From Deferrisomatales bacterium (lineage in GTDB: Bacteria > Desulfobacterota > Deferrisomatia > Deferrisomatales > Deferrisomataceae), in assembly GCA_024277875.1 (NCBI GenBank), contig JAJRUI010000072.1:1-64000 (forward strand): a stretch of DNA of 64,000 bases, read 5' to 3'. Positions 1 to 64,000 of this stretch are shown here, in pieces. How positions within the stretch are numbered: position 1 is the first letter of the stretch; every line of letters begins with the position of its first letter. The notes below the pieces were generated by a model. The model was not told the DNA's origin. It saw only the letters and a program-made list of their open reading frames with translations, and searched no databases. The position numbers were made by a program, and so were the translations under genes.

Positions 1-123
1 GACAACGTGCGGGTGAGCGTGGAGCTGATCACGCCGATCGCGATGGAAGAGGGGCTTCGGTTTGCGATCCGGGAAGGCGGCCGCACGGTGGGCGCCGGGG
101 TCGTGACGAAGATCATCGAGTAG
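1..123 (+). CDS. tuf: Elongation factor Tu, C-terminal end (partial)
   Basis: The window opens inside a gene whose last 40 codons encode the C-terminal beta-barrel of EF-Tu, including the stretch [20 protein letters not shown] and the terminal [12 protein letters not shown]-Tu delivers aminoacyl-tRNA to the ribosome as a GTP complex. Only domain 3 is visible and the start lies outside the window. Its position directly before rpmG, tRNA-Trp, secE and nusG is the standard bacterial order, which supports the call. The gene ends in TAG. Confidence 0.95.
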
Positions 124-151
124 CTGCTGCTGCCGGGGAACGGGACATCTC

Positions 152-301
152 ATGCGCGACAACGTCATCCTCGCGTGCACCGAGTGCAAGCGACGGAACT
201 ACACCACGACCAAGAACAAGAAGACGACGCCGGGAAAGCTGGAGTTCAAGAAGTACTGTCGCTTCTGCGGGCGCCACACGCCGCACAAAGAGACGAAGTA
301 G
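152..301 (+). CDS. rpmG: 50S ribosomal protein L33
   Basis: This 49-codon gene encodes ribosomal protein L33 of the large subunit. The sequence begins [17 protein letters not shown] and carries CTEC near residue 9 and CRFC near residue 36, the two CxxC pairs of the zinc-binding C+ form of L33. The length is typical of the family. It lies 28 bases after tuf and 13 bases before tRNA-Trp, the usual deltaproteobacterial arrangement, and ends in TAG. The cysteines imply a zinc-containing version, whereas zinc-independent paralogs lack them. Confidence 0.96.
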
Positions 302-314
302 CCGAATCTAGCGC

Positions 315-391
315 AGGCCAGTAGCTCGAACTGGCAGAGCACCGGACTCCAAATCCGGGGGTTGGGGGTTCGAATCCCTCCTGGCCTGCCA
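315..391 (+). tRNA. tRNA-Trp (CCA anticodon)
   Basis: A full cloverleaf can be folded by eye. The 7-bp acceptor stem pairs AGGCCAG with CTGGCCT, the D stem pairs GCTC with GAGC, the anticodon stem CCGGA/TCCGG encloses loop CTCCAAA with anticodon CCA, and the T arm has a GGGGG/CCCTC stem around TTCGAAT. The 3' CCA is encoded. A tRNA-Trp between tuf/rpmG and secE is the conserved context. Confidence 0.97.
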
Positions 392-411
392 GCTTTCCCT
401 TCGAGGGGCAG

Positions 412-597
412 ATGATCGAGAAAGTGAAGGTCTTCTTCCGGGAGGCCAAGGCAGAGCTGAAAAAGGTGACTTGGCCGGACCGGAAGGTCACGGGGGCGTC
501 CACCCTGGTGGTGTTGCTGGTGGTCCTGGTCGTGGGCGTGTACCTCGGCCTGATCGACGGCCTGCTCAACCAGCTCTACAAGATGGTGTTGAGCTAG
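412..597 (+). CDS. secE: Preprotein translocase subunit SecE
   Basis: SecE is the small essential membrane subunit that clamps SecY in the SecYEG protein-export channel. The 61-residue product has the family signature FREAKAELKKVTWPDR followed by one transmembrane helix (about residues 30-52, rich in Val and Leu). This is the short single-span form found outside the enterobacteria. It starts at ATG 20 bases after the tRNA and precedes nusG, as in nearly all bacteria. It ends in TAG. Confidence 0.97.
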   Translation: MIEKVKVFFREAKAELKKVTWPDRKVTGASTLVVLLVVLVVGVYLGLIDGLLNQLYKMVLS

Positions 598-668
598 TCG
601 CTGCTCCGCCCTCCCCGTCCTTCCCCGGCAGACCTGCCCACTTGCGTTTTTCCCACAGGTGACCGGAA

Positions 669-1199
669 ATGGCAAAGCAGTGGTATGTGGTCCACACGTA
701 TTCCGGTTATGAGAACCGGGCCAAGGCCTCCCTCGAGCAGCGGATCAAGGAAGAGGGCAAGTCCGACCTGTTCGGGGAGATCCTGGTGCCCTCCGAGAAG
801 GTGGTGGAGGTGGTCAAGGGGGAGAAGCGCACGAGTTCGCGCAAGTTCTTCCCCGGGTACATCCTGGTCCAGATGGAGTTGAACGACGAGACCTGGTACG
901 TGGTGAAGAACACCCCGAAGATCACCGGGTTCGTGGGCGGGGCCACCCGGCCGCCGCCGATCTCGGACGAAGAGGTGGCCAAGATCAAGGGCCAGGTGGA
1001 GGAGGGGCAGGTCCACCCCAAGCCCAAGTTCGAGTTCAGCCGGGGCGAGCAGGTCAAGGTGATCGACGGCCCGTTCTCCAACTTCAGCGGTGTCGTGGAC
1101 GAGGTCAACCAGGACAAGGGCAAGCTCCGGGTCCTGGTGAGTATTTTCGGGCGTTCCACCCCGGTGGAACTCGAGTTTTTCCAGGTCGAGAAGACGTGA
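669..1199 (+). CDS. nusG: Transcription termination/antitermination factor NusG
   Basis: NusG binds the RNA polymerase clamp, suppresses pausing and links transcription to Rho or to the ribosome. The 176-residue product starts [19 protein letters not shown], the typical NGN-domain opening. It contains the FPGYILVQM strand and ends with a KOW domain ([18 protein letters not shown], about residues 122-140). The length is normal, without the inserted domain seen in some phyla. It follows secE by 71 bases. Confidence 0.98.
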
Positions 1200-1297
1200 G
1201 GGAGGCCGACGGGACGACGGGTCCCCGAAGCCGCTAGCGAGACGGCCGGTGCGGTGCCGGGCCGTCCTCCCCCACCTCGCGAAAAGGAGCGTACATC

Positions 1298-1723
1298 ATG
1301 GCCAAGAAGGTCGCAGCACTGATCAAGCTGCAGATCCCGGCCGGGCAGGCGAATCCGTCGCCGCCGGTGGGGCCCGCCCTCGGTCAGCACGGCGTGAACA
1401 TCATGGAGTTCTGCAAGGCGTTCAACGCCAAGACCAAGGACGGCAACGGGATCATCACCCCCGTGGAGATCACGGTCTACGCCGACCGGTCCTTCACCTT
1501 CGTCACCAAGACCCCCCCGGCCGCGGTGCTGCTCAAGATCGCGGCGGGCATCGACAAGGGGTCGGGCGAACCCAACAAGAACAAGGTGGGAAAGGTGTCC
1601 CGGGACCAGGTGCGCCAGATCGCCGAGCAGAAGATGCCCGACCTGAACACGACGGACGTCGAGGCGGCGATGCGCACGGTCGAGGGCGCGGCCCGGAGCA
1701 TGGGCCTGGACGTCGTGGACTGA
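1298..1723 (+). CDS. rplK: 50S ribosomal protein L11
   Basis: L11 binds the GTPase-associated centre of 23S rRNA together with L10 and is required for the stringent response sensor RelA. The 141-residue sequence starts [20 protein letters not shown] and retains the proline-rich N-terminal loop ([20 protein letters not shown]). The C-terminal domain contains the conserved [22 protein letters not shown]. An AAAGGAG ribosome-binding site lies just upstream. It sits between nusG and rplA in the standard ribosomal cluster. Confidence 0.98.
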
Positions 1724-1746
1724 AGATCGGTACGGGAGCGAAAACC

Positions 1747-2442
1747 ATGGCCAAGCACGGAAAAAAATACAAGGCGGTCCAGGCCAAGGTGGACCGGCTG
1801 AAGCGCTACACCCTAGACGAGGCCCTGGGCCTGTTGCCCGAGACGTCCTACGCCAAGTTCGACGAGAGCGTGGACCTGGCCGTGAACCTGGGGGTGAACC
1901 CGGCACACGCCGACCAGATGGTGCGGGGCACGGTGGTGCTGCCCCACGGCACCGGCCGGACGGTGCGGGTGCTGGTGTTCGCCAAGGGCGAGAAGGAAAA
2001 GGAGGCCCGGGAGGCGGGCGCGGACATCGTGGGCGCCGAGGACCTGGTGGAGAAGATCCAGGGCGGCTGGCTCGAGTTCGACAAGGCCGTGGCCACCCCC
2101 GACATGATGGGGCTCGTGGGCCGCCTGGGGCGGATTTTGGGGCCCCGGGGCCTGATGCCCAACCCGAAGACCGGCACCGTGACGTTCGACGTGGCCCAGG
2201 CGGTCCGGGAACTCAAGGCCGGGCGGGTGGAGTACCGGGTCGAGAAGACCGGGATCGTGCACGTGCCCGTGGGCCGGAAGTCGTTCTCCACCGACCAACT
2301 CCGGGAGAACGTCGGGGCGGTCATGGAGAGCCTGATCCGCGCCAAGCCCGCGTCGGCCAAGGGTGCCTACCTGAAGGCCGTGGCCCTGAGCACCACCATG
2401 GGGCCCGGGATCAAGATCGACACGGCGGAGTTCCGGGGCTGA
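1747..2442 (+). CDS. rplA: 50S ribosomal protein L1
   Basis: L1 forms the mobile L1 stalk that guides deacylated tRNA out of the E site, and it often represses its own operon. I chose the ATG at 1747, which gives a 231-residue product beginning [18 protein letters not shown] longer upstream reading frame overlaps rplK and is not credible. Family marks include [32 protein letters not shown] near residues 125-145, and the C-terminal TMGPGIKID. It is 23 bases after rplK. Confidence 0.97.
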
Positions 2443-2459
2443 GCCCCGGCGACCCCGCG

Positions 2460-2600
2460 ACAACACCGGAGGAAGCCTTCCGGGCCGGTCGAAGACCGCA
2501 GGCGTCCGGCGACCGCCGGGCTTAATCTCCTGCCGAGTCGGCTGGGAGGGATGGGGAGCCCCCCTTCCCTGAGGAACGCGGCCGGGAAGCGTTTGACACA
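2460..2600 (+). promoter_or_regulatory. L10 leader (ribosomal protein autoregulatory element)
   Basis: The 211-base gap between rplA and rplJ carries a GC-rich stem region around the conserved core GGCTTAATCTCCTGCCGAG (near 2519-2537), characteristic of the bacterial L10 leader. In the known family, the L10(L12)4 complex binds this kink-turn-containing RNA and represses rplJL. The boundaries given are approximate and the full fold was not computed. Confidence 0.75.
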
Positions 2601-2653
2601 AGCCGTCCGTCCACTCGAAACCGTCAACCAGGGAAAGGGGGTCGTAAGCGAGC

Positions 2654-3178
2654 GTGAACAAAACCCAGAAGCAAGACCTCGTCGTCGAACTTCGCGAGAA
2701 GTTCCAAACTGCCGAGGCGGTCTTCGTCTCCGAGTTCCGGGGGCTGACCGTTGCGCAGGCCAACGAGCTGCGCCGGTCCCTGGAAAAGGAGGGAGCCGCC
2801 CACCGGGTGGTCAAGAACACCCTGGCCCGGCGGGCCGTGGAGGGCACCCCGTACGAGGTGCTGGTGGACCAGTTCACCGGCCCCACCGCGGTCACCTTTG
2901 CCGGCCGGGACGTGGTGGCCACCGCCAAGGCGATCGCCGAGTTCGCCAAGGCCAGCAACGACGCGCTTTCGGTGCGCAGCGGTGCCCTGGGAGGCAAGCT
3001 GCTGTCCGAGGCCGACGTCACCGCCCTGTCCAAGCTGCCCGGCCGCGAACAGCTGCTCGGCCAGCTCGTTGGCGTGATGGTGGGCCCGGTGCGGGGCCTC
3101 GTGGGCGTCCTGTCGGGCGTGCCGCGGAGCTTCGTGCAGGTGCTCCACGCGATCGAAGAAGAGAAGAAGGCGGCCTGA
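2654..3178 (+). CDS. rplJ: 50S ribosomal protein L10
   Basis: L10 anchors L7/L12 dimers to the ribosome to form the stalk that recruits translation factors. The product is 174 residues and starts at GTG ([17 protein letters not shown]). Characteristic stretches are [20 protein letters not shown] and [13 protein letters not shown] in the N-terminal rRNA-binding domain. The C-terminal helix [13 protein letters not shown] binds L12. It lies behind the L10 leader and 55 bases before rplL, so it is probably co-transcribed and autoregulated with it. Confidence 0.97.
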
Positions 3179-3233
3179 CAGCCGTTCGAACGAAACTCCC
3201 CATCCAGAGATCACAAGAGAACCGGAGGTACCG

Positions 3234-3614
3234 ATGTCGATCACCAAGGAAGATGTCATCCAGTTAATCGAGAACATGACCGTCCTCGAGCTGTCCGAGC
3301 TCGTCAAGGAACTCGAAGACAAGTTCGGCGTGAGCGCGGCGGCCCCGGTGGCCGTGGCCGCGATGGCGGCCCCCGGCGCCGAGTCTGCTGCTGCCGAGGA
3401 AAAGACCGAGTTCGACGTCAAGCTCACCGAAACCGGGTCCCAGAAGATCCAGGTGATCAAGGTGGTGCGCGCGATCACCGGCCTGGGCCTCAAGGAGGCC
3501 AAGGCGGTGGTGGACGGCGCTCCCGGCGTGATCAAGGAAGCCGTGAGCAAGGACGAGGCCGAGGAGATCAAGGCCAAGATCGAAGAGGTCGGCGGCAAGG
3601 TCGAGATCGTCTGA
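3234..3614 (+). CDS. rplL: 50S ribosomal protein L7/L12
   Basis: L7/L12 is the multicopy stalk protein that contacts translational GTPases. The 126-residue sequence has the N-terminal dimerisation domain ([20 protein letters not shown]), an alanine-rich hinge (about residues 35-60) and the C-terminal factor-binding domain with [20 protein letters not shown] and [10 protein letters not shown]. An ATG start follows a GGAGG-type site. It is the last gene before an intrinsic terminator that separates it from rpoB. Confidence 0.98.
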
Positions 3615-3663
3615 TCGTGCCGACCGCTGTCCGACCGGAGCCGTAACGACAGCCTGTGCGGGT

Positions 3664-3706
3664 GCACGGAGGGGTCTGCCCTCCGTGCGCCCGGTTTTTC
3701 TTCTTG
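3664..3706 (+). terminator. Intrinsic terminator/attenuator between rplL and rpoB
   Basis: A perfect 10-bp hairpin (GCACGGAGGG ... CCCTCCGTGC with a 5-base loop) is followed a few bases later by TTTTTCTTCTT. In many bacteria an attenuator here lowers rpoBC transcription relative to the L10/L12 genes, and this structure is placed to do so. Confidence 0.85.
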
Positions 3707-3720
3707 CCCCTCCCCCCTCC

Positions 3721-3740
3721 CGAACGGGCTCGCCCGTTCG
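3721..3740 (+). repeat. Perfect short hairpin in the rplL-rpoB gap
   Basis: An 8-bp perfect inverted repeat (CGAACGGG, loop CTCG, CCCGTTCG) lies 32 bases after the terminator hairpin and 66 bases before rpoB. It has no T-run, so it is not a terminator. It could be an RNA processing site or part of the rpoB leader; this is inference only. Confidence 0.5.
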
Positions 3741-3805
3741 TCAGCGGCAAGCGGGGGGCCCGCCGCCCCTGAACCGAGCCCTACCCCGGAAGGAGACGAG
3801 TCCCC

Positions 3806-7924
<4,119 letters not shown>

Positions 7925-7973
7925 GCCCGGACCGGGCCCGGAGGTCTTCTTCCCGAGTAAGGAGGTTTGAGCC

Positions 7974-12185
<4,212 letters not shown>

Positions 12186-12231
12186 GGGCGTGGCCCGTTT
12201 CCCCGGGTCGCCTGCGTTCCGGCAGACCAGA

Positions 12232-12264
12232 CGGGCCCCCTCCGGCAGAGGAGGGGGCCCGTTT
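12232..12264. terminator. Bidirectional intrinsic terminator after rpoC
   Basis: A perfect 12-bp stem (CGGGCCCCCTCC ... GGAGGGGGCCCG) with loop GGCAGA lies between convergent genes, rpoC on plus and the unknown gene on minus. The T-tract is short (GTTTCC on plus), but the stem is exceptionally GC-rich. It probably stops transcription from both sides. Confidence 0.8.
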
Positions 12265-12286
12265 CCGCCCAGGGTTCCAGGGGATG

Positions 12287-14005
12287 CTACACGATCCACA
12301 GCCCCCGGGTGAACCGGGGGTCCGGGGTCTCGCCGGGGGTCAAGTGGCCGAACTCCTCCTCCAGCAGGCCGAACGCGGTGGCCACGAACTCCCTGAGCAG
12401 GGGTTCTTCGTTCGGCTTCAACGTTCCCACCGTGCGCGACCACGCCACGGCCGCGTCCACCAGTTCGGGTTTGACCTTCCGGGGCGGCCGGTCGTCCGCC
12501 CACAGCCGGGCCAGGCCCTCGCCCACCCGGCCCCGTTCGATCGGCGTGAACCGGAACTCCCGTCCCATGGACGCGTTTACCAGGGCGGTCAGGAACACGG
12601 TGGAGCCCTTCAGGTTCTCCGTGTCGATCCGGGCCAGGGCCTCTTTGAGGTCGCCCAGGCGCAGTTCCACCACGCTCAGCAGGTGGCGGCCCAGGAACTC
12701 GGCCTGGGCCACCCGGTGTTCCGCCTCCCGGATCTGGGCCAGGGACTCGAAGTTCTCGTAGGTGCCGTCGACCCCGTCGGGGACGAACCGCAACGGGTGG
12801 GGCCGGAGCAGGCCCTCCACGGTCTCGGGCAGGGGCGGGTCGAGGAACAGCAGCCGTTCCTTGTGGCCGTCGGGCCATCCCCGTTCGTACAGCCGTCGGG
12901 CGCGGGCGCCGGCCCGGCGGACCCGGGCCCAGCCCACCCCGAACACGTGCTGCAGGTAGTGGCGTTCCAGCACCCGGGCGGCAGACGCCTCGTCCGGCCC
13001 GACCAGGGACTCGAGCCCGATCGACGCGTACCCGGCCACCTTGCGGAGCGCCCGCTGGAACGAGTCCACCCGGTCCGGGGGCAGGCCGTCGGCCACCAGG
13101 ATCTTGTTGGTCAGGTACGCCAGTTCGGTCCACAGGGTGTCCAGAGACGCACGGCTGGCCACCCGGCCGAGGGCGCGGGCCAGCAGCCTGGAGTCGGTGT
13201 CCACGGCCGTCACCGGGTAGCGCGGGGGCACCTCGGGCCCCTCTTCCGGGCCCGTCATGGTTGCGATCCGGGCCGGCAGGGCGTCCGGATCGGTCACCTC
13301 GACCGGGGTGTAGGCCTCCAGCGCCTCCTCCCAGTCCGGGAACCCCCTCTCGGCCAGGCGGCGCTGGCGGGCTTCGTAACAGTGTTCCTCGAGTTCCGCG
13401 TCCACGTCCCGGGCGAGGGCCTCCATCAGCAGGACGTACCGGTCGGCGTCGGCGTCCCGGAGGACGGTGAGCGCCGTGCGCACCAGGGTCTCGTACTTTT
13501 CGGCGCACCGGACGTGGTAGAACCCGTCCAGGGTGATCGGGGCCCGGCCTTCGAACTCCATCTCCATGGGGTCTTCCCCGTCGCGGGGCAGGTGAACGGT
13601 CACGAGCTTGCCCAGCAGCAGGGTGAGATCGGCGATGTCCAGTTCGGACAGCCACCGGGCCAGGGGGCCGGGCCCGCAGGACGCAAGGGTTGCCAGCCAC
13701 GGCCCGGTCCGCTCTCCCAGGATCCGGTCCCGGCGCCACAGATCCAGGTCCAGGGCGAAGGCCACCTGCTCGGTGCGGGCGTGGGCCAGCACCGAGGGCA
13801 CGGCCCCCGGGTCGATCTCTTTCAGGGTGAAGTACAGTTCTTCGGGCGGCAGCAGGGACACCACGGCCGCCGGGTTCTCCGCTTCCAGGAGCAGTTTCTC
13901 CCGCGCCCGGCCCCGCACGGACAGGATCCGGTCCAGCTCCCGGCGCACCGGGGTGTCGATCACGTTGAGCGGGGGCTGGGAAGCCGGCGGGTTCGGCTCG
14001 GCCAT
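12287..14005 (-). CDS. Conserved protein of unknown function (DUF6178-like)
   Basis: This is the only confident minus-strand gene in the window. The 572-residue product starts at ATG 14005 (MAEPNPPASQPPLN) with GGAG upstream. It is soluble and helical, rich in Leu, Arg and Glu, with no signal peptide or membrane segment. Recognisable stretches include FYHVRCAEKY and LPPEELYFTLKEIDPG. From memory it resembles the DUF6178 family of deltaproteobacteria; no function is known to me and none can be read from motifs. A longer upstream extension of the frame runs antisense to the peptidase gene and was rejected. Confidence 0.75.
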   Translation of the reverse strand: MAEPNPPASQPPLNVIDTPVRRELDRILSVRGRAREKLLLEAENPAAVVSLLPPEELYFTLKEIDPGAVPSVLAHARTEQVAFALDLDLWRRDRILGERTGPWLATLASCGPGPLARWLSELDIADLTLLLGKLVTVHLPRDGEDPMEMEFEGRAPITLDGFYHVRCAEKYETLVRTALTVLRDADADRYVLLMEALARDVDAELEEHCYEARQRRLAERGFPDWEEALEAYTPVEVTDPDALPARIATMTGPEEGPEVPPRYPVTAVDTDSRLLARALGRVASRASLDTLWTELAYLTNKILVADGLPPDRVDSFQRALRKVAGYASIGLESLVGPDEASAARVLERHYLQHVFGVGWARVRRAGARARRLYERGWPDGHKERLLFLDPPLPETVEGLLRPHPLRFVPDGVDGTYENFESLAQIREAEHRVAQAEFLGRHLLSVVELRLGDLKEALARIDTENLKGSTVFLTALVNASMGREFRFTPIERGRVGEGLARLWADDRPPRKVKPELVDAAVAWSRTVGTLKPNEEPLLREFVATAFGLLEEEFGHLTPGETPDPRFTRGLWIV

Positions 14006-14089
14006 GGACGAACTCCTCGGACGCGTGCGTGGATCGGACGGGCCGAAGGGTACCACGGTCCCCGGCGCCGCTGCCAGACGCGGGCGGCG

Positions 14090-14118
14090 TTGCCGTCGGG
14101 TCTTCCGGGGGGTAGGAT
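14090..14118 (+). promoter_or_regulatory. Probable sigma70 promoter for the M16 peptidase pair
   Basis: TTGCCG (14090-14095) and TAGGAT (14113-14118) are separated by exactly 17 bases, in the 174-base divergent intergenic region. The transcript would start about 55 bases before the TTG start codon of the first peptidase gene. Both hexamers are imperfect, so this remains a prediction. Confidence 0.5.
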
Positions 14119-14179
14119 ACCCGGAGCAGAAAAAGACCGAACCGATCCTCGTTGTCCCCTTTTCCAGGAGGCGCTCCCG

Positions 14180-15730
14180 TTGCAATGTCGCCGTTTCCCC
14201 CTCTCCGCGGGCGCAGCCCGCCGGGGCGGGTTGCGTTGTTTTCTTGCCGTCGTCCTCGTCGTCGCCGGGGTGCCGGCTGCCCGCGCCGCTGCTCCCACCG
14301 CTTCCCTCGAGGGGCGGGTGGTGGAGCACCGCCTGGCCAACGGGCTCACGGTGCTCGCGCTCCCGCGGGGCACCGCACCGGTGGTGAGCCTCCAGATGAC
14401 GTTCCGCGTGGGGGGGGTGGACGAGGCGGCGGGCCGCACCGGCACGGCCCACCTCCTGGAACACCTCCTGTTCAAGGGCACGCGGACCCTGGGGACCCGG
14501 GACTGGTCGGCCGAGAAGCCCCTGCTGGAGAAGATCGAAGCCGCGGGCCGGGCGCTGGACACGGAACGGCGAAAAGGGCCAAACGCCGATCCCCAGCGGA
14601 TCGCGACCCTGGAGGCCCGCCTGGCCGAACTCCAGGAGGCCCACCGCTCGCTGGTGGTCAAGGACGAGATCGATACGATCTACTCCCGCAACGGGGCCGT
14701 GGGGTTCAACGCGTTCACCAGCACGGACCTGACCAGTTACATCGTGAGCCTGCCGTCCAACCGCCTGGAGCTGTGGGCCCGGATCGAGTCCGAACGCATG
14801 CGCGACCCGGTGCTCCGGGAGTTTTACGTGGAGCGGGACGTGGTCCGGGAGGAGCGCCGCCAGCGGTACGGGTCCGATCCCGGCGGCCGGCTGTACGAGG
14901 CGTTCGTCACCACCGCTTTCGTGGCGCACCCGTACCGGGATCCGGTGATCGGGTGGCCCAGCGACCTGGCGCTGCTCGACATCGGCGAGACCCGGGCGTT
15001 CTACCGCCGCCACTACGGGCCGGACAACGCGGTGGTCGTGGCGGTGGGCGACGTGGACCCGCCGGCGTTCTTCGCCCTGGTGGAGCGGTATTTCGGCCCG
15101 CTCGAGGCCCGGGGGGCGCCTCCCGGGCCCACCACCCGTGAGCCTCCCCAACCCGGCCCCAAACGGGTCGAGGTCGTGTTCGACGCGGAACCGCAACTGA
15201 TCGTCGGGTACCACAAGCCCACCGTTCCCGACCGGGCCGACACCGTGTTCGACGTGATCGAGGCAGTGCTGGCGGACGGCCGCTCCTCCCGGCTCGTGCG
15301 CGAACTGGTGGACCGGCAAGGTCTCGCCACCCGGGTGAGCGCGGCCAACGGCTTACCGGGGGCCCGGTATCCGAACCTGTTCACGGTGTTCCTCACGCCG
15401 GTGGCCGGGGTGTCCCCGGCCGAGGCCGAGAGCGCTCTTTTGTCCCTCGTGGAGGGCCTGGCCGACGCGCCTCCCACCCGGGAGGAACTCGACCGGGTGG
15501 TCCGGCGCCTGGAGTCGGCCCGGGTGCGGGCGCTCCTGTCCAACGCGGGCCTGGCCCGGCGGCTGGCGTACTTCCAGGCCCTCACCGGGGACTGGCGCTA
15601 CCTGGAAGAACTCCCCCGGCAACTGGCCACGGTGACCCCCGGCGAGGTGGCCGAGGCGGCCCGCACCTACCTCGTCCCCGGCAACCGGACGGTGGCGGTG
15701 CTGGTGCCCGACGGGGAGGGGAAACCGTGA
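14180..15730 (+). CDS. M16 family zinc metallopeptidase, periplasmic
   Basis: This 516-residue protein belongs to the insulinase/pitrilysin (M16) family. The zinc motif HLLEH is at residues 91-95 (HxxEH, with catalytic Glu94), followed by FKGT. A TTG start was chosen because AGGAGG (14167-14172) precedes it and the product then has a signal peptide (RCFLAVVLVVAGVPAARA), implying export. A long helical insert (about residues 115-165) separates the zinc motif from the conserved NAFTSTDLT strand. It overlaps the next gene by four bases, and the two probably act as a heterodimer. Substrate unknown. Confidence 0.92.
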   Translation: MQCRRFPLSAGAARRGGLRCFLAVVLVVAGVPAARAAAPTASLEGRVVEHRLANGLTVLALPRGTAPVVSLQMTFRVGGVDEAAGRTGTAHLLEHLLFKGTRTLGTRDWSAEKPLLEKIEAAGRALDTERRKGPNADPQRIATLEARLAELQEAHRSLVVKDEIDTIYSRNGAVGFNAFTSTDLTSYIVSLPSNRLELWARIESERMRDPVLREFYVERDVVREERRQRYGSDPGGRLYEAFVTTAFVAHPYRDPVIGWPSDLALLDIGETRAFYRRHYGPDNAVVVAVGDVDPPAFFALVERYFGPLEARGAPPGPTTREPPQPGPKRVEVVFDAEPQLIVGYHKPTVPDRADTVFDVIEAVLADGRSSRLVRELVDRQGLATRVSAANGLPGARYPNLFTVFLTPVAGVSPAEAESALLSLVEGLADAPPTREELDRVVRRLESARVRALLSNAGLARRLAYFQALTGDWRYLEELPRQLATVTPGEVAEAARTYLVPGNRTVAVLVPDGEGKP

Positions 15731-17124
15731 GGGCGCGGTGGTGGTGGGCAGCGGTGGTGCCGGCGGTGCTGGTCGCGTGCGCCGGGCCCGGGGGGCTCGA
15801 TCCCCGGACCGCCCGGTTTCCGGCGCCCCGCTTCGAGCCGGTGAAGCCGGCCGAGGCCGTACTGGCCGAAGGCGGGCCGGCCCTGTTGTGGGTGGCCGAC
15901 CACGACGTGCCCCTGGTCCGCCTGGTGTTCGGGTTTCGCGGCGGGGAGTTGTACGACCCGGACGACCGACTGGGCCTCGCACGGGTGGCCGAACGGGCGT
16001 GGCGCACGGGGGGCGCGGGGGACTGGTCGCCAGAGGCGTTCGACGAGGCCCTGGAGAACCGGGGGATCGAGCTCGACCTCACCCTCGGCCGGACCCAGGG
16101 GTGGATCACGCTGTCGGTACTGCCCGGGGACCTGGAACAGGGGCTCGACCTGCTGGCGGCGCTGGTGTGGGAGCCGCGCCTCGACCCGGGCCGGGTGTCG
16201 TGGGCCCGGGCCCAGGTGGAGGACGCGATCCGACGGGAGGCCGACGATCCCCAGGGGCTCGCGTTCCGGGAACTCCGGCGGGCCCTGTACGCGGGACATC
16301 CCCGGGGCCGGGTGCCCACCGTGGAGAGCGTCGGACGGGTGGACCGGTCGGACGTGGTGGACCTGCATCGCCGACTGGTGACCTCCAGCGCGTGGATCGT
16401 GGGCGCAGTGGGCGACTTCGACCCGGCCAGCCTGCGCCGGGCGTTGACCCGTCGCTTCGGACGGCTGCCGGGCAGCGGTGACGGATTCCCGAGGATCCCG
16501 CCGCCGGCGCCGGTGGCGCCGCGCACGGTGCTGGTCCCCAAGGCCCTGCCCCAGGCGACCGTGGTGTGGGCCCGCCTCGCGCCGGCCCGCCCGGACCCGG
16601 AGTTCTACCCGATGACCGTGCTCGACCACGCCCTGGGTGCGGGCGGCTTCGGGAGCCGGCTGATGCGCGAGATCCGCTCGAACCGCGGTCTCGCCTACAG
16701 CGTGGGCAGTTACTACCAGGGCCTGCCCGGGTTCGGGGTCGTGGGTGCGTACGCTCTGACCAAGACCGAGAGCGTGGGGGAGGTGATGGGGCTGATCACC
16801 GGGATCGTCGCGGAGACGGCGCGGGGCGGTCTGGAAGCCGGCGAACTGGAACGCAGCCGCCAGGCCCTGCTCAACCGGCGGGTGTTCCGGTACGAGGACC
16901 CCGCCCGGGTGGTGCGCGACCGCATGGGACTGTGGCTCGACGGCCTGCCCCCGGACCTGTCCGCCCGCTACCCCGCCGGGATCGCCCGGGTCGGTCCCCG
17001 GGACGTGCTCCGGACCGCGAAGAAGTACCTGACGCCGGACCGGGGCGTGTGGGTGGTGGTGGGAAACCTGGGCCCCGACGACCCCCTGTGGCCGGGGCCG
17101 GTGGACGTGGTGGAGGTGGAGTAG
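15727..17124 (+). CDS. M16 family peptidase-like lipoprotein, zinc site lost
   Basis: This 465-residue M16 fold protein starts at a GTG overlapping the preceding stop. It has a lipoprotein signal ending LVAC, with Cys18 as the predicted acylation site. Where an active enzyme has HxxEH, this one reads RVAER, so the zinc ligands are absent. The RxxxY-type region SRLMREIRSNRGLAYSVGSYY in the C-terminal half is intact. Paired active/inactive M16 subunits are well known (for example mitochondrial processing peptidase). I infer a membrane-anchored non-catalytic partner of the upstream peptidase. Confidence 0.9.
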   Translation: MRARWWWAAVVPAVLVACAGPGGLDPRTARFPAPRFEPVKPAEAVLAEGGPALLWVADHDVPLVRLVFGFRGGELYDPDDRLGLARVAERAWRTGGAGDWSPEAFDEALENRGIELDLTLGRTQGWITLSVLPGDLEQGLDLLAALVWEPRLDPGRVSWARAQVEDAIRREADDPQGLAFRELRRALYAGHPRGRVPTVESVGRVDRSDVVDLHRRLVTSSAWIVGAVGDFDPASLRRALTRRFGRLPGSGDGFPRIPPPAPVAPRTVLVPKALPQATVVWARLAPARPDPEFYPMTVLDHALGAGGFGSRLMREIRSNRGLAYSVGSYYQGLPGFGVVGAYALTKTESVGEVMGLITGIVAETARGGLEAGELERSRQALLNRRVFRYEDPARVVRDRMGLWLDGLPPDLSARYPAGIARVGPRDVLRTAKKYLTPDRGVWVVVGNLGPDDPLWPGPVDVVEVE

Positions 17125-17147
17125 CCGGTTGCTGAAAAAGCGCTTTA
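17125..17147 (+). repeat. Degenerate copy of the post-stop palindromic repeat
   Basis: CCGGTTGCTGAAAAAGCG follows the TAG stop of the peptidase gene directly. It shares GGTTGC-GAAAAA with the better-preserved copies at 36157 and 44978, but its right arm is mostly lost. Confidence 0.45.
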
Positions 17148-17170
17148 GTTTTCGGGTCCGGTGCCGATCT
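17144..17170 (+). promoter_or_regulatory. Sigma28 (FliA) type promoter upstream of cheY
   Basis: TTTAGTTT (17144-17151), an 11-base spacer and GCCGATCT (17163-17170) closely match the FliA consensus TAAAGTTT-N11-GCCGATAA (six of eight in each box). It lies about 90 bases before the cheY start codon. This would make cheY-cheX a late flagellar-class transcript. Confidence 0.75.
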
Positions 17171-17262
17171 GTATCCCGCACCCGAGCGGCGTCGGCGCGG
17201 TCGCGAGCGGGCGGCATCAACCGGTCCCATCCCGGGACGTCCACCCCACCAGGAGGCGAACG

Positions 17263-17622
17263 GTGAAGATCCTGACGGTCGACGACTCTTCCACCATGCG
17301 GCGGATCATCAAGAACACCCTGAACCGGCTCAACTACACCGACGTGGTCGAGGCCGAGCACGGCGTGGACGCCCTGGCCAAGATGGCCGGGGTGGAACTC
17401 GTGCTCACCGACTGGAACATGCCCGAGATGGACGGCCTGACCTTCGTGAAGGCGCTGCGCTCGAACCCCCAGTATAACGACATCCCGATCATCATGGTCA
17501 CCACCGAGGCGGCCAAGAAGGAGATCCTCGAAGCGATCAAGGCAGGGGTGACCGACTACATCGTCAAGCCGTTTACCCCGGACACCCTCAAGGAAAAGAT
17601 CGAAAAGGTCCTGGCCGGCTGA
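17263..17622 (+). CDS. cheY: Chemotaxis response regulator CheY
   Basis: CheY is the single-domain receiver that, when phosphorylated by CheA, binds the flagellar switch and changes rotation. I chose GTG 17263 with AGGAGG six bases upstream, giving 119 residues starting MKILTVDDSSTMRRIIKN. The acidic pair is D7/D8, the phosphoacceptor is D50 (LTDWNMPEMDG), the TTEA threonine and K102 (VKPF) complete the active site. It sits with a CheX phosphatase gene just downstream, in front of flhA, and behind a sigma28-type promoter. Confidence 0.96.
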   Translation: MKILTVDDSSTMRRIIKNTLNRLNYTDVVEAEHGVDALAKMAGVELVLTDWNMPEMDGLTFVKALRSNPQYNDIPIIMVTTEAAKKEILEAIKAGVTDYIVKPFTPDTLKEKIEKVLAG

Positions 17623-17627
17623 CGGAC

Positions 17628-18113
17628 GTGGGGATGCTCAACGTCGACTACATCAATCCGTTCATCGCGGCGACCTACCAGGCGCTGGAGGTGATGGCCC
17701 AGAGCCGGCCCGAGCGGGGAAAGCCGTTCGTCAAGACCGACCACGTGGCCAAGGGCGACATCAGCGGGGTGATCGGGTTGGCTGGCGAAGCCGTGGGTTC
17801 GGTGGCGATCACGTTTCCCGCGTCCCTGGCGCTGAAGATCTATGGCTTGATGGTGGGGGAGGAGTGTTCGGACCTCAACGAGGAGGTCCAGGACGCGGTG
17901 GGCGAGATCGCGAACATGATCGCCGGCGGCGCCAAGGCCACCCTGGCCGAGGAGGGGTTCTCGTTCCGGATCGCGATCCCGTCGATCGTGGTGGGCAAGG
18001 GCCATACCATCGAACACCGGGGCCCGGGGGTGTGCCTGGTGGTCCCGTTCACTCTGGAGGGGGAGACCTTCTGGCTGGAGGTGAGCTTCGCGTCTCCGGA
18101 CGAGGAGAAATAG
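17628..18113 (+). CDS. cheX: CheX-type CheY phosphatase (first copy)
   Basis: CheX dephosphorylates CheY-P and so resets the chemotaxis signal. The product is 161 residues from GTG 17628; ATG 17634 is an equally good start. Family features are NPFIAATYQALEVMAQ at the N-terminus and DAVGEIANMIAGGAK (about residues 88-102), the helix carrying the catalytic Glu and Asn, followed by IPSIVVGKGH. It begins five bases after cheY, so the phosphatase is translated with its substrate. A second copy is at 52661. Confidence 0.9.
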   Translation: MGMLNVDYINPFIAATYQALEVMAQSRPERGKPFVKTDHVAKGDISGVIGLAGEAVGSVAITFPASLALKIYGLMVGEECSDLNEEVQDAVGEIANMIAGGAKATLAEEGFSFRIAIPSIVVGKGHTIEHRGPGVCLVVPFTLEGETFWLEVSFASPDEEK

Positions 18114-18136
18114 CGCTTACCGGACCGCCCCAGGTG

Positions 18137-18145
18137 TGCTACATT
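18137..18145 (+). promoter_or_regulatory. Possible extended -10 promoter element before flhA
   Basis: TGCTACATT in the 82-base cheX-flhA gap resembles an extended -10 (TGn-TACATT). The -35 match (CTTACC, 18-base spacing) is weak. It is offered because flhA would otherwise depend on the sigma28 promoter before cheY. Confidence 0.3.
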
Positions 18146-18195
18146 CTCGGCGGTTTTCGTCCCCTCCTTGACCACGGAGGCCCCCCGACCGCCCC

Positions 18196-20292
18196 ATGGA
18201 TCGAGGAGCCCGCATCCAGCCGATCCAACTGCTGACCCGCCACAGCGGCATCGTCGTTGCGGCGGGGGTGATGAGCATCGTCTTCCTGATGATCATCCCC
18301 CTGCCCAAGCTGGCCCTGGACCTGCTGCTGGCCGTGAACATCGGCCTGTCGGTCCTGATCTTCCTCCTCGCCCTGTACACCGAGCGCCCCCTGGACTTCT
18401 CGGTGTTTCCCAGCGTACTGCTGATCGTCACGCTGTACCGGCTCGCCCTGAACGTCAGTTCGACCCGGCTGATCCTTCTCCACGGGGACCAGGGGATCGA
18501 GGGGGCGGGAAAGATCATCGCGGCGTTCGGGTCGTTCGTGGTGGGCGGCAACTTCGTCGTGGGGATCGTGATCTTCCTGATCCTCGTGGTCATCAACTTC
18601 GTGGTGATCACCAAGGGCGCCACCCGGATCGCGGAGGTGAACGCGCGGTTCACCCTGGACTCGATGCCGGGCAAGCAGATGGCGATCGACGCGGACCTGA
18701 ACGCCGGCCTGATCGACGAGGTCGAGGCCCGGCGGCGCAGGGAAGAGATCGCCCAGGAGGCCGATTTCTACGGCGCCATGGACGGTGCCAGCAAGTTCGT
18801 CCGGGGCGACGCGATCGCAGGGCTCGTGATCACCGGGATCAACATCCTGGGCGGGCTGGTGATCGGCGTGCTCCAGATGGGGATCCCGTTGGCCGACGCG
18901 GTTCGCACCTACACCACCATGACCGTGGGGGACGGCCTGGTGAGCCAGATGCCGGCCCTGATCGTGTCCACCGCCTCGGGCATCCTGGTCACCCGGGCCG
19001 GCAGCCACTCGAACCTCGGCCAGGTGTTACCTGGCCAGCTCACCCAGTCCCCCGAGGCGTTGGGCGTGGGCGGGGGCGTGCTCCTGGTGCTGGGCCTCGT
19101 GCCCGGCCTGCCGCTGGTGCCGTTCGCGATCCTGGCCGGCGTCCTGGGGGGCACGGCCTACGCCCTGCGCCAGGTGCGCGAGGCCGAGGCCCGGAGGCGG
19201 GAAGAGGAGGTTCGCAAGGCGGCCGAAGAGGCGCCGGCGCCGGCAGAGGGCCCTGAAGAGGTCAGCCAGCTGCTCCACGTGGACGTGCTCGAGCTGGAGG
19301 TGGGGTACGGGCTGCTCCACCTGGTGGACGCGTCCCAGGGCGGCGACCTGCTCGAGAGGATCCGGTCGATCCGGCGCCAGCTCGCCCTGGAGCTGGGGAT
19401 CGTGGTGCCCCCGATCCGGATCCGGGACAATCTCCAGCTGCGGCCCACCGAGTACCTGATTCTGATCAAGGGGGTCGAGGCGGCCCGGGGGGAGCTGAAA
19501 GAGGGGTGCTACCTGGCCATGAACCCGGGGATCGCCGAAGGGGACCTGGACGGTGTGCCAACCCGGGAGCCCGCGTTCGGCCTGGACGCCCTGTGGATCC
19601 GGGAGGAGCTGCGGGAAGAGGCCCAGGTGAAGGGGTACACCGTGGTGGACCTGAGCACCGTGGTGGCCACCCACCTGACCGAGCTGATCAAACGCAACGC
19701 CCACGAGCTGCTCGGACGACAGGAGACCCAGAACCTGCTCGACACGCTGAAGGCGTCGGCGCCGGCCCTGGTGGAGGAACTCGTACCCAACCTGCTGCCC
19801 CTGGGTGCCGTGCAGAAGGTCCTCCAGAACCTGCTGCGCGAACGGGTGAGCGTGCGCGACCTTCGTACCATCCTGGAGACCCTGGCCGACTACGCCCCCA
19901 CCACCAAGGATCCCGACCTGCTCACCGAGTACGTGCGGGCCGGCCTGCGCCGGGCGATCTCCAAACAGTACCAGGACCCGGACGGCAAGCTCCCGGTGAT
20001 CGCCCTGGACCACGAGATGGAAGAACTCCTGTCGTCCGCGATCCAGCGCACAGAGCACGGGTCGTTCCTGGCCCTGGAGCCCCAGACGGCCGAGAAGGTG
20101 CTAGGCGCCCTGGCCCGGGCGGCCGAGGCGGTGAGCCTGCAGAACCAGACCCCGATCGCCCTGACCACCCCCGTAGTCCGCCTGCCGTTGCGCAAGCTGG
20201 CGGAGCGGGTGCTGCCCGGCCTGGTGGTGCTCAGCCACAACGAGGTGGAGGGGCCGATCCGGACCCTCCAGGTGGTGAGCCTTGCGGGTTAA
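18196..20292 (+). CDS. flhA: Flagellar export gate protein FlhA
   Basis: FlhA is the large inner-membrane component of the flagellar type III export gate; its cytoplasmic ring docks chaperone-substrate complexes. The 698-residue product has multiple N-terminal membrane helices to about residue 320. The FHIPEP-family signature falls near residues 150-180 (NARFTLDSMPGKQMAIDADL). The C-terminal cytoplasmic domain runs to VLSHNEVEGPIRTLQVVSL. Length is normal. Its TAA stop overlaps the TTG start of flhF, so the two are translationally coupled. Confidence 0.98.
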   Translation: MDRGARIQPIQLLTRHSGIVVAAGVMSIVFLMIIPLPKLALDLLLAVNIGLSVLIFLLALYTERPLDFSVFPSVLLIVTLYRLALNVSSTRLILLHGDQGIEGAGKIIAAFGSFVVGGNFVVGIVIFLILVVINFVVITKGATRIAEVNARFTLDSMPGKQMAIDADLNAGLIDEVEARRRREEIAQEADFYGAMDGASKFVRGDAIAGLVITGINILGGLVIGVLQMGIPLADAVRTYTTMTVGDGLVSQMPALIVSTASGILVTRAGSHSNLGQVLPGQLTQSPEALGVGGGVLLVLGLVPGLPLVPFAILAGVLGGTAYALRQVREAEARRREEEVRKAAEEAPAPAEGPEEVSQLLHVDVLELEVGYGLLHLVDASQGGDLLERIRSIRRQLALELGIVVPPIRIRDNLQLRPTEYLILIKGVEAARGELKEGCYLAMNPGIAEGDLDGVPTREPAFGLDALWIREELREEAQVKGYTVVDLSTVVATHLTELIKRNAHELLGRQETQNLLDTLKASAPALVEELVPNLLPLGAVQKVLQNLLRERVSVRDLRTILETLADYAPTTKDPDLLTEYVRAGLRRAISKQYQDPDGKLPVIALDHEMEELLSSAIQRTEHGSFLALEPQTAEKVLGALARAAEAVSLQNQTPIALTTPVVRLPLRKLAERVLPGLVVLSHNEVEGPIRTLQVVSLAG

Positions 20293-21508
20293 GAAGTACC
20301 AGGCCGTGGACATGCCCGACGCCCTCCGGCAGATCAAGGAGGACCTGGGGCCCGACGCCGTGATCCTGTCCACCCGGGAGGTGCGGCCGGGCAAGGGGGT
20401 GTTCGGCATGCTCGGCCGGCCGATCCTCGAGGTGACGGCCGCGGCCGACCTGGACACCAGCGTGGGCCAGCCGCCCCGGCCTGCCGCCGCCGGGCCGGCG
20501 CCCCGGACCGCGCCGCGCCAGGCCGGACCGGATCACGGGGTGCTGCTGGCGCTCCAGGCCGACATCGACAGCCTGCGGGAGTAGCTCGACCTGCTGGCCC
20601 GGCGGCCCGGCCCTGCCGCGGCCCCGGGGCCTGCGGCCGGAGAGGTGCGCGAGCTGGTGCGAAAGGTGGAGCGGCTGGTGGAACAGACGGCCCGCCTGGA
20701 CCGCGTCCACCTGTCCCCCGGCCTGCGGCAGCTCCAGGACCACCTGGAACGGATCGACGTGGACCCGGCCCTGGCCGCCCGGATCCTGTCGTTCCTCCAG
20801 GACCGGATGGACAAGGGCGGGGTGCCGCCGGGCCGGGAGGTGGACGCGTTCCGGGAACTCGTGGCCCGCACCGTGCGGGTGTCGGGGGATCTGGTGGCCG
20901 GGGACGGGCCCCGGCGGGTGGTGGCGTTCGTGGGACCGACCGGGGTGGGAAAGACCACCACGGTGGCCAAGCTGGCCGCGCGCTACGCCCTGCAGGACGG
21001 CCGGCGGGTGGGGCTCGTGACCGTGGACACGTTCCGGATCGCGGCGGTGGAACAGCTGAAGACCTACGCCCAGATCATGGGGGTGCCGCTCCGGGTGGCG
21101 GTGGACGCCGACGGGTTCCGGGCGGCGGTGGACGAACTGGCCGACCGGGAGCTGGTGCTGGTGGACACGGCGGGCCAGAGCCCCCGGGACGAGCAGAGCC
21201 TGGCAGAGCTGCTCGCCCTGTTCCCGGAAGGGGTTCACACCGAGGTTCACCTCGTCCTCGCCGTGACCACCCGGGGCCGGGACCTGGAGCGCATCCTGCG
21301 GCACTACGGGCTCCTCAAGCCGTCGCGCCTGCTGCTCACCAAGCTGGATGAAACCGAGTGCCACGGGCCGCTCCTGGGGCTTCCCCTGGCGTCCCGGCTG
21401 CCGGTGAGCTTCGTCACCACCGGCCAGAACGTGCCCGACGACATCGAGCAGGCCACCCCCGAGGGCGTTGCCGCGTACCTGGCACGGGGCCTGGAGCCCG
21501 AGCCGTGA
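20282..21508 (+). CDS. flhF: Flagellar biosynthesis GTPase FlhF, interrupted by an in-frame TAG
   Basis: FlhF is an SRP-type GTPase that fixes the position and number of polar flagella. The frame opens at TTG 20282 (MRVKKYQAVDMPDALRQIKE), has an amber codon at 20582-20584 (codon 101) and continues without other damage to TGA 21508, giving 408 codons in all. The N-terminal domain precedes the TAG. The GTPase domain after it has GPTGVGKTTT (about residues 219-228), DTFRIAA and DTAGQSPRD. Without readthrough, a GTG at 20645 could restart a 287-residue GTPase portion. The TAG could be a sequencing error, a nonsense mutation or recoding. Confidence 0.88.
20582..20584 (+). other. In-frame amber codon inside flhF
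   Basis: The frame reads CGG GAG TAG CTC GAC across this position. One base change would restore CAG (Gln) or GAG (Glu). Both sides are in the same frame and look like normal FlhF, so there is no frameshift. Confidence 0.9.
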
Positions 21509-22374
21509 CCGACCAGGCAGCGCGCCTGAGGGCCCTGGCCGCGCGGTCCCGGCCGGCCGTTTCCCCGGAAGACGGCGGTGGGCGGGTCGTGGCCGTCACG
21601 AGCGGCAAGGGCGGGGTGGGCAAGACCAGTTTGGTGGCGAACCTGGCCACGGCGCTGGCCGGCCGGGGCGTTCCGGTGACCGTGCTGGACGCGGACTTCG
21701 GCCTGGCCAACCTGGACATCCTGCTCAACCTGGCCCCCGCGCGGAACCTGGGACATCTGCTGCGGGGCGAGGCCCGGGGCGAAGACGTGGTCGTGACCGT
21801 GGAGCAGGGGTTCCGGGTGATTCCCGGGGCGTCCGGCGTGGAGGCCCTGGCCGACCTGGACCCGGCCGCCAGGGACCGGGTGCTGGCCGAGCTCGGGCCG
21901 CTGGCCGGTTCAGGGGGGCTTTTGCTGATCGACACGGCGGCCGGCATCGGCCGCAACGTGGTGGACCTGTGCCTGGCCGCAGGGGAGGTGATCGTGGTCA
22001 CCAACGGCGAGCCCACCAGCCTGACCGACGCGTACGGGCTGATCAAGGTGCTGTGGGGCCGGGGGCCGGACACCCGGGTCCGGCTGGTGGTCAACTCGGC
22101 CCGGGACGAGGCCGAGGGCCGGGCCGTGTACGAGCGGCTGGCCGAAGTGGTCCAGCGGTTTCTCGGGCGCGACGTCGCGTTCCTCGGCACGATCGTGGAG
22201 GACGCGTACGTGCGCCGAGCCGCCCGGCGCCAGACCCCGTTCGTGGCCGCGTACCCCCGGAGCCCTGCGGCCCGGTGCGTGGCCCGGATCGCGGACGACC
22301 TCGTCCGGGACGTCCGTTCCGACGGGCCCGGTGCCGGGGGGTTCTGGGCGCGGCTCGCAGGGGCGGGCACGTGA
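21505..22374 (+). CDS. flhG: MinD-like ATPase FlhG (FleN/YlxH)
   Basis: FlhG is the MinD/ParA-type ATPase that counteracts FlhF and limits flagellar number. The GTG start overlaps the flhF stop and gives 289 residues. The deviant Walker A SGKGGVGKTS is at about residues 33-42, with the signature lysine; DADFGLANLDI and IDTAAGIG (Walker B region) follow. It lacks the long C-terminal extension of ParA. The flhA-flhF-flhG order is the usual one and supports polar or controlled-number flagella. Confidence 0.95.
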   Translation: MTDQAARLRALAARSRPAVSPEDGGGRVVAVTSGKGGVGKTSLVANLATALAGRGVPVTVLDADFGLANLDILLNLAPARNLGHLLRGEARGEDVVVTVEQGFRVIPGASGVEALADLDPAARDRVLAELGPLAGSGGLLLIDTAAGIGRNVVDLCLAAGEVIVVTNGEPTSLTDAYGLIKVLWGRGPDTRVRLVVNSARDEAEGRAVYERLAEVVQRFLGRDVAFLGTIVEDAYVRRAARRQTPFVAAYPRSPAARCVARIADDLVRDVRSDGPGAGGFWARLAGAGT

Positions 22375-24392
22375 TCGGCCGCGCCGCCCGCCGGTGGGCC
22401 GCCGGCGTGGGGATCGCCCTGGCGCTGGCTTCGGGAGCGGCTGCCGGGCAGCTGGTGGCCCGGGTGGAGCCCGGGTGGAGCCCGTTCGTCCGCGGGCCGG
22501 TGCCGGAGGATGCCCGGGCCCTGGTGTCCGAGGCCCGGACGCTCCTTCTCGAGAACCCGGGCCGGGTGGCGGAGATCCTGGCCACCGTCGAGGTCCCGCG
22601 GGACGCGCGCCGGACCGTGGCGGGCCTGCGCGCGGACGCGCGGTACTTTGCCGGCGGGGAAGGGGTGTGGGAGGCCCAGCGCCTGTACCGGGCCCTGTCC
22701 CAGGACGACCTGGCGCCGGACGAGGACGCGTGGGTCGCGTTCATGCTGGGGCACATCCAGAAGGGCCTGGGGTTCCCCGAGGCCGCCCGCACCGAGTACC
22801 AGCGGGCCCTGCAGGGCCCCCCGGGCCCGTGGCGGCCGGCCCTGGCGTTCGACCTGGCGGTCCTCGACCTGGAGGCCGGCCGGTACCCCCAGGCCCGGGA
22901 CGGTCTGCGGCGGTGGGCGGCCGTGTTCCCCGACCAGCCGGGGCGCGCCGTGGTCCTCTACCTCCTGGCCGAGTGCGCCGTCGCCCTGGGGGACGACCAG
23001 ACGGCCGTGCAACGGTTCTCCGAGGCCCGGGCCCTGGACCCGGACGCGTGGAAGGTGCGTCCCCGCACCGGGTACGCGCTGGCCGACCTGCTGGAGCGCA
23101 CCGGCCGGCCAGCCGAGGCCGCCGGGGTGCTCGATGCGATCGCGGCTGCGGAGCCCGGCACGCCGGAGGCGGCCGAGGCGCGGCTGAGGGCCGGTGCCCT
23201 GTGGGAGTCGCGCGGCGACGTGGTGCGGGCCGCGCGCACCTACGCGTTGCTGATCGACGAGGGCACCACCGACGCGGGCGCTTTGGAGGCCCGGCTGCGC
23301 CTGGCGTTGCTGGGGGTGTACCATGCCGACGGGGTGGAGTTGACCGAACCCCTGCCGGCGTACCGGTTGTTTTACCGGCCGGAGCCGACCCTGCGGCAGA
23401 TCGTGGACGGGCGGGCAGACGCGGCAGCGGCCCAGCGGGCCGTGGTGGGGCTGGCCGAGCTGGCGTGGCGGGCAGGGGACCGGGAGCGCTCCCTCGTGCT
23501 CCTGGCCCGGGCGTTCGAGACCTATCCCGAGACCGCCGAGTCCGGCCGGGCGTACGAGTCGTTCATGGACCGGCTGGACGCCCACCTGGCCCGGTTGTTG
23601 GAGGCGGGGGACGCGGCTGGGGCGGTGGAGGCGTTCGCCGCGTTTCGCCGGGCGACCCGCTGGGTGGCGAACCGGGACGTGGGCAACCTGGTGCTGCGGG
23701 CGGCCGAGGCGTACGAACGTCTGGGGGCGTACGGCCTGGCCCGGGAGCAGTACGCATACCTGCTGCGGATCGGAACCCGGGCGGCCTCCCGCCGGGACCT
23801 GGAGCGCCGGATCCTGCGCGACCGGGTCCGGGAGGGCGAACCCGAGGCGATCAAGCGGTGGGCCGGTTCCGGGGGAGGGGGCTGGCGGAGCCAGCTGGAG
23901 CTGGGCCGGGTCCTCGCCGGAGAGGGGGATCTGGCCGGCGCCCGGACCGCGTTTGCCCGGGCGCTCGACACGGCGCCCGGACCGCGGGAAGCGCTGGCCG
24001 TGATGTTCCAGGCCGCCCGGTACGAACTGCCCAGGGCCGGCCTCAAGACCATGCTGGCGGCGCTCGAACGCCGCCGGACCGCGTGGCGCAAGCTCCCCGA
24101 GGGGGGCGAGCGCGCCGCGCTGGAGCGGGAGGGGTGGATCGTGGAGGCCCGCCTGCGGTTCGCGGCCGGCGACCGGGAGGGCGCGGTGCGGGCGTGGAAC
24201 GAGGCCGGGGACGCCGGGGATGCTGCCGACCGGTTCCTCCGGGCCCTGGCCGACGACCGGCTGGGCCGCACCGACCGGGCGCTGGCCGGCTGGGACGAAC
24301 TGGCCGGGGCAGACGACCCCGTCTACGCGCCCCTGGCCGCCCTGGAGGCGGCCCTGGCCCGGTTGCGGGTCCGGGCCGAGGCCCGGCGATGA
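22371..24392 (+). CDS. Exported tetratricopeptide-like repeat protein, function unknown
   Basis: This 673-residue protein starts at a GTG overlapping flhG. It has a signal peptide (WAAGVGIALALASGAAA) and then degenerate TPR helices throughout, visible as repeated A-x3-Y/F-x-RAL patterns (for example AARTEYQRAL, LVLLARAFETYP, GARTAFARAL). It is rich in Arg, Ala, Glu and Trp. No enzymatic motif is seen. It overlaps the downstream kinase gene by four bases, so it belongs to the flhG-kinase-regulator transcript. A periplasmic assembly or scaffold role is possible, but this is inference from context. Confidence 0.75.
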   Translation: MIGRAARRWAAGVGIALALASGAAAGQLVARVEPGWSPFVRGPVPEDARALVSEARTLLLENPGRVAEILATVEVPRDARRTVAGLRADARYFAGGEGVWEAQRLYRALSQDDLAPDEDAWVAFMLGHIQKGLGFPEAARTEYQRALQGPPGPWRPALAFDLAVLDLEAGRYPQARDGLRRWAAVFPDQPGRAVVLYLLAECAVALGDDQTAVQRFSEARALDPDAWKVRPRTGYALADLLERTGRPAEAAGVLDAIAAAEPGTPEAAEARLRAGALWESRGDVVRAARTYALLIDEGTTDAGALEARLRLALLGVYHADGVELTEPLPAYRLFYRPEPTLRQIVDGRADAAAAQRAVVGLAELAWRAGDRERSLVLLARAFETYPETAESGRAYESFMDRLDAHLARLLEAGDAAGAVEAFAAFRRATRWVANRDVGNLVLRAAEAYERLGAYGLAREQYAYLLRIGTRAASRRDLERRILRDRVREGEPEAIKRWAGSGGGGWRSQLELGRVLAGEGDLAGARTAFARALDTAPGPREALAVMFQAARYELPRAGLKTMLAALERRRTAWRKLPEGGERAALEREGWIVEARLRFAAGDREGAVRAWNEAGDAGDAADRFLRALADDRLGRTDRALAGWDELAGADDPVYAPLAALEAALARLRVRAEARR

Positions 24393-25603
24393 GCGACCGC
24401 GCGGCTGCACCCGAACTCCAGCGGGCCATGGCCCAGTTCCAGGAGGCCACCGCCCGGCTCCAGACCTCCTACGAGCGGCTCCAGGAGGAGGTGCGCGAAC
24501 TGCGCAAGCAGCTCGAGGCCAAGGACCGGGAACTGGGCCACTCCCGTGCCGAGCGGGACCGTTTGGCCGGGTACCTGGCCCACCTGCTCGAAAGCGTTCC
24601 CAGCGGCGTGGTGGCTGTGGATCCCGAGGGCCGGATCGGCACCCTGAACCGGGCTGCCCAGGAGATCACCGGTCTGGGGCCCGACGCGGTGGGGCGGCCG
24701 TTCGGAGAGGTGTTCCCCCTGGCCGGGGACCCGCGCCCGACCCTGGACGACCTGGAGCGGGAACCCCGGTCCACGGTAGCGGTGCGCCGGCCGGGCGGAG
24801 ACACGGGCCTGTTGGGCCTCAGGGTGTCTCCGTTTCGGGGCGAAGGGGACGAGGTGCTCGGCCGGGTGGTGGTGTTCCAGGACGTGACCCGGCTACAGCG
24901 GCTGGAGGCCCAGGAGGCCCGCAACCGGCGCCTGGTGGCCATGGGGGAGATGGCGGCGGGCATCGCCCACGAGATCCGCAACCCCCTGGGCAGCCTGGAA
25001 CTGTTCGCGTCCCACCTGGTGGAGGAACTGCGGGGCAGCCCCCACGAAGAGCTGGCCGGCCACGTGCTCAAAGGGCTCCAGAACCTGTCCCGGGTCACGG
25101 GCAACCTGCTCTTGTTCGCCCGGAAGGTGGAACTCAAACGCCGTCCCGTGGACCTGGCCGAGGTCCTGTCCGAGGCGCTGCTGTACGCCCGGGCCGCGGT
25201 GCGCGCCAAAGGGGTGAGACTGGACGAGTCCCTGGCGCCGGCACCCGTGGACGCCGACCCGGATCTGCTGCGCCAGGCGTTGCTGAACCTGCTGCTCAAC
25301 GCGGTCCAGGCGGTGGACCAGGGTGGGAGGATCCGGGTGTCGGTGGAGCCGGACCCGGCCGAGGACCCGCCCGTCGCCCGGCTCCGGGTGGGGGACGACG
25401 GGCCCGGGGTGCCGCCGGAAGCGCTGGAGAAGGTGTTCGACCCGTTCTACACCACCCGCGCCCAGGGGGTGGGGCTCGGGCTGGCCATCGTGCAGCGCAT
25501 CGTGTCGGCCCACGGCGGCTGGGTGTCGGTGGGGCCGGACGAACTGGGAGGGGCGGCGTTCGTGGTGGGCCTGCCGTTGGCGGGCTGCGGAGGACAGCCG
25601 TGA
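24389..25603 (+). CDS. PAS-domain sensor histidine kinase (FlgS/FleS-like)
   Basis: This 404-residue cytoplasmic kinase has no transmembrane segment. An N-terminal coiled coil (about residues 8-60) leads into a PAS domain (GVVAVDPEGRIGTLNRAAQEITGL), then HisKA with phosphoacceptor His194 (GIAHEIRNPLGSL). The HATPase domain carries NLLLNAVQAVDQGG (N box), DDGPGVPPEALEKVFDPFYTT and GVGLGLAIVQRI. It overlaps the next gene, an NtrC regulator. By analogy to FlgS/FlgR and FleS/FleR it probably activates sigma54-dependent rod and hook genes once the export apparatus is built. Confidence 0.9.
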   Translation: MSDRAAAPELQRAMAQFQEATARLQTSYERLQEEVRELRKQLEAKDRELGHSRAERDRLAGYLAHLLESVPSGVVAVDPEGRIGTLNRAAQEITGLGPDAVGRPFGEVFPLAGDPRPTLDDLEREPRSTVAVRRPGGDTGLLGLRVSPFRGEGDEVLGRVVVFQDVTRLQRLEAQEARNRRLVAMGEMAAGIAHEIRNPLGSLELFASHLVEELRGSPHEELAGHVLKGLQNLSRVTGNLLLFARKVELKRRPVDLAEVLSEALLYARAAVRAKGVRLDESLAPAPVDADPDLLRQALLNLLLNAVQAVDQGGRIRVSVEPDPAEDPPVARLRVGDDGPGVPPEALEKVFDPFYTTRAQGVGLGLAIVQRIVSAHGGWVSVGPDELGGAAFVVGLPLAGCGGQP

Positions 25604-26958
25604 GCGATCAGCGCGCGATCCTGGTCGTGGACGACGACCCCGAGATGCGGGTCGCCCTGGAACTGACCCTCAAGCGGGGCGGGTACGCGTGCACCCTGGC
25701 CCGGGACGGCAAGGAGGCCCTGGGCCTCCTCGACCAGGCCGCGTTCGACCTGGTGGTGACCGATCTTCGCATGCCCCGGGTGGACGGCATCGAGCTCCTG
25801 GAGCGCATGGGAGCGGTGGCCCCCCGGACCCCGGCCCTGGTGATCACGGCCCACGGCACGGTGGACACCGCGGTCGAGAGTATGAAGCGGGGTGCGGTGG
25901 ACTTTCTGCAAAAGCCGTTCGGGCCGGACGTGCTCCTGGCAAAGGTGTCCGGCGTGCTGGCGCGGCGCCGGCAACCGGCCGTGAGCAAGGGCCGCGGGTC
26001 GCACCTGGTGGCCGACGACCCGGCCATGGCCGAGGTGCTGTCCCTGGTGGAGGCCGCCGCCGCGACCCGCGCCACGGTGCTGATCTCCGGGGAGAGCGGC
26101 ACCGGCAAGGAAGTGATCGCCCGCCGGATCCACGAGTTGTCCCCGTGGGCAGACGGCCCGTTCGTGGGGGTCAACTGTGCGGCCATCCCCGCGAACCTGA
26201 TGGAGAGCGAGCTGTTCGGCCACGAGAAGGGCGCGTTCACCGGGGCTGCCGAGGCCCGGGAGGGCCGGTTCGAGCAGGCCCAGGGGGGCACGCTCCTCCT
26301 GGACGAGGTGAGCGAGATGGATCCGGCCCTCCAGGCCAAGCTCCTCCGGGTGCTCCAGGAGCGGGAGGTGGAGCGGGTCGGGGGGCGCCGGCCGATCCCC
26401 CTGGACCTCAGGGTGGTGGCCACCACCAACCGGGACCTGCCCGAAGAGGTCCGCAAGGGCCGGTTCCGGGAAGACCTGTACTACCGGCTCCACGTGTTGC
26501 CGATCCACGTGCCCCCCCTGCGGGCCCGGCGGCGGGACATCGTCCCCCTGGCCCGCGCTTTCCTGGCCCGCGCGTGCCAGGCCCACGGCACCCCCGAGGG
26601 GGTGCTCACGCCCGAGGCCGAACGGGTGCTGGAAAACCACGACTGGCCGGGCAACGTGCGCGAGCTCCAGAACGCGGTGGAGCGGGCTGCGGTGCTGGCC
26701 CGGGGCGGTACGGTGGGCCCCGGACACTTTCGGTTGGGGGACGGCGGTCCGGTCCGGGGCTCGGACGGGTTCCGGGTGGAGGGCACCCTGGAGGACATGG
26801 AGCGCCGGATCATCCTCGCGGCCTACGAACAGCACGGGGCCAACAAGAAGGCCACGGCCCGGGCCCTGGGGATCAACGTCAAGACCCTGCGGGCCAAACT
26901 CCGGGCGTACGGGGTCGACGCCGGACCCGGGGGGGAAGAGTCCCCCCCCTCCGGCTGA
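25600..26958 (+). CDS. NtrC-family sigma54 response regulator (FlgR/FleR-like)
   Basis: This is a 452-residue sigma54 activator in the usual three-part layout. The receiver domain has phosphoacceptor D55 (VVTDLRMPRVDG). The AAA+ domain has Walker A GESGTGKE at residues 164-171 and the sigma54-contacting GAFTGA loop at 211-216. A C-terminal Fis-type helix-turn-helix (ANKKATARALGINVKTLRAK) ends it. GTG overlaps the kinase stop. The sigma54 promoter 43 bases downstream, before flgB, is its obvious target; the second one before flgF is likely another. Confidence 0.94.
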   Translation: MSDQRAILVVDDDPEMRVALELTLKRGGYACTLARDGKEALGLLDQAAFDLVVTDLRMPRVDGIELLERMGAVAPRTPALVITAHGTVDTAVESMKRGAVDFLQKPFGPDVLLAKVSGVLARRRQPAVSKGRGSHLVADDPAMAEVLSLVEAAAATRATVLISGESGTGKEVIARRIHELSPWADGPFVGVNCAAIPANLMESELFGHEKGAFTGAAEAREGRFEQAQGGTLLLDEVSEMDPALQAKLLRVLQEREVERVGGRRPIPLDLRVVATTNRDLPEEVRKGRFREDLYYRLHVLPIHVPPLRARRRDIVPLARAFLARACQAHGTPEGVLTPEAERVLENHDWPGNVRELQNAVERAAVLARGGTVGPGHFRLGDGGPVRGSDGFRVEGTLEDMERRIILAAYEQHGANKKATARALGINVKTLRAKLRAYGVDAGPGGEESPPSG

Positions 26959-26997
26959 ACCCGCAAAAGGAGAAAACGCCTCCTCCCGGAGCTTTTT
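26949..26997 (+). terminator. Possible terminator after the NtrC-type gene
   Basis: CTCCGG (26949-26954, overlapping the end of the gene) can pair with CCGGAG (26986-26991), enclosing an inner AGGAG/CTCCT hairpin. The outer stem is followed by CTTTTTC. It lies directly before the sigma54 promoter of flgB, where separation of transcripts makes sense. Confidence 0.5.
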
Positions 26998-27001
26998 CCC
27001 C

Positions 27002-27017
27002 TGGTACGTCCCTTGCA
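27002..27017 (+). promoter_or_regulatory. Sigma54 (RpoN) promoter for the flgB operon
   Basis: TGGTACG-TCCC-TTGCA matches the RpoN consensus TGGCACG-N4-TTGCW, with the invariant GG and GC separated by exactly 10 bases. It lies 58 bases before the flgB start codon. The NtrC-family activator gene immediately upstream is the likely regulator. Confidence 0.88.
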
Positions 27018-27074
27018 TCTCTCCGTTGCGGTACCATCCGACGTTCTGGACACGGCATCGCGAGGAGGTGTACC

Positions 27075-27473
27075 GTGGGAGTGCTCAATGCCATCGACCG
27101 GGCCGTGGCCCCGCTCGCCCGGGAGCTGCAACTACGCCAGCGCCGGCACGCGGCCATCGCGGCCAACATCGCCAACGCGGACACCCCCGGCTACCGGGCG
27201 GTGGACGTGCCGTTCGACCGGGCGCTGGAACGCGCCGGGCTCCGGATGGCGGTGACCCACCCCCGGCACCGGCCGGGCGCGGCGGCCCGGCCCGGAACCG
27301 ACCGGGTGGTGCTCAGCGGCGGAGCCCCCCGCAAGGACGGCAACGACGTGGACGTGGATCAGGAGATGGCCAAACTGGCCCGCAACCAGATCGAGTACCG
27401 GTTCCTGACCCGGATGCTGGCGGGCCGCTTCCGCAAGTACCGGGAGGCGATCACCGGGAGGAGCACGCCGTGA
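27075..27473 (+). CDS. flgB: Flagellar proximal rod protein FlgB
   Basis: FlgB forms part of the proximal rod of the basal body. The GTG start at 27075 has GAGGAGG upstream and gives 132 residues. The flagellar rod motif AAIAANIANADTPGYRAVDVPF (two segments, near residues 30-50) is clear, and the C-terminus has NQIEYRFLTRMLAGRFRKYREAI, which forms the coiled-coil end. It is the first gene behind a sigma54 promoter and overlaps flgC by four bases. Confidence 0.95.
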   Translation: MGVLNAIDRAVAPLARELQLRQRRHAAIAANIANADTPGYRAVDVPFDRALERAGLRMAVTHPRHRPGAAARPGTDRVVLSGGAPRKDGNDVDVDQEMAKLARNQIEYRFLTRMLAGRFRKYREAITGRSTP

Positions 27474-27886
27474 GCTTCTACAGCGTGATGGACGTGTCCG
27501 CCTCGGCCCTGGCCGCCCAGCGGCTCAGGATGGAGACCGTGGCGTCGAACCTCGCGAACGAGAGCACCACCCGCACCCCCGGGGGCGGGCCGTACCGGCG
27601 GAGGGACGTGGTTTTCGAGGCGGTGCCGGCAGGGGGGTTCAGGGACGCGCTCGCCGGGTCGATCCATAAGGTGAGGGTGGCCCGGGTGGTGGAGGACCAG
27701 GGGCCGCCCAGGGTCCGGTACCAGCCGGGCCATCCCGACGCGGACGCCCAGGGGTTCGTGGCCTATCCCAACGTGGACACGGTGACCGAGATGGTGAACC
27801 TGGTGGGCGCGGCCCGGGCCTACGAGGCCAACGTCACGGTGCTCGAGGCCACCAAGTCCATGATGCTCCGGGCGCTGGAGATCTAA
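27470..27886 (+). CDS. flgC: Flagellar proximal rod protein FlgC
   Basis: FlgC is a proximal rod subunit. The GTG start overlaps the flgB stop; the product has 138 residues. The N-terminal rod motif is LAAQRLRMETVASNLANEST, and the C-terminal conserved block is YPNVDTVTEMVNLVGAARAYEAN then LEATKSMMLRALEI, diagnostic of FlgC. The TAA stop is followed at once by a cluster of palindromic repeats before fliE. Confidence 0.97.
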   Translation: MSFYSVMDVSASALAAQRLRMETVASNLANESTTRTPGGGPYRRRDVVFEAVPAGGFRDALAGSIHKVRVARVVEDQGPPRVRYQPGHPDADAQGFVAYPNVDTVTEMVNLVGAARAYEANVTVLEATKSMMLRALEI

Positions 27887-27991
27887 CAGGATGCTGAAAA
27901 ACCCCTTCCATGGGGCGCCTGGCAGGTTGCTTTTTCCGCAACCTGCTAACCGGATGCTGAAGACCCCCCTCCGCGGGTTTTTCAGCGACGG
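27887..27991. repeat. Cluster of three related inverted repeats between flgC and fliE
   Basis: The 141-base gap holds a GATGCTGAAAAACCCC half-element (from 27889). It is followed by a perfect 9-bp hairpin at 27922-27946 (GCAGGTTGC, loop TTTTTCC, GCAACCTGC), which is the reverse orientation of the element at 44978. A third imperfect hairpin (GATGCTGAAGACCC ... GGGTTTTTCAGC) ends near 27986. They may act as terminators or mRNA stabilisers. Confidence 0.7.
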
Positions 27992-28027
27992 CCTCTCGGG
28001 GGCGCCCGGTGACCGCAGGAGTTGCCC

Positions 28028-28327
28028 ATGGTAAAAGACGTCTCAGGGGTGCTCCCCGGCAAGGGGCTCGATCCCGCGGCAAAGCCTGCGGGCTCGAAGC
28101 CCGACAAGGGGTTCGGGGAGTTCCTGACCGAGAGCCTCCAGAAGGTCGACGCCCTCCAGAAGGACGCCGACGCGGCCGTTGAACGGGCCGCGCGGGGAGA
28201 ACCCGGTGCCGGCATCCAGGAGACCATGGTCGCGGTCGAGAAGGCGGACGTGGCGTTCAAGCTGATGATGGAGGTCCGGCAGAAGATTCTGGACGCCTAC
28301 CAGGAGATGATGCGGATGCAGGTGTGA
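28028..28327 (+). CDS. fliE: Flagellar hook-basal body protein FliE
   Basis: FliE joins the MS ring to the rod and is the first rod substrate exported. ATG 28028 with CAGGAG six bases upstream gives 99 residues; a TTG two codons earlier is possible. The C-terminal signature is ETMVAVEKADVAFKLMMEVRQK followed by LDAYQEMMRMQV, typical of the family. It lies directly before fliF, with an 11-base gap. Confidence 0.96.
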   Translation: MVKDVSGVLPGKGLDPAAKPAGSKPDKGFGEFLTESLQKVDALQKDADAAVERAARGEPGAGIQETMVAVEKADVAFKLMMEVRQKILDAYQEMMRMQV

Positions 28328-28338
28328 GGGCCTGACCG

Positions 28339-29985
28339 ATGGCCTTCTGGGACACCGGCCTCGGCCAGGTCCGGGACCTGTGGTCGGGGCTGACCGCAGC
28401 GCAGCGCGCCGTACTCGTCGGTGTCACGCTGGGCCTGTTCGTGGGCCTGGGCGCCCTGTTGTTCTGGGCCGGGACGCCGGAGTACGGCGTTTTGTACGCC
28501 GGCCTCCCCCTGGAGGACGCGGCCGACGTGGCAGAACAGCTGCGTGCCGACGGGGTGCCGTTTCGCCTGGAGGGGGGCGGCCGGACCGTGCTCGTGCCGG
28601 CCGACAAGGTGTACGATCTTCGGTTGAGCCTGGCGGGCCAGGGGATCCCGAAGGGGGGCGTGGTCGGGTTCGAGATCTTCGACCGGTCCGGTTTCGGCAT
28701 GACCGATTTCGCCCAGAAGGTCAACTACACCCGGGCGCTGGAGGGGGAGCTGACCCGCACGATCCGCGGGCTCGACGGCGTGGACGGGGTGCGGGTCCAC
28801 CTGGTGATGCCCGAGCGCCGGCTGTTCGAGGCCGAGGCCAGGCCGGCCTCGGCCTCGGTGGTGCTCCAGCTCCGGCCGGGCCGGCGGCTGACCGCCAAAC
28901 AGGTGCGGGGGATCGTGCACCTGGTGGCATCCAGCGTGGAGGGGCTCGAGCCCGACGGGGTGACCGTGGTGGACAGCCGGGGCACGGTGCTGTACCAGTC
29001 CGAGGGGGACGCGCCGGCGTTGCTGGCCGCCAGCCAGCTGGAGTACAAGCGGGCGTACGAGAAGGACGTGGAACGGCGGGTGCGGGAGCTCCTGGAGCGG
29101 GTCACCGGCCCGGGGGGTGCCGTGGTGCGGGTGGCGGCGGAGTTCGACTTCTCCCGCGTGCAGGAGACGTCCGAGACCTACGACCCCGAGGCCGTGGCCG
29201 TGCGCAGCGAGGAGCGCGTGAGCGAGAACTCCACCGGGCCCGCCGGTCCGGCCGGGGTGCCGGGGGTCGCGTCCAACGTGCCCGGGTCGGACGTGGCCCA
29301 GGGTGTCCAGGGGCAGAACCAGCCGGGCGCCGGGGCCGGCGGTGAGCCAGCATCGTCCAGCCGGGAGACCGAGACGGTCAACTACGAGGTGTCCAAGACC
29401 GTCCGGCGGGTGGAACGGGAGGCCGGGTATCTGAAACGCCTCTCGGTGGCCGTGGCCGTGGACGGCACCTACAAGGAACCGGCGGAAGAGGGCGGTGCGC
29501 GGGAGTTCGTTCCCCGGCCGCCCGAGGAACTGGACCAGATCCAGGCGCTGGTCGAGAAGGCGGTGGGGGCGGATCCGGCGCGGGGGGACGCGGTGGAGGT
29601 CACGAGCATCCCGTTCCACCCGGCCGAGGTGCCCGAGGCCAAGGCCGGCTTTTTGAGCCCCGGCCTGGTCCCCTCGCTGATCCGGTACGGTACCGTGCTG
29701 GTCGTGGCGCTGCTCGGCGTGTTCTTCGTGGCCCGCCCCCTGCTCAAGGTGCTGGGCCGGCCTTCGGCCGCCCCCGAGGTGACCGGTCCGATCACCGTGG
29801 CCGAGATGGAGCAGCGGCTCGGCGGGGAGGGCGAGGCCGGGCAAGCCGCCGAGGCGTTGGACGACAAGGAGCCCCCCAGCGATACCGTGCGGCGGGAGGA
29901 GCTGAAGAAGCGCCTCCAGGAGATGGTGGACACCGAGCCAGAGATCGCCGCGAACCTGGTCCGGAGCTGGATGAGCGAGGAGTAG
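28339..29985 (+). CDS. fliF: Flagellar MS-ring protein FliF
   Basis: FliF builds the MS ring in the inner membrane, on which the whole flagellum assembles. The 548-residue product has a transmembrane helix at about residues 24-46, the secretin-like ring-building domains (YGVLYAGLPLEDAADV; VRVHLVMPERRLF) and a second transmembrane helix near residues 445-470. The cytoplasmic C-terminus binds FliG. A Gly/Ser/Pro-rich loop (about residues 295-345) lies in the periplasmic part. It ends in TAG, four bases before fliG. Confidence 0.97.
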   Translation: MAFWDTGLGQVRDLWSGLTAAQRAVLVGVTLGLFVGLGALLFWAGTPEYGVLYAGLPLEDAADVAEQLRADGVPFRLEGGGRTVLVPADKVYDLRLSLAGQGIPKGGVVGFEIFDRSGFGMTDFAQKVNYTRALEGELTRTIRGLDGVDGVRVHLVMPERRLFEAEARPASASVVLQLRPGRRLTAKQVRGIVHLVASSVEGLEPDGVTVVDSRGTVLYQSEGDAPALLAASQLEYKRAYEKDVERRVRELLERVTGPGGAVVRVAAEFDFSRVQETSETYDPEAVAVRSEERVSENSTGPAGPAGVPGVASNVPGSDVAQGVQGQNQPGAGAGGEPASSSRETETVNYEVSKTVRRVEREAGYLKRLSVAVAVDGTYKEPAEEGGAREFVPRPPEELDQIQALVEKAVGADPARGDAVEVTSIPFHPAEVPEAKAGFLSPGLVPSLIRYGTVLVVALLGVFFVARPLLKVLGRPSAAPEVTGPITVAEMEQRLGGEGEAGQAAEALDDKEPPSDTVRREELKKRLQEMVDTEPEIAANLVRSWMSEE

Positions 29986-29989
29986 CCCC

Positions 29990-31003
29990 TTGCCCGAGAC
30001 CCTCGACGGTATCCCCGGCTTGCGCAAGGCCGCCATCCTGATGGTGGCCCTGGGGGACGATGCGTCCCAGAAGATCTTCCCCCACCTCCGGGACGAGGAG
30101 ATCCAGGAACTCACCCGGGAGATCGCGGTGCTCGACCGGGCCACCACCGAGGAGGCCCAGGCGGTCCTGGAGGAGTTCCACACCCTCGCCCTGGCCCGGT
30201 CCTACGTGCTGCAGGGCGGGGTGGAGTACGCCAAGAAGATCCTGCGCAAGAGCCTGCCGCCGGAGCGGTGCCGGGAGATCCTGGACCGGCTGACCAAGTA
30301 CCTGGACCAGGGGCCCGGGTTCCAGAACCTGCGCAAGGCCGACCCCCGCCTGTTGAGCAAGATCATCCAGAAAGAACACCCCCAGACGATCGCGTTCATC
30401 CTGTCCCACCTGGACGCGGCCAAGGCGGCCAACGCGATCGCCAGCCTGCCCACCGACCTGCAGGTCGAGGTCTCCCGGCGGATGGCCAGCCTCGAGGAGA
30501 TCAGCCCCGAGGTGGTCAAGAAGGTGTCCTCGATCCTGGACAAGAAGCTGATCTCGATGGCCGGGTCGTCGATCGAGGTCCAGGGGGTGAAGACCGTGGC
30601 AGAGATCCTCAACCGGATGGGCCGAACCGAGTCCAAGAACATCCTGGACAAGCTCGAGCAGGAGACCCCCGAACTGGCCGCCCACATCCGCCAGCTCATG
30701 TTCGTGTTCGACGACATCCAGTTCCTGCCCGACAAGGGGCTCCAGGAGATCCTGAAGCGGGTGGACAAGAACGTGCTCACCGTGGCCCTGAAGGGCGCGA
30801 GCAAGGAACTCCAGGAAAAGTTCTTCCGGAACATGAGTTCTCGTGCGGTGGAGACCCTGAAGGAGGAGATGTCGTTCATGGGGCCGGTCCGCGTGAGCGA
30901 CGTCACCGAGGCCCAGGCCGGCGTGACCGAGATCGTGCGCCAGCTCGAGGAAGAGGGCGTGATCGTCGTGGCCGGCGGCGAGGAAGACGAGTATATCAGC
31001 TGA
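29990..31003 (+). CDS. fliG: Flagellar motor switch protein FliG
   Basis: FliG is the rotor protein that contacts the stator and sets rotation direction. The TTG start gives 337 residues opening MPETLDGIPGLRKAAILMVALG. The middle domain has the EHPQTIAFILSHL motif, and the C-terminal torque region includes FDDIQFLPDKGLQEILKRVDK with the conserved charged residues. Length is normal for the family. It follows fliF closely and precedes fliH by 64 bases. Confidence 0.97.
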   Translation: MPETLDGIPGLRKAAILMVALGDDASQKIFPHLRDEEIQELTREIAVLDRATTEEAQAVLEEFHTLALARSYVLQGGVEYAKKILRKSLPPERCREILDRLTKYLDQGPGFQNLRKADPRLLSKIIQKEHPQTIAFILSHLDAAKAANAIASLPTDLQVEVSRRMASLEEISPEVVKKVSSILDKKLISMAGSSIEVQGVKTVAEILNRMGRTESKNILDKLEQETPELAAHIRQLMFVFDDIQFLPDKGLQEILKRVDKNVLTVALKGASKELQEKFFRNMSSRAVETLKEEMSFMGPVRVSDVTEAQAGVTEIVRQLEEEGVIVVAGGEEDEYIS

Positions 31004-31067
31004 TCCCGCCTGGGCCCGCCCCCTGCCGGGCCCGTGTCCAGCCCACCCGCTGCCAGCGAGGACTGCC

Positions 31068-31778
31068 GTGAGCCCACAGGACCCGCCCGCCCGCCCGTTT
31101 CGCCCCGCGGATCTGGACGGAGCCGATTCCCCTCCGGCCGGCGCGACAGGGGGGGTACGCTCGTTCAGGCCCGAAGATCTCGCCGCGGACCGGCCCGGGC
31201 CGGTCCGGTCTTCTCCCGGCCCGGACGACCTGGTGGCGGCTGCCCGGGCCGAGGCCGAGGCGCTCGTCGCCGCCGCCCGGGCCGAAGCCGAACAGGTCCG
31301 GGAAACGGCCCGGCGGGAAGGGTTCGAGGCCGGCCGGGCCGAGGCGGCGGCCCGGGCCGCCGAGACCGCCGAGCGCCTCCTGGGACTGTTCGAGGAGCTG
31401 GCCGGGTACAAGGATCGGCTGTACCGGGAGGCCCGGGCCCAGGTGCTGGAACTGGCGTTCGCGCTCGTCGAGAAGCTGCTGGGCCCCCTGGCCGAGGCCG
31501 ACCGGGGCGCGGTGGTCCGGACCGTGGAGCAGGCGCTCCAACTCCTGTCGGACCGGGAGAGCCTCACCGTCCGGGTCAACCCCGGAGACCTGCAGGCGGT
31601 GGCCCAGGCCAAACCCCGGATCCTCCAGTCGTTCGACGGGATCCGCAGCTTCGCGGTGATCGAGGACCCGTCCGTCAAGCCGGGCGGTTGCGAGGTGCAG
31701 ACGCCGACCGCCGAGATCGACGCCCGCCTCGAGACCCGCCTGGAGGAACTCGTCCAGGCGGCGAGACGCGCCGAATGA
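31068..31778 (+). CDS. fliH: Flagellar export ATPase regulator FliH
   Basis: FliH is the stator-like partner that holds FliI at the export gate and regulates its ATPase. The 236-residue product starts at GTG. Residues 1-55 are Pro-rich. A long Ala/Arg/Glu helix (residues about 55-105) contains the small-residue pattern EGFEAGRAEAAARAAETAE, and the C-terminal domain has DPSVKPGGCEVQTPTAEIDA, which is diagnostic. It overlaps fliI by four bases. Confidence 0.93.
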   Translation: MSPQDPPARPFRPADLDGADSPPAGATGGVRSFRPEDLAADRPGPVRSSPGPDDLVAAARAEAEALVAAARAEAEQVRETARREGFEAGRAEAAARAAETAERLLGLFEELAGYKDRLYREARAQVLELAFALVEKLLGPLAEADRGAVVRTVEQALQLLSDRESLTVRVNPGDLQAVAQAKPRILQSFDGIRSFAVIEDPSVKPGGCEVQTPTAEIDARLETRLEELVQAARRAE

Positions 31779-33115
31779 GCTTCGACTTTTCTCCGGAAAT
31801 CAGAGCGGTGGCCGAAGCGGACCTGCTCCAGCCCCACGGCAAGGTGGTCCAGGTGGTGGGGATGGTGGTGGAGGCGTCCGGCCCCAACGCGCCGGTGGGG
31901 GACATCTGCCTGGTTTATCCGGAACGGGGCGGTTTCGCCCGGAACCGGGCGATCCCGTGCGAGGTCGTGGGGTTCCGGGAGTCCCGGGTCCTGCTGATGC
32001 CGTACGGGGACATGCGGGGGATCCAGCCGGGAAGCCGGGTGGTGGCCACCCGCAGCCAGAGCCTGTGCCAGGTCGGGGAGGAACTGCTCGGCCGGGTGAT
32101 CGACGGCACCGGCAACCCGCTCGACGGGGCCGGCCCGGCCCGGTGCAGCCGCAAGTACCCGTTGTACGGCCGGGAGATCAACCCGATCGCCCGCGCCCGG
32201 ATCCGGGAGCCCCTGGCCACCGGGATCAAGGCGATCGACGGGATGCTGACCCTGGGAAAAGGCCAGCGCATGGGGATCTTCGCGGGCAGCGGGGTGGGCA
32301 AGAGCGTGACCCTCGGGATGATCGCCCGCAACACGTCGGCATCGGTGAACGTGATCGCGCTGATCGGCGAGCGGGGCAGGGAGGTGCGGGAGTTCGTGGA
32401 GCGGGATCTGGGGGAGGAGGGGCTCCGGCGGTCGGTGGTGGTGGTGAGCACGTCGGAAAAATCGCCCCTGGTCAAGGCCCGGGGGGCGCTGGTGGCCACC
32501 ACCGTGGCCGAGTACTTCCGGGACCAGGGCCACGACGTGCTGCTCCTGATGGACTCGGCCACCCGGTTTGCCATGGCGTTGCGGGAGGTGGGGCTGGCCA
32601 TCGGCGAGCCTCCCACCACCAAGGGGTACACCCCCAGCGTGTTCGCGGCCCTGCCCCGGCTGATGGAACGGGCGGGCATGGCCGAGACCGGCGGCGGGTC
32701 GATCACCGGCCTGTACACCGTGCTCGTCGAGGGGGACGACATGAACGACCCGGTGGCGGACACCGTGCGGTCGATCCTGGACGGCCACGTGGTGCTGTCC
32801 CGGGACCTGGCCGCCCGCAACCACTACCCGGCCGTGGACGTGTTGGCCTCTGCCAGCCGGCTCATGATGGACATCGTGGCCCCGGAACACAGGCGGGCCG
32901 CGGCCCGGATGCGCCAGCTCCTGGCCGCGTACCGGGAGGCGGAGGACCTGATCAACATCGGCGCGTACCAGCCCGGCAGCAACCCCGAGGTGGACGAGGC
33001 CGTGGCCAAACGGGACGCGATGAGCGCGTTCCTCACCCAGGGAGTGGACGAGCGGGCCACCCTGGACGATGCAGTCCGGCAGTTGCTGGCGTTGTTCCCC
33101 GGTGCGGACGGTTAG
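31775..33115 (+). CDS. fliI: Flagellum-specific export ATPase FliI
   Basis: FliI hydrolyses ATP to help feed substrates to the flagellar export gate. ATG 31775 overlaps the fliH stop; the product has 446 residues. The F1-ATPase-like core shows Walker A GSGVGKS (about residues 171-177), IALIGERGREVREF, and Walker B LLLMDSATRFAMALREVGLAIGEPP (two segments). TKGYTPSVFA and TVLVEGDDMNDPVADTVRSI follow. The context of fliH upstream and fliJ downstream is standard. Confidence 0.97.
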   Translation: MSFDFSPEIRAVAEADLLQPHGKVVQVVGMVVEASGPNAPVGDICLVYPERGGFARNRAIPCEVVGFRESRVLLMPYGDMRGIQPGSRVVATRSQSLCQVGEELLGRVIDGTGNPLDGAGPARCSRKYPLYGREINPIARARIREPLATGIKAIDGMLTLGKGQRMGIFAGSGVGKSVTLGMIARNTSASVNVIALIGERGREVREFVERDLGEEGLRRSVVVVSTSEKSPLVKARGALVATTVAEYFRDQGHDVLLLMDSATRFAMALREVGLAIGEPPTTKGYTPSVFAALPRLMERAGMAETGGGSITGLYTVLVEGDDMNDPVADTVRSILDGHVVLSRDLAARNHYPAVDVLASASRLMMDIVAPEHRRAAARMRQLLAAYREAEDLINIGAYQPGSNPEVDEAVAKRDAMSAFLTQGVDERATLDDAVRQLLALFPGADG

Positions 33116-33133
33116 CGGAAGAGGACGAACCCC

Positions 33134-33595
33134 ATGGCGTTTCGGTTCCGGATGGAAAAGGTGCTCTCGGTTCGCCGTATCGAGGAGGATGCGGCCCGGA
33201 GCCGGTACGCCCGGGCCCGGGACCGGCTGGAGCGGGCCGAGCAGGCGTGCGAGGCGCTCGAAAGACGCCGGCAGCAGTGCGAGCGGGAGCTGGACGAGCT
33301 GAAGAGCCGGGACGCGCTGACCGCCGAACGCCTGCACCTGTACGCCCTGCACCGGGCAGGCCTGGCCCGGGTCCAGGAGGCCGCCGCAACGGAGTTGGCC
33401 GAAGCCAGGGCCGAGGCCGCCCGGACCCGCGCCGCGCTGACCGAGGCCCACCAGGCCAGGGAGGCGCTGGAGCGGCTCCGGGAGAAGGAGCGGGCCGCGT
33501 GGCAGTACCGCCAGGGCCGCAAGGAGGCCGCGTTGCTCGACGAACTGGCCGTGGCCCAACACCGGACGAACGAGGAGGACTCCCATGGCCCCTGA
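33134..33595 (+). CDS. fliJ: Flagellar export chaperone FliJ
   Basis: FliJ is the small coiled-coil stalk protein that links FliI to FlhA. The 153-residue product begins MAFRFRMEKVLSVRRIEEDAA, a typical FliJ opening, and is almost entirely helical coiled coil rich in Arg, Ala and Glu. Sequence conservation is low in this family, so position between fliI and the next coiled-coil gene carries weight. It overlaps the next gene by 11 bases. Confidence 0.88.
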   Translation: MAFRFRMEKVLSVRRIEEDAARSRYARARDRLERAEQACEALERRRQQCERELDELKSRDALTAERLHLYALHRAGLARVQEAAATELAEARAEAARTRAALTEAHQAREALERLREKERAAWQYRQGRKEAALLDELAVAQHRTNEEDSHGP

Positions 33596-34130
33596 GGTCC
33601 GTTCCTTTCCCCCCCCGTGGGCCCGGCGGGTCGTGGTCGCGGCGCTGGTTCTCGCCGCTCCCGTGGGTTTTGCCCAGGAAAAACCATCGGTTGCGGAAAA
33701 CATGGACGCCGTCGCCGCCCGGGCCCGCCTGTTGCAAGAACTGGATCGGCAGATCGAGCAGCGCCGTCTGGAGGTGGCCCGAGAGGCCCAGTCCCTGGAC
33801 GCGCTCCGCCGGGCGCTGGAAGCGGCCACCCGGGATCTGGAGGTCCAGCAGGCCCGCCTGGAGGCTCTCAAGCAGGAGCTGGAGGCGGACATCGCCCGGC
33901 GCGAGAAGGTGGTGGACGAGCGGCTCGACCAGATCGCCAAGGTGTACGCCGCGATGAAGCCGAGGGAGGCGGCCACCGCGATCGCAGGGCTCGACGACCC
34001 CACGGCCCTGGCGATCCTCGAGCGCCTGCCGGGCCGGACGGTCGGCAAGATCTTCAACCTGATGGACAAGGACCGGGTTCGGGAACTCACCCGTCTGCTC
34101 GAGAAAGGGCGGGTGAACCAACGGGAGTGA
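33585..34130 (+). CDS. MotE/MgtE-N-type periplasmic coiled-coil protein
   Basis: The 181-residue product has an N-terminal signal or anchor (VVVAALVLAAPVGFA), a long coiled coil (about residues 40-115), and a C-terminal MgtE N-domain-like helical repeat (YAAMKPREAATAIAGLDD and ALAILERLPGRTVGKIFNLMD). This layout matches MotE, which chaperones the stator protein MotC in other bacteria, and proteins often annotated as flagellar FliG-like/MgtE-N. It sits between fliJ and fliK, its common location. No motAB genes are in the window. Confidence 0.8.
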   Translation: MAPEVRSFPPPWARRVVVAALVLAAPVGFAQEKPSVAENMDAVAARARLLQELDRQIEQRRLEVAREAQSLDALRRALEAATRDLEVQQARLEALKQELEADIARREKVVDERLDQIAKVYAAMKPREAATAIAGLDDPTALAILERLPGRTVGKIFNLMDKDRVRELTRLLEKGRVNQRE

Positions 34131-34134
34131 GCCG

Positions 34135-36156
34135 ATGGAGGTTGCGATGGTCCCCTGGATGGATACCGGCACCGAGAGCCCCACCGACAGCCCGGCCCCA
34201 TCCGGGGACGCGTTCGACCTCCTGTTCGCTCACCAGCTGGCCGGCACCACCCGCCGGCACGCTGCCGGGCCCCCTTCCTCTTCCCCGGCGAAGCAAGATT
34301 CCGCAGGGACCGTTCTCACGACCGCTCCTTCCACCACGCAGGCCGGCACCGAGCCCCGGGAACGGGAAGACGGCGGCGAAGCGGTTGCCGCGCCTGAACA
34401 GGACCGGGCTCGCCCGGAAGCGGAAGCCGGACAACCGCTCCTGGCCGGGCTCGCGACCCAGTCTGCGCCGCCCGTTCCCGTCCCGGGCCACACGGCCGGC
34501 GACGACGGGCTTGCCGGGGCGGCTGGCAGCCAGGGGCCGCCGGCCAGGGAAGGACACGGGCTCCGGTCGGGGGAACGAGGCCGCGCGGAACGGTTGTGGG
34601 GGTACTGGCTGCGCAGCGGCGCGGGCAGGCCCGCCCAGCTCCAGACCGGAGCAACCGGCGCGGCCCCCGACGGGGCCGGGCGGCCCGGCGACGGCGCGGC
34701 CAGCAACCCTTCGAGCGCGCGGCACGGTGCAGACGGCCTGCCCCCCGCCGGTGACAGACCGGCCGGTGACGGCCGGATGGGGGAGCCCTCCCGGACCGGG
34801 CCCGGCCCGGCCGGACAGGCGAGCCCGGACGGCCCGGCCCGGGGTTCGGACGCCTCCAGCGGGGAAAACCGGGTGGCCGGTGCCGGCCCGTCCGATACCG
34901 GTGAGGCGGCCGTTGCCGCCCGTGCCGGCCACGGGCGGCCGGGGGAAGCGCCCCCTGCCGGAACGCCCCGGCGACCGTTGCCGCGTCCTGCGGGAACGGA
35001 CACCGGGGCCCCGGCACCGGCGGAACCGGTTGCCGGCCGTACAGCCGCCCCGGACGGGCTTGCCGGACCGGTCCCCGAACCACTGCCCCGCCGCCACGGC
35101 TTCCCGGAAGGCCCGAATGCCCGGCCCTCGTCGCCTGCCACTGCCGAATCCGCGGGGGGCGGCCGGCCGGAGGCCGGGCCGTCTCCCGTCGCGGGCAGCC
35201 TTTTCGTCCCCCCACAGCAGGTGCAACCTTCGGAAGACGTCGCCACCGGGCCCGGCGGCGCCGTGAAAGGGCTGGCCGGACCCGGCCGGGAACCGCCCGC
35301 CACCCCCCGGCCCGGAGTCGCGGTGGCTGCTGCCGCCCCGGCGCCGGAAGCCGGGGCAGCACCGGCCCCAGAGGCGGCCGAGGACGGGACGTCGCCAGGC
35401 AGGGCTGAAACCTCGCCCCGGCTCGCGCCTTCGGCCCAGGACGGGCGGCCCCTGCCGCTCCAGGCCCGTCCGTCCGGCCCGGTCCGCCCGGACGGCGCTC
35501 CGGCCGCCGGCTCCCTGGCGGCGGACCCGGGTGCGCCGGACGGAGCGGCTCCCGCGGCCGCCCCCTCCGAACGCCCGAACCCGGAGGCCCCCGCGGCTCC
35601 GTCCGGGCCGGCAGCTCCGGTCCGGCCCGCAGCGGTCGTTGCCGGGCCCGAGCCCGCAGCGCGTGCCGAGCCGCCCCGGGCCGACCGGCCGCCGCCCGCG
35701 CCCCCGACCGGGTCGTCCGCACCCCGGGCCGTCCACGAGGTTTGGGCGGGCCGGAACGCGCCCGGCCTCGCCCACTCGGTGCGGGTGGCGTGGGCCCGGG
35801 GCCAGGACCGGGTCGAACTGCGGCTCGACCCGCCCCACCTCGGAAAGGTGCGGATCGTCCTGTCCCGGGACGCGGGCGCCGTGTCGGCCCGGTTCCGGGT
35901 CGAGACACCCGAGGCCCAGCACCTGTTGAACCAGGCGCTTCCCCAGATGCGCGAAGCCCTGGAGGCCCGTGGGGTCGCCGTGGCCCAGGTGTCGGTGGGG
36001 GTCGATGCCGGGCAGGACCGGGACGGCCGCGAGCCCGACCAGGCCCGGACCCGGCGGCGCCGGGCCGCGGCGGCCGGCCTGGAGGAGGACGCCCCCCCAG
36101 ACCGGCCCGCTCCCGGCGGCCGGTGGCGGCCGTGGGGGTTCGAGACCACGATCTAA
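34135..36156 (+). CDS. fliK: Flagellar hook-length control protein FliK
   Basis: FliK measures hook length and switches export specificity by contacting FlhB. The product is 673 residues, long for the family. Residues about 40-530 are low-complexity, rich in Pro, Ala, Gly and Arg, acting as the ruler. The C-terminal Flg_hook domain (about residues 535-625) contains VELRLDPPHLGKVRIVLSRD and ARFRVETPEAQHLLNQALPQ, which are diagnostic. It ends in TAA with a palindromic repeat directly behind it and flgD next. ATG 34147 is an alternative start. Confidence 0.9.
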   Translation: MEVAMVPWMDTGTESPTDSPAPSGDAFDLLFAHQLAGTTRRHAAGPPSSSPAKQDSAGTVLTTAPSTTQAGTEPREREDGGEAVAAPEQDRARPEAEAGQPLLAGLATQSAPPVPVPGHTAGDDGLAGAAGSQGPPAREGHGLRSGERGRAERLWGYWLRSGAGRPAQLQTGATGAAPDGAGRPGDGAASNPSSARHGADGLPPAGDRPAGDGRMGEPSRTGPGPAGQASPDGPARGSDASSGENRVAGAGPSDTGEAAVAARAGHGRPGEAPPAGTPRRPLPRPAGTDTGAPAPAEPVAGRTAAPDGLAGPVPEPLPRRHGFPEGPNARPSSPATAESAGGGRPEAGPSPVAGSLFVPPQQVQPSEDVATGPGGAVKGLAGPGREPPATPRPGVAVAAAAPAPEAGAAPAPEAAEDGTSPGRAETSPRLAPSAQDGRPLPLQARPSGPVRPDGAPAAGSLAADPGAPDGAAPAAAPSERPNPEAPAAPSGPAAPVRPAAVVAGPEPAARAEPPRADRPPPAPPTGSSAPRAVHEVWAGRNAPGLAHSVRVAWARGQDRVELRLDPPHLGKVRIVLSRDAGAVSARFRVETPEAQHLLNQALPQMREALEARGVAVAQVSVGVDAGQDRDGREPDQARTRRRRAAAAGLEEDAPPDRPAPGGRWRPWGFETTI

Positions 36157-36178
36157 CAGGTTGCGGAAAAAGCAACCC
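36157..36178. repeat. Post-stop palindromic repeat between fliK and flgD
   Basis: GGTTGC (36159-36164), loop GGAAAAA and GCAACC (36172-36177) form a hairpin immediately after the fliK TAA stop. The core is identical to the copy at 44978-45004 and, inverted, to 27922-27946. Confidence 0.75.
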
Positions 36179-36205
36179 GACGCAGACAGCGGGAGGAGGA
36201 AAACC

Positions 36206-36640
36206 ATGGCGATCGCCGACGTGACCTCGGTCCAGGGCACGAGCCCGACCGAGATCAAGGACCGGGTCCAGGGCACGGGGGTGCTGACCGACTTCGACCA
36301 GTTCCTGACCCTGTTCGTGGAACAGCTCAAGAACCAGGACCCCCTCGACCCGGTGTCCAACGAGGACTTCATGGCCCAGACCGCCCAGTTCTCGGCCCTG
36401 GAGCAGCTCGTGAACCTGAACCAGAAGGTGGACGCGGCCAACGCGACCGACGCGGTGACCGGGCGCCTGAACGCGGCGTCCCTGATCGGCCGTACCGTGA
36501 CGGCGGCCACCGGCGACAACGAGACCGTGACCGCGCGGGTCCTGGCCGTGGACCTCAGCAACCCCGGCGAGATCCTGCTGGGGCTGGAGGACGGGTCGGT
36601 GGTCTCCTTCGGCGACGTGACCTCTGTTTTCGCGTCCTAA
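36206..36640 (+). CDS. flgD: Flagellar hook-capping protein FlgD
   Basis: FlgD is the scaffold cap that allows hook subunits to polymerise. ATG 36206 follows GGAGGAGG and gives 144 residues. The N-terminal export/capping motif reads FLTLFVEQLKNQDPLDPVSN then FMAQTAQFSALEQLVNLN, diagnostic of FlgD. The product is short: it ends after one small beta domain and lacks the full-length Ig/Tudor-like C-terminus of enteric FlgD, as in many deltaproteobacteria. flgE follows 21 bases later. Confidence 0.95.
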   Translation: MAIADVTSVQGTSPTEIKDRVQGTGVLTDFDQFLTLFVEQLKNQDPLDPVSNEDFMAQTAQFSALEQLVNLNQKVDAANATDAVTGRLNAASLIGRTVTAATGDNETVTARVLAVDLSNPGEILLGLEDGSVVSFGDVTSVFAS

Positions 36641-36661
36641 CCCACACCCAGGAGGTGGAAC

Positions 36662-38188
36662 ATGCTTCGCTCCCTCTACTCCGGCGTCTCCGGGCTGCGC
36701 AACCACCAGCAGTCCATGGACGTGATCGGCAACAACATCGCCAACGTGAACACTCCCGGGTACAAGTCGAGCCGGGTCACGTTCATGGACACCCTGAGCC
36801 AGACCCTCCAGGGGGTCCAGCAGGCCCGGGCCACCATGGGCGGCCGCAACCCGATGCAGATCGGCAGCGGCATGTCCGTGGCCGCGGTGGACAAGAACAT
36901 GGGCCAGGGCTCGATCCAGTCCACCGGCCGCACCATGGACATCGCGATCGAGGGCAAGGGGTTCTTCATCGTGGGCAACAACGACGACTTCCTGTACACC
37001 CGGGTGGGCGCGATGTCGGTGGACGACAACGGCAACCTGGTCACCAACACGGGAGAGCGGGTGTACGGGTGGGTGGACACCAATCAGGACGGCGTGATCG
37101 ACGCGAGCCAGGACGAACTCCAGTGGATCAACCTGGACCGCAGGGGCGACGGCCAGATCACCAACGCGGTGGCCTACGCGAGCCCGGTGATCTCCGGGGC
37201 AAACGAGGGGGACGCATCCCTGGGGGAAGTGATCACCGAGACCACCACGGTGACCGACCGGTGGTCGGTGGTGGCCGTGGACAACGCGGGCGGTTCGGTG
37301 CTGCCGGGCGGTGACCCGGTGGTGTTCACCGTGACCGGGGAGCGTAGCGGGCCGGTCACCAACTCGGGCACCGGCAACCTGTACTTCGAGGTGGGGGACA
37401 CGTTCGAGAACCCGAGCCTGGGGTCGTTCACGGTCAACGGCGGCGTGGCTGCCCAGGCGAGCCGGACCTATGACTTTGGCGGCGGCACGACCCTGACAGC
37501 CACGGCCGACGAGTACGGCGCGGGCGGCAACGACATCAACATCACGTTCGTAACCAAGGGCGTGAACCAGAGCCTGTCCGTGGCGGTGGTGGGAAATGAC
37601 ATCACCGTGAACCTCGCGACCGACGCGGCGGGCAACGTCACGAGCACGGTGAGCGACGTGGCCGCCGAACTCACGGCCCAGGCCGACAGCCTGATCGACG
37701 TTGCCACGGCCGGTAGCCCGGGGACCACCACGGTCCCCACCTCGATGCTCGGTACCCAGTACCTGGCCAACGGCGCCGGCCCCAACGTGGGGGACTCGTT
37801 CTCGTTCTCCACCACCGCGCCGGGCGGGGCCACGGTGGAGAACATCACCTTCGGCCGGGACGGCACCGTGGTGGGCACGTTCGAGAACGGCACCACCGAG
37901 GAGATCGCCCGGGTGGCGCTTGGGGCCGTGCCCAACCCCGAGGGCCTGTTCTCCCTGGGCGGCGGCAAGTTCGCGGAGACCCCCACCTCGGGCTCGGGCC
38001 TGCCACCCACCGTGGCCGGCACCGACGGGACCGGCACGATCACGGCCGGGTACCTGGAGATGTCCAACGTGGACCTGACCCGGGAGTTCACCGACCTGAT
38101 CGTGACCCAGCGGGGGTTCCAGGCCAACTCCCGGGTGATCACCACCAGCGACGAGATGCTCCAGGAACTGATGGCCCTGAAACGGTAA
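36662..38188 (+). CDS. flgE: Flagellar hook protein FlgE
   Basis: FlgE polymerises into the hook, the universal joint of the flagellum. The 508-residue product has the N-terminal flagellar rod/hook motif MLRSLYSGVSGLRNHQQSMD with IGNNIANVNTPGYKSSRV. A long Gly/Thr/Asn-rich variable domain spans residues 160-420. The C-terminal block is YLEMSNVDLTREFTDLIVTQ ending with the motif RVITTSDEMLQELMALKR. An AGGAGG site precedes the ATG. An intrinsic terminator follows. Confidence 0.97.
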   Translation: MLRSLYSGVSGLRNHQQSMDVIGNNIANVNTPGYKSSRVTFMDTLSQTLQGVQQARATMGGRNPMQIGSGMSVAAVDKNMGQGSIQSTGRTMDIAIEGKGFFIVGNNDDFLYTRVGAMSVDDNGNLVTNTGERVYGWVDTNQDGVIDASQDELQWINLDRRGDGQITNAVAYASPVISGANEGDASLGEVITETTTVTDRWSVVAVDNAGGSVLPGGDPVVFTVTGERSGPVTNSGTGNLYFEVGDTFENPSLGSFTVNGGVAAQASRTYDFGGGTTLTATADEYGAGGNDINITFVTKGVNQSLSVAVVGNDITVNLATDAAGNVTSTVSDVAAELTAQADSLIDVATAGSPGTTTVPTSMLGTQYLANGAGPNVGDSFSFSTTAPGGATVENITFGRDGTVVGTFENGTTEEIARVALGAVPNPEGLFSLGGGKFAETPTSGSGLPPTVAGTDGTGTITAGYLEMSNVDLTREFTDLIVTQRGFQANSRVITTSDEMLQELMALKR

Positions 38189-38212
38189 AGCTTCCAGCCC
38201 CCCCGGGCGATG

Positions 38213-38252
38213 AGAGAGGAGGCGGAGACTCCCGCCTCCTCTCTTCTTGTTT
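38213..38252 (+). terminator. Intrinsic terminator after flgE
   Basis: A perfect 13-bp stem (AGAGAGGAGGCGG ... CCGCCTCCTCTCT, loop AGACTC) is followed by TCTTGTTT. It closes the flgB-to-flgE transcription unit and separates it from fliL. Confidence 0.88.
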
Positions 38253-38285
38253 GCACGGGTGGGGCGTGGTAAAGGAAAGGGCGTC

Positions 38286-38738
38286 ATGTCCAAGAAACGG
38301 ATCATCCTGATCGTGATCGCCCTCGTGGTGCTGGCCGGGCTGGGCGGGGGCGGGTTCTTCGCGTACAAAACGTTTTTCGCGGCCCCGGAGGAGCCCCCTC
38401 CCGAGGAAGCCGCGCCACCGCCCCCCAAGGCGACCATGGGGCCGGTGTACCCGATGGACCCGTTCCTGGTGAACCTGGCCGACCCGGGCCGGCCGCGGTT
38501 CCTCAAGGTGATGCTCCAGCTCGAACTGGACAACGACGCGGTGGCAGCCGAACTCGACACCCTGAAACCCAAGGTCCGGGACGCGTTGCTCACCCTGCTG
38601 TCGAGCAAGGCGTCGGTGGACCTGACCACCGTGGGCGACAAAGAGCGCCTGCGCAACGAGATCCTCCACCGGCTCAACGCGTTCCTGTCCACCGGGCAGG
38701 TGGTGGAGGTGTACTTCACGGACTTCGTGGTCCAGTAG
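38286..38738 (+). CDS. fliL: Flagellar basal body-associated protein FliL
   Basis: FliL is a single-pass inner-membrane protein around the stator that modulates motor output. I chose ATG 38286 (MSKKRIILIVIALVVLAGLG); the frame extends upstream into the terminator region, which is not plausible. The product has 150 residues: a transmembrane helix (residues 5-27), a Pro/Glu linker, and a periplasmic domain with MDPFLVNLADPGRPRFLKVM and the ending VVEVYFTDFVVQ, all typical. Next comes fliN, with no fliM between. Confidence 0.93.
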   Translation: MSKKRIILIVIALVVLAGLGGGGFFAYKTFFAAPEEPPPEEAAPPPPKATMGPVYPMDPFLVNLADPGRPRFLKVMLQLELDNDAVAAELDTLKPKVRDALLTLLSSKASVDLTTVGDKERLRNEILHRLNAFLSTGQVVEVYFTDFVVQ

Positions 38739-38751
38739 CCCGGCGGAGCCC

Positions 38752-39051
38752 ATGGCCGACAGCGACGCGAAACACCTGCCCGAGGAGGAGGCCTCTCCCG
38801 AGAACCACATGCGGGACTGGGGGCTGCTCCGGGACATCCCGTTCCGGCTCACCGTGGAGGTGGGGCGGGCCCGGATGCGGGTCCGGGACCTGCTGAACCT
38901 TGAGGTGGGGTCCCTGGTCCCCACCGACAAGCTGTCGGGCGAGCCCATGGACATCTCCCTGGACGGCGAGGTCTTCGCCCGGGCCGAGATCATCATCATC
39001 AAGGACAAGCTCTGGTCACGGCTGACCAAGGTGGTGGGAGGCGACCGGTGA
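38752..39051 (+). CDS. fliN: Flagellar motor switch protein FliN (short SpoA-domain protein)
   Basis: FliN forms the base of the C-ring and binds FliH and CheY-regulated FliM. The 99-residue product is a single SpoA domain with LLRDIPFRLTVEVGRARMRV, DLLNLEVGSLVPTDKLSGEP and DGEVFARAEIIIIKDK. This is the minimal FliN length, without an N-terminal extension. fliM usually stands between fliL and fliN; here it is absent. It overlaps the next gene by four bases (GTGA). Confidence 0.94.
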   Translation: MADSDAKHLPEEEASPENHMRDWGLLRDIPFRLTVEVGRARMRVRDLLNLEVGSLVPTDKLSGEPMDISLDGEVFARAEIIIIKDKLWSRLTKVVGGDR

Positions 39052-40007
39052 TCCGCGGCCCCGTGCTGTGGCTGGTGGCGCTTCTCCTGTGCCCGGTCGC
39101 GGCGTGGTCCGGGGACCGGGCGGTGGTGGACTGGGAGTACGGGTACGTCAACGTGCGCCCCGCCCCGTCCACCGGGTCGGACCCGGTGGGCCGCCTCACC
39201 CGGGGTGCCGAGACCGAGGTCCTGGGCGCCCAGGGGGACTGGCTGAAGATCCGCTACCCCGGCGGAGAAGGGTCGGTCGTGGCCCGGTCCCTGCGACGGC
39301 TGCCGGCCGAGGTTCCCAGCCCGGACCCGGGGCGGGCGCCAGGTCCCGCCCCGCCCGCTGCCCCTGTCCCGCAACCGGGACCCACGCCGGCTGTGGCCCG
39401 GCCAGCCCCCCCTTCGGCAGCGGCCGGCGAGCCCGGACCCGGGCCTGCGCCGGTGGCCGAGGCCCGACCGCCCGGGGCCGGCGCCACCCCCGACGGAGGC
39501 ACGCGGCCGGCGGCGTCTCCGGACAAGGGCTATCTGTCCGAGTACCTGGACAAGGCCGCTCCACCGGTGGCGGATCCCGGCGGCGGCCTGCTCCAGCTGT
39601 TCTCGGGGCTGCTGGTCGTCCTCGCGTTGATCGCCGGCGGGGTGTGGGTGTTCCGGCGGCTCCTGGGCCGCCGGTTTCCCGTGGACTCCAGGGCCCGGGG
39701 CATCCGGGTGCTGGCGTCCCGGCCGGTGGGCCCCCGCCAGGCCCTGCTCTTGGTGGAGGTGGGCGGACTGGTGTGGCTCCTCAGCCAGGGGGGCGACGGG
39801 GTGAGCCTGGTTGCCGAGATCCGGGACCCGGACGCGCTGCGGCGGCTCGACGAGCGGTACGAGTTTCTGGAGAGCGCGTTCGAGGCCGAGTTCAAGAAAC
39901 GGCTCGATCTGGAGTCCGCGGGGGCCGACGCGGGTGAGGGAGGGCCCAGCACCGAGGAACGTTTGGCAGCCCTGCGCCGGCGCCCCAGGTCGGATGGGGA
40001 GTCGTGA
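39048..40007 (+). CDS. fliO: FliO-family protein with an N-terminal SH3 domain
   Basis: FliO is an inner-membrane assembly factor for the FliP export pore. This 319-residue version is unusual. A signal peptide (VLWLVALLLCPVAAWSG) is followed by an SH3b-like domain (about residues 25-85: YGYVNVRPAPSTGSDPVGRL and GDWLKIRYPGGEGSVV). A Pro/Ala-rich linker (about 88-160) then leads to the usual FliO transmembrane helix (LLQLFSGLLVVLALIAGGVW) and a cytoplasmic domain (LASRPVGPRQALLLVEVGG). Typical FliO proteins are far shorter. Position before fliP supports the call. Confidence 0.88.
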   Translation: MIRGPVLWLVALLLCPVAAWSGDRAVVDWEYGYVNVRPAPSTGSDPVGRLTRGAETEVLGAQGDWLKIRYPGGEGSVVARSLRRLPAEVPSPDPGRAPGPAPPAAPVPQPGPTPAVARPAPPSAAAGEPGPGPAPVAEARPPGAGATPDGGTRPAASPDKGYLSEYLDKAAPPVADPGGGLLQLFSGLLVVLALIAGGVWVFRRLLGRRFPVDSRARGIRVLASRPVGPRQALLLVEVGGLVWLLSQGGDGVSLVAEIRDPDALRRLDERYEFLESAFEAEFKKRLDLESAGADAGEGGPSTEERLAALRRRPRSDGES

Positions 40008-40747
40008 AGCGGCTGCTGCTGTCGCTGTGGCTGGTTCTCGTGCCGGCGCTGGCAACAGCCCAGGAGGCGGCCCTGCCCGCGATCCGGTTCGGGATCGACC
40101 GCGCCACCGGCCCCCAGGACCTGTCGCTCACCCTCCAGATCGTCCTCCTGCTCACCGTCCTGAGCCTGGCCCCGGCCATCCTGATCCTGCTGACCTCGTT
40201 CACCCGGATCATCGTGGTGCTGTCGTTCCTGCGCAATGCCCTCGGGACCCAGGCGATGCCGCCCAACCAGGTGCTGGTGGGGCTCGCGTTGTTCCTGACG
40301 TTTTTCGTGATGACCCCGACGTGGAACCAGGTGTACGACGGCGCCCTGCGGCCGTACCTGGACGGCGAGCTGCCCCAGGCCGAAGCCCTTGAAAAGGCCC
40401 GGGAACCGGTGCAGGCGTTCCTCCTGCGCCACGCCCGTGAGCGCGACATCGCCCTGTTCGTGCGCCTTGGCAACGAGCCGCCGCCCCGAACGCCCCAGGA
40501 CGTCTCCCTGGCGGCCCTGATCCCGGCGTTCGTGATCAGCGAGCTGCGCACCGCGTTCACGATCGGGTTCTTGTTGTTCATCCCGTTCGTGATCATCGAC
40601 CTGGTGGTGGCCAGCGTGCTGATGAGCATGGGCATGTTCATGCTGCCGCCGATGATGGTGAGCCTGCCGTTCAAGATCATCTTCTTCGTGCTGGTGGACG
40701 GCTGGCACCTGGTGGTGGGCAGCCTGGCCCGGAGCGTGCTCGGATGA
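40004..40747 (+). CDS. fliP: Flagellar export gate protein FliP
   Basis: FliP forms the core of the export pore with FliQ and FliR. The GTG start overlaps fliO; the product has 247 residues. It begins with a cleavable signal peptide ([18 protein letters not shown]), as known for FliP. Diagnostic motifs are SFTRIIVVLSFLRNALGTQ, PPNQVLVGLALFLTFFVMTP and IPAFVISELRTAFTIGFLLF. It ends four bases into fliQ. Confidence 0.98.
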   Translation: MKRLLLSLWLVLVPALATAQEAALPAIRFGIDRATGPQDLSLTLQIVLLLTVLSLAPAILILLTSFTRIIVVLSFLRNALGTQAMPPNQVLVGLALFLTFFVMTPTWNQVYDGALRPYLDGELPQAEALEKAREPVQAFLLRHARERDIALFVRLGNEPPPRTPQDVSLAALIPAFVISELRTAFTIGFLLFIPFVIIDLVVASVLMSMGMFMLPPMMVSLPFKIIFFVLVDGWHLVVGSLARSVLG

Positions 40748-41013
40748 ACCCCGACGACGTGATCGCCCTCGGCCGCCAGGCCCTGGAGATCACCCTGCTG
40801 ATCTCGGCGCCGTTCCTGATCACCGCCCTGGTGGTGGGGGTGTTGATCAGCCTCGTGCAGGCGGTCACCCAGATCCAGGAGCAGACCCTCACGTTCGTGC
40901 CCAAGTTCCTGGCGATCGTGGTGGTGTTCCTCCTGTCCCTGCCGTGGGCGATCGGCGTGCTGACCCGGTACGCCACCGACCTGTTCCTGAGTTTCCAGCG
41001 GTACGTGCCGTGA
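40744..41013 (+). CDS. fliQ: Flagellar export gate protein FliQ
   Basis: FliQ is the small two-helix membrane protein that encircles the FliP-FliR export pore. The 89-residue product has helices at about residues 15-40 and 55-78 and the motifs LISAPFLITALVVGVLISLV and QAVTQIQEQTLTFVPKFLAI. Length is typical. ATG overlaps the fliP stop; fliR follows after 37 bases. Confidence 0.98.
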   Translation: MNPDDVIALGRQALEITLLISAPFLITALVVGVLISLVQAVTQIQEQTLTFVPKFLAIVVVFLLSLPWAIGVLTRYATDLFLSFQRYVP

Positions 41014-41050
41014 CCTCCAGGCGGCCGGCCGGGCACTGCTGAGACGCGCC

Positions 41051-41830
41051 GTGGACATCCTGGGCTTCAGCGAGGCCGAGTTGTTCGCGTTCATCCTGGT
41101 CGTGCTCCGGATGGCGTCCCTGTTCGCGTTTGCGCCGGTGTTCTCCACCCAGTTCATCCCCGCCCAGGTGAAGGCCGCCCTGGTCCTCGGCCTCGGGCTG
41201 GGGCTCACCGCCCTGGGAGCGGCTCCGCCGGTGGCCGTGCCGGCCACCACGGCAGGGGTGGCTGCCCTGGCCGGCCAGGAGGTGCTTCTCGGGATGCTCA
41301 CGGGGCTGGTGGCCCAGTTCGTGTTCGCCGCGGTCCAGTTCGGGGGGCAGGTGGTCGGGTTCCAGATGGGGCTCGGGATCGTGAGCGTCATGGACCCCCA
41401 GTTCGAGACGCAGATCTCGGTGATCAGCCAGTTGGAGTTCCTGCTCGCGGTTCTCCTGTTCTTCGGGGTCGTGGGCTACCGGCTGCTGCTCGAGGCGTTC
41501 GCCCGGAACCTCAGCGCGGTTCCCCCCGGCCACGTGGCGGTGGGCGCCACGGTGGTCGAAGCGGTGGTCCGGCTGTCCGGGGAGATCTTCCGGCTCGGGC
41601 TCCAGGTGGCGGCACCGGTGGTGGTCACCGTGTTCTGCACCCAGGTCATCCTGGGGGTGTTCGCCCGGTCCGTGCCCCAGATGAACGTCCTGGTGGTGGG
41701 GTTCCCCCTGAAGATCATGGTGGGGTTCGCCGTGATCGGCCTGTCCCTGCCGTACTGGGGGCGGGTGTTCCTGCGGGCCCTCGAAGCCACGTTCCGGGCC
41801 CTGGACGGCCTGGGCGCAGCCCTGGGTTGA
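41051..41830 (+). CDS. fliR: Flagellar export gate protein FliR
   Basis: FliR is the plug-like membrane subunit that completes the FliPQR pore. The GTG start gives 259 residues with about six membrane helices. Family motifs include LRMASLFAFAPVFSTQFIPA, KAALVLGLGLGLTAL and FGGQVVGFQMGLGIVSVMDP. It lies between fliQ and flhB, three bases before the latter, as is standard. Confidence 0.97.
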   Translation: MDILGFSEAELFAFILVVLRMASLFAFAPVFSTQFIPAQVKAALVLGLGLGLTALGAAPPVAVPATTAGVAALAGQEVLLGMLTGLVAQFVFAAVQFGGQVVGFQMGLGIVSVMDPQFETQISVISQLEFLLAVLLFFGVVGYRLLLEAFARNLSAVPPGHVAVGATVVEAVVRLSGEIFRLGLQVAAPVVVTVFCTQVILGVFARSVPQMNVLVVGFPLKIMVGFAVIGLSLPYWGRVFLRALEATFRALDGLGAALG

Positions 41831-41833
41831 CCC

Positions 41834-42922
41834 GTGGCCGACGACCAGGAACGCACCGAAGCCGCAACGCCGAAACGGCGGCGGGAGGCCCGGGAGGAGG
41901 GCGAGGTCGCCCGCAGCCCCGAGGTGCTCACCGCGTTCGTGCTGGGCGCCGGCCTCCTGGGGCTGTGGGTGGGGGCCGGCAACCTGTACCGGGAACTGGT
42001 TGCGCTGGCCACGGAGGTGGTCCGGTACACGGCCCGGCCGGAGGTCGGGGTGGACGAGGTCGCCACCCTGGCGATGCGCGCTGCGGGCGGGCTGGTCCGG
42101 GGCGTGGCGCCCGTGTTCCTGGCCGGAATCCTCGGGGGCATCGCGGGCAACCTGGTGCAGGTGGGTTTCATGGTCTCGTCCAAGGCTCTGACCCCGAACC
42201 TCGACCGCCTCAACCCGGCCTCGGGGCTGAAGAACCTGTTCCAGCTCTCCAAGCTGGTCGACCTGCTGAAGAACCTGATCAAGGTGGCAGCCGTGAGCTG
42301 GGCCGCGTACCTGGCGATGCGCTCCCGGGTGGGCGACCTGCCCGCCCTGGCCGGCCTGTCGCCCCGGGGCATCCTGGTGTACGAACTGGAAGCCGGGTTC
42401 GAGATCCTGCGCAACGTGCTCCTGGTGTACGTGGTGATCGCCCTGGCCGACTACGCGTTCCAGAAGTGGCAGTTCGAGAAGAAGCTCCGGATGTCCAAGC
42501 AGGAGATCAAGGACGAGCACAAGGACACCGAGGGCGACCCCCTGATCAAGAGCCGCATCCGGAGCCTGCAACGGGAGATGGCGCGCCGCAGGATGATGGC
42601 CGAGGTGCCCACCTCGGACGTGGTGATCACCAACCCGACCCATTTCGCTGTCGCCCTGAAGTATGATCCGGCCGTCATGGCCGCGCCCGAGGTCGTGGCC
42701 AAAGGGGCGGACCTGGTGGCCCGGAAGATCCTCGAACTGGCCCGGGAGCACCGGGTCCCGGTGTACGAGGACCCCCCCGTGGCCCGGGCCCTGTTTCGCG
42801 CCGCCGAGGTGGGCGATCCGGTGCCGGTGGACCTGTTCCAGGCCGTGGCCGAGATCCTCGCCCGGGTGTACCGCCTCGCGGGCCGGACGCAGCCCGGCGG
42901 GCGGCCGGCCGGCGCTCCGTGA
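41834..42922 (+). CDS. flhB: Flagellar export switch protein FlhB
   Basis: FlhB is the export gate protein whose self-cleavage switches export from rod/hook to filament substrates. The 362-residue product starts at GTG (MADDQERTEAATPKRRREAR). It has four membrane helices in the first 210 residues, and the cytoplasmic domain has the autocleavage site NPTH at residues 267-270 followed by FAVALKYDP. The C-terminus is intact. A separate gene encoding only this C-terminal type of domain is found at 54072. Confidence 0.98.
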   Translation: MADDQERTEAATPKRRREAREEGEVARSPEVLTAFVLGAGLLGLWVGAGNLYRELVALATEVVRYTARPEVGVDEVATLAMRAAGGLVRGVAPVFLAGILGGIAGNLVQVGFMVSSKALTPNLDRLNPASGLKNLFQLSKLVDLLKNLIKVAAVSWAAYLAMRSRVGDLPALAGLSPRGILVYELEAGFEILRNVLLVYVVIALADYAFQKWQFEKKLRMSKQEIKDEHKDTEGDPLIKSRIRSLQREMARRRMMAEVPTSDVVITNPTHFAVALKYDPAVMAAPEVVAKGADLVARKILELAREHRVPVYEDPPVARALFRAAEVGDPVPVDLFQAVAEILARVYRLAGRTQPGGRPAGAP

Positions 42923-42959
42923 TCCGGGTGTTGGGCGAACCGACCGAAAGGAGGCAACG

Positions 42960-43160
42960 GTGAGCCGTTCCCCTTCCCATCCCCTGCGCAGGCAGGACGG
43001 AATCGTCGCGGGCGTGTGCGGCGGGCTGGGCGCGTTCTTCGGCCTGTCCGCGTGGTGGTTCCGCCTGCTCTTTCTGATCCTCCTTCTCCCGGGCGGACTG
43101 CCCGGCGTGGTGCCGTACCTGGTGTTGTGGGTCGCCGTTCCCCGCGGGGACGGGGCGTGA
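42960..43160 (+). CDS. PspC-domain membrane protein
   Basis: This 66-residue protein starts at GTG behind AAAGGAGG (42948-42955). The sequence DGIVAGVCGGLGAFFGLSAW followed by a hydrophobic helix (RLLFLILLLPGGLPGVVPYLV) is the PspC phage-shock domain. In enteric bacteria PspC senses membrane stress, but small stand-alone PspC proteins are widespread and their role is usually unknown. It opens a three-gene island unrelated to flagella between flhB and cheB. Confidence 0.88.
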   Translation: MSRSPSHPLRRQDGIVAGVCGGLGAFFGLSAWWFRLLFLILLLPGGLPGVVPYLVLWVAVPRGDGA

Positions 43161-43197
43161 CCCCCGAGGCTCTTTTCCGTTCGACGAGGAGCAGACC

Positions 43198-43968
43198 GTG
43201 GACGACAGAACCGCACGCTTTGCCGAAACCGTGACCAGACACTGCCGGCCCACCACCGAACCCGTCGGGATCAAGCTGGCGCGGGAGGGCGACGCGCCGC
43301 CGCCCCGGATCAAGTACCCGACCGATGGTGTGGGCAACCGGCTGGCCGTGTGCCAGGGGATGACCCTGGCCCGTACGTTCGGGTGGACCGTGGGGTTCCG
43401 GTCCGGGGACCACGCGTGCCCCCTGCCCCGGGTGTTCCTGGGGCACATCCCGCCCGAGAAGATGCTTTCGGGCGCGATCGCCGGGTTCTACCAGGACGAC
43501 CCGGACTGCCAGCGGGCGATGGAGGGGTCGTACCCCCGGTGGCCCGAGGGGGCGTGGCGGGAGGTGTGGCTCGCGCCCCTGTCCCGGTGCGCGTTCGTCC
43601 CGGACCTGGCCGTGGTGTACGGTACCCCGGCCCAGGTGCTCGTCCTGATCCAGGCTGCGAACTACCGGCACGGTCCTGGGCTGACCTCGGTCAGCAGCGG
43701 CCGGTACGGGTGCTCGGTGTGGCTGGCCGGGGTGGTCCAGAGCGGGGCGTGCACGTACATGGTGCCCGGCCCGGGCGAACGGGTGTTTGCCGGGACCCAG
43801 GACCACGAGATGTCGTTCGCCGCGCCCTACGCCGCGTTCGACCGGGTCGCAGACGGCCTGGAGTACGTCCGGAAAGGGGGAGCGTTCCGGTACCCCGTGC
43901 CCAACATGGGGCTCCTGGCGGAACCCAGGATTCCCGACAAGTACCGGGACATCGAGCCGGAGGGGTGA
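43198..43968 (+). CDS. DUF169 family protein
   Basis: This 256-residue protein begins at GTG and resembles the DUF169 family: TTEPVGIKLA near the N-terminus, CQGMTLARTFGWTVGFRSGD, ACPLPRVFLG, and the Gly-rich VSSGRYGCSVWLAGVVQSGA. Five or more cysteines lie in conserved positions (near residues 62, 76, 102, 139, 178), suggesting a metal or redox cofactor, though no function is established to my knowledge. It has no signal peptide. It is common in anaerobic deltaproteobacteria and is not a flagellar gene. Confidence 0.8.
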   Translation: MDDRTARFAETVTRHCRPTTEPVGIKLAREGDAPPPRIKYPTDGVGNRLAVCQGMTLARTFGWTVGFRSGDHACPLPRVFLGHIPPEKMLSGAIAGFYQDDPDCQRAMEGSYPRWPEGAWREVWLAPLSRCAFVPDLAVVYGTPAQVLVLIQAANYRHGPGLTSVSSGRYGCSVWLAGVVQSGACTYMVPGPGERVFAGTQDHEMSFAAPYAAFDRVADGLEYVRKGGAFRYPVPNMGLLAEPRIPDKYRDIEPEG

Positions 43969-43992
43969 CCGTCCCGGCGCGGAGGGCCGCGG

Positions 43993-44979
43993 GTGGCTGA
44001 CCCGGCCCGGTGGGCGGTCCGGCTGGTGCGCCGGGCCGTCTCTGTCAGCCTGGACCTGTTCCGGGTAATGGTGCCTGTGCTGGTGGCCGTGGAGGCCGCC
44101 CGGGCCCTGGGCGTCGTGCCGTACCTGGCGGCCCCGCTAGGCCCGGTCATGGAACTGGTGGGTCTGCCCCCGGCAATGGGCCTCGTGTGGGCCACCGCGA
44201 TCCTGAACAACATTTACGGCGCGATCGCGGTGTTCGGCTCTCTGGCGGCCGACCATCCCCTGACCGCGGCCCAGGCCACCGTGCTTGGGGCGATGATCCT
44301 GGTGGCCCACGGCCTGCCCGTGGAGCTGCGGATCGTCCAGGCCTCGGGCCCCCGGCTGTGGTTCCAGGCGGCCCTCAGGCTGGGCGGCGCGGTGGTGCTC
44401 GGGCTGTTGCTGTCCGCCGTGTTCCGGGTGTCGGGCGCGTACGCCGAGCCGGCTGTGGTGTTGTGGACCCCCAGGCCCGCCGGCGAACCCGGGGTGCTGG
44501 CGTGGATGGCCGGCCAGGTCCGGAACCTGGGCATGATCTTCCTGGTGATCCTCGGGCTCCTGGCGTTCCTGGATGCCCTGGAAGCGGTTCGCGCGACCCG
44601 GCTGCTGGGCCGGGTCCTCGGGCCGGTGCTCGGGTTCGTGGGGATCGGTCCGAGGGCCGCGTCCCTCACGGTGGTCGGACTGACCCTGGGGATCGCGTAC
44701 GGCGGCGGCCTGATCATCCACGAGGCCCGCTCCGGGGACCTGCCGGAGCGGGACGTGTTCCACAGCCTGTCCCTGCTCGGGCTGTGCCACTCGCTGTTCG
44801 AGGACTCCCTGCTCCTGGTGGTGATCGGCGGACGCCTGGCCGGGCTGCTGTGGGGGCGGCTCGTGTTCGCCCTGCTCGCCGTGGCCGTGCTCGCCCGGGT
44901 GACCCGGGCGTTGTCCCCGGCCGCGTTCCGCCTGGTGTTCTGGAAACCGCCCGCCCCCCTTCCCGATGACTTCCGATAG
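43993..44979 (+). CDS. Nucleoside-recognition (Gate) domain membrane protein
   Basis: This 328-residue polytopic protein (about eight membrane helices) starts at GTG. It has two repeats of the Gate/nucleoside-recognition fold, with LNNIYGAIAVFGSLAADHPL in the first half and GIAYGGGLIIHEARSG then LGLCHSLFEDSLLL in the second. Related proteins include spore maturation SpmA/SpmB-like and NupC-like gates; the transported substrate is not known. It ends in TAG inside the left arm of a perfect palindromic repeat. Confidence 0.78.
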   Translation: MADPARWAVRLVRRAVSVSLDLFRVMVPVLVAVEAARALGVVPYLAAPLGPVMELVGLPPAMGLVWATAILNNIYGAIAVFGSLAADHPLTAAQATVLGAMILVAHGLPVELRIVQASGPRLWFQAALRLGGAVVLGLLLSAVFRVSGAYAEPAVVLWTPRPAGEPGVLAWMAGQVRNLGMIFLVILGLLAFLDALEAVRATRLLGRVLGPVLGFVGIGPRAASLTVVGLTLGIAYGGGLIIHEARSGDLPERDVFHSLSLLGLCHSLFEDSLLLVVIGGRLAGLLWGRLVFALLAVAVLARVTRALSPAAFRLVFWKPPAPLPDDFR

Positions 44980-45004
44980 CAGGTTGCGGAAAAAGCAACC
45001 TGCT
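44978..45004. repeat. Post-stop palindromic repeat, best-preserved copy
   Basis: A perfect 10-bp inverted repeat (AGCAGGTTGC, loop GGAAAAA, GCAACCTGCT) overlaps the TAG stop of the preceding gene. The opposite strand reads a T-run in the loop, not after the stem, so it is not a standard terminator in either direction. Confidence 0.85.
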
Positions 45005-45140
45005 ACGCGCCCCAGGGAAGGGGCGCCGATTGCCGCTGTCGGGCCCCACCCCGAACATCCCCCAACGTTCATTGAACCGCCCGCGCATCCCCCTGCTGGC
45101 TCCTGGCCCGGGGTTTTTGGCTCCGTGTGTCGAAAAGGGG

Positions 45141-45168
45141 TCAAGTTCCGTTTCCCACCGGCCGATCG
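45141..45168 (+). promoter_or_regulatory. Probable sigma28 promoter of the chemotaxis operon
   Basis: TCAAGTTC (45141-45148) and GCCGATCG (45161-45168) fit the FliA consensus, except that the spacer is 12 instead of 11 bases. It lies 50 bases before the cheB start codon, in a 239-base gap that otherwise holds only the palindromic repeat. Confidence 0.55.
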
Positions 45169-45218
45169 GGTACCCCAGTTCGTTTCCTGCTTTGCCCCAC
45201 GCTGGGCAGGAGGTTCCG

Positions 45219-46313
45219 GTGGTTCGCGTGTTGGTGGTGGACGACTCGGCGTTCATGCGCAAGGCCCTGACCAAGATGCTCCAGTCCGACGCCCGGATCC
45301 GGGTGGTGGGCACGGCCCGGGACGGCCTGGACGCCCTGGACAAGATCGAGAAGCTCGATCCCGACCTGGTCACCCTGGACGTGGAGATGCCCCGGATGTC
45401 GGGGTTGGAGGCGCTCGAGCAGATCATGGCCCGGTTCCCCCGGCCGGTGGTCATGGTGTCCAGCCTGACCGAGGAGGGGGCGGAGGTCACCCTCCGGGCC
45501 CTGGACATGGGCGCCGTGGACTTCATCCCGAAGAAGATCGACACGAGCGTGCTGGATGTGGTCCGGATCGAGGCGGCCCTGTGCGACAAGGTGTGCGCCC
45601 TGGCCCGCAAGGGGCCGCTCCGGCCGCCCCGGAAGCCGCTGGCGGCCGACCGGCCCGCGCGACCCGTCCCGGACCGGGGAGGACCGGAGACGGGGGAGCG
45701 CCGGCCCCCGCAGCCCGGTCCTCCCCGCCCTCGCCCAGCGGGCCGGGTCCGGTACGTGGCGATCGGCGCGTCCACCGGGGGGCCCCCCGCCCTCCAGCGG
45801 GTGTTCTCGAACCTGCCCGCGGACTTCTCGACGCCCCTGGTGGTGGTCCAGCACATGCCCAAGTCGTTCACCGGCGCGTTCGCACGCCGCCTGAGCCGCG
45901 CCGGCCCCCTGGAGGTCAAGGAGGCCGAGACGGGCGACCGGCTCGAGCCGGGCCGGGGGTTCGTGGCGCCGGGCGGGGCCCACATGGTCGTGGACCGGGA
46001 CGCCGGCGGACTGGTGCTCCGGATCACCGACGAGCCCACCGACAGCCTGTACCGGCCCAGCGTGGACGTCACGTTCCGGTCGCTGGCCGACGCCGTGGGC
46101 GGCGACGTCCTGGCCGTGGTTCTCACCGGCATGGGCGCGGACGGGCGTGAAGGGATGCGGGTTCTCAAGGGCCGGGGGGCGCCCTCCATCGCCCAGAACG
46201 AGCGCACGTGCGTGGTGTACGGGATGCCCAAGGCCGTGGTGGAGGCCGGACTGGCCGACGCGGTCCTGCCGATCGACGCGATCGGCAAGGCCGTGGGGGA
46301 GGCGGTTCGGTGA
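45219..46313 (+). CDS. cheB: Chemotaxis protein-glutamate methylesterase CheB
   Basis: CheB demethylates and deamidates chemoreceptors when phosphorylated by CheA. I chose GTG 45219 with CAGGAGG just upstream; it gives 364 residues (MVRVLVVDDSAFMRKALTK). The receiver has D54 (LDVEMPRMSG). A Pro/Arg-rich linker (about residues 130-175) leads to the esterase domain with the catalytic triad Ser185 (GASTGGP), His212 (VVQHMPKSFT) and Asp308 (GMGADGREGM). It is the first gene of the che operon. Confidence 0.96.
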   Translation: MVRVLVVDDSAFMRKALTKMLQSDARIRVVGTARDGLDALDKIEKLDPDLVTLDVEMPRMSGLEALEQIMARFPRPVVMVSSLTEEGAEVTLRALDMGAVDFIPKKIDTSVLDVVRIEAALCDKVCALARKGPLRPPRKPLAADRPARPVPDRGGPETGERRPPQPGPPRPRPAGRVRYVAIGASTGGPPALQRVFSNLPADFSTPLVVVQHMPKSFTGAFARRLSRAGPLEVKEAETGDRLEPGRGFVAPGGAHMVVDRDAGGLVLRITDEPTDSLYRPSVDVTFRSLADAVGGDVLAVVLTGMGADGREGMRVLKGRGAPSIAQNERTCVVYGMPKAVVEAGLADAVLPIDAIGKAVGEAVR

Positions 46314-47191
46314 CCTTCGACCGTATCGTGGACCGGATCGAGCGGAGCGGGGAGATCCCGACCATCGGGCCGGTGGCGACCGAGGTGCTCCGGCTCGCCG
46401 GGGACCCGGACGCGGACTTCCGGGCGGTGGGCCAGACGATCGTTCGCGACCCGGCCCTGGCCGCCCGGGTCCTCCGGGTCGCCAACTCCCCGTTCTACGG
46501 GGTTCGGGGAGAAGTGGGCACGGTGGACCGGGCCGTGGCCCTGCTCGGCTTGGCCGAGACCCGGAACATCGTGCTGTCGGTGTCGGTGATCCGGGACTTT
46601 TCCGGGACCCTGGGAGAAAACGGCTTCGACTGGGAACGGTTCTGGGAGCACTCCAGCGGGGTCGGGTTGATCGCCCAGGCCCTGACCCGGCTGCTCCGCC
46701 TGCCCCTGGGCGGCTACGAGTACAGCGCGGGCCTGCTCCACGACGTGGGCAAGATCCTGCTCGGCCACCACTTCCCTGAAGAGTTTGCCCGGGCCCTGGA
46801 GCGGGCACGCGAGGCCGGGATCCCCTTGGAACAGGCGGAACAGGAGGTGTTCCGCACCGACCACGCCCGCCTCGGGGACTGGCTGGCCGGCCGGTGGTCG
46901 TTCCCGGAACCCCTGCGGGACGGCCTGGCCTGGCACCACCACCCGGCCCAGGCCGGGAACCACCGGGTGCTGGCCTCGGTGATCCAGGTGGCCGACGCGT
47001 TGGCCAAGGCCAAGTGTATCGGGTTCGGCGGCGATCACATGGCCGTGTGCCTGGGCGACACCGAGGGGTGGGGGGTGCTGGCGGAGGAACGTCCGGAGTT
47101 GGCCGAGGTGGACCTCGCCCGGTTCACGTTCCAACTGGATGAAGAGGTGGACGCGGCCCGCCGGCTGCTGCGGGAGGCGAGGGGCACGTGA
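46310..47191 (+). CDS. HDOD domain protein
   Basis: This 293-residue protein (GTG overlapping the cheB stop) has the HDOD fold, a degenerate HD-phosphohydrolase relative found in signalling proteins: IPTIGPVATEVLRLAGDPDA, ALAARVLRVANSPFYG, LGLAETRNIVLSVSVI and GLLHDVGKILLGHHFPEEF. The latter retains an HD pair, and a second histidine-rich segment reads GLAWHHHPAQAG. Catalysis is therefore possible but not shown. It is embedded between cheB and cheR with overlaps on both sides, implying a role in chemotaxis or motility regulation. Confidence 0.88.
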   Translation: MTFDRIVDRIERSGEIPTIGPVATEVLRLAGDPDADFRAVGQTIVRDPALAARVLRVANSPFYGVRGEVGTVDRAVALLGLAETRNIVLSVSVIRDFSGTLGENGFDWERFWEHSSGVGLIAQALTRLLRLPLGGYEYSAGLLHDVGKILLGHHFPEEFARALERAREAGIPLEQAEQEVFRTDHARLGDWLAGRWSFPEPLRDGLAWHHHPAQAGNHRVLASVIQVADALAKAKCIGFGGDHMAVCLGDTEGWGVLAEERPELAEVDLARFTFQLDEEVDAARRLLREARGT

Positions 47192-48093
47192 CACAGGCTC
47201 TCCGGGCGAAAGCCCCCCCGGCCGTCCTGACCGACGACGAGTTCCACCGGCTGGGGGAGTTGCTGTACGACCGCAGCGGCCTCGTGTTCGGACCACCGAA
47301 GCGACGGTTGCTGGACAGCCGGGTCGCCCGCCGGATGGCCGCGGTCGGGGTGGACACCGGGGCCGCATACCTGGACATCCTCTTGTCCCCGCACCAGGGG
47401 CCCGGGGAGTTACTGGAGCTGCTGGACGCGGTCACGACCCACGAGACCTCGTTTTTCCGCAACCGGCCCCAGCTCAACGCGTTCCGGCAGTATGTGCTGG
47501 CGCCCCTGGTGGACCGGCAGCGGGCGTCGAGCCACCCCAGGCTGAGGATCTGGAGCGCCGGGTGTTCGTCCGGCGAAGAGCCCTACAGCCTGGCCATGCT
47601 GGTGTTGGAGGTCCTGGGAGACGACGCCCCCCGCTGGGACGTCAGGATTTTCGGAACCGACCTGGCGAGGAGCGTGATCGAGAAGGCGCGGCACGGAGAG
47701 TACGGCCGGTACAGCTTCCGGGGGACCCCGGCCTACTACGTCCAGAAGTACTTCGACGTGCAGGGGCCGGACCGGTTCCGGGTAACGGACGGGCCCCGGA
47801 GACTCGTCACGTTCGACCTGCTCAACTTCCAGGACGAGGTGGGGATGGCGCGGATGCAAGGGTTCCACGTGGTGTTCTGCCGCAACGCCCTGATCTACTT
47901 CGACCGGCCGGCCAAGAAGCGGTTCGTGGCCCACTTCTACCGTTCGCTGGTGCCGGGGGGGCACCTGTTCATCGGCCACTCGGAGTCGCTCCACGGTGTG
48001 AGCGACGCGTTCAAGCTGATCCACTTCCCCGGGGCCCTGGCCTACCAGAAGCCCCAGGCCCACGACGTGACGGAGCACACCCATGGAACCTGA
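47188..48093 (+). CDS. cheR: Chemoreceptor methyltransferase CheR (first copy)
   Basis: CheR methylates receptor glutamates with S-adenosylmethionine. The 301-residue product starts at a GTG overlapping the HDOD gene. It has the N-terminal helical domain, the TTHETSFFRNRPQL motif, the SAM-binding IWSAGCSSGEEPYSLAML, and VVFCRNALIYFD in the catalytic domain. It overlaps cheA by 11 bases. A second cheR lies at 51315. Confidence 0.94.
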   Translation: MTQALRAKAPPAVLTDDEFHRLGELLYDRSGLVFGPPKRRLLDSRVARRMAAVGVDTGAAYLDILLSPHQGPGELLELLDAVTTHETSFFRNRPQLNAFRQYVLAPLVDRQRASSHPRLRIWSAGCSSGEEPYSLAMLVLEVLGDDAPRWDVRIFGTDLARSVIEKARHGEYGRYSFRGTPAYYVQKYFDVQGPDRFRVTDGPRRLVTFDLLNFQDEVGMARMQGFHVVFCRNALIYFDRPAKKRFVAHFYRSLVPGGHLFIGHSESLHGVSDAFKLIHFPGALAYQKPQAHDVTEHTHGT

Positions 48094-50374
48094 CCGCGTA
48101 TCGCCGGAGATGCAGGAGCTGTTGCCCGACTACCTCGCCGACGCCCGGGAGTGCCTGGAGACCGTATCCCAGATCCTCCTGGCCAGGGACCGGGGCGAGG
48201 CCCGGGACGAGGACATCCCCGAACTGTTCCGCCAGATGCACATCATCAAGGGCGGGGCCGGTCTGATGGGGTTCGAAACGGTGGGCGCCACGGCCCACGC
48301 CGCCGAGGACGTGCTCGGCGCCGTCAAACGGGGCGAGCAGGAGCTGGATCCCCCGTTGGCCGCGGCCCTGCTCGAGATCCACGACGTGCTCCGTACCCTG
48401 CTGGACGAGCTGGAGCAAGACGGCCAGACCCGCACCGACCCGACCGAGGGGATCGCCCGGGTGCACGCGGCCCAGTCGGGTGGTGCCTCCGGGGCCCCGA
48501 CAGGAGGGGCGGCGGCGCCGGCCGGACAACCCGGTCCGGCTGCGGCGGAGGAACAGCCCGGGACGGCCGAGGCCGGGAGCGAAGACGCCGAGGTCCTCCA
48601 GGAGTTCTTCATCGAGTCGTGGGAGCTGATCGAGGAACTCGACCAGGACCTGGTGACCCTGGAGGAGACCCCGGACGACGCGGACCTGCTCAACAAGATC
48701 TTCCGGGCCGCGCACACCCTCAAGGGCTCCAGCTCTTTCCTCGGGTTCCAGGAGATCAGCCAGGTCACCCACCGGGTGGAGGACATCTTCAACAAGCTGC
48801 GCAAGGGGGAGATGTCCCCGAGCCCGGACGTGATGGACGTGGTCCTCGACGCGGTGGACCGGGTGCGCAAGCTTCTGGAGGCAGCCCAGTCGGGCACCCC
48901 CGGGCCGGCCGTGGACGACCTGCTGGCCGCGCTGGCCCAGGTCCTGGAAGGCGGCGGCCAGCGAAGGAAGCTGGGGGAGATCCTGGTCCAGGACGAGGGG
49001 GTGGACCCGACAGCGGTGGAACGGGCCCTGACCGAGAAAAAGCCCGACCAGCCCCTGGGCGAGGCGCTGGTGGAGCGCAGGGTCGTGGAGCCAGAGGCGG
49101 TCCACCGGAGCCTGGCCAAGCAGAAGGGCCCAGCCGAACCGGCGAAAAAGGCCCAGGCCGCCCACGTGGAACAGACGATCCGGGTGGACGTGGGCCGGTT
49201 GGACGACCTGATGAACCTGGTGGGCGAACTGGTGCTGGCCAAGAACCGGCTTGCCCGGGTCCGGGGAGAGATGGAAGAGCGGTGGGGGGGCGAGGAACTC
49301 GTGGAGGAACTGGGGGAGACTTCGGCCCAGGTGGACCTGGTGGCCTCGGATCTCCAGATGGCGGTGATGAAGACCCGGTTGATGCCGATCGGCAAGGTGT
49401 TCCGCAAATTCCCGAGGATGGTGCGAGACCTGTGCCGGTCCATGAACAAGGAGATCCGCCTCGAACTCCAGGGCGAGAACACCGAACTGGACAAGTCGGT
49501 GGTCGAGGTGATCGGCGATCCACTGGTGCACCTGATCCGGAACGCTGCGGACCACGGCGTGGAGTCCCCCGAAGACCGGGTCAAGGCGGGCAAGCCCCGG
49601 GAGGGCCGGGTCCGGCTGTCCGCGTGGCACGAGGGCAACCACATCGTGGTGAGCATCGAGGACGACGGCGCGGGCATGGACCCGGAGGTCCTCAAGGCCA
49701 AGGCCGTCGAAAAGGGCGTGCTGTCCCCGGCCGAGGCGTCCACCCTGAGCGCCCGGGACGCGTTCAACCTGATCTTCGCCCCCGGGTTCTCCACGGCCAA
49801 GAAAGTCACCAACGTCAGCGGGCGGGGCGTGGGCATGGATGTGGTGCGCACCAACATCCAGAAGCTCAACGGCCTGATCGACATCGACTCGGCACCCGGG
49901 GAAGGTACCACGGTCAAGGTTCGGATCCCGCTGACCCTGGCGATCATCCAGGCGTTGCTCGTCCGGTCCCGCCAGGAGGTCTACGCGGTGCCCCTGGTGA
50001 GCGTGGTGGAGACCGTCCGGATCCAGCCGGAGGAGGTGAAATCGGTGGACGGGTTCCCGGTGCTGCGCCTGCGCAACCAGGTGATCCCCCTGATCCGGAT
50101 GGACCAGCTGTTCCGGGTCCCGGAGGGGCCGGTGGACACCGAGCGGGAGTACGTGGTGATCCTGGGTCTGGCCTAGAAACGGGTGGGCCTGGTGGTGGAC
50201 GGCCTGGTGGGCGAAGAGGAGGTGGTGATCAAGAGCCTCGGACGGTATCTCACGGACACGCCGGCGATCGCCGGCGCCACGATCCGGGGCGACGGCCGGG
50301 TCACGCTGATCGTGGACGTCAACCAGGTGCTCGACCTGGCCGCCAAAGACCGAAACGGCAGACAGGCAGCCTAG
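48083..50374 (+). CDS. cheA: Chemotaxis histidine kinase CheA with two Hpt domains, interrupted by an in-frame TAG
   Basis: CheA phosphorylates CheY and CheB in response to receptors. The full frame has 763 codons. Two Hpt domains are present, with His53 (MHIIKGGAG) and His211 (AAHTLKGSSSFLGF). A repeat-like insert (about residues 295-350), the P3 dimerisation helix (LMNLVGELVLAKNRL), the P4 ATPase domain (LIRNAADHGVESPEDR, DDGAGMDPE) and the P5 CheW-like domain follow. Codon 698 (50174-50176) is TAG. The frame then continues KRVGLVVDGLVGEEEVVIKS to a TAG at 50374, which is normal P5 sequence. Termination at the first TAG would remove 65 residues of P5, needed for receptor coupling. Confidence 0.9.
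50174..50176 (+). other. In-frame amber codon inside cheA
   Basis: The frame reads CTG GCC TAG AAA CGG. A single change would give GAG (Glu), CAG (Gln) or AAG (Lys). The P5 domain is continuous on both sides in the same frame. Confidence 0.9.
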
Positions 50375-50382
50375 GCCCCGTG

Positions 50383-51318
50383 ATGGAAACCCACGACCCC
50401 GCTCCTGCCGATCCGCCGTTCGTGGCGGAGACCGCTGCCATGGTGCGCATCGCCGAGGCGCTCCACCGGGTGGCTGCGGCGGACGTGCGCGTGCTCCTGT
50501 ACGGGGAGGTCGGCGTAGGCAAAGGGCACGCGTCCCGGTGCGTGCGGGCGTGGAGCCCCCGGGCCGGGGGCCCGTGGGCGCACCTGTCGGTCCGCGATCC
50601 GGCCGCGGCCGAACGGTTGGCCGACCCGTCGTTCGGGGAACGGTTGAGGGGCGGGACAGCGGTGTTCTCAGGGGTGGACGAGGCCCCCCCCGAGGTGCAG
50701 GTGCTCCTGGTGGGGTGGCTCGAGGCGTGGGCCACCGGGGACGAGGGGCGGGAGCCCCCGGTGCGGGTCGTGGCCACGGCGTGCTCGGACCTGTTCGACG
50801 AAGTGGGGCAGGGGCGGTTCCGGTCCGACCTGTACTTTCAGCTGGACGTGTTCCCGATCCGGCTTCCGCCCCTCCGGGAACGGCGGGTCGAGATCCCGGC
50901 CCTGGTGGAGCACTTCTACCGGAGAACGTCGCCGGACGCGGCGTTTCCTGGGATCGACCGCGGGTTCCTGGAGGCGGCCCAGTCGTACCCGTGGCCGGGA
51001 AACCTCCGGGAACTCGAAGCCGTGGTGGTCGGTGCAGCGGCAGAGCCCGGGCCGGTGCGCGCCACGCTGCCACGGCGGGGCGCTCGCGCTCCCGTGCTCC
51101 CGTTCGCACAGGCCAAACGGGAGTTCGAGTACGACTACGTGCGCAGCGTGCTCCAGCTGACCGGCGGCAACGTGACCCGTGCGTCCCAGCTGGCGGGCAA
51201 GGCCCGCAAGGATTTCTACGCGTTGATGGCGCGCAGCGGGATCGAGCCCGACCGGTTCCGCAACGACGGCCGAGGGGCCGCGTCGCCGCCCGAAGGCGGA
51301 GGGCGGGACCCGGAGTGA
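50383..51318 (+). CDS. Degenerate sigma54-activator-like AAA protein without GAFTGA
   Basis: This 311-residue protein resembles the AAA+ domain plus helix-turn-helix of sigma54 activators but is eroded. Walker A reads GEVGVGKG (residues 41-48). The segment that should hold the GAFTGA loop is missing, going from LADPSFGERL straight to GTAVFSGVDEAPPEVQ. The YPWPGNLRELEAVVVGA and C-terminal Fis-like helix (GGNVTRASQLAGKARKDF) are intact. There is no receiver domain. It probably binds DNA but should not open sigma54 promoters. GTG at 50380 is an alternative start. It lies nine bases after cheA and overlaps cheR2. Confidence 0.8.
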   Translation: METHDPAPADPPFVAETAAMVRIAEALHRVAAADVRVLLYGEVGVGKGHASRCVRAWSPRAGGPWAHLSVRDPAAAERLADPSFGERLRGGTAVFSGVDEAPPEVQVLLVGWLEAWATGDEGREPPVRVVATACSDLFDEVGQGRFRSDLYFQLDVFPIRLPPLRERRVEIPALVEHFYRRTSPDAAFPGIDRGFLEAAQSYPWPGNLRELEAVVVGAAAEPGPVRATLPRRGARAPVLPFAQAKREFEYDYVRSVLQLTGGNVTRASQLAGKARKDFYALMARSGIEPDRFRNDGRGAASPPEGGGRDPE

Positions 51319-52151
51319 GCCAGCTGTGGAAGGACCCGGTGTACGGGCCCCTGGCCCAGGGCCTGTACGCCCGGTGTGGTCTGGTGTTCGAAGGCGGGCA
51401 GGCGCACCTGTTCCGAAAACGGGTGGACCGCCGGGCGGCCGAACTGGGATACCCGTCCACGGCGGCCTACGTGGCAGTGTTGAGAGGACCGTTGGGGGAG
51501 ACCGAGTACGAACACCTGATCGAGACCCTCACGGTCAACGAGACCTATTTTTTCCGGGAGCAGGAACACTTCCAACTCCTGATCGACAAACTGTGGCCCG
51601 GGTGGACGCGGGACGGAAACGGCCCGTTGCGGGTGTGGAGCGCGGCGTGTTCCACGGGGTGCGAGCCGTACACGTTGGCCATCTTGCTCCGGGAGCGCCG
51701 GTGGGTCGGGCCGGGGCGGCCCAGGGTGGAGATCCTGGCCACCGACGTGAACACGGCCGTGCTCCGGGACGCCAAGAGCGGCCTGTACGGGGAGTTCGCC
51801 CTGCGGCAGGTGCCCCCGTACTACCGGGACAAGTACTTCCGGTGCGAGGGTGGACTGTACCGCCTCGATCCGGAGGTCCGCAGGATGGTCACGTTCAGGC
51901 GGTACAACCTGCTCCGGCCCGACGGGCTGTTGCCTCCGGACGGGTTCCACGCGGTGCTGTGCCGGAACGTGCTGATCTATTTCGACCAGGAGGCCAAACG
52001 AAAAGCGGTGGGCGGCATGGTGCGGGCCCTGAAGCCCGGAGGGGCCCTGATCATCGGCCGGTCGGAATCGCTGTTCTCGATTCCAGAGGCACCGCCGATC
52101 GAAAACCACGACGGTCTGTTGATCTACCGAAAGCCGGCCCCTGTTCGGTGA
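51315..52151 (+). CDS. cheR: Chemoreceptor methyltransferase CheR (second copy)
   Basis: This 278-residue CheR paralog starts at a GTG overlapping the AAA gene. The motif LIETLTVNETYFFREQEHF replaces the TTHET of the first copy. The SAM-binding VWSAACSTGCEPYTLAILL and AVLCRNVLIYFDQEAK follow, and the final IIGRSESLFSIPEAP is typical. It is about as divergent from the first CheR as separate subfamilies are, so this is not a recent duplication. It lies just upstream of cheW. Confidence 0.93.
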   Translation: MSQLWKDPVYGPLAQGLYARCGLVFEGGQAHLFRKRVDRRAAELGYPSTAAYVAVLRGPLGETEYEHLIETLTVNETYFFREQEHFQLLIDKLWPGWTRDGNGPLRVWSAACSTGCEPYTLAILLRERRWVGPGRPRVEILATDVNTAVLRDAKSGLYGEFALRQVPPYYRDKYFRCEGGLYRLDPEVRRMVTFRRYNLLRPDGLLPPDGFHAVLCRNVLIYFDQEAKRKAVGGMVRALKPGGALIIGRSESLFSIPEAPPIENHDGLLIYRKPAPVR

Positions 52152-52181
52152 TCCCACCGCCGGGCCAGAAAGGACGAGCGC

Positions 52182-52664
52182 ATGAGCGAGACGCGGGCGG
52201 AACACGACGAGGCGATCCTCCAGCTGGTTACCTTCAACGTGGGGGAGGAAGAGTTCGGGGTCGAGATCCTCGCAGTCCGGGAGATCAACCGGATGATGGA
52301 GATCACCCGGGTGCCCCACGCCCCCCCGTTCGTGGAGGGGGTGATCAACCTGCGGGGCCGGGTGATCCCCGTGGTGGACCTGCGCAAACGGTTCGGGCTC
52401 GGCGAGATCGAACGGGACAAGAACACCCGGATCGTGGTGGTCGAGTTGGGAGACAAGGTGGTCGGTTTCCTGGTGGATTCGGTGAGCGAGGTCCTCCGTG
52501 TGCCCGAGGACCTGGTGGAACCGCCCCCGCCGATCGTGGGGGGCATCGACCGGGAGTACCTGGACGGCGTGGTCAAGCTGGAGGACCGGCTGCTGATCCT
52601 CCTCGATCTGAAAAAGCTCCTCGGTTCGGACGAGCGGGAGGAGTTGGAGGGGTTCGAGCCGTGA
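52182..52664 (+). CDS. cheW: Chemotaxis adaptor CheW
   Basis: CheW couples chemoreceptors to CheA in signalling arrays. The 160-residue product starts at ATG with AAAGGACG upstream. Family features include LVTFNVGEEEFGVEILAVRE, the RVPHAPPFVEGVINLRGRVI segment and PVVDLRKRFGL, and it ends with LLILLDLKKLLGSDE. Length is typical. It overlaps the second cheX by four bases. If the amber in cheA is real, CheW would be the only intact CheW-like fold in this operon. Confidence 0.96.
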   Translation: MSETRAEHDEAILQLVTFNVGEEEFGVEILAVREINRMMEITRVPHAPPFVEGVINLRGRVIPVVDLRKRFGLGEIERDKNTRIVVVELGDKVVGFLVDSVSEVLRVPEDLVEPPPPIVGGIDREYLDGVVKLEDRLLILLDLKKLLGSDEREELEGFEP

Positions 52665-53128
52665 GAGCAGAGATCCTCAACCCGTTCATCGCGGCTACCG
52701 TGGATGTGCTGACCACCATGGCCGGCATCGATCCCCGCCGGGGCTCCCCCAGCGTCAAGAGGGAGAACGGCGCCTCGTTCGACGTGTCGGGGTTGGTGGG
52801 ACTGAGCGGCCAGGTCAAGGGGTTCGTGGTGCTGAGCTTCCGGGAGTCCGCGGTGCTCCACGTGGTGAGCGAGTTTCTGGGGGAGCCGGTGGGTGAGGTG
52901 AACGAACACGTGCGCGACGCCGTGGGGGAACTGACCAACATGGTGGCCGGCGGTGCCAAGCGGGCCCTTGCCGACGCCGGGTACGAGCTGAAGATCTCGG
53001 TTCCGTCGGTGGTGGTCGGGGCCGACCACACCATCACCCGCCCGTCCGGCGTCCCCTGCTTTGAGATCCCGTTCGAGACCGACGCGGGTCCGTTCTCGGT
53101 GGAGCTGTGCCTGAAGTTGGAGGCGTAG
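52661..53128 (+). CDS. cheX: CheX-type CheY phosphatase (second copy)
   Basis: This 155-residue CheX paralog of the gene at 17628 starts at a GTG overlapping cheW. It shares LNPFIAATVDVLTTMAGIDP at the N-terminus, the catalytic helix DAVGELTNMVAGGAKRAL and SVPSVVVGADHTI. The variable middle differs clearly from the first copy, so the two are old paralogs. A phosphatase in each che cluster suggests independent tuning of CheY-P. It overlaps the next gene by 22 bases and ends in TAG. Confidence 0.9.
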   Translation: MRAEILNPFIAATVDVLTTMAGIDPRRGSPSVKRENGASFDVSGLVGLSGQVKGFVVLSFRESAVLHVVSEFLGEPVGEVNEHVRDAVGELTNMVAGGAKRALADAGYELKISVPSVVVGADHTITRPSGVPCFEIPFETDAGPFSVELCLKLEA

Positions 53129-54075
53129 GACCGTCCCCCCCTGCCGCGCCGCCTTCCGGCGGGGCGGCAGGCACTGCGGCCGGGATCCGGCCCGGCGCCG
53201 TGGTCCAGGTGGTGGTCGAGCGCGCCGACGGCCGGGGCAGCGGGTGGGTCCGGGTGGGGGGGGAACTCCACCTTGCGCGGTTTCCGGCCCACCTGCCCGA
53301 AGGTGCCCGGTTCCCGGCCAGGGTGGAGGCCGCCGGGCCGCCGGTGGTGCTCCGGCTGGAGCCACCCCAGCAGGATCCCACCGCCGCCCTGTTCCGAACG
53401 CCTGCCCAACCCCTGCCCGAAGCGTCCCGCACGCTGGCCGCCGTGCCGGACGCTCCCCCCGAACTCTCCTCCCTGCTGGACCGCCTGGCCGGGTTCTTCT
53501 CGGGCCGGCCCACCGCCGGCACGTTCCTGCGCCTGCTGGGCCTGTGGACCCGGCAGTCGGGGGTGTTCCACGAGGCGGCCCTGGCCCGCGGCGCGTCTCC
53601 CGACGACCTCAAGGCCCTGGCCCTGGGGCTGCTGTCCCGGGTCCCCGACGGGGAACTGTCCCGGTCGTTGGAGGCCCTTGTCCGCCACGTGGCGGTCGCC
53701 CAGGGCCGGAGCCTGGCCGAGGGGGTCCCGGTGTTGCCCCTGGTCCTGCCGTGGGGCGACCGGTGGGTGGCCGGGGCGTTGCGTTGGGGGGGCGGCCGGC
53801 GCGGCCGTGGAAAAGGGGCTGGCGGGCACCTCAGCGTCTCGTTGGACCTGCCCCGCCTCGGCCCCACCGAGATCCGGGTGGGCTGGGGCCAGGTGGGGGT
53901 GTCGGTCCGGATCGCCCTGGAACCGGAGCGGGTCCCGGACGTGGCGGAGCGCCTGGCCGAACTCGGCGACGCGCTCACCCGGGCCGCCGGGGTGCGGGTG
54001 GTGACCCTGGCTGCGGTGTCCCGGGAGCCGCGCCGGCCGGATCCGGCCGGCGCCGTACTGGAGATCGTCGCGTGA
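53107..54075 (+). CDS. FliK-like protein (Flg_hook-type C-terminus)
   Basis: This 322-residue protein starts at GTG 53107 inside the end of cheX; no better start with a ribosome site is seen. Residues 10-85 form a small domain after a Pro/Ala-rich start (VVQVVVERADGRG). The C-terminal 90 residues (VSLDLPRLGPTEIRVGWGQV, ERVPDVAERLAELGDALTRA) resemble the FliK hook-length C-terminal fold. Together with the next gene, a FlhB C-terminal domain, it mirrors the paired fliK-like/flhB-like genes seen in other bacteria. No enzymatic motif. Function inferred only from resemblance and pairing. Confidence 0.65.
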   Translation: MPEVGGVGPSPPAAPPSGGAAGTAAGIRPGAVVQVVVERADGRGSGWVRVGGELHLARFPAHLPEGARFPARVEAAGPPVVLRLEPPQQDPTAALFRTPAQPLPEASRTLAAVPDAPPELSSLLDRLAGFFSGRPTAGTFLRLLGLWTRQSGVFHEAALARGASPDDLKALALGLLSRVPDGELSRSLEALVRHVAVAQGRSLAEGVPVLPLVLPWGDRWVAGALRWGGGRRGRGKGAGGHLSVSLDLPRLGPTEIRVGWGQVGVSVRIALEPERVPDVAERLAELGDALTRAAGVRVVTLAAVSREPRRPDPAGAVLEIVA

Positions 54076-54341
54076 GCCGGCCGAAAAAGGCCGCGAGCCT
54101 CCGGTACCGGCCCGAGCGGGACGGCGCGCCTCGGGTCACGGCCGCCGGCCGGGGCCGGGTTGCCGAGCGGATCCTCGAGACCGCCCGGGCAGCGGGCGTC
54201 CCGGTCCAGGAGGATCCCGCCCTGGCCGAGATCCTGGCCAGCCTCGAACCGGGAGACGAGATTCCCCCCGACACCTACCGGGCCGTGGCCGAGATCCTCG
54301 CCTTCCTGTACCGGGTGGACCGGGACCTAGACCGCCGGTAG
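54072..54341 (+). CDS. Stand-alone FlhB C-terminal domain protein (FlhX/YlqH-like)
   Basis: This 89-residue protein is similar to the cytoplasmic C-terminus of FlhB. ASLRYRPERDGAPRVTAAGR resembles FAVALKYDP-VVAKG of FlhB, followed by RVAERILETARAAGVPVQED and TYRAVAEILAFLYRVD. It lacks membrane helices and the NPTH cleavage site. Such FlhX proteins can replace the cleaved FlhB fragment in export in some bacteria. It starts at a GTG overlapping the FliK-like gene, suggesting the pair acts together. Confidence 0.85.
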   Translation: MSRPKKAASLRYRPERDGAPRVTAAGRGRVAERILETARAAGVPVQEDPALAEILASLEPGDEIPPDTYRAVAEILAFLYRVDRDLDRR

Positions 54342-54454
54342 CAGCGGCCCGCCGGGCCGGAAACCGCCCCCCTCGGGGTCCACCCCGGGACCCCCGCACG
54401 ACCTTCCCTCCCCCAGGATCCCCGAAAACCCGCCACAGACGGCGCCCGGCACGG

Positions 54455-54470
54455 TGGCATCCCTTTTGCT
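54455..54470 (+). promoter_or_regulatory. Sigma54 (RpoN) promoter for the flgF operon
   Basis: TGGCATCCCTTTTGCT is a near-perfect RpoN site (TGGCAY-N5-TTGCW), with GG and GC 10 bases apart. The predicted start of transcription is about 54481, 15 bases before the flgF ATG and just ahead of GAAGGAGG. A weak GGGGTCC/GGACCCC hairpin lies upstream at 54375-54394. Confidence 0.9.
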
Positions 54471-54495
54471 TTTCCCCGGGGCGAAGGAGGCGCTC

Positions 54496-55227
54496 ATGAT
54501 CCGAGCGATGTACACCGCGGCGAGCGGCATGGTCCTCGAGTCCCGCCGGATGGACCTGGCGGCCCGGAACCTGTTCAACGCCCAGATCCCCGGCTACAAG
54601 ACCACGGTGGAGGTGCGGGAGGCGGTGGCGGCCACCGACCCCGGCAAGCCCACCGACGTCCAGACCCTGTACTGGGGGGAGTTCCACGACCCCACGCCCG
54701 GAAGGCTCCAGCGCAGCAGCCACCCGCTGGACCTGGCCCTGGAAGGAGACGGGTTCTTCGCGGTGCAAACCCGGACGGGCGTCGCCTACACCCGGGACGG
54801 CCGGTTCCGCAGGGGCCTGGACGGCACCGTGATCGGCCCGGCCGGGTCGCAGTTGCTGGGGCAGAACGGTCCGATCCAACTCCCGGCCGACCTGGGCCCC
54901 GACGCGCAACTCCGGGTGGACGAGGGCGGACGGGTCCTTCTGGACGGCAACGAGATAGACCGGATCCAGTTCGCGGACTTCCCCGGCTACCGAGGGCTTC
55001 GTTCGGCCGGGCCGAGCCTGTACTACTCCACCGGCGCGGTCCAGCCCCGGGCGGCCCGGCCCAGGGTTCTCGACCACATGCTCGAACAGGCCAACGTCCA
55101 GATCGTGGCAGAGATGAGCCGTACCATCGAGGCGGTCCGGGCGTTCGAGTCATACCAGCGCGTGATCACCACCGTGATGGAGGACGTCACCGGCGCGGCC
55201 GTGCGCCAGATCGGCCGGGTGGCGTAA
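54496..55227 (+). CDS. flgF: Flagellar distal rod protein FlgF
   Basis: FlgF is a rod protein between the proximal rod and FlgG. I chose ATG 54496 with GAAGGAGG at 54483-54490. The in-frame ATG at 54454 would lie within the sigma54 promoter and upstream of the predicted transcript. The product has 243 residues. It has the rod motif MIRAMYTAASGMVLESRRMD, LEGDGFFAVQTRTGVAYTRD, and a C-terminal EQANVQIVAEMSRTIEAVRA. FlgG follows, so this shorter form is called FlgF. Confidence 0.93.
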   Translation: MIRAMYTAASGMVLESRRMDLAARNLFNAQIPGYKTTVEVREAVAATDPGKPTDVQTLYWGEFHDPTPGRLQRSSHPLDLALEGDGFFAVQTRTGVAYTRDGRFRRGLDGTVIGPAGSQLLGQNGPIQLPADLGPDAQLRVDEGGRVLLDGNEIDRIQFADFPGYRGLRSAGPSLYYSTGAVQPRAARPRVLDHMLEQANVQIVAEMSRTIEAVRAFESYQRVITTVMEDVTGAAVRQIGRVA

Positions 55228-55286
55228 CCGATGCCGACGGTCCGGGCTCGACCCCGGAACCACCGCTCTCACCGGAGGAACGACAG

Positions 55287-56078
55287 ATGATCCGAGCCCT
55301 GTGGACCGCAGCCGCTGGGATGAACTGCCAGCAGATCAACGTGGACGTGATCTCGAACAACCTGGCGAACGTGAACACGGCCGGGTTCAAGCGCAGCCGC
55401 ACCGACTTCCAGGACCTCCTGTACCAGAACCTGTTGACCCCTGGGGCGTCGTCCAACGCCAACGCCCAGTACCCGGTGGGGCTCGAACTCGGGCTGGGCG
55501 CCCGGGTGGTGACCACTTCGAAGATCTTCACCCAGGGCGACTTCCGGGAGACCGGCAACCCCCTGGACCTGGTGATCGAAGGGGACGGGTTCTTCCAGGT
55601 GACCATGCCCAACGGAAACACGGCGTTCACCCGGGCCGGGGCGTTCAAGATCGACGCCGAGGGGCGGGTGGTGACCAGCGAGGGGTGGCTGCTCTACCCG
55701 GAGGTGACCGTGCCCACCAACGCGGCCGAGGTGACCGTGGGCAGCGACGGCTCGGTGTCGATCCTCAACGGCGAGACCGGCCAAGTCGAGGACCTGGGGG
55801 TGACGATCGAACTCGCCCGGTTCTCGAACCCGGCGGGACTGCAGTCCATGGGCCACTCGATGTTCTCCTCCACCCTGGCGTCCGGCGATCCGATCACCGG
55901 AACCCCGGGGGAACTGGGCCTCGGGAGCCTGAACCAGGGGTTCCTCGAGATGAGCAACGTGAGCGTGGTGGAGGAGATGGTGAACCTGATCGCCGGCCAG
56001 CGGGCCTACGAAGTGTGCTCCAAGGCGATCCAGGCGTCGGACGAGATGTGCCAGATGGCCAACAACGTGAAGAGGTAG
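55287..56078 (+). CDS. flgG: Flagellar distal rod protein FlgG
   Basis: FlgG is the main distal rod subunit. The 263-residue product opens MIRALWTAAAGMNCQQINVD with NNLANVNTAGFKRSR and includes FQDLLYQNL, typical of FlgG. EGDGFFQVTMPNGNTAFTRA and the C-terminal LEMSNVSVVEEMVNLIAGQR with AYEVCSKAIQASDEM complete the pattern. Length agrees with the family. ATG follows GGAGGA. It ends in TAG, six bases before flgA. Confidence 0.98.
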   Translation: MIRALWTAAAGMNCQQINVDVISNNLANVNTAGFKRSRTDFQDLLYQNLLTPGASSNANAQYPVGLELGLGARVVTTSKIFTQGDFRETGNPLDLVIEGDGFFQVTMPNGNTAFTRAGAFKIDAEGRVVTSEGWLLYPEVTVPTNAAEVTVGSDGSVSILNGETGQVEDLGVTIELARFSNPAGLQSMGHSMFSSTLASGDPITGTPGELGLGSLNQGFLEMSNVSVVEEMVNLIAGQRAYEVCSKAIQASDEMCQMANNVKR

Positions 56079-56084
56079 CGTGCC

Positions 56085-57002
56085 GTGATCGCAACCGTTG
56101 CGCTCGTCTTGTCCGTCCTCGTGGCCTCGCCGGCTGTTGCCGGTGCGGACGCACCCCTCCGGGTGACCGTCCAGGGCGACACCCTGCTGCTGGCCCAGGT
56201 CGTGCCCGGCGTGGCCGACCGGTGGGCCGACGTATCCCTCGGTCCGGCTCCCCGGCCCGGCCGCCACCGTACCCTGAGCGCGTCGTGGATTCGCCGGCGC
56301 GCCGAGCAGGCGGGCGCGACGATCGACGCGTCGGTCGTGCCCGACCGGGTGGTGGTGGAACGGCCGGGCAGCCGGATCGGCCGGGCCCAGGTGGTGGACG
56401 CGGTGCAGGTCGCGGTCGCGCCCCGGCTCGCACCGGACGAACAGCTCCGGATCCGGTCCGTGGGACTGCCCCCGGTGGTGCCGGACGGCGATGTGGCCCT
56501 CCGGGTCCGATTGCCGGAAGGCCCCCTGCCTTCTCCCGCGACCCTGTGGGTGGACGTGGAGGTGGACGGGGTGCGCCAGGGCCGGGCGTGGGCACGGGTC
56601 GAGGTGTTCCGGAGCCGGCCGGTGCTGGTCGTCACCCGGGACGTGGAACGCGGTGAGGTGCTCGGGCCGGAGGACGTGGAGGTCCGGGCCGGAGAGGGCA
56701 GGGCCGGCGCCCTGGTCGACCCCCAGCAGGCGGTGGGCCGGCGGGCCCGAAGGGTACTGCGTGCCGGCAGCCCGGTGCGCGCCCGGGACCTGGCGGTGGT
56801 GTCCGTGGTCGGCCGGGGAGGGCTGGTCCGGCTGGTGGCCCGGGTGGGCGGGATCACCGCCACCACGGTGGGGCGGGCGCTGGACGACGCCGGTATCGGA
56901 GAGACGGTCCGGGTCGAGAACCTGTCGAGTGGCCGCACCGTGAGCGGGATCGTGCAGACCGACGGGGTCGTGGCCGTGAGCGGCGGCAGGAGGATGCGGT
57001 GA
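56085..57002 (+). CDS. flgA: Flagellar P-ring assembly chaperone FlgA
   Basis: FlgA is a periplasmic chaperone needed for P-ring formation by FlgI. The GTG start gives 305 residues with a signal peptide (ALVLSVLVASPAVAGA). The C-terminal SAF domain shows VVTRDVERGEVLGPEDVEVR, VDPQQAVGRRARRVLRAGSP, and ends VRVENLSSGRTVSGIVQTDG, all diagnostic. The N-terminal half is variable and Arg-rich. It overlaps flgH by four bases. Confidence 0.95.
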   Translation: MIATVALVLSVLVASPAVAGADAPLRVTVQGDTLLLAQVVPGVADRWADVSLGPAPRPGRHRTLSASWIRRRAEQAGATIDASVVPDRVVVERPGSRIGRAQVVDAVQVAVAPRLAPDEQLRIRSVGLPPVVPDGDVALRVRLPEGPLPSPATLWVDVEVDGVRQGRAWARVEVFRSRPVLVVTRDVERGEVLGPEDVEVRAGEGRAGALVDPQQAVGRRARRVLRAGSPVRARDLAVVSVVGRGGLVRLVARVGGITATTVGRALDDAGIGETVRVENLSSGRTVSGIVQTDGVVAVSGGRRMR

Positions 57003-57694
57003 TGCGGCGGGCAGTGATCGTCCTGGTGTTGGCCGGTTTGGCCGGCTGTTCCCGGTCGTACGTGAAAAAGGAGCCGTGGCCCGAGCCCACGCCGCTCCAC
57101 TACAGCACGGCGGACAGCGCGTACCAGTCCACCAGCCTGTGGAGCGACCAGTCACCCCTGGCCGGCTCGGCCAGGGACCACCGGGCGTACCAGGTGGGCG
57201 ACCTGGTGACCGTGCTGGTGGTCGAGACCAGCGAGGCGCGCAGGGAGGCGGCCACCGACGTCAGCCGAAGCACCAGCGTGGACGCCGGGGTCGGCGCGTT
57301 CCTCGGAGCGCCGACACACCTGGGGATGGACAAGCTGTACGGGTCCACGGGGTTCGATCCGTCCGTCAAGGCGTCCACCAGCAACGCGTTCAAGGGCAAG
57401 GGCGCCACAAACCAGAAAGACGTGCTCAAGATGAGCGTCACCGCGCGGGTGGTGGAGGTGCTGGGCGACGGCAACCTGGTGGTGGAGGGGCGCCGCCAGG
57501 TCAAGGTGAATCACGACACCCAGTACCTGTACGTGCGGGGGATCGTGCGCCCGCGGGACGTATCGGCGAACAACACGATCCGGTCCACCGCCCTGGCCGA
57601 CGCCCAGATCCAGTACGAAGGCGACGGCCTGGTGGCCAACCAGCAACGGCCTGGCTGGATGTACCGGGTGCTCGACGCGGTGTGGCCGTTCTGA
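56999..57694 (+). CDS. flgH: Flagellar L-ring lipoprotein FlgH
   Basis: FlgH forms the L ring in the outer membrane; its presence shows a diderm cell. The 231-residue product (GTG 56999 or ATG 57002) has a lipoprotein signal with lipobox LAGC and Cys17. Typical motifs are SLWSDQSPLAG, HRAYQVGDLVTVLVVETSEA, and the C-terminal VRPRDVSANNTIRSTALADA with QIQYEGDGLVANQQRPGW. It lies directly before flgI. Confidence 0.97.
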   Translation: MMRRAVIVLVLAGLAGCSRSYVKKEPWPEPTPLHYSTADSAYQSTSLWSDQSPLAGSARDHRAYQVGDLVTVLVVETSEARREAATDVSRSTSVDAGVGAFLGAPTHLGMDKLYGSTGFDPSVKASTSNAFKGKGATNQKDVLKMSVTARVVEVLGDGNLVVEGRRQVKVNHDTQYLYVRGIVRPRDVSANNTIRSTALADAQIQYEGDGLVANQQRPGWMYRVLDAVWPF

Positions 57695-57717
57695 TGGGCC
57701 GCCAGGAGGTGGGAACC

Positions 57718-58854
57718 GTGGGACGTAACCGGGCGATGGTCGTTGTGGTGACGCTCCTGCTGGCCGTCGCGGCCGCGTGGCCGGCGGCCGGGGCCGTGCG
57801 GGTGAAGGATCTCGTGCGGATCGAGGGGGTCCGCCGCAACCAGCTGATCGGGTACGGCCTGGTGGTGGGCCTGGGCGGCACCGGCGACAAGAGCGGTACC
57901 GAGTTCACGACCCAGACCACGGCAAACCTGCTCGAACGGCTGGGCGTGGCCGTCGCCCCGGGGGACATCAAGGTGAAGAACGTGGCCGCGGTGATCGTGA
58001 CCGCAAACCTCAACCCGTTCGCCCGGGCCGGCCAGCGCATCGACGTGACCGTGTCGTCGGTGGGGGACGCCACGAGCCTGTCGGGGGGCACCTTGCTCCT
58101 CACGCCGCTGCGGGCCCCCAGCGGCGACGTGTACGCGGTGGCCCAGGGCCAGCTCAGCGTGGGCGGGTACAGCGCCCGGGCGGCCGGTGGCGGCACACAG
58201 AAGAACCATCCCACCGTGGGCCGGATCCCGGGCGGGGCCGTGCTGGAGCGGGATGCGCCCATGCCCGTGTTCAAGGAGGGGTACATCGACCTGTTGCTGG
58301 CCCAGCCCGACTTCACCACGGCGTCGCGCCTGTCCACGGCCGTGGCCGAGCTGTTCGGCAGCGATACCGCCCGGGCGCTGGACGCCGGCCGGGTCCGCGT
58401 GTGGCTGCCCGAGGAAGACGAGGCCGACCCGGTGGCGTTCCTGGCCCGGCTGGAGTCGATCACAGTGGAGCCGGACGTGGTGGCCCGGGTGGTGGTGGAC
58501 GAGAAGACCGGGACGGTCGTCCTGGGCGAAGAGGTCCAGGTGCGGCCGGTGGCGATCAGCCACGGCAACCTGACCGTGCAGGTCACCCCGTACCTGGAGG
58601 TGAGCCAGCCCGAGGCGTTCACCGGTGGCGGGCCGTTCGGCGGGCAGAGCGGCGCCCGGACCGTGGCCCGGGACCGGGCCGAGGTCGCGGTCAGCGAAGA
58701 GCCCAGCCACCTGATCATGGTGGAACAGGGCCAGAACCTGGCCAGCCTGGTGGACGCGCTGAACGCCCTGGGGGTGAGCCCGAGGGACCTGGTGTCGATC
58801 TTCCGCACGCTCAAGGCTGCGGGTGCCCTGAACGCCGAACTGGAGGTGCTGTAG
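57718..58854 (+). CDS. flgI: Flagellar P-ring protein FlgI
   Basis: FlgI forms the P ring around the rod in the periplasm. I chose GTG 57718 because AGGAGGTG lies at the proper distance; an ATG at 57694 would add eight residues. The 378-residue product has a signal peptide (VVVVTLLLAVAAAWPAAGA). VRIEGVRRNQLIGYGLVVGL and GTGDKSGTEFTTQTTANLLE are diagnostic, as are the C-terminal NLASLVDALNALGVSPRDLV and IFRTLKAAGALNAELEV. It ends in TAG. Confidence 0.97.
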   Translation: MGRNRAMVVVVTLLLAVAAAWPAAGAVRVKDLVRIEGVRRNQLIGYGLVVGLGGTGDKSGTEFTTQTTANLLERLGVAVAPGDIKVKNVAAVIVTANLNPFARAGQRIDVTVSSVGDATSLSGGTLLLTPLRAPSGDVYAVAQGQLSVGGYSARAAGGGTQKNHPTVGRIPGGAVLERDAPMPVFKEGYIDLLLAQPDFTTASRLSTAVAELFGSDTARALDAGRVRVWLPEEDEADPVAFLARLESITVEPDVVARVVVDEKTGTVVLGEEVQVRPVAISHGNLTVQVTPYLEVSQPEAFTGGGPFGGQSGARTVARDRAEVAVSEEPSHLIMVEQGQNLASLVDALNALGVSPRDLVSIFRTLKAAGALNAELEVL

Positions 58855-58856
58855 CC

Positions 58857-59303
58857 ATGCTTTCCGTTGCCGGACTGCCCGCGACCTCGACCGCGGGCCC
58901 AGATCCCCTGCCGACCAACCTGGAGCAGGCGTGCCGGGCGTTCGAACGCGAATTCGTCCAACTCCTGTTCCGGGAGATGCGCCGGGCCACGCTCCCGGCC
59001 GAGACCGGCGGCTCGGCGGGTTTTGCCCGGCAAACGGTCCAGTCCCTGCTGGACGGCCAGTGGGCCGAGCTGGCCAGCCAGGGCGAGGGGCTCGGGCTGT
59101 GGCGGGTGATGCTGCGCCAGTTGGAGGCCGGCGCGGTCAAGTCGCCCGGCGCCGGGGCCGATCAGGACGGGGAGGATGAGAACGTCTCCACCCCAGCAGC
59201 GTCGCCCCGCAATCCACTGGGAACCGTCGCCGCGCCCGCCCCGGAAACGCCATTCCCAGTGCCGGAGCGGGCCCCACGACCCGGCGGGGACTGGCGCGGG
59301 TGA
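58857..59303 (+). CDS. flgJ: Flagellar rod-capping protein FlgJ, N-terminal domain only
   Basis: The 148-residue product has the rod-binding/capping domain (ACRAFEREFVQLLFREMRRA, then GFARQTVQSLLDGQWAELAS and GLGLWRVMLRQL). It lacks the C-terminal muramidase domain of enteric FlgJ; such single-domain rod-binding proteins are usual in deltaproteobacteria, so a separate peptidoglycan hydrolase is expected elsewhere. Residues 95-148 are a Pro-rich tail. The ATG is two bases after the flgI stop. Confidence 0.9.
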   Translation: MLSVAGLPATSTAGPDPLPTNLEQACRAFEREFVQLLFREMRRATLPAETGGSAGFARQTVQSLLDGQWAELASQGEGLGLWRVMLRQLEAGAVKSPGAGADQDGEDENVSTPAASPRNPLGTVAAPAPETPFPVPERAPRPGGDWRG

Positions 59304-59323
59304 CCGAAAGGAATCCGTGAGCG

Positions 59324-59623
59324 ATGAAGATCCGGAGTCGAACGACCCGCCCCTTGGGGGTGCCCACCGCGTACGGCGAGCGACGCACCCCTCCCGCTGC
59401 CGACGAGACCTCCCCGGCCCGGGGCGCCTCGGACCGGGTGCAGATCTCGGACCGGGGGGTCGAGATCCGCCACGCCCGGTCCCTGGCCCTGGCCGCCCCG
59501 GACATCCGGGAGGAACTGGTGGGAGAGATCGTCGCGCTGATCGAACAGGGCGAGTACCAGGTGTCCGGGGCCGACGTGGTGCCCAAGCTGGTGCGGGAGC
59601 ACCTGGCCCTGGCCCGTTGGTGA
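59324..59623 (+). CDS. flgM: Anti-sigma28 factor FlgM
   Basis: FlgM holds sigma28 (FliA) inactive until the hook is complete and FlgM is exported. The 99-residue product has the DRVQISDRGVEIRHARSLAL segment and the C-terminal sigma-binding helices VGEIVALIEQGEYQVSGADV with VVPKLVREHLA, typical of the family. It lies between flgJ and flgN in the sigma54-driven rod/hook operon. The presence of two sigma28-type promoters in the window fits this control. Confidence 0.93.
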   Translation: MKIRSRTTRPLGVPTAYGERRTPPAADETSPARGASDRVQISDRGVEIRHARSLALAAPDIREELVGEIVALIEQGEYQVSGADVVPKLVREHLALARW

Positions 59624-59642
59624 GCCGAAACGGAGGAGCTCC

Positions 59643-60110
59643 GTGGCCCAGCAGCTTCGTCGATTGATCGACGCCGCCCGGCAGGAAGCCGGCGCAGCCC
59701 AGCGCCTGGCCGGCTGCCTGAGGCAGGCGCGGCGCGCCGTGGAGGCCGCGAACCCGGCCGGGTTGGAGGCCGAACTGGCCCGGGCCCGGGACCTGGCCGC
59801 CGCGCTGAGCCGGGCCGCCACGGTCCGGGAACGCCACGTGAGGGCGTCGGGGGCCGGGAAGGGGTTGGGGCAGCGGCCGACCCTCGGGCAGGTGCTCCGG
59901 GCGACGGGCGGCCAGGGCGGGCAGGCCGAGGTTCGGCTCCTCTCCGAAGCCCTCGAGGCCGTCGGCCGGGAGGCGCGGTGCCTCGCCGCGTGCTGCCGGT
60001 TCGGCGCCGCGATCACCGCCCACCTCGCCGGGCTGGCCCGCCCCCCGTCGTCCTACGGGCCCCTGGGCAGGCCCGAACCGGTCGGTATCGGCGCGGGCCG
60101 GCGGGCCTGA
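59643..60110 (+). CDS. flgN: FlgN-family export chaperone
   Basis: The 155-residue product starts at GTG behind CGGAGGAG. It is an all-helical, Arg/Ala/Leu-rich protein without further motifs, as is usual for FlgN, the chaperone for hook-filament junction proteins FlgK and FlgL. Sequence identity in this family is low and the call rests mostly on its size and its position between flgM and flgK. Confidence 0.75.
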   Translation: MAQQLRRLIDAARQEAGAAQRLAGCLRQARRAVEAANPAGLEAELARARDLAAALSRAATVRERHVRASGAGKGLGQRPTLGQVLRATGGQGGQAEVRLLSEALEAVGREARCLAACCRFGAAITAHLAGLARPPSSYGPLGRPEPVGIGAGRRA

Positions 60111-60121
60111 AGGAGGGGATC

Positions 60122-62107
60122 GTGTCCAACATCTTCACCGGGCTCAACATCGGCCGTTCCGCCCTGCTGGCCCACCAGGCCGCCATCGACGTGACCGGGC
60201 ACAACCTGTCCAACGTGAACACCGACGGCTACTCGCGCCAGCGGGTGGAACTCAACCCGGCCCTGGCAGAGGTGACCGCCCAGGGATCCCTGGGGACCGG
60301 GGTTCAGCTGGACGGGATCGAGCGGGTCCAGCTGAGCTACCTGGAACGGCAACTCGGCCGGGCGTCCACCCAGCACGGGTACGACGCAGCCCTGGCCCAG
60401 GGGCTGGGCGAACTCGAGACCGTCCTGGGGGAGCCGTCGTCCACCGGGCTGGGCGCGGCCCTCACCGAACTGTGGAACAGCTGGGACGCCCTGGCCGCCC
60501 GGCCGACCGACGCGGCCCTCCGGGCCCAGGTGGTGGACCGGGCCGAACACCTGGCCACGGTGTACAACCAGAAGCTCGGTGACCTGGCCGCGGTCCAGGA
60601 CCGGTTCGACGAGGCCGTTCAGGAGAGCGTCGACCAGATCAACGGCTGGACCCGTGAACTGGCCGAACTCAACGGCTCGATCGCCAAGGCCGAGGCGTCC
60701 GGCCACACGGCCAACGACCTGCGCGACCAGCGGGACCGGCTGGTGCGGGAGCTGTCCGCCGAGATGGGGGTGGAGGTCGAGACGGACGGCTCCTACCTGA
60801 ACATCCGCATGCCCGGGGACGGCCCGTATCTGGTGAGCCGTATCGCGTCCTACGAGATCCGGGGTTACCCGGACGCCGACGGCTACCTGTCGGACTTCCG
60901 GGTGGAGACGGCTCCGGTGACCCCCCAGGGGGGAGAGCTCGGGGCCCTCCTCGACCTGCGGGACACCCACGTCCCGGACCTGCGCGACGACCTGTCCCGG
61001 TGGATGGCCACCGTCGCGGACCGGGTGAACGGCCTCCACGCGGCCGGGACCGACCGTGACGGGCAGGCTGGAGGCCTGCTGTTCGAGTGGGCCGGCTCGG
61101 CCGACCAGGTGGCCTTTGGCAGCGACAGCGCGGGGATCCTGGCGGTCAGCGAGTACGACGCCCTGCCCGCGGGTACCCACCGGCTCCAGGTGGTGTCGGT
61201 GGACAGCGCGTCACAGGTTGCCCGCGGGAACCTGTCCGTGGGGTCCGCCACCCTGACGATCACCAACCTCGCAACTTTTGGGGCCGACTACACCGGCCCC
61301 GAGACCCTGAACCTGGACTACCACCTGCGGGCGGTCGCTCCGGACGCGGTGCAGCTCTACCGGGGGGACGAGGCCGTGGGCGAGGCCCAGAGCGTGACGG
61401 CCGGGGCCTTGACCAGCCTCACCTGGACCGGGGTGGACGGCCTGGATTTCGCCGCCGACGTGACCCTGGGCGCGGGCGAGAGCCTCGTCGTGGGCGAGCG
61501 CAGCGACGGGTGGTTGACCACGGGCACGGTGTCCCTGGACGGCGGCCCGGCCCAGGCCGTGGATATCACCGTGGCGAACAACATCACGTTCCCGGCGGGG
61601 ACCGACCTGGGGTACCTGGGAGCAGGGTCGGCTGTGGTCAACTTATCGGGGGACCCGGTACCCACCACCACGTTCACGGTGTACGACCCGGCCGGGGCCC
61701 TGCGGGTCGCGGCCGGGATCGCGGCCGACCCGGACAAGCTCGCCGCGGGGTACGACGCCAGCGGGACGCCGGGTGCGGGCAGCGGCGAGAACGCCCGCCG
61801 GATCGCCGACCTGGCCGTCCAGGACATCTTCGAGACCGTGGGTGAGACGCCGTCCGGGTACCTGGGCAAGGTGGTCCAGGGGCTCGGCGCCAAGGCCAGG
61901 GACGCCGAGACGTTCCAGGACGCGAGCGGCTCGGTTCTCCTCCAGGTCGAGGCACAGCAGCAGAGCATCTCGGGGGTCAACCTGGACGAGGAGATGGTGC
62001 AGCTCATCCAGTTCCAGCGGGGATACGAGGCGGCTGCCCGGTTTCTGACCACCGTGGACGGGATGATCGACACCCTGATCAACCGGGTCGGCCTGGTGGG
62101 CCGGTAG
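60122..62107 (+). CDS. flgK: Hook-filament junction protein FlgK (HAP1)
   Basis: FlgK joins hook to filament. GTG 60122 follows AAGGAGGGG (60110-60118) and gives 661 residues. The N-terminal motif is LNIGRSALLAHQAAIDVTGH with NLSNVNTDGYSRQRVEL, diagnostic of FlgK. The LAELNGSIAKAEASGHTAND and LRDQRDRLVRELSAEMGVEV stretches follow. The C-terminal coiled coil contains VNLDEEMVQLIQFQRGYEAA ending DTLINRVGL. Length is in the family range. It ends in TAG. Confidence 0.97.
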   Translation: MSNIFTGLNIGRSALLAHQAAIDVTGHNLSNVNTDGYSRQRVELNPALAEVTAQGSLGTGVQLDGIERVQLSYLERQLGRASTQHGYDAALAQGLGELETVLGEPSSTGLGAALTELWNSWDALAARPTDAALRAQVVDRAEHLATVYNQKLGDLAAVQDRFDEAVQESVDQINGWTRELAELNGSIAKAEASGHTANDLRDQRDRLVRELSAEMGVEVETDGSYLNIRMPGDGPYLVSRIASYEIRGYPDADGYLSDFRVETAPVTPQGGELGALLDLRDTHVPDLRDDLSRWMATVADRVNGLHAAGTDRDGQAGGLLFEWAGSADQVAFGSDSAGILAVSEYDALPAGTHRLQVVSVDSASQVARGNLSVGSATLTITNLATFGADYTGPETLNLDYHLRAVAPDAVQLYRGDEAVGEAQSVTAGALTSLTWTGVDGLDFAADVTLGAGESLVVGERSDGWLTTGTVSLDGGPAQAVDITVANNITFPAGTDLGYLGAGSAVVNLSGDPVPTTTFTVYDPAGALRVAAGIAADPDKLAAGYDASGTPGAGSGENARRIADLAVQDIFETVGETPSGYLGKVVQGLGAKARDAETFQDASGSVLLQVEAQQQSISGVNLDEEMVQLIQFQRGYEAAARFLTTVDGMIDTLINRVGLVGR

Positions 62108-62132
62108 GCCGGTGGAGGGAGAGGGATAGCCC

Positions 62133-63302
62133 ATGCGCGTCACTCACCAGACCATGGAGGATCGCTGGCTCCGGGACGTGCAGGACCGGATGCGCAGCAT
62201 CGACCGGATCAACCGCCAGATCGGGTCCGGCGTGAAGATCGACAAGCCGTCGGACGACCCGGCCGGGGCGAGCCGGGTGGTGCGCATCCAGGAAGTCGTC
62301 GCCCGCAACGAGCAGTACCTCAAGAACATCGACGAGGCCATCGCGGTCCACGCGGCCACGGACTCGGCCCTGGACCAGGTGTACCAGAACCTGGTGCGTG
62401 CCAAGTCCCTGGCCGTCGAAGGCGCCAACGTGGCCAGCACCCCGGACCCGGGCAGCTTTGCGGCCCTGGCCGACGAGGTGGCCGGAATCCGCGAGTCCCT
62501 CCAGCGCATCGCCAACAGCCGGTACGAGGACGGCTACCTGTTCAACGGCACGGCGGGCGAGCAAGAACCGTTCGGGGACGACTACGGGTACCGGGGCGAC
62601 GACCAGAGCCTGCGGGTCAACACGGGCGGCGGCCAGAGCTTTGCCGTCAACCTGCCCGGGGACGTCGCGTTCCGCCTGACCGACGTGCGCAGCGACGACC
62701 TCGGGGACGCGAACCTGGACTTCTCCGGCGGCCTGTCGTTCACCGTGGGAGACGGTTCCGATGTGGCCACGGTGTCGCTGTCGGCCGATTACACGGGTAA
62801 TGTTTCCGGGCTAGCGGCCGATATCAACAGTCAGTTGGTCGCGGCCGGGCTGAACGCCGGGGCCCGGGCCAACGACGACGGCACGCTGTCGCTGGTCGTT
62901 TCCGAACCCGGGACCGGCGGCGAACTCACGGTCACGGGCGCCGGCGCCCTGGGGATCACCGACGGCGCCAAGAACGTGATGACCCTGCTGGAGGACCTGG
63001 AGGCGGCACTGCGGACCGAGGATCCGGCCGCGGTCGGACAGATGCTCGGCCGCCTGGACCAGGGGCTGGGCGACGTGGGCACCCAGCGGGGCAGGGTGGG
63101 CGCGCGGATGCGCAACCTCGAGTTCGCCCAGGACCGGCTCCGGGCCAACAACCTGACCAACGAGACGCTGAAGGCCGAGATCGAGGGGGTGGACATGGCC
63201 GAGGCCGCGATGCAGTTGTCGGCCGAGGAACAGGCCTACCGGACGGCGCTGGCCGCGGCCGGGCGTCTGTTCGGGGTGTCGCTCCTGGACTACCTGAGAT
63301 AG
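62133..63302 (+). CDS. flgL: Hook-filament junction protein FlgL (HAP3)
   Basis: FlgL is the second junction protein between hook and filament. The 389-residue product begins MRVTHQTMEDRWLRDVQDRM with SGVKIDKPSDDPAGASRVVR, the flagellin/FlgL N-terminal motif, and SRYEDGYLFNGTAGEQEPF. It ends with ETLKAEIEGVDMAEAAMQLS, AEEQAYRTALAAAGRLFGVS and LLDYLR, typical of FlgL. A Gly/Asp/Thr-rich domain (residues 160-275) is inserted in the middle. It ends in TAG. Confidence 0.97.
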   Translation: MRVTHQTMEDRWLRDVQDRMRSIDRINRQIGSGVKIDKPSDDPAGASRVVRIQEVVARNEQYLKNIDEAIAVHAATDSALDQVYQNLVRAKSLAVEGANVASTPDPGSFAALADEVAGIRESLQRIANSRYEDGYLFNGTAGEQEPFGDDYGYRGDDQSLRVNTGGGQSFAVNLPGDVAFRLTDVRSDDLGDANLDFSGGLSFTVGDGSDVATVSLSADYTGNVSGLAADINSQLVAAGLNAGARANDDGTLSLVVSEPGTGGELTVTGAGALGITDGAKNVMTLLEDLEAALRTEDPAAVGQMLGRLDQGLGDVGTQRGRVGARMRNLEFAQDRLRANNLTNETLKAEIEGVDMAEAAMQLSAEEQAYRTALAAAGRLFGVSLLDYLR

Positions 63303-63433
63303 GCGCCGCGCCGGCGCCGAGCGTTCTCTCCCACGGACGGGATTCGTCAACCGGCAACCGCGGGCCTTTGCGAGGGTCCCGCTCCCCTGCCAGCCGGGCC
63401 GGGGCTGCCCGTCAACCCGCAAGGAGGTCTGCA

Positions 63434-63883
63434 GTGCAGATCCAGACCCGTTCGTTCGGCGCCGTCCAGATCGACGAGGCGCAGATCATCACCCTGACCG
63501 AGCCGATGCCGGGGTTCCCCGAGCACACCCGGTTCGTGGTGCTCCACCCCGACCCGGAGATGCCGTTCCAGTGGTTCCAGTCGGTGGACGACGCAGACGT
63601 CTGCTTCCTGGTGGCCGACCCGAACGGTTTCTTCCCCGACTACCGGATCGAACTCAAGCCCCTGGCCCTGGCCGACCTGGAGATCGGGGCCGATACCGAG
63701 GCCGCGGTGGCCGTGATCGTGAACATGCCGGACGACCCGGTCGCGGCCACGGCCAACCTGCTCGCGCCGATCGTGATCAACGTGGCCAAAAAGCGGGCAC
63801 GCCAGGTGATCCTGGAGGGGTCGGGCCACCCGGTGCGGGCGCCCCTGTTCCCGAAGGAGGACCGGCGGGCCCAGGCCGGCTGA
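63434..63883 (+). CDS. fliW: Flagellar assembly factor FliW
   Basis: FliW binds flagellin and CsrA, tying CsrA repression of flagellin mRNA to filament assembly. The GTG start has a perfect AAGGAGG (63421-63427) and gives 149 residues. QIQTRSFGAVQIDEAQIITL, EPMPGFPEHTRFVVLH, PFQWFQSVDDADVCFLVADP and the C-terminal NLLAPIVINVAKKRARQVIL are diagnostic. The csrA gene begins 100 bases downstream, the common pairing. Confidence 0.97.
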   Translation: MQIQTRSFGAVQIDEAQIITLTEPMPGFPEHTRFVVLHPDPEMPFQWFQSVDDADVCFLVADPNGFFPDYRIELKPLALADLEIGADTEAAVAVIVNMPDDPVAATANLLAPIVINVAKKRARQVILEGSGHPVRAPLFPKEDRRAQAG

Positions 63884-63910
63884 GGGGTGTCCCCGAAAGG
63901 GGTCGGTCCC

Positions 63911-63939
63911 TTGAACCGGCTGAGAGAACGAGGTATCAT
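63911..63939 (+). promoter_or_regulatory. Sigma70-type promoter upstream of csrA
   Basis: TTGAAC (63911-63916) and TATCAT (63934-63939) are spaced by exactly 17 bases and lie 45 bases before the csrA start codon. It is the best housekeeping-type promoter in the flagellar part of the window. It would allow csrA expression apart from fliW. Confidence 0.75.
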
Positions 63940-63983
63940 CCCGCCCAAACTTCCGTCCACAACGGATTTGTGCGGGGTCGCGG

Positions 63984-64000
63984 ATGCTCGTTCTCACCAG
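63984..64000 (+). CDS. csrA: Carbon storage regulator CsrA, first codons (partial)
   Basis: The last 17 bases encode MLVLT plus the first two bases of a codon compatible with Arg, the invariant N-terminus of CsrA (MLVLTR). CsrA is an RNA-binding translational repressor antagonised by FliW. The call rests on these few residues plus the neighbouring fliW, a common pair. The rest lies outside the window. Confidence 0.85.

Follow-up and report, generated by a model that had tools for sequence, protein, structure and literature searches.

We looked at a 64-kb stretch of a draft genome, referred to here as the window, in which cheA is read from an ATG at position 48083. Its coding span (48083-50371) corresponds to a gene of 763 codons, and the Pfam matches together with the translation give the domain order of two Hpt domains, a segment of LGEILV repeats, a dimerisation domain (P3), an ATPase domain (P4) and a CheW-like domain (P5). 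An earlier note on this DNA had described a TAG inside the P5 domain, in frame with the start codon, followed by sequence that continues as coding. The translation bears out all three points: the TAG is codon 698, the Pfam match spans it, and 65 codons separate it from cheA's own stop. G+C at the three codon positions is 0.74/0.41/0.91 before the TAG and 0.74/0.41/0.88 after it, thus with no shift in coding statistics. CheA homologues without a stop were found in six relatives, with 68-76% identity over the matched stretch, and the alignment with solved CheA structures also runs through position 698. The earlier note had expected a charged or small residue there, and the nearest relatives have Glu: all six carry it, encoded by GAG in every codon that was read. 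A TAG that falls near the end of the alignment in the CheA of G054 is probably the normal stop and not an interruption.

The second amber in a motility gene reported by the earlier note was also recovered, in flhF, at a position where relatives have Glu. Besides these two, there were no further true-frame internal stops in the part of the window covered by syntenic stretches of three relatives, and no frameshifts were found in the true genes of the window. Another TAG ends the ORF at 7974-12185, taken for rpoC by its size and position; the coding signal ceases after this codon, so TAG terminates there.

Coordinates of the cheA and flhF features and of the TAG at the end of the putative rpoC
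Feature	Position in the window	Strand	Basis
cheA	48083..50374	+	Translation, Pfam domains, relatives
In-frame TAG, cheA codon 698	50174..50176	+	Translation; Glu (GAG) in relatives from its family and order
CheW-like (P5) domain, residues 623-751	49949..50335	+	Pfam PF01584 match spanning X698
Terminal stop of cheA, TAG (TGA further on at 50381)	50372..50374	+	Translation
flhF (SRP-type GTPase)	20282..21508	+	Pfam SRP54 GTPase; relatives
Second in-frame TAG, in flhF	20582..20584	+	Glu (GAG or GAA) in relatives
TAG ending a 1403-codon ORF (putative rpoC)	12183..12185	+	Codon statistics change after the TAG, no coding continuation

The survey of internal stops took in 1.41 Mb from this genome (the window plus other contigs, about half of the genome) and listed each stop that has a strong coding signal on both sides without a change of frame. 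Only interruptions whose homologues continue through the site were counted, after removal of gene junctions and of three apparent selenocysteine TGA codons. It gave 12 homology-supported internal stops, 11 TAG and 1 TAA, which affect unrelated genes and occur on either strand. The TAG codons interrupt flhF, cheA, leuA, smc, glmS, glnD and the genes for a U32 peptidase, a hybrid kinase/response regulator, a DegT aminotransferase, an acyl-CoA dehydrogenase and an S41 protease, while the single TAA lies in the gene of a DUF4340 protein. Each of these genes has one stop, and the best matches in relatives have none. Ten of the stops (9 TAG and the TAA) lie outside the window, on contigs L078, L196, L197, L199, L206, L213, L221, L226, L228 and L250. 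A 13th candidate (L258, position 15836) was left out of the count for lack of a homologue; others, among them L207 19028, L243 11330, L243 2119 and L217 17038, were dropped as gene junctions or shadow frames. Looser thresholds added no convincing interruptions. The same survey applied to 480 kb of a relative with a complete genome (G001) returned no TAG interruptions, its output consisting for the most part of junctions, where a start codon closely follows the stop, and of one or two ambiguous TGA or TAA codons.

The earlier note had hinted at a meaningful pattern in the two ambers in motility genes. This is not supported, considering that nonsense changes of the G>T type are about as frequent elsewhere in the genome, housekeeping genes included. 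The window has 2 stops against 10 in the remaining 1.35 Mb, a non-significant enrichment (Poisson about 0.08), and decay specific to motility was rejected given the similar rate of internal stops elsewhere.

The three TGA codons set apart from the count (L217 14842, L246 17518 and L241 8984) lie in frame in two formate dehydrogenase-like genes and one HdrA-like gene, and they suggest that the organism uses selenocysteine. The cheA stop resembles such recoding in being an in-frame stop in an intact-looking gene, of which this genome has apparent cases; unlike them it is a TAG and not a TGA, and relatives have Glu at the site instead of Cys.

We compared the interrupted sites with their homologues. 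At cheA, flhF, U32 peptidase, leuA and glnD the residue of relatives is Glu, mostly encoded by GAG, and Glu is also found at the degT site in solved DegT homologues. The hybrid kinase site is mostly Glu, the acyl-CoA dehydrogenase site Asp or Glu, and the smc site mixed, while glmS contributes no homologous residue. In the S41 protease the TAG replaces an invariant Ser, consistent with TCG>TAG (a C>A change, equivalent to G>T in the complementary strand), and the TAA of the DUF4340 gene falls at a Lys/Ala site with an ambiguous ancestral codon. A single G>T or C>A change thus separates the homologous codon from a stop at the Glu sites and at the S41 Ser, with four sites ambiguous, and taken together most of the stops fit a G:C>T:A spectrum, mainly GAG>TAG. 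They are scattered regardless of gene function and strand in all 12 cases.

These observations lead us to regard the cheA TAG as probably a base error in the consensus, a G>T substitution at a Glu codon of a draft assembly (150 contigs, 92% complete). The first G of GAG would have been read as T in a consensus that is probably derived from a metagenome, as happens when guanine is oxidised while DNA is handled or sheared and the coverage is too low to outvote the wrong base. Oxidation of guanine driven by sonication is known to yield G-to-T artefacts (PMC6423013). We infer that coverage was low and that sequencing or DNA damage, not mutation, is the cause. As with artefacts of the 8-oxoguanine type, the changes are scattered G>T or C>A on either strand and strike essential genes; those artefacts differ in usually staying at a low level in reads, while here they would sit in the consensus, which requires low coverage. 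From the stops and the codons eligible to become stops, the error rate is estimated at about 3 x 10^-4 per G or C, so that the cheA TAG would be one among several hundred G>T errors (C>A on the other strand) across the assembly. In the organism itself CheA would most likely be normal and full-length, with Glu as residue 698.

The nature of the interrupted genes weighs in the same direction. Growing bacteria seldom do without smc and glmS. Several of the stops, those in smc and glmS above all, would cripple growth, and it is therefore difficult to believe that a living population carries them; since the G>T stops break unrelated and nearly indispensable genes, an assembly error is likelier than new biology.

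The proportion of TAG fits less well. An unbiased G>T/C>A model with the codon usage of this genome predicts that 58% of nonsense changes are TAG, and the observed 11 of 12 lies somewhat above this (p about 0.014), which counts against errors without bias. If errors prefer a G that precedes A, an assumed context effect, the expectation rises to 84% and p to about 0.39. We also looked for missense changes of the same type in 23,693 paired codons from 480 kb of a relative, where only about 7 errors are expected: G>T numbered 40 and its reverse 35, C>A 86 and its reverse 76. Both excesses are small and non-significant, and a version restricted to the window is likewise low-powered.

An unlikely alternative is that the stops are real recent mutations, either pseudogenes or alleles of minor strains, perhaps in a lineage prone to G:C>T:A change through poor repair of 8-oxoguanine. 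The lesions in cheA and flhF would then mean that chemotaxis and motility are lost. Loss of MutM/Fpg raises G:C>T:A mutation, and no match to this enzyme was found in the organism's own genome, although its absence from an assembly only 92% complete is a weak sign and MutY is present and intact. Two of the stops do sit in motility genes, which bacteria can dispense with; however, smc, glmS, leuA and glnD are interrupted as well, and the non-significant enrichment of stops in the window speaks against this explanation. The cheA gene resembles a nonsense pseudogene in having a single stop in an otherwise intact frame. It differs in that the same change recurs in numerous genes that are unrelated and probably essential, and in that the true genes of the window show none of the frameshifts usual in decaying genes.

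We asked whether TAG might instead be decoded. TAG is the terminator of 193 of 964 strong ORFs (20%), cheA included, which makes it a working stop in this genome; relatives are similar, with a share of 28% in G001 and 16% in G003 plus G007. RF1 is present and intact, so neither avoidance of TAG as terminator nor loss of RF1 was found. No tRNA with a CUA anticodon appears among the 30 tRNA matches listed, and a genome-wide scan for a CUA tRNA pattern gave a sole match, within a tRNA-Leu(CAG) gene and away from its anticodon; the pattern presumes a standard T loop, which an atypical tRNA-Pyl could escape.

Amber readthrough, in which an unassembled or unusual suppressor tRNA would place Glu at a subset of TAG codons, is very unlikely on these data; it would make GAG and TAG interchangeable in part and yield CheA and FlhF in full length. 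What barely keeps it alive is that TAG is overrepresented, at 11 of the 12 internal stops (p about 0.01 if errors are unbiased). In addition, relatives have Glu at the best-determined sites, that of the S41 protease excepted, and the survey, while able to detect TGA as the three apparent selenocysteine codons show, returned no internal TGA outside those in 1.41 Mb. The 8% of the genome that is missing could still hide a tRNA. The two tRNA searches, the intact RF1 and the use of TAG as a terminator all speak against readthrough, and internal TAG codons are estimated at less than 0.1% of Glu codons. Moreover, they are neither confined to Glu positions nor the only internal stop, considering the invariant Ser of the S41 protease and the TAA of the DUF4340 gene. 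A code in which TAG means Glu is disfavoured on the same grounds: the Ser and TAA cases, the terminal use of TAG and the intact RF1. An incomplete reassignment, with UAG as the usual stop and a suppressor tRNA encoded in the unassembled 8% inserting Glu at scattered UAG codons derived from GAG, appears highly improbable. Genuine reading of the amber as Glu would amount to a type of code change without any bacterial example that we are aware of.

Insertion of pyrrolysine at the cheA TAG can be considered effectively excluded, with a negligible probability. Some marine Deltaproteobacteria do decode in-frame UAG as pyrrolysine (PMC8318568). The closest relative with a name among the public genomes is called a "Deltaproteobacterium", and an in-frame UAG followed by continued coding sequence is what such recoding looks like. 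Against this, the only match to PylS in this 92% complete genome is below the cutoff (22 bits versus 178), the same kind of match also turns up for 13 of the 14 control genomes, and no CUA tRNA came out of the genome-wide pattern scan. The homologous residue is Glu, and neither cheA, which is not a methylamine methyltransferase, nor the other interrupted genes are related to methylamine use.

Returning to the base error, the earlier note was accurate in its observation and most likely wrong in the biological reading of the cheA TAG; a sense codon in the raw reads, which it had named as the outcome that would speak against its claim, is most likely the result to be expected. If this is so, the public draft probably holds hundreds of G>T errors, and any pseudogenes, loss of motility or recoded stops called from it would be untrustworthy without the reads.

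As a separate observation on CheA, the segment with LGEILV repeats (residues 290-349, at about 48950-49129 in the window) has no significant Pfam match and resembles the c-di-GMP-binding domain of PilF in a comparison with solved structures (E about 5e-6, whole chain). Comparable segments were found in the CheA of several other lineages. Judging from this resemblance, a c-di-GMP input to chemotaxis through the LGEILV-repeat segment of CheA is possible.
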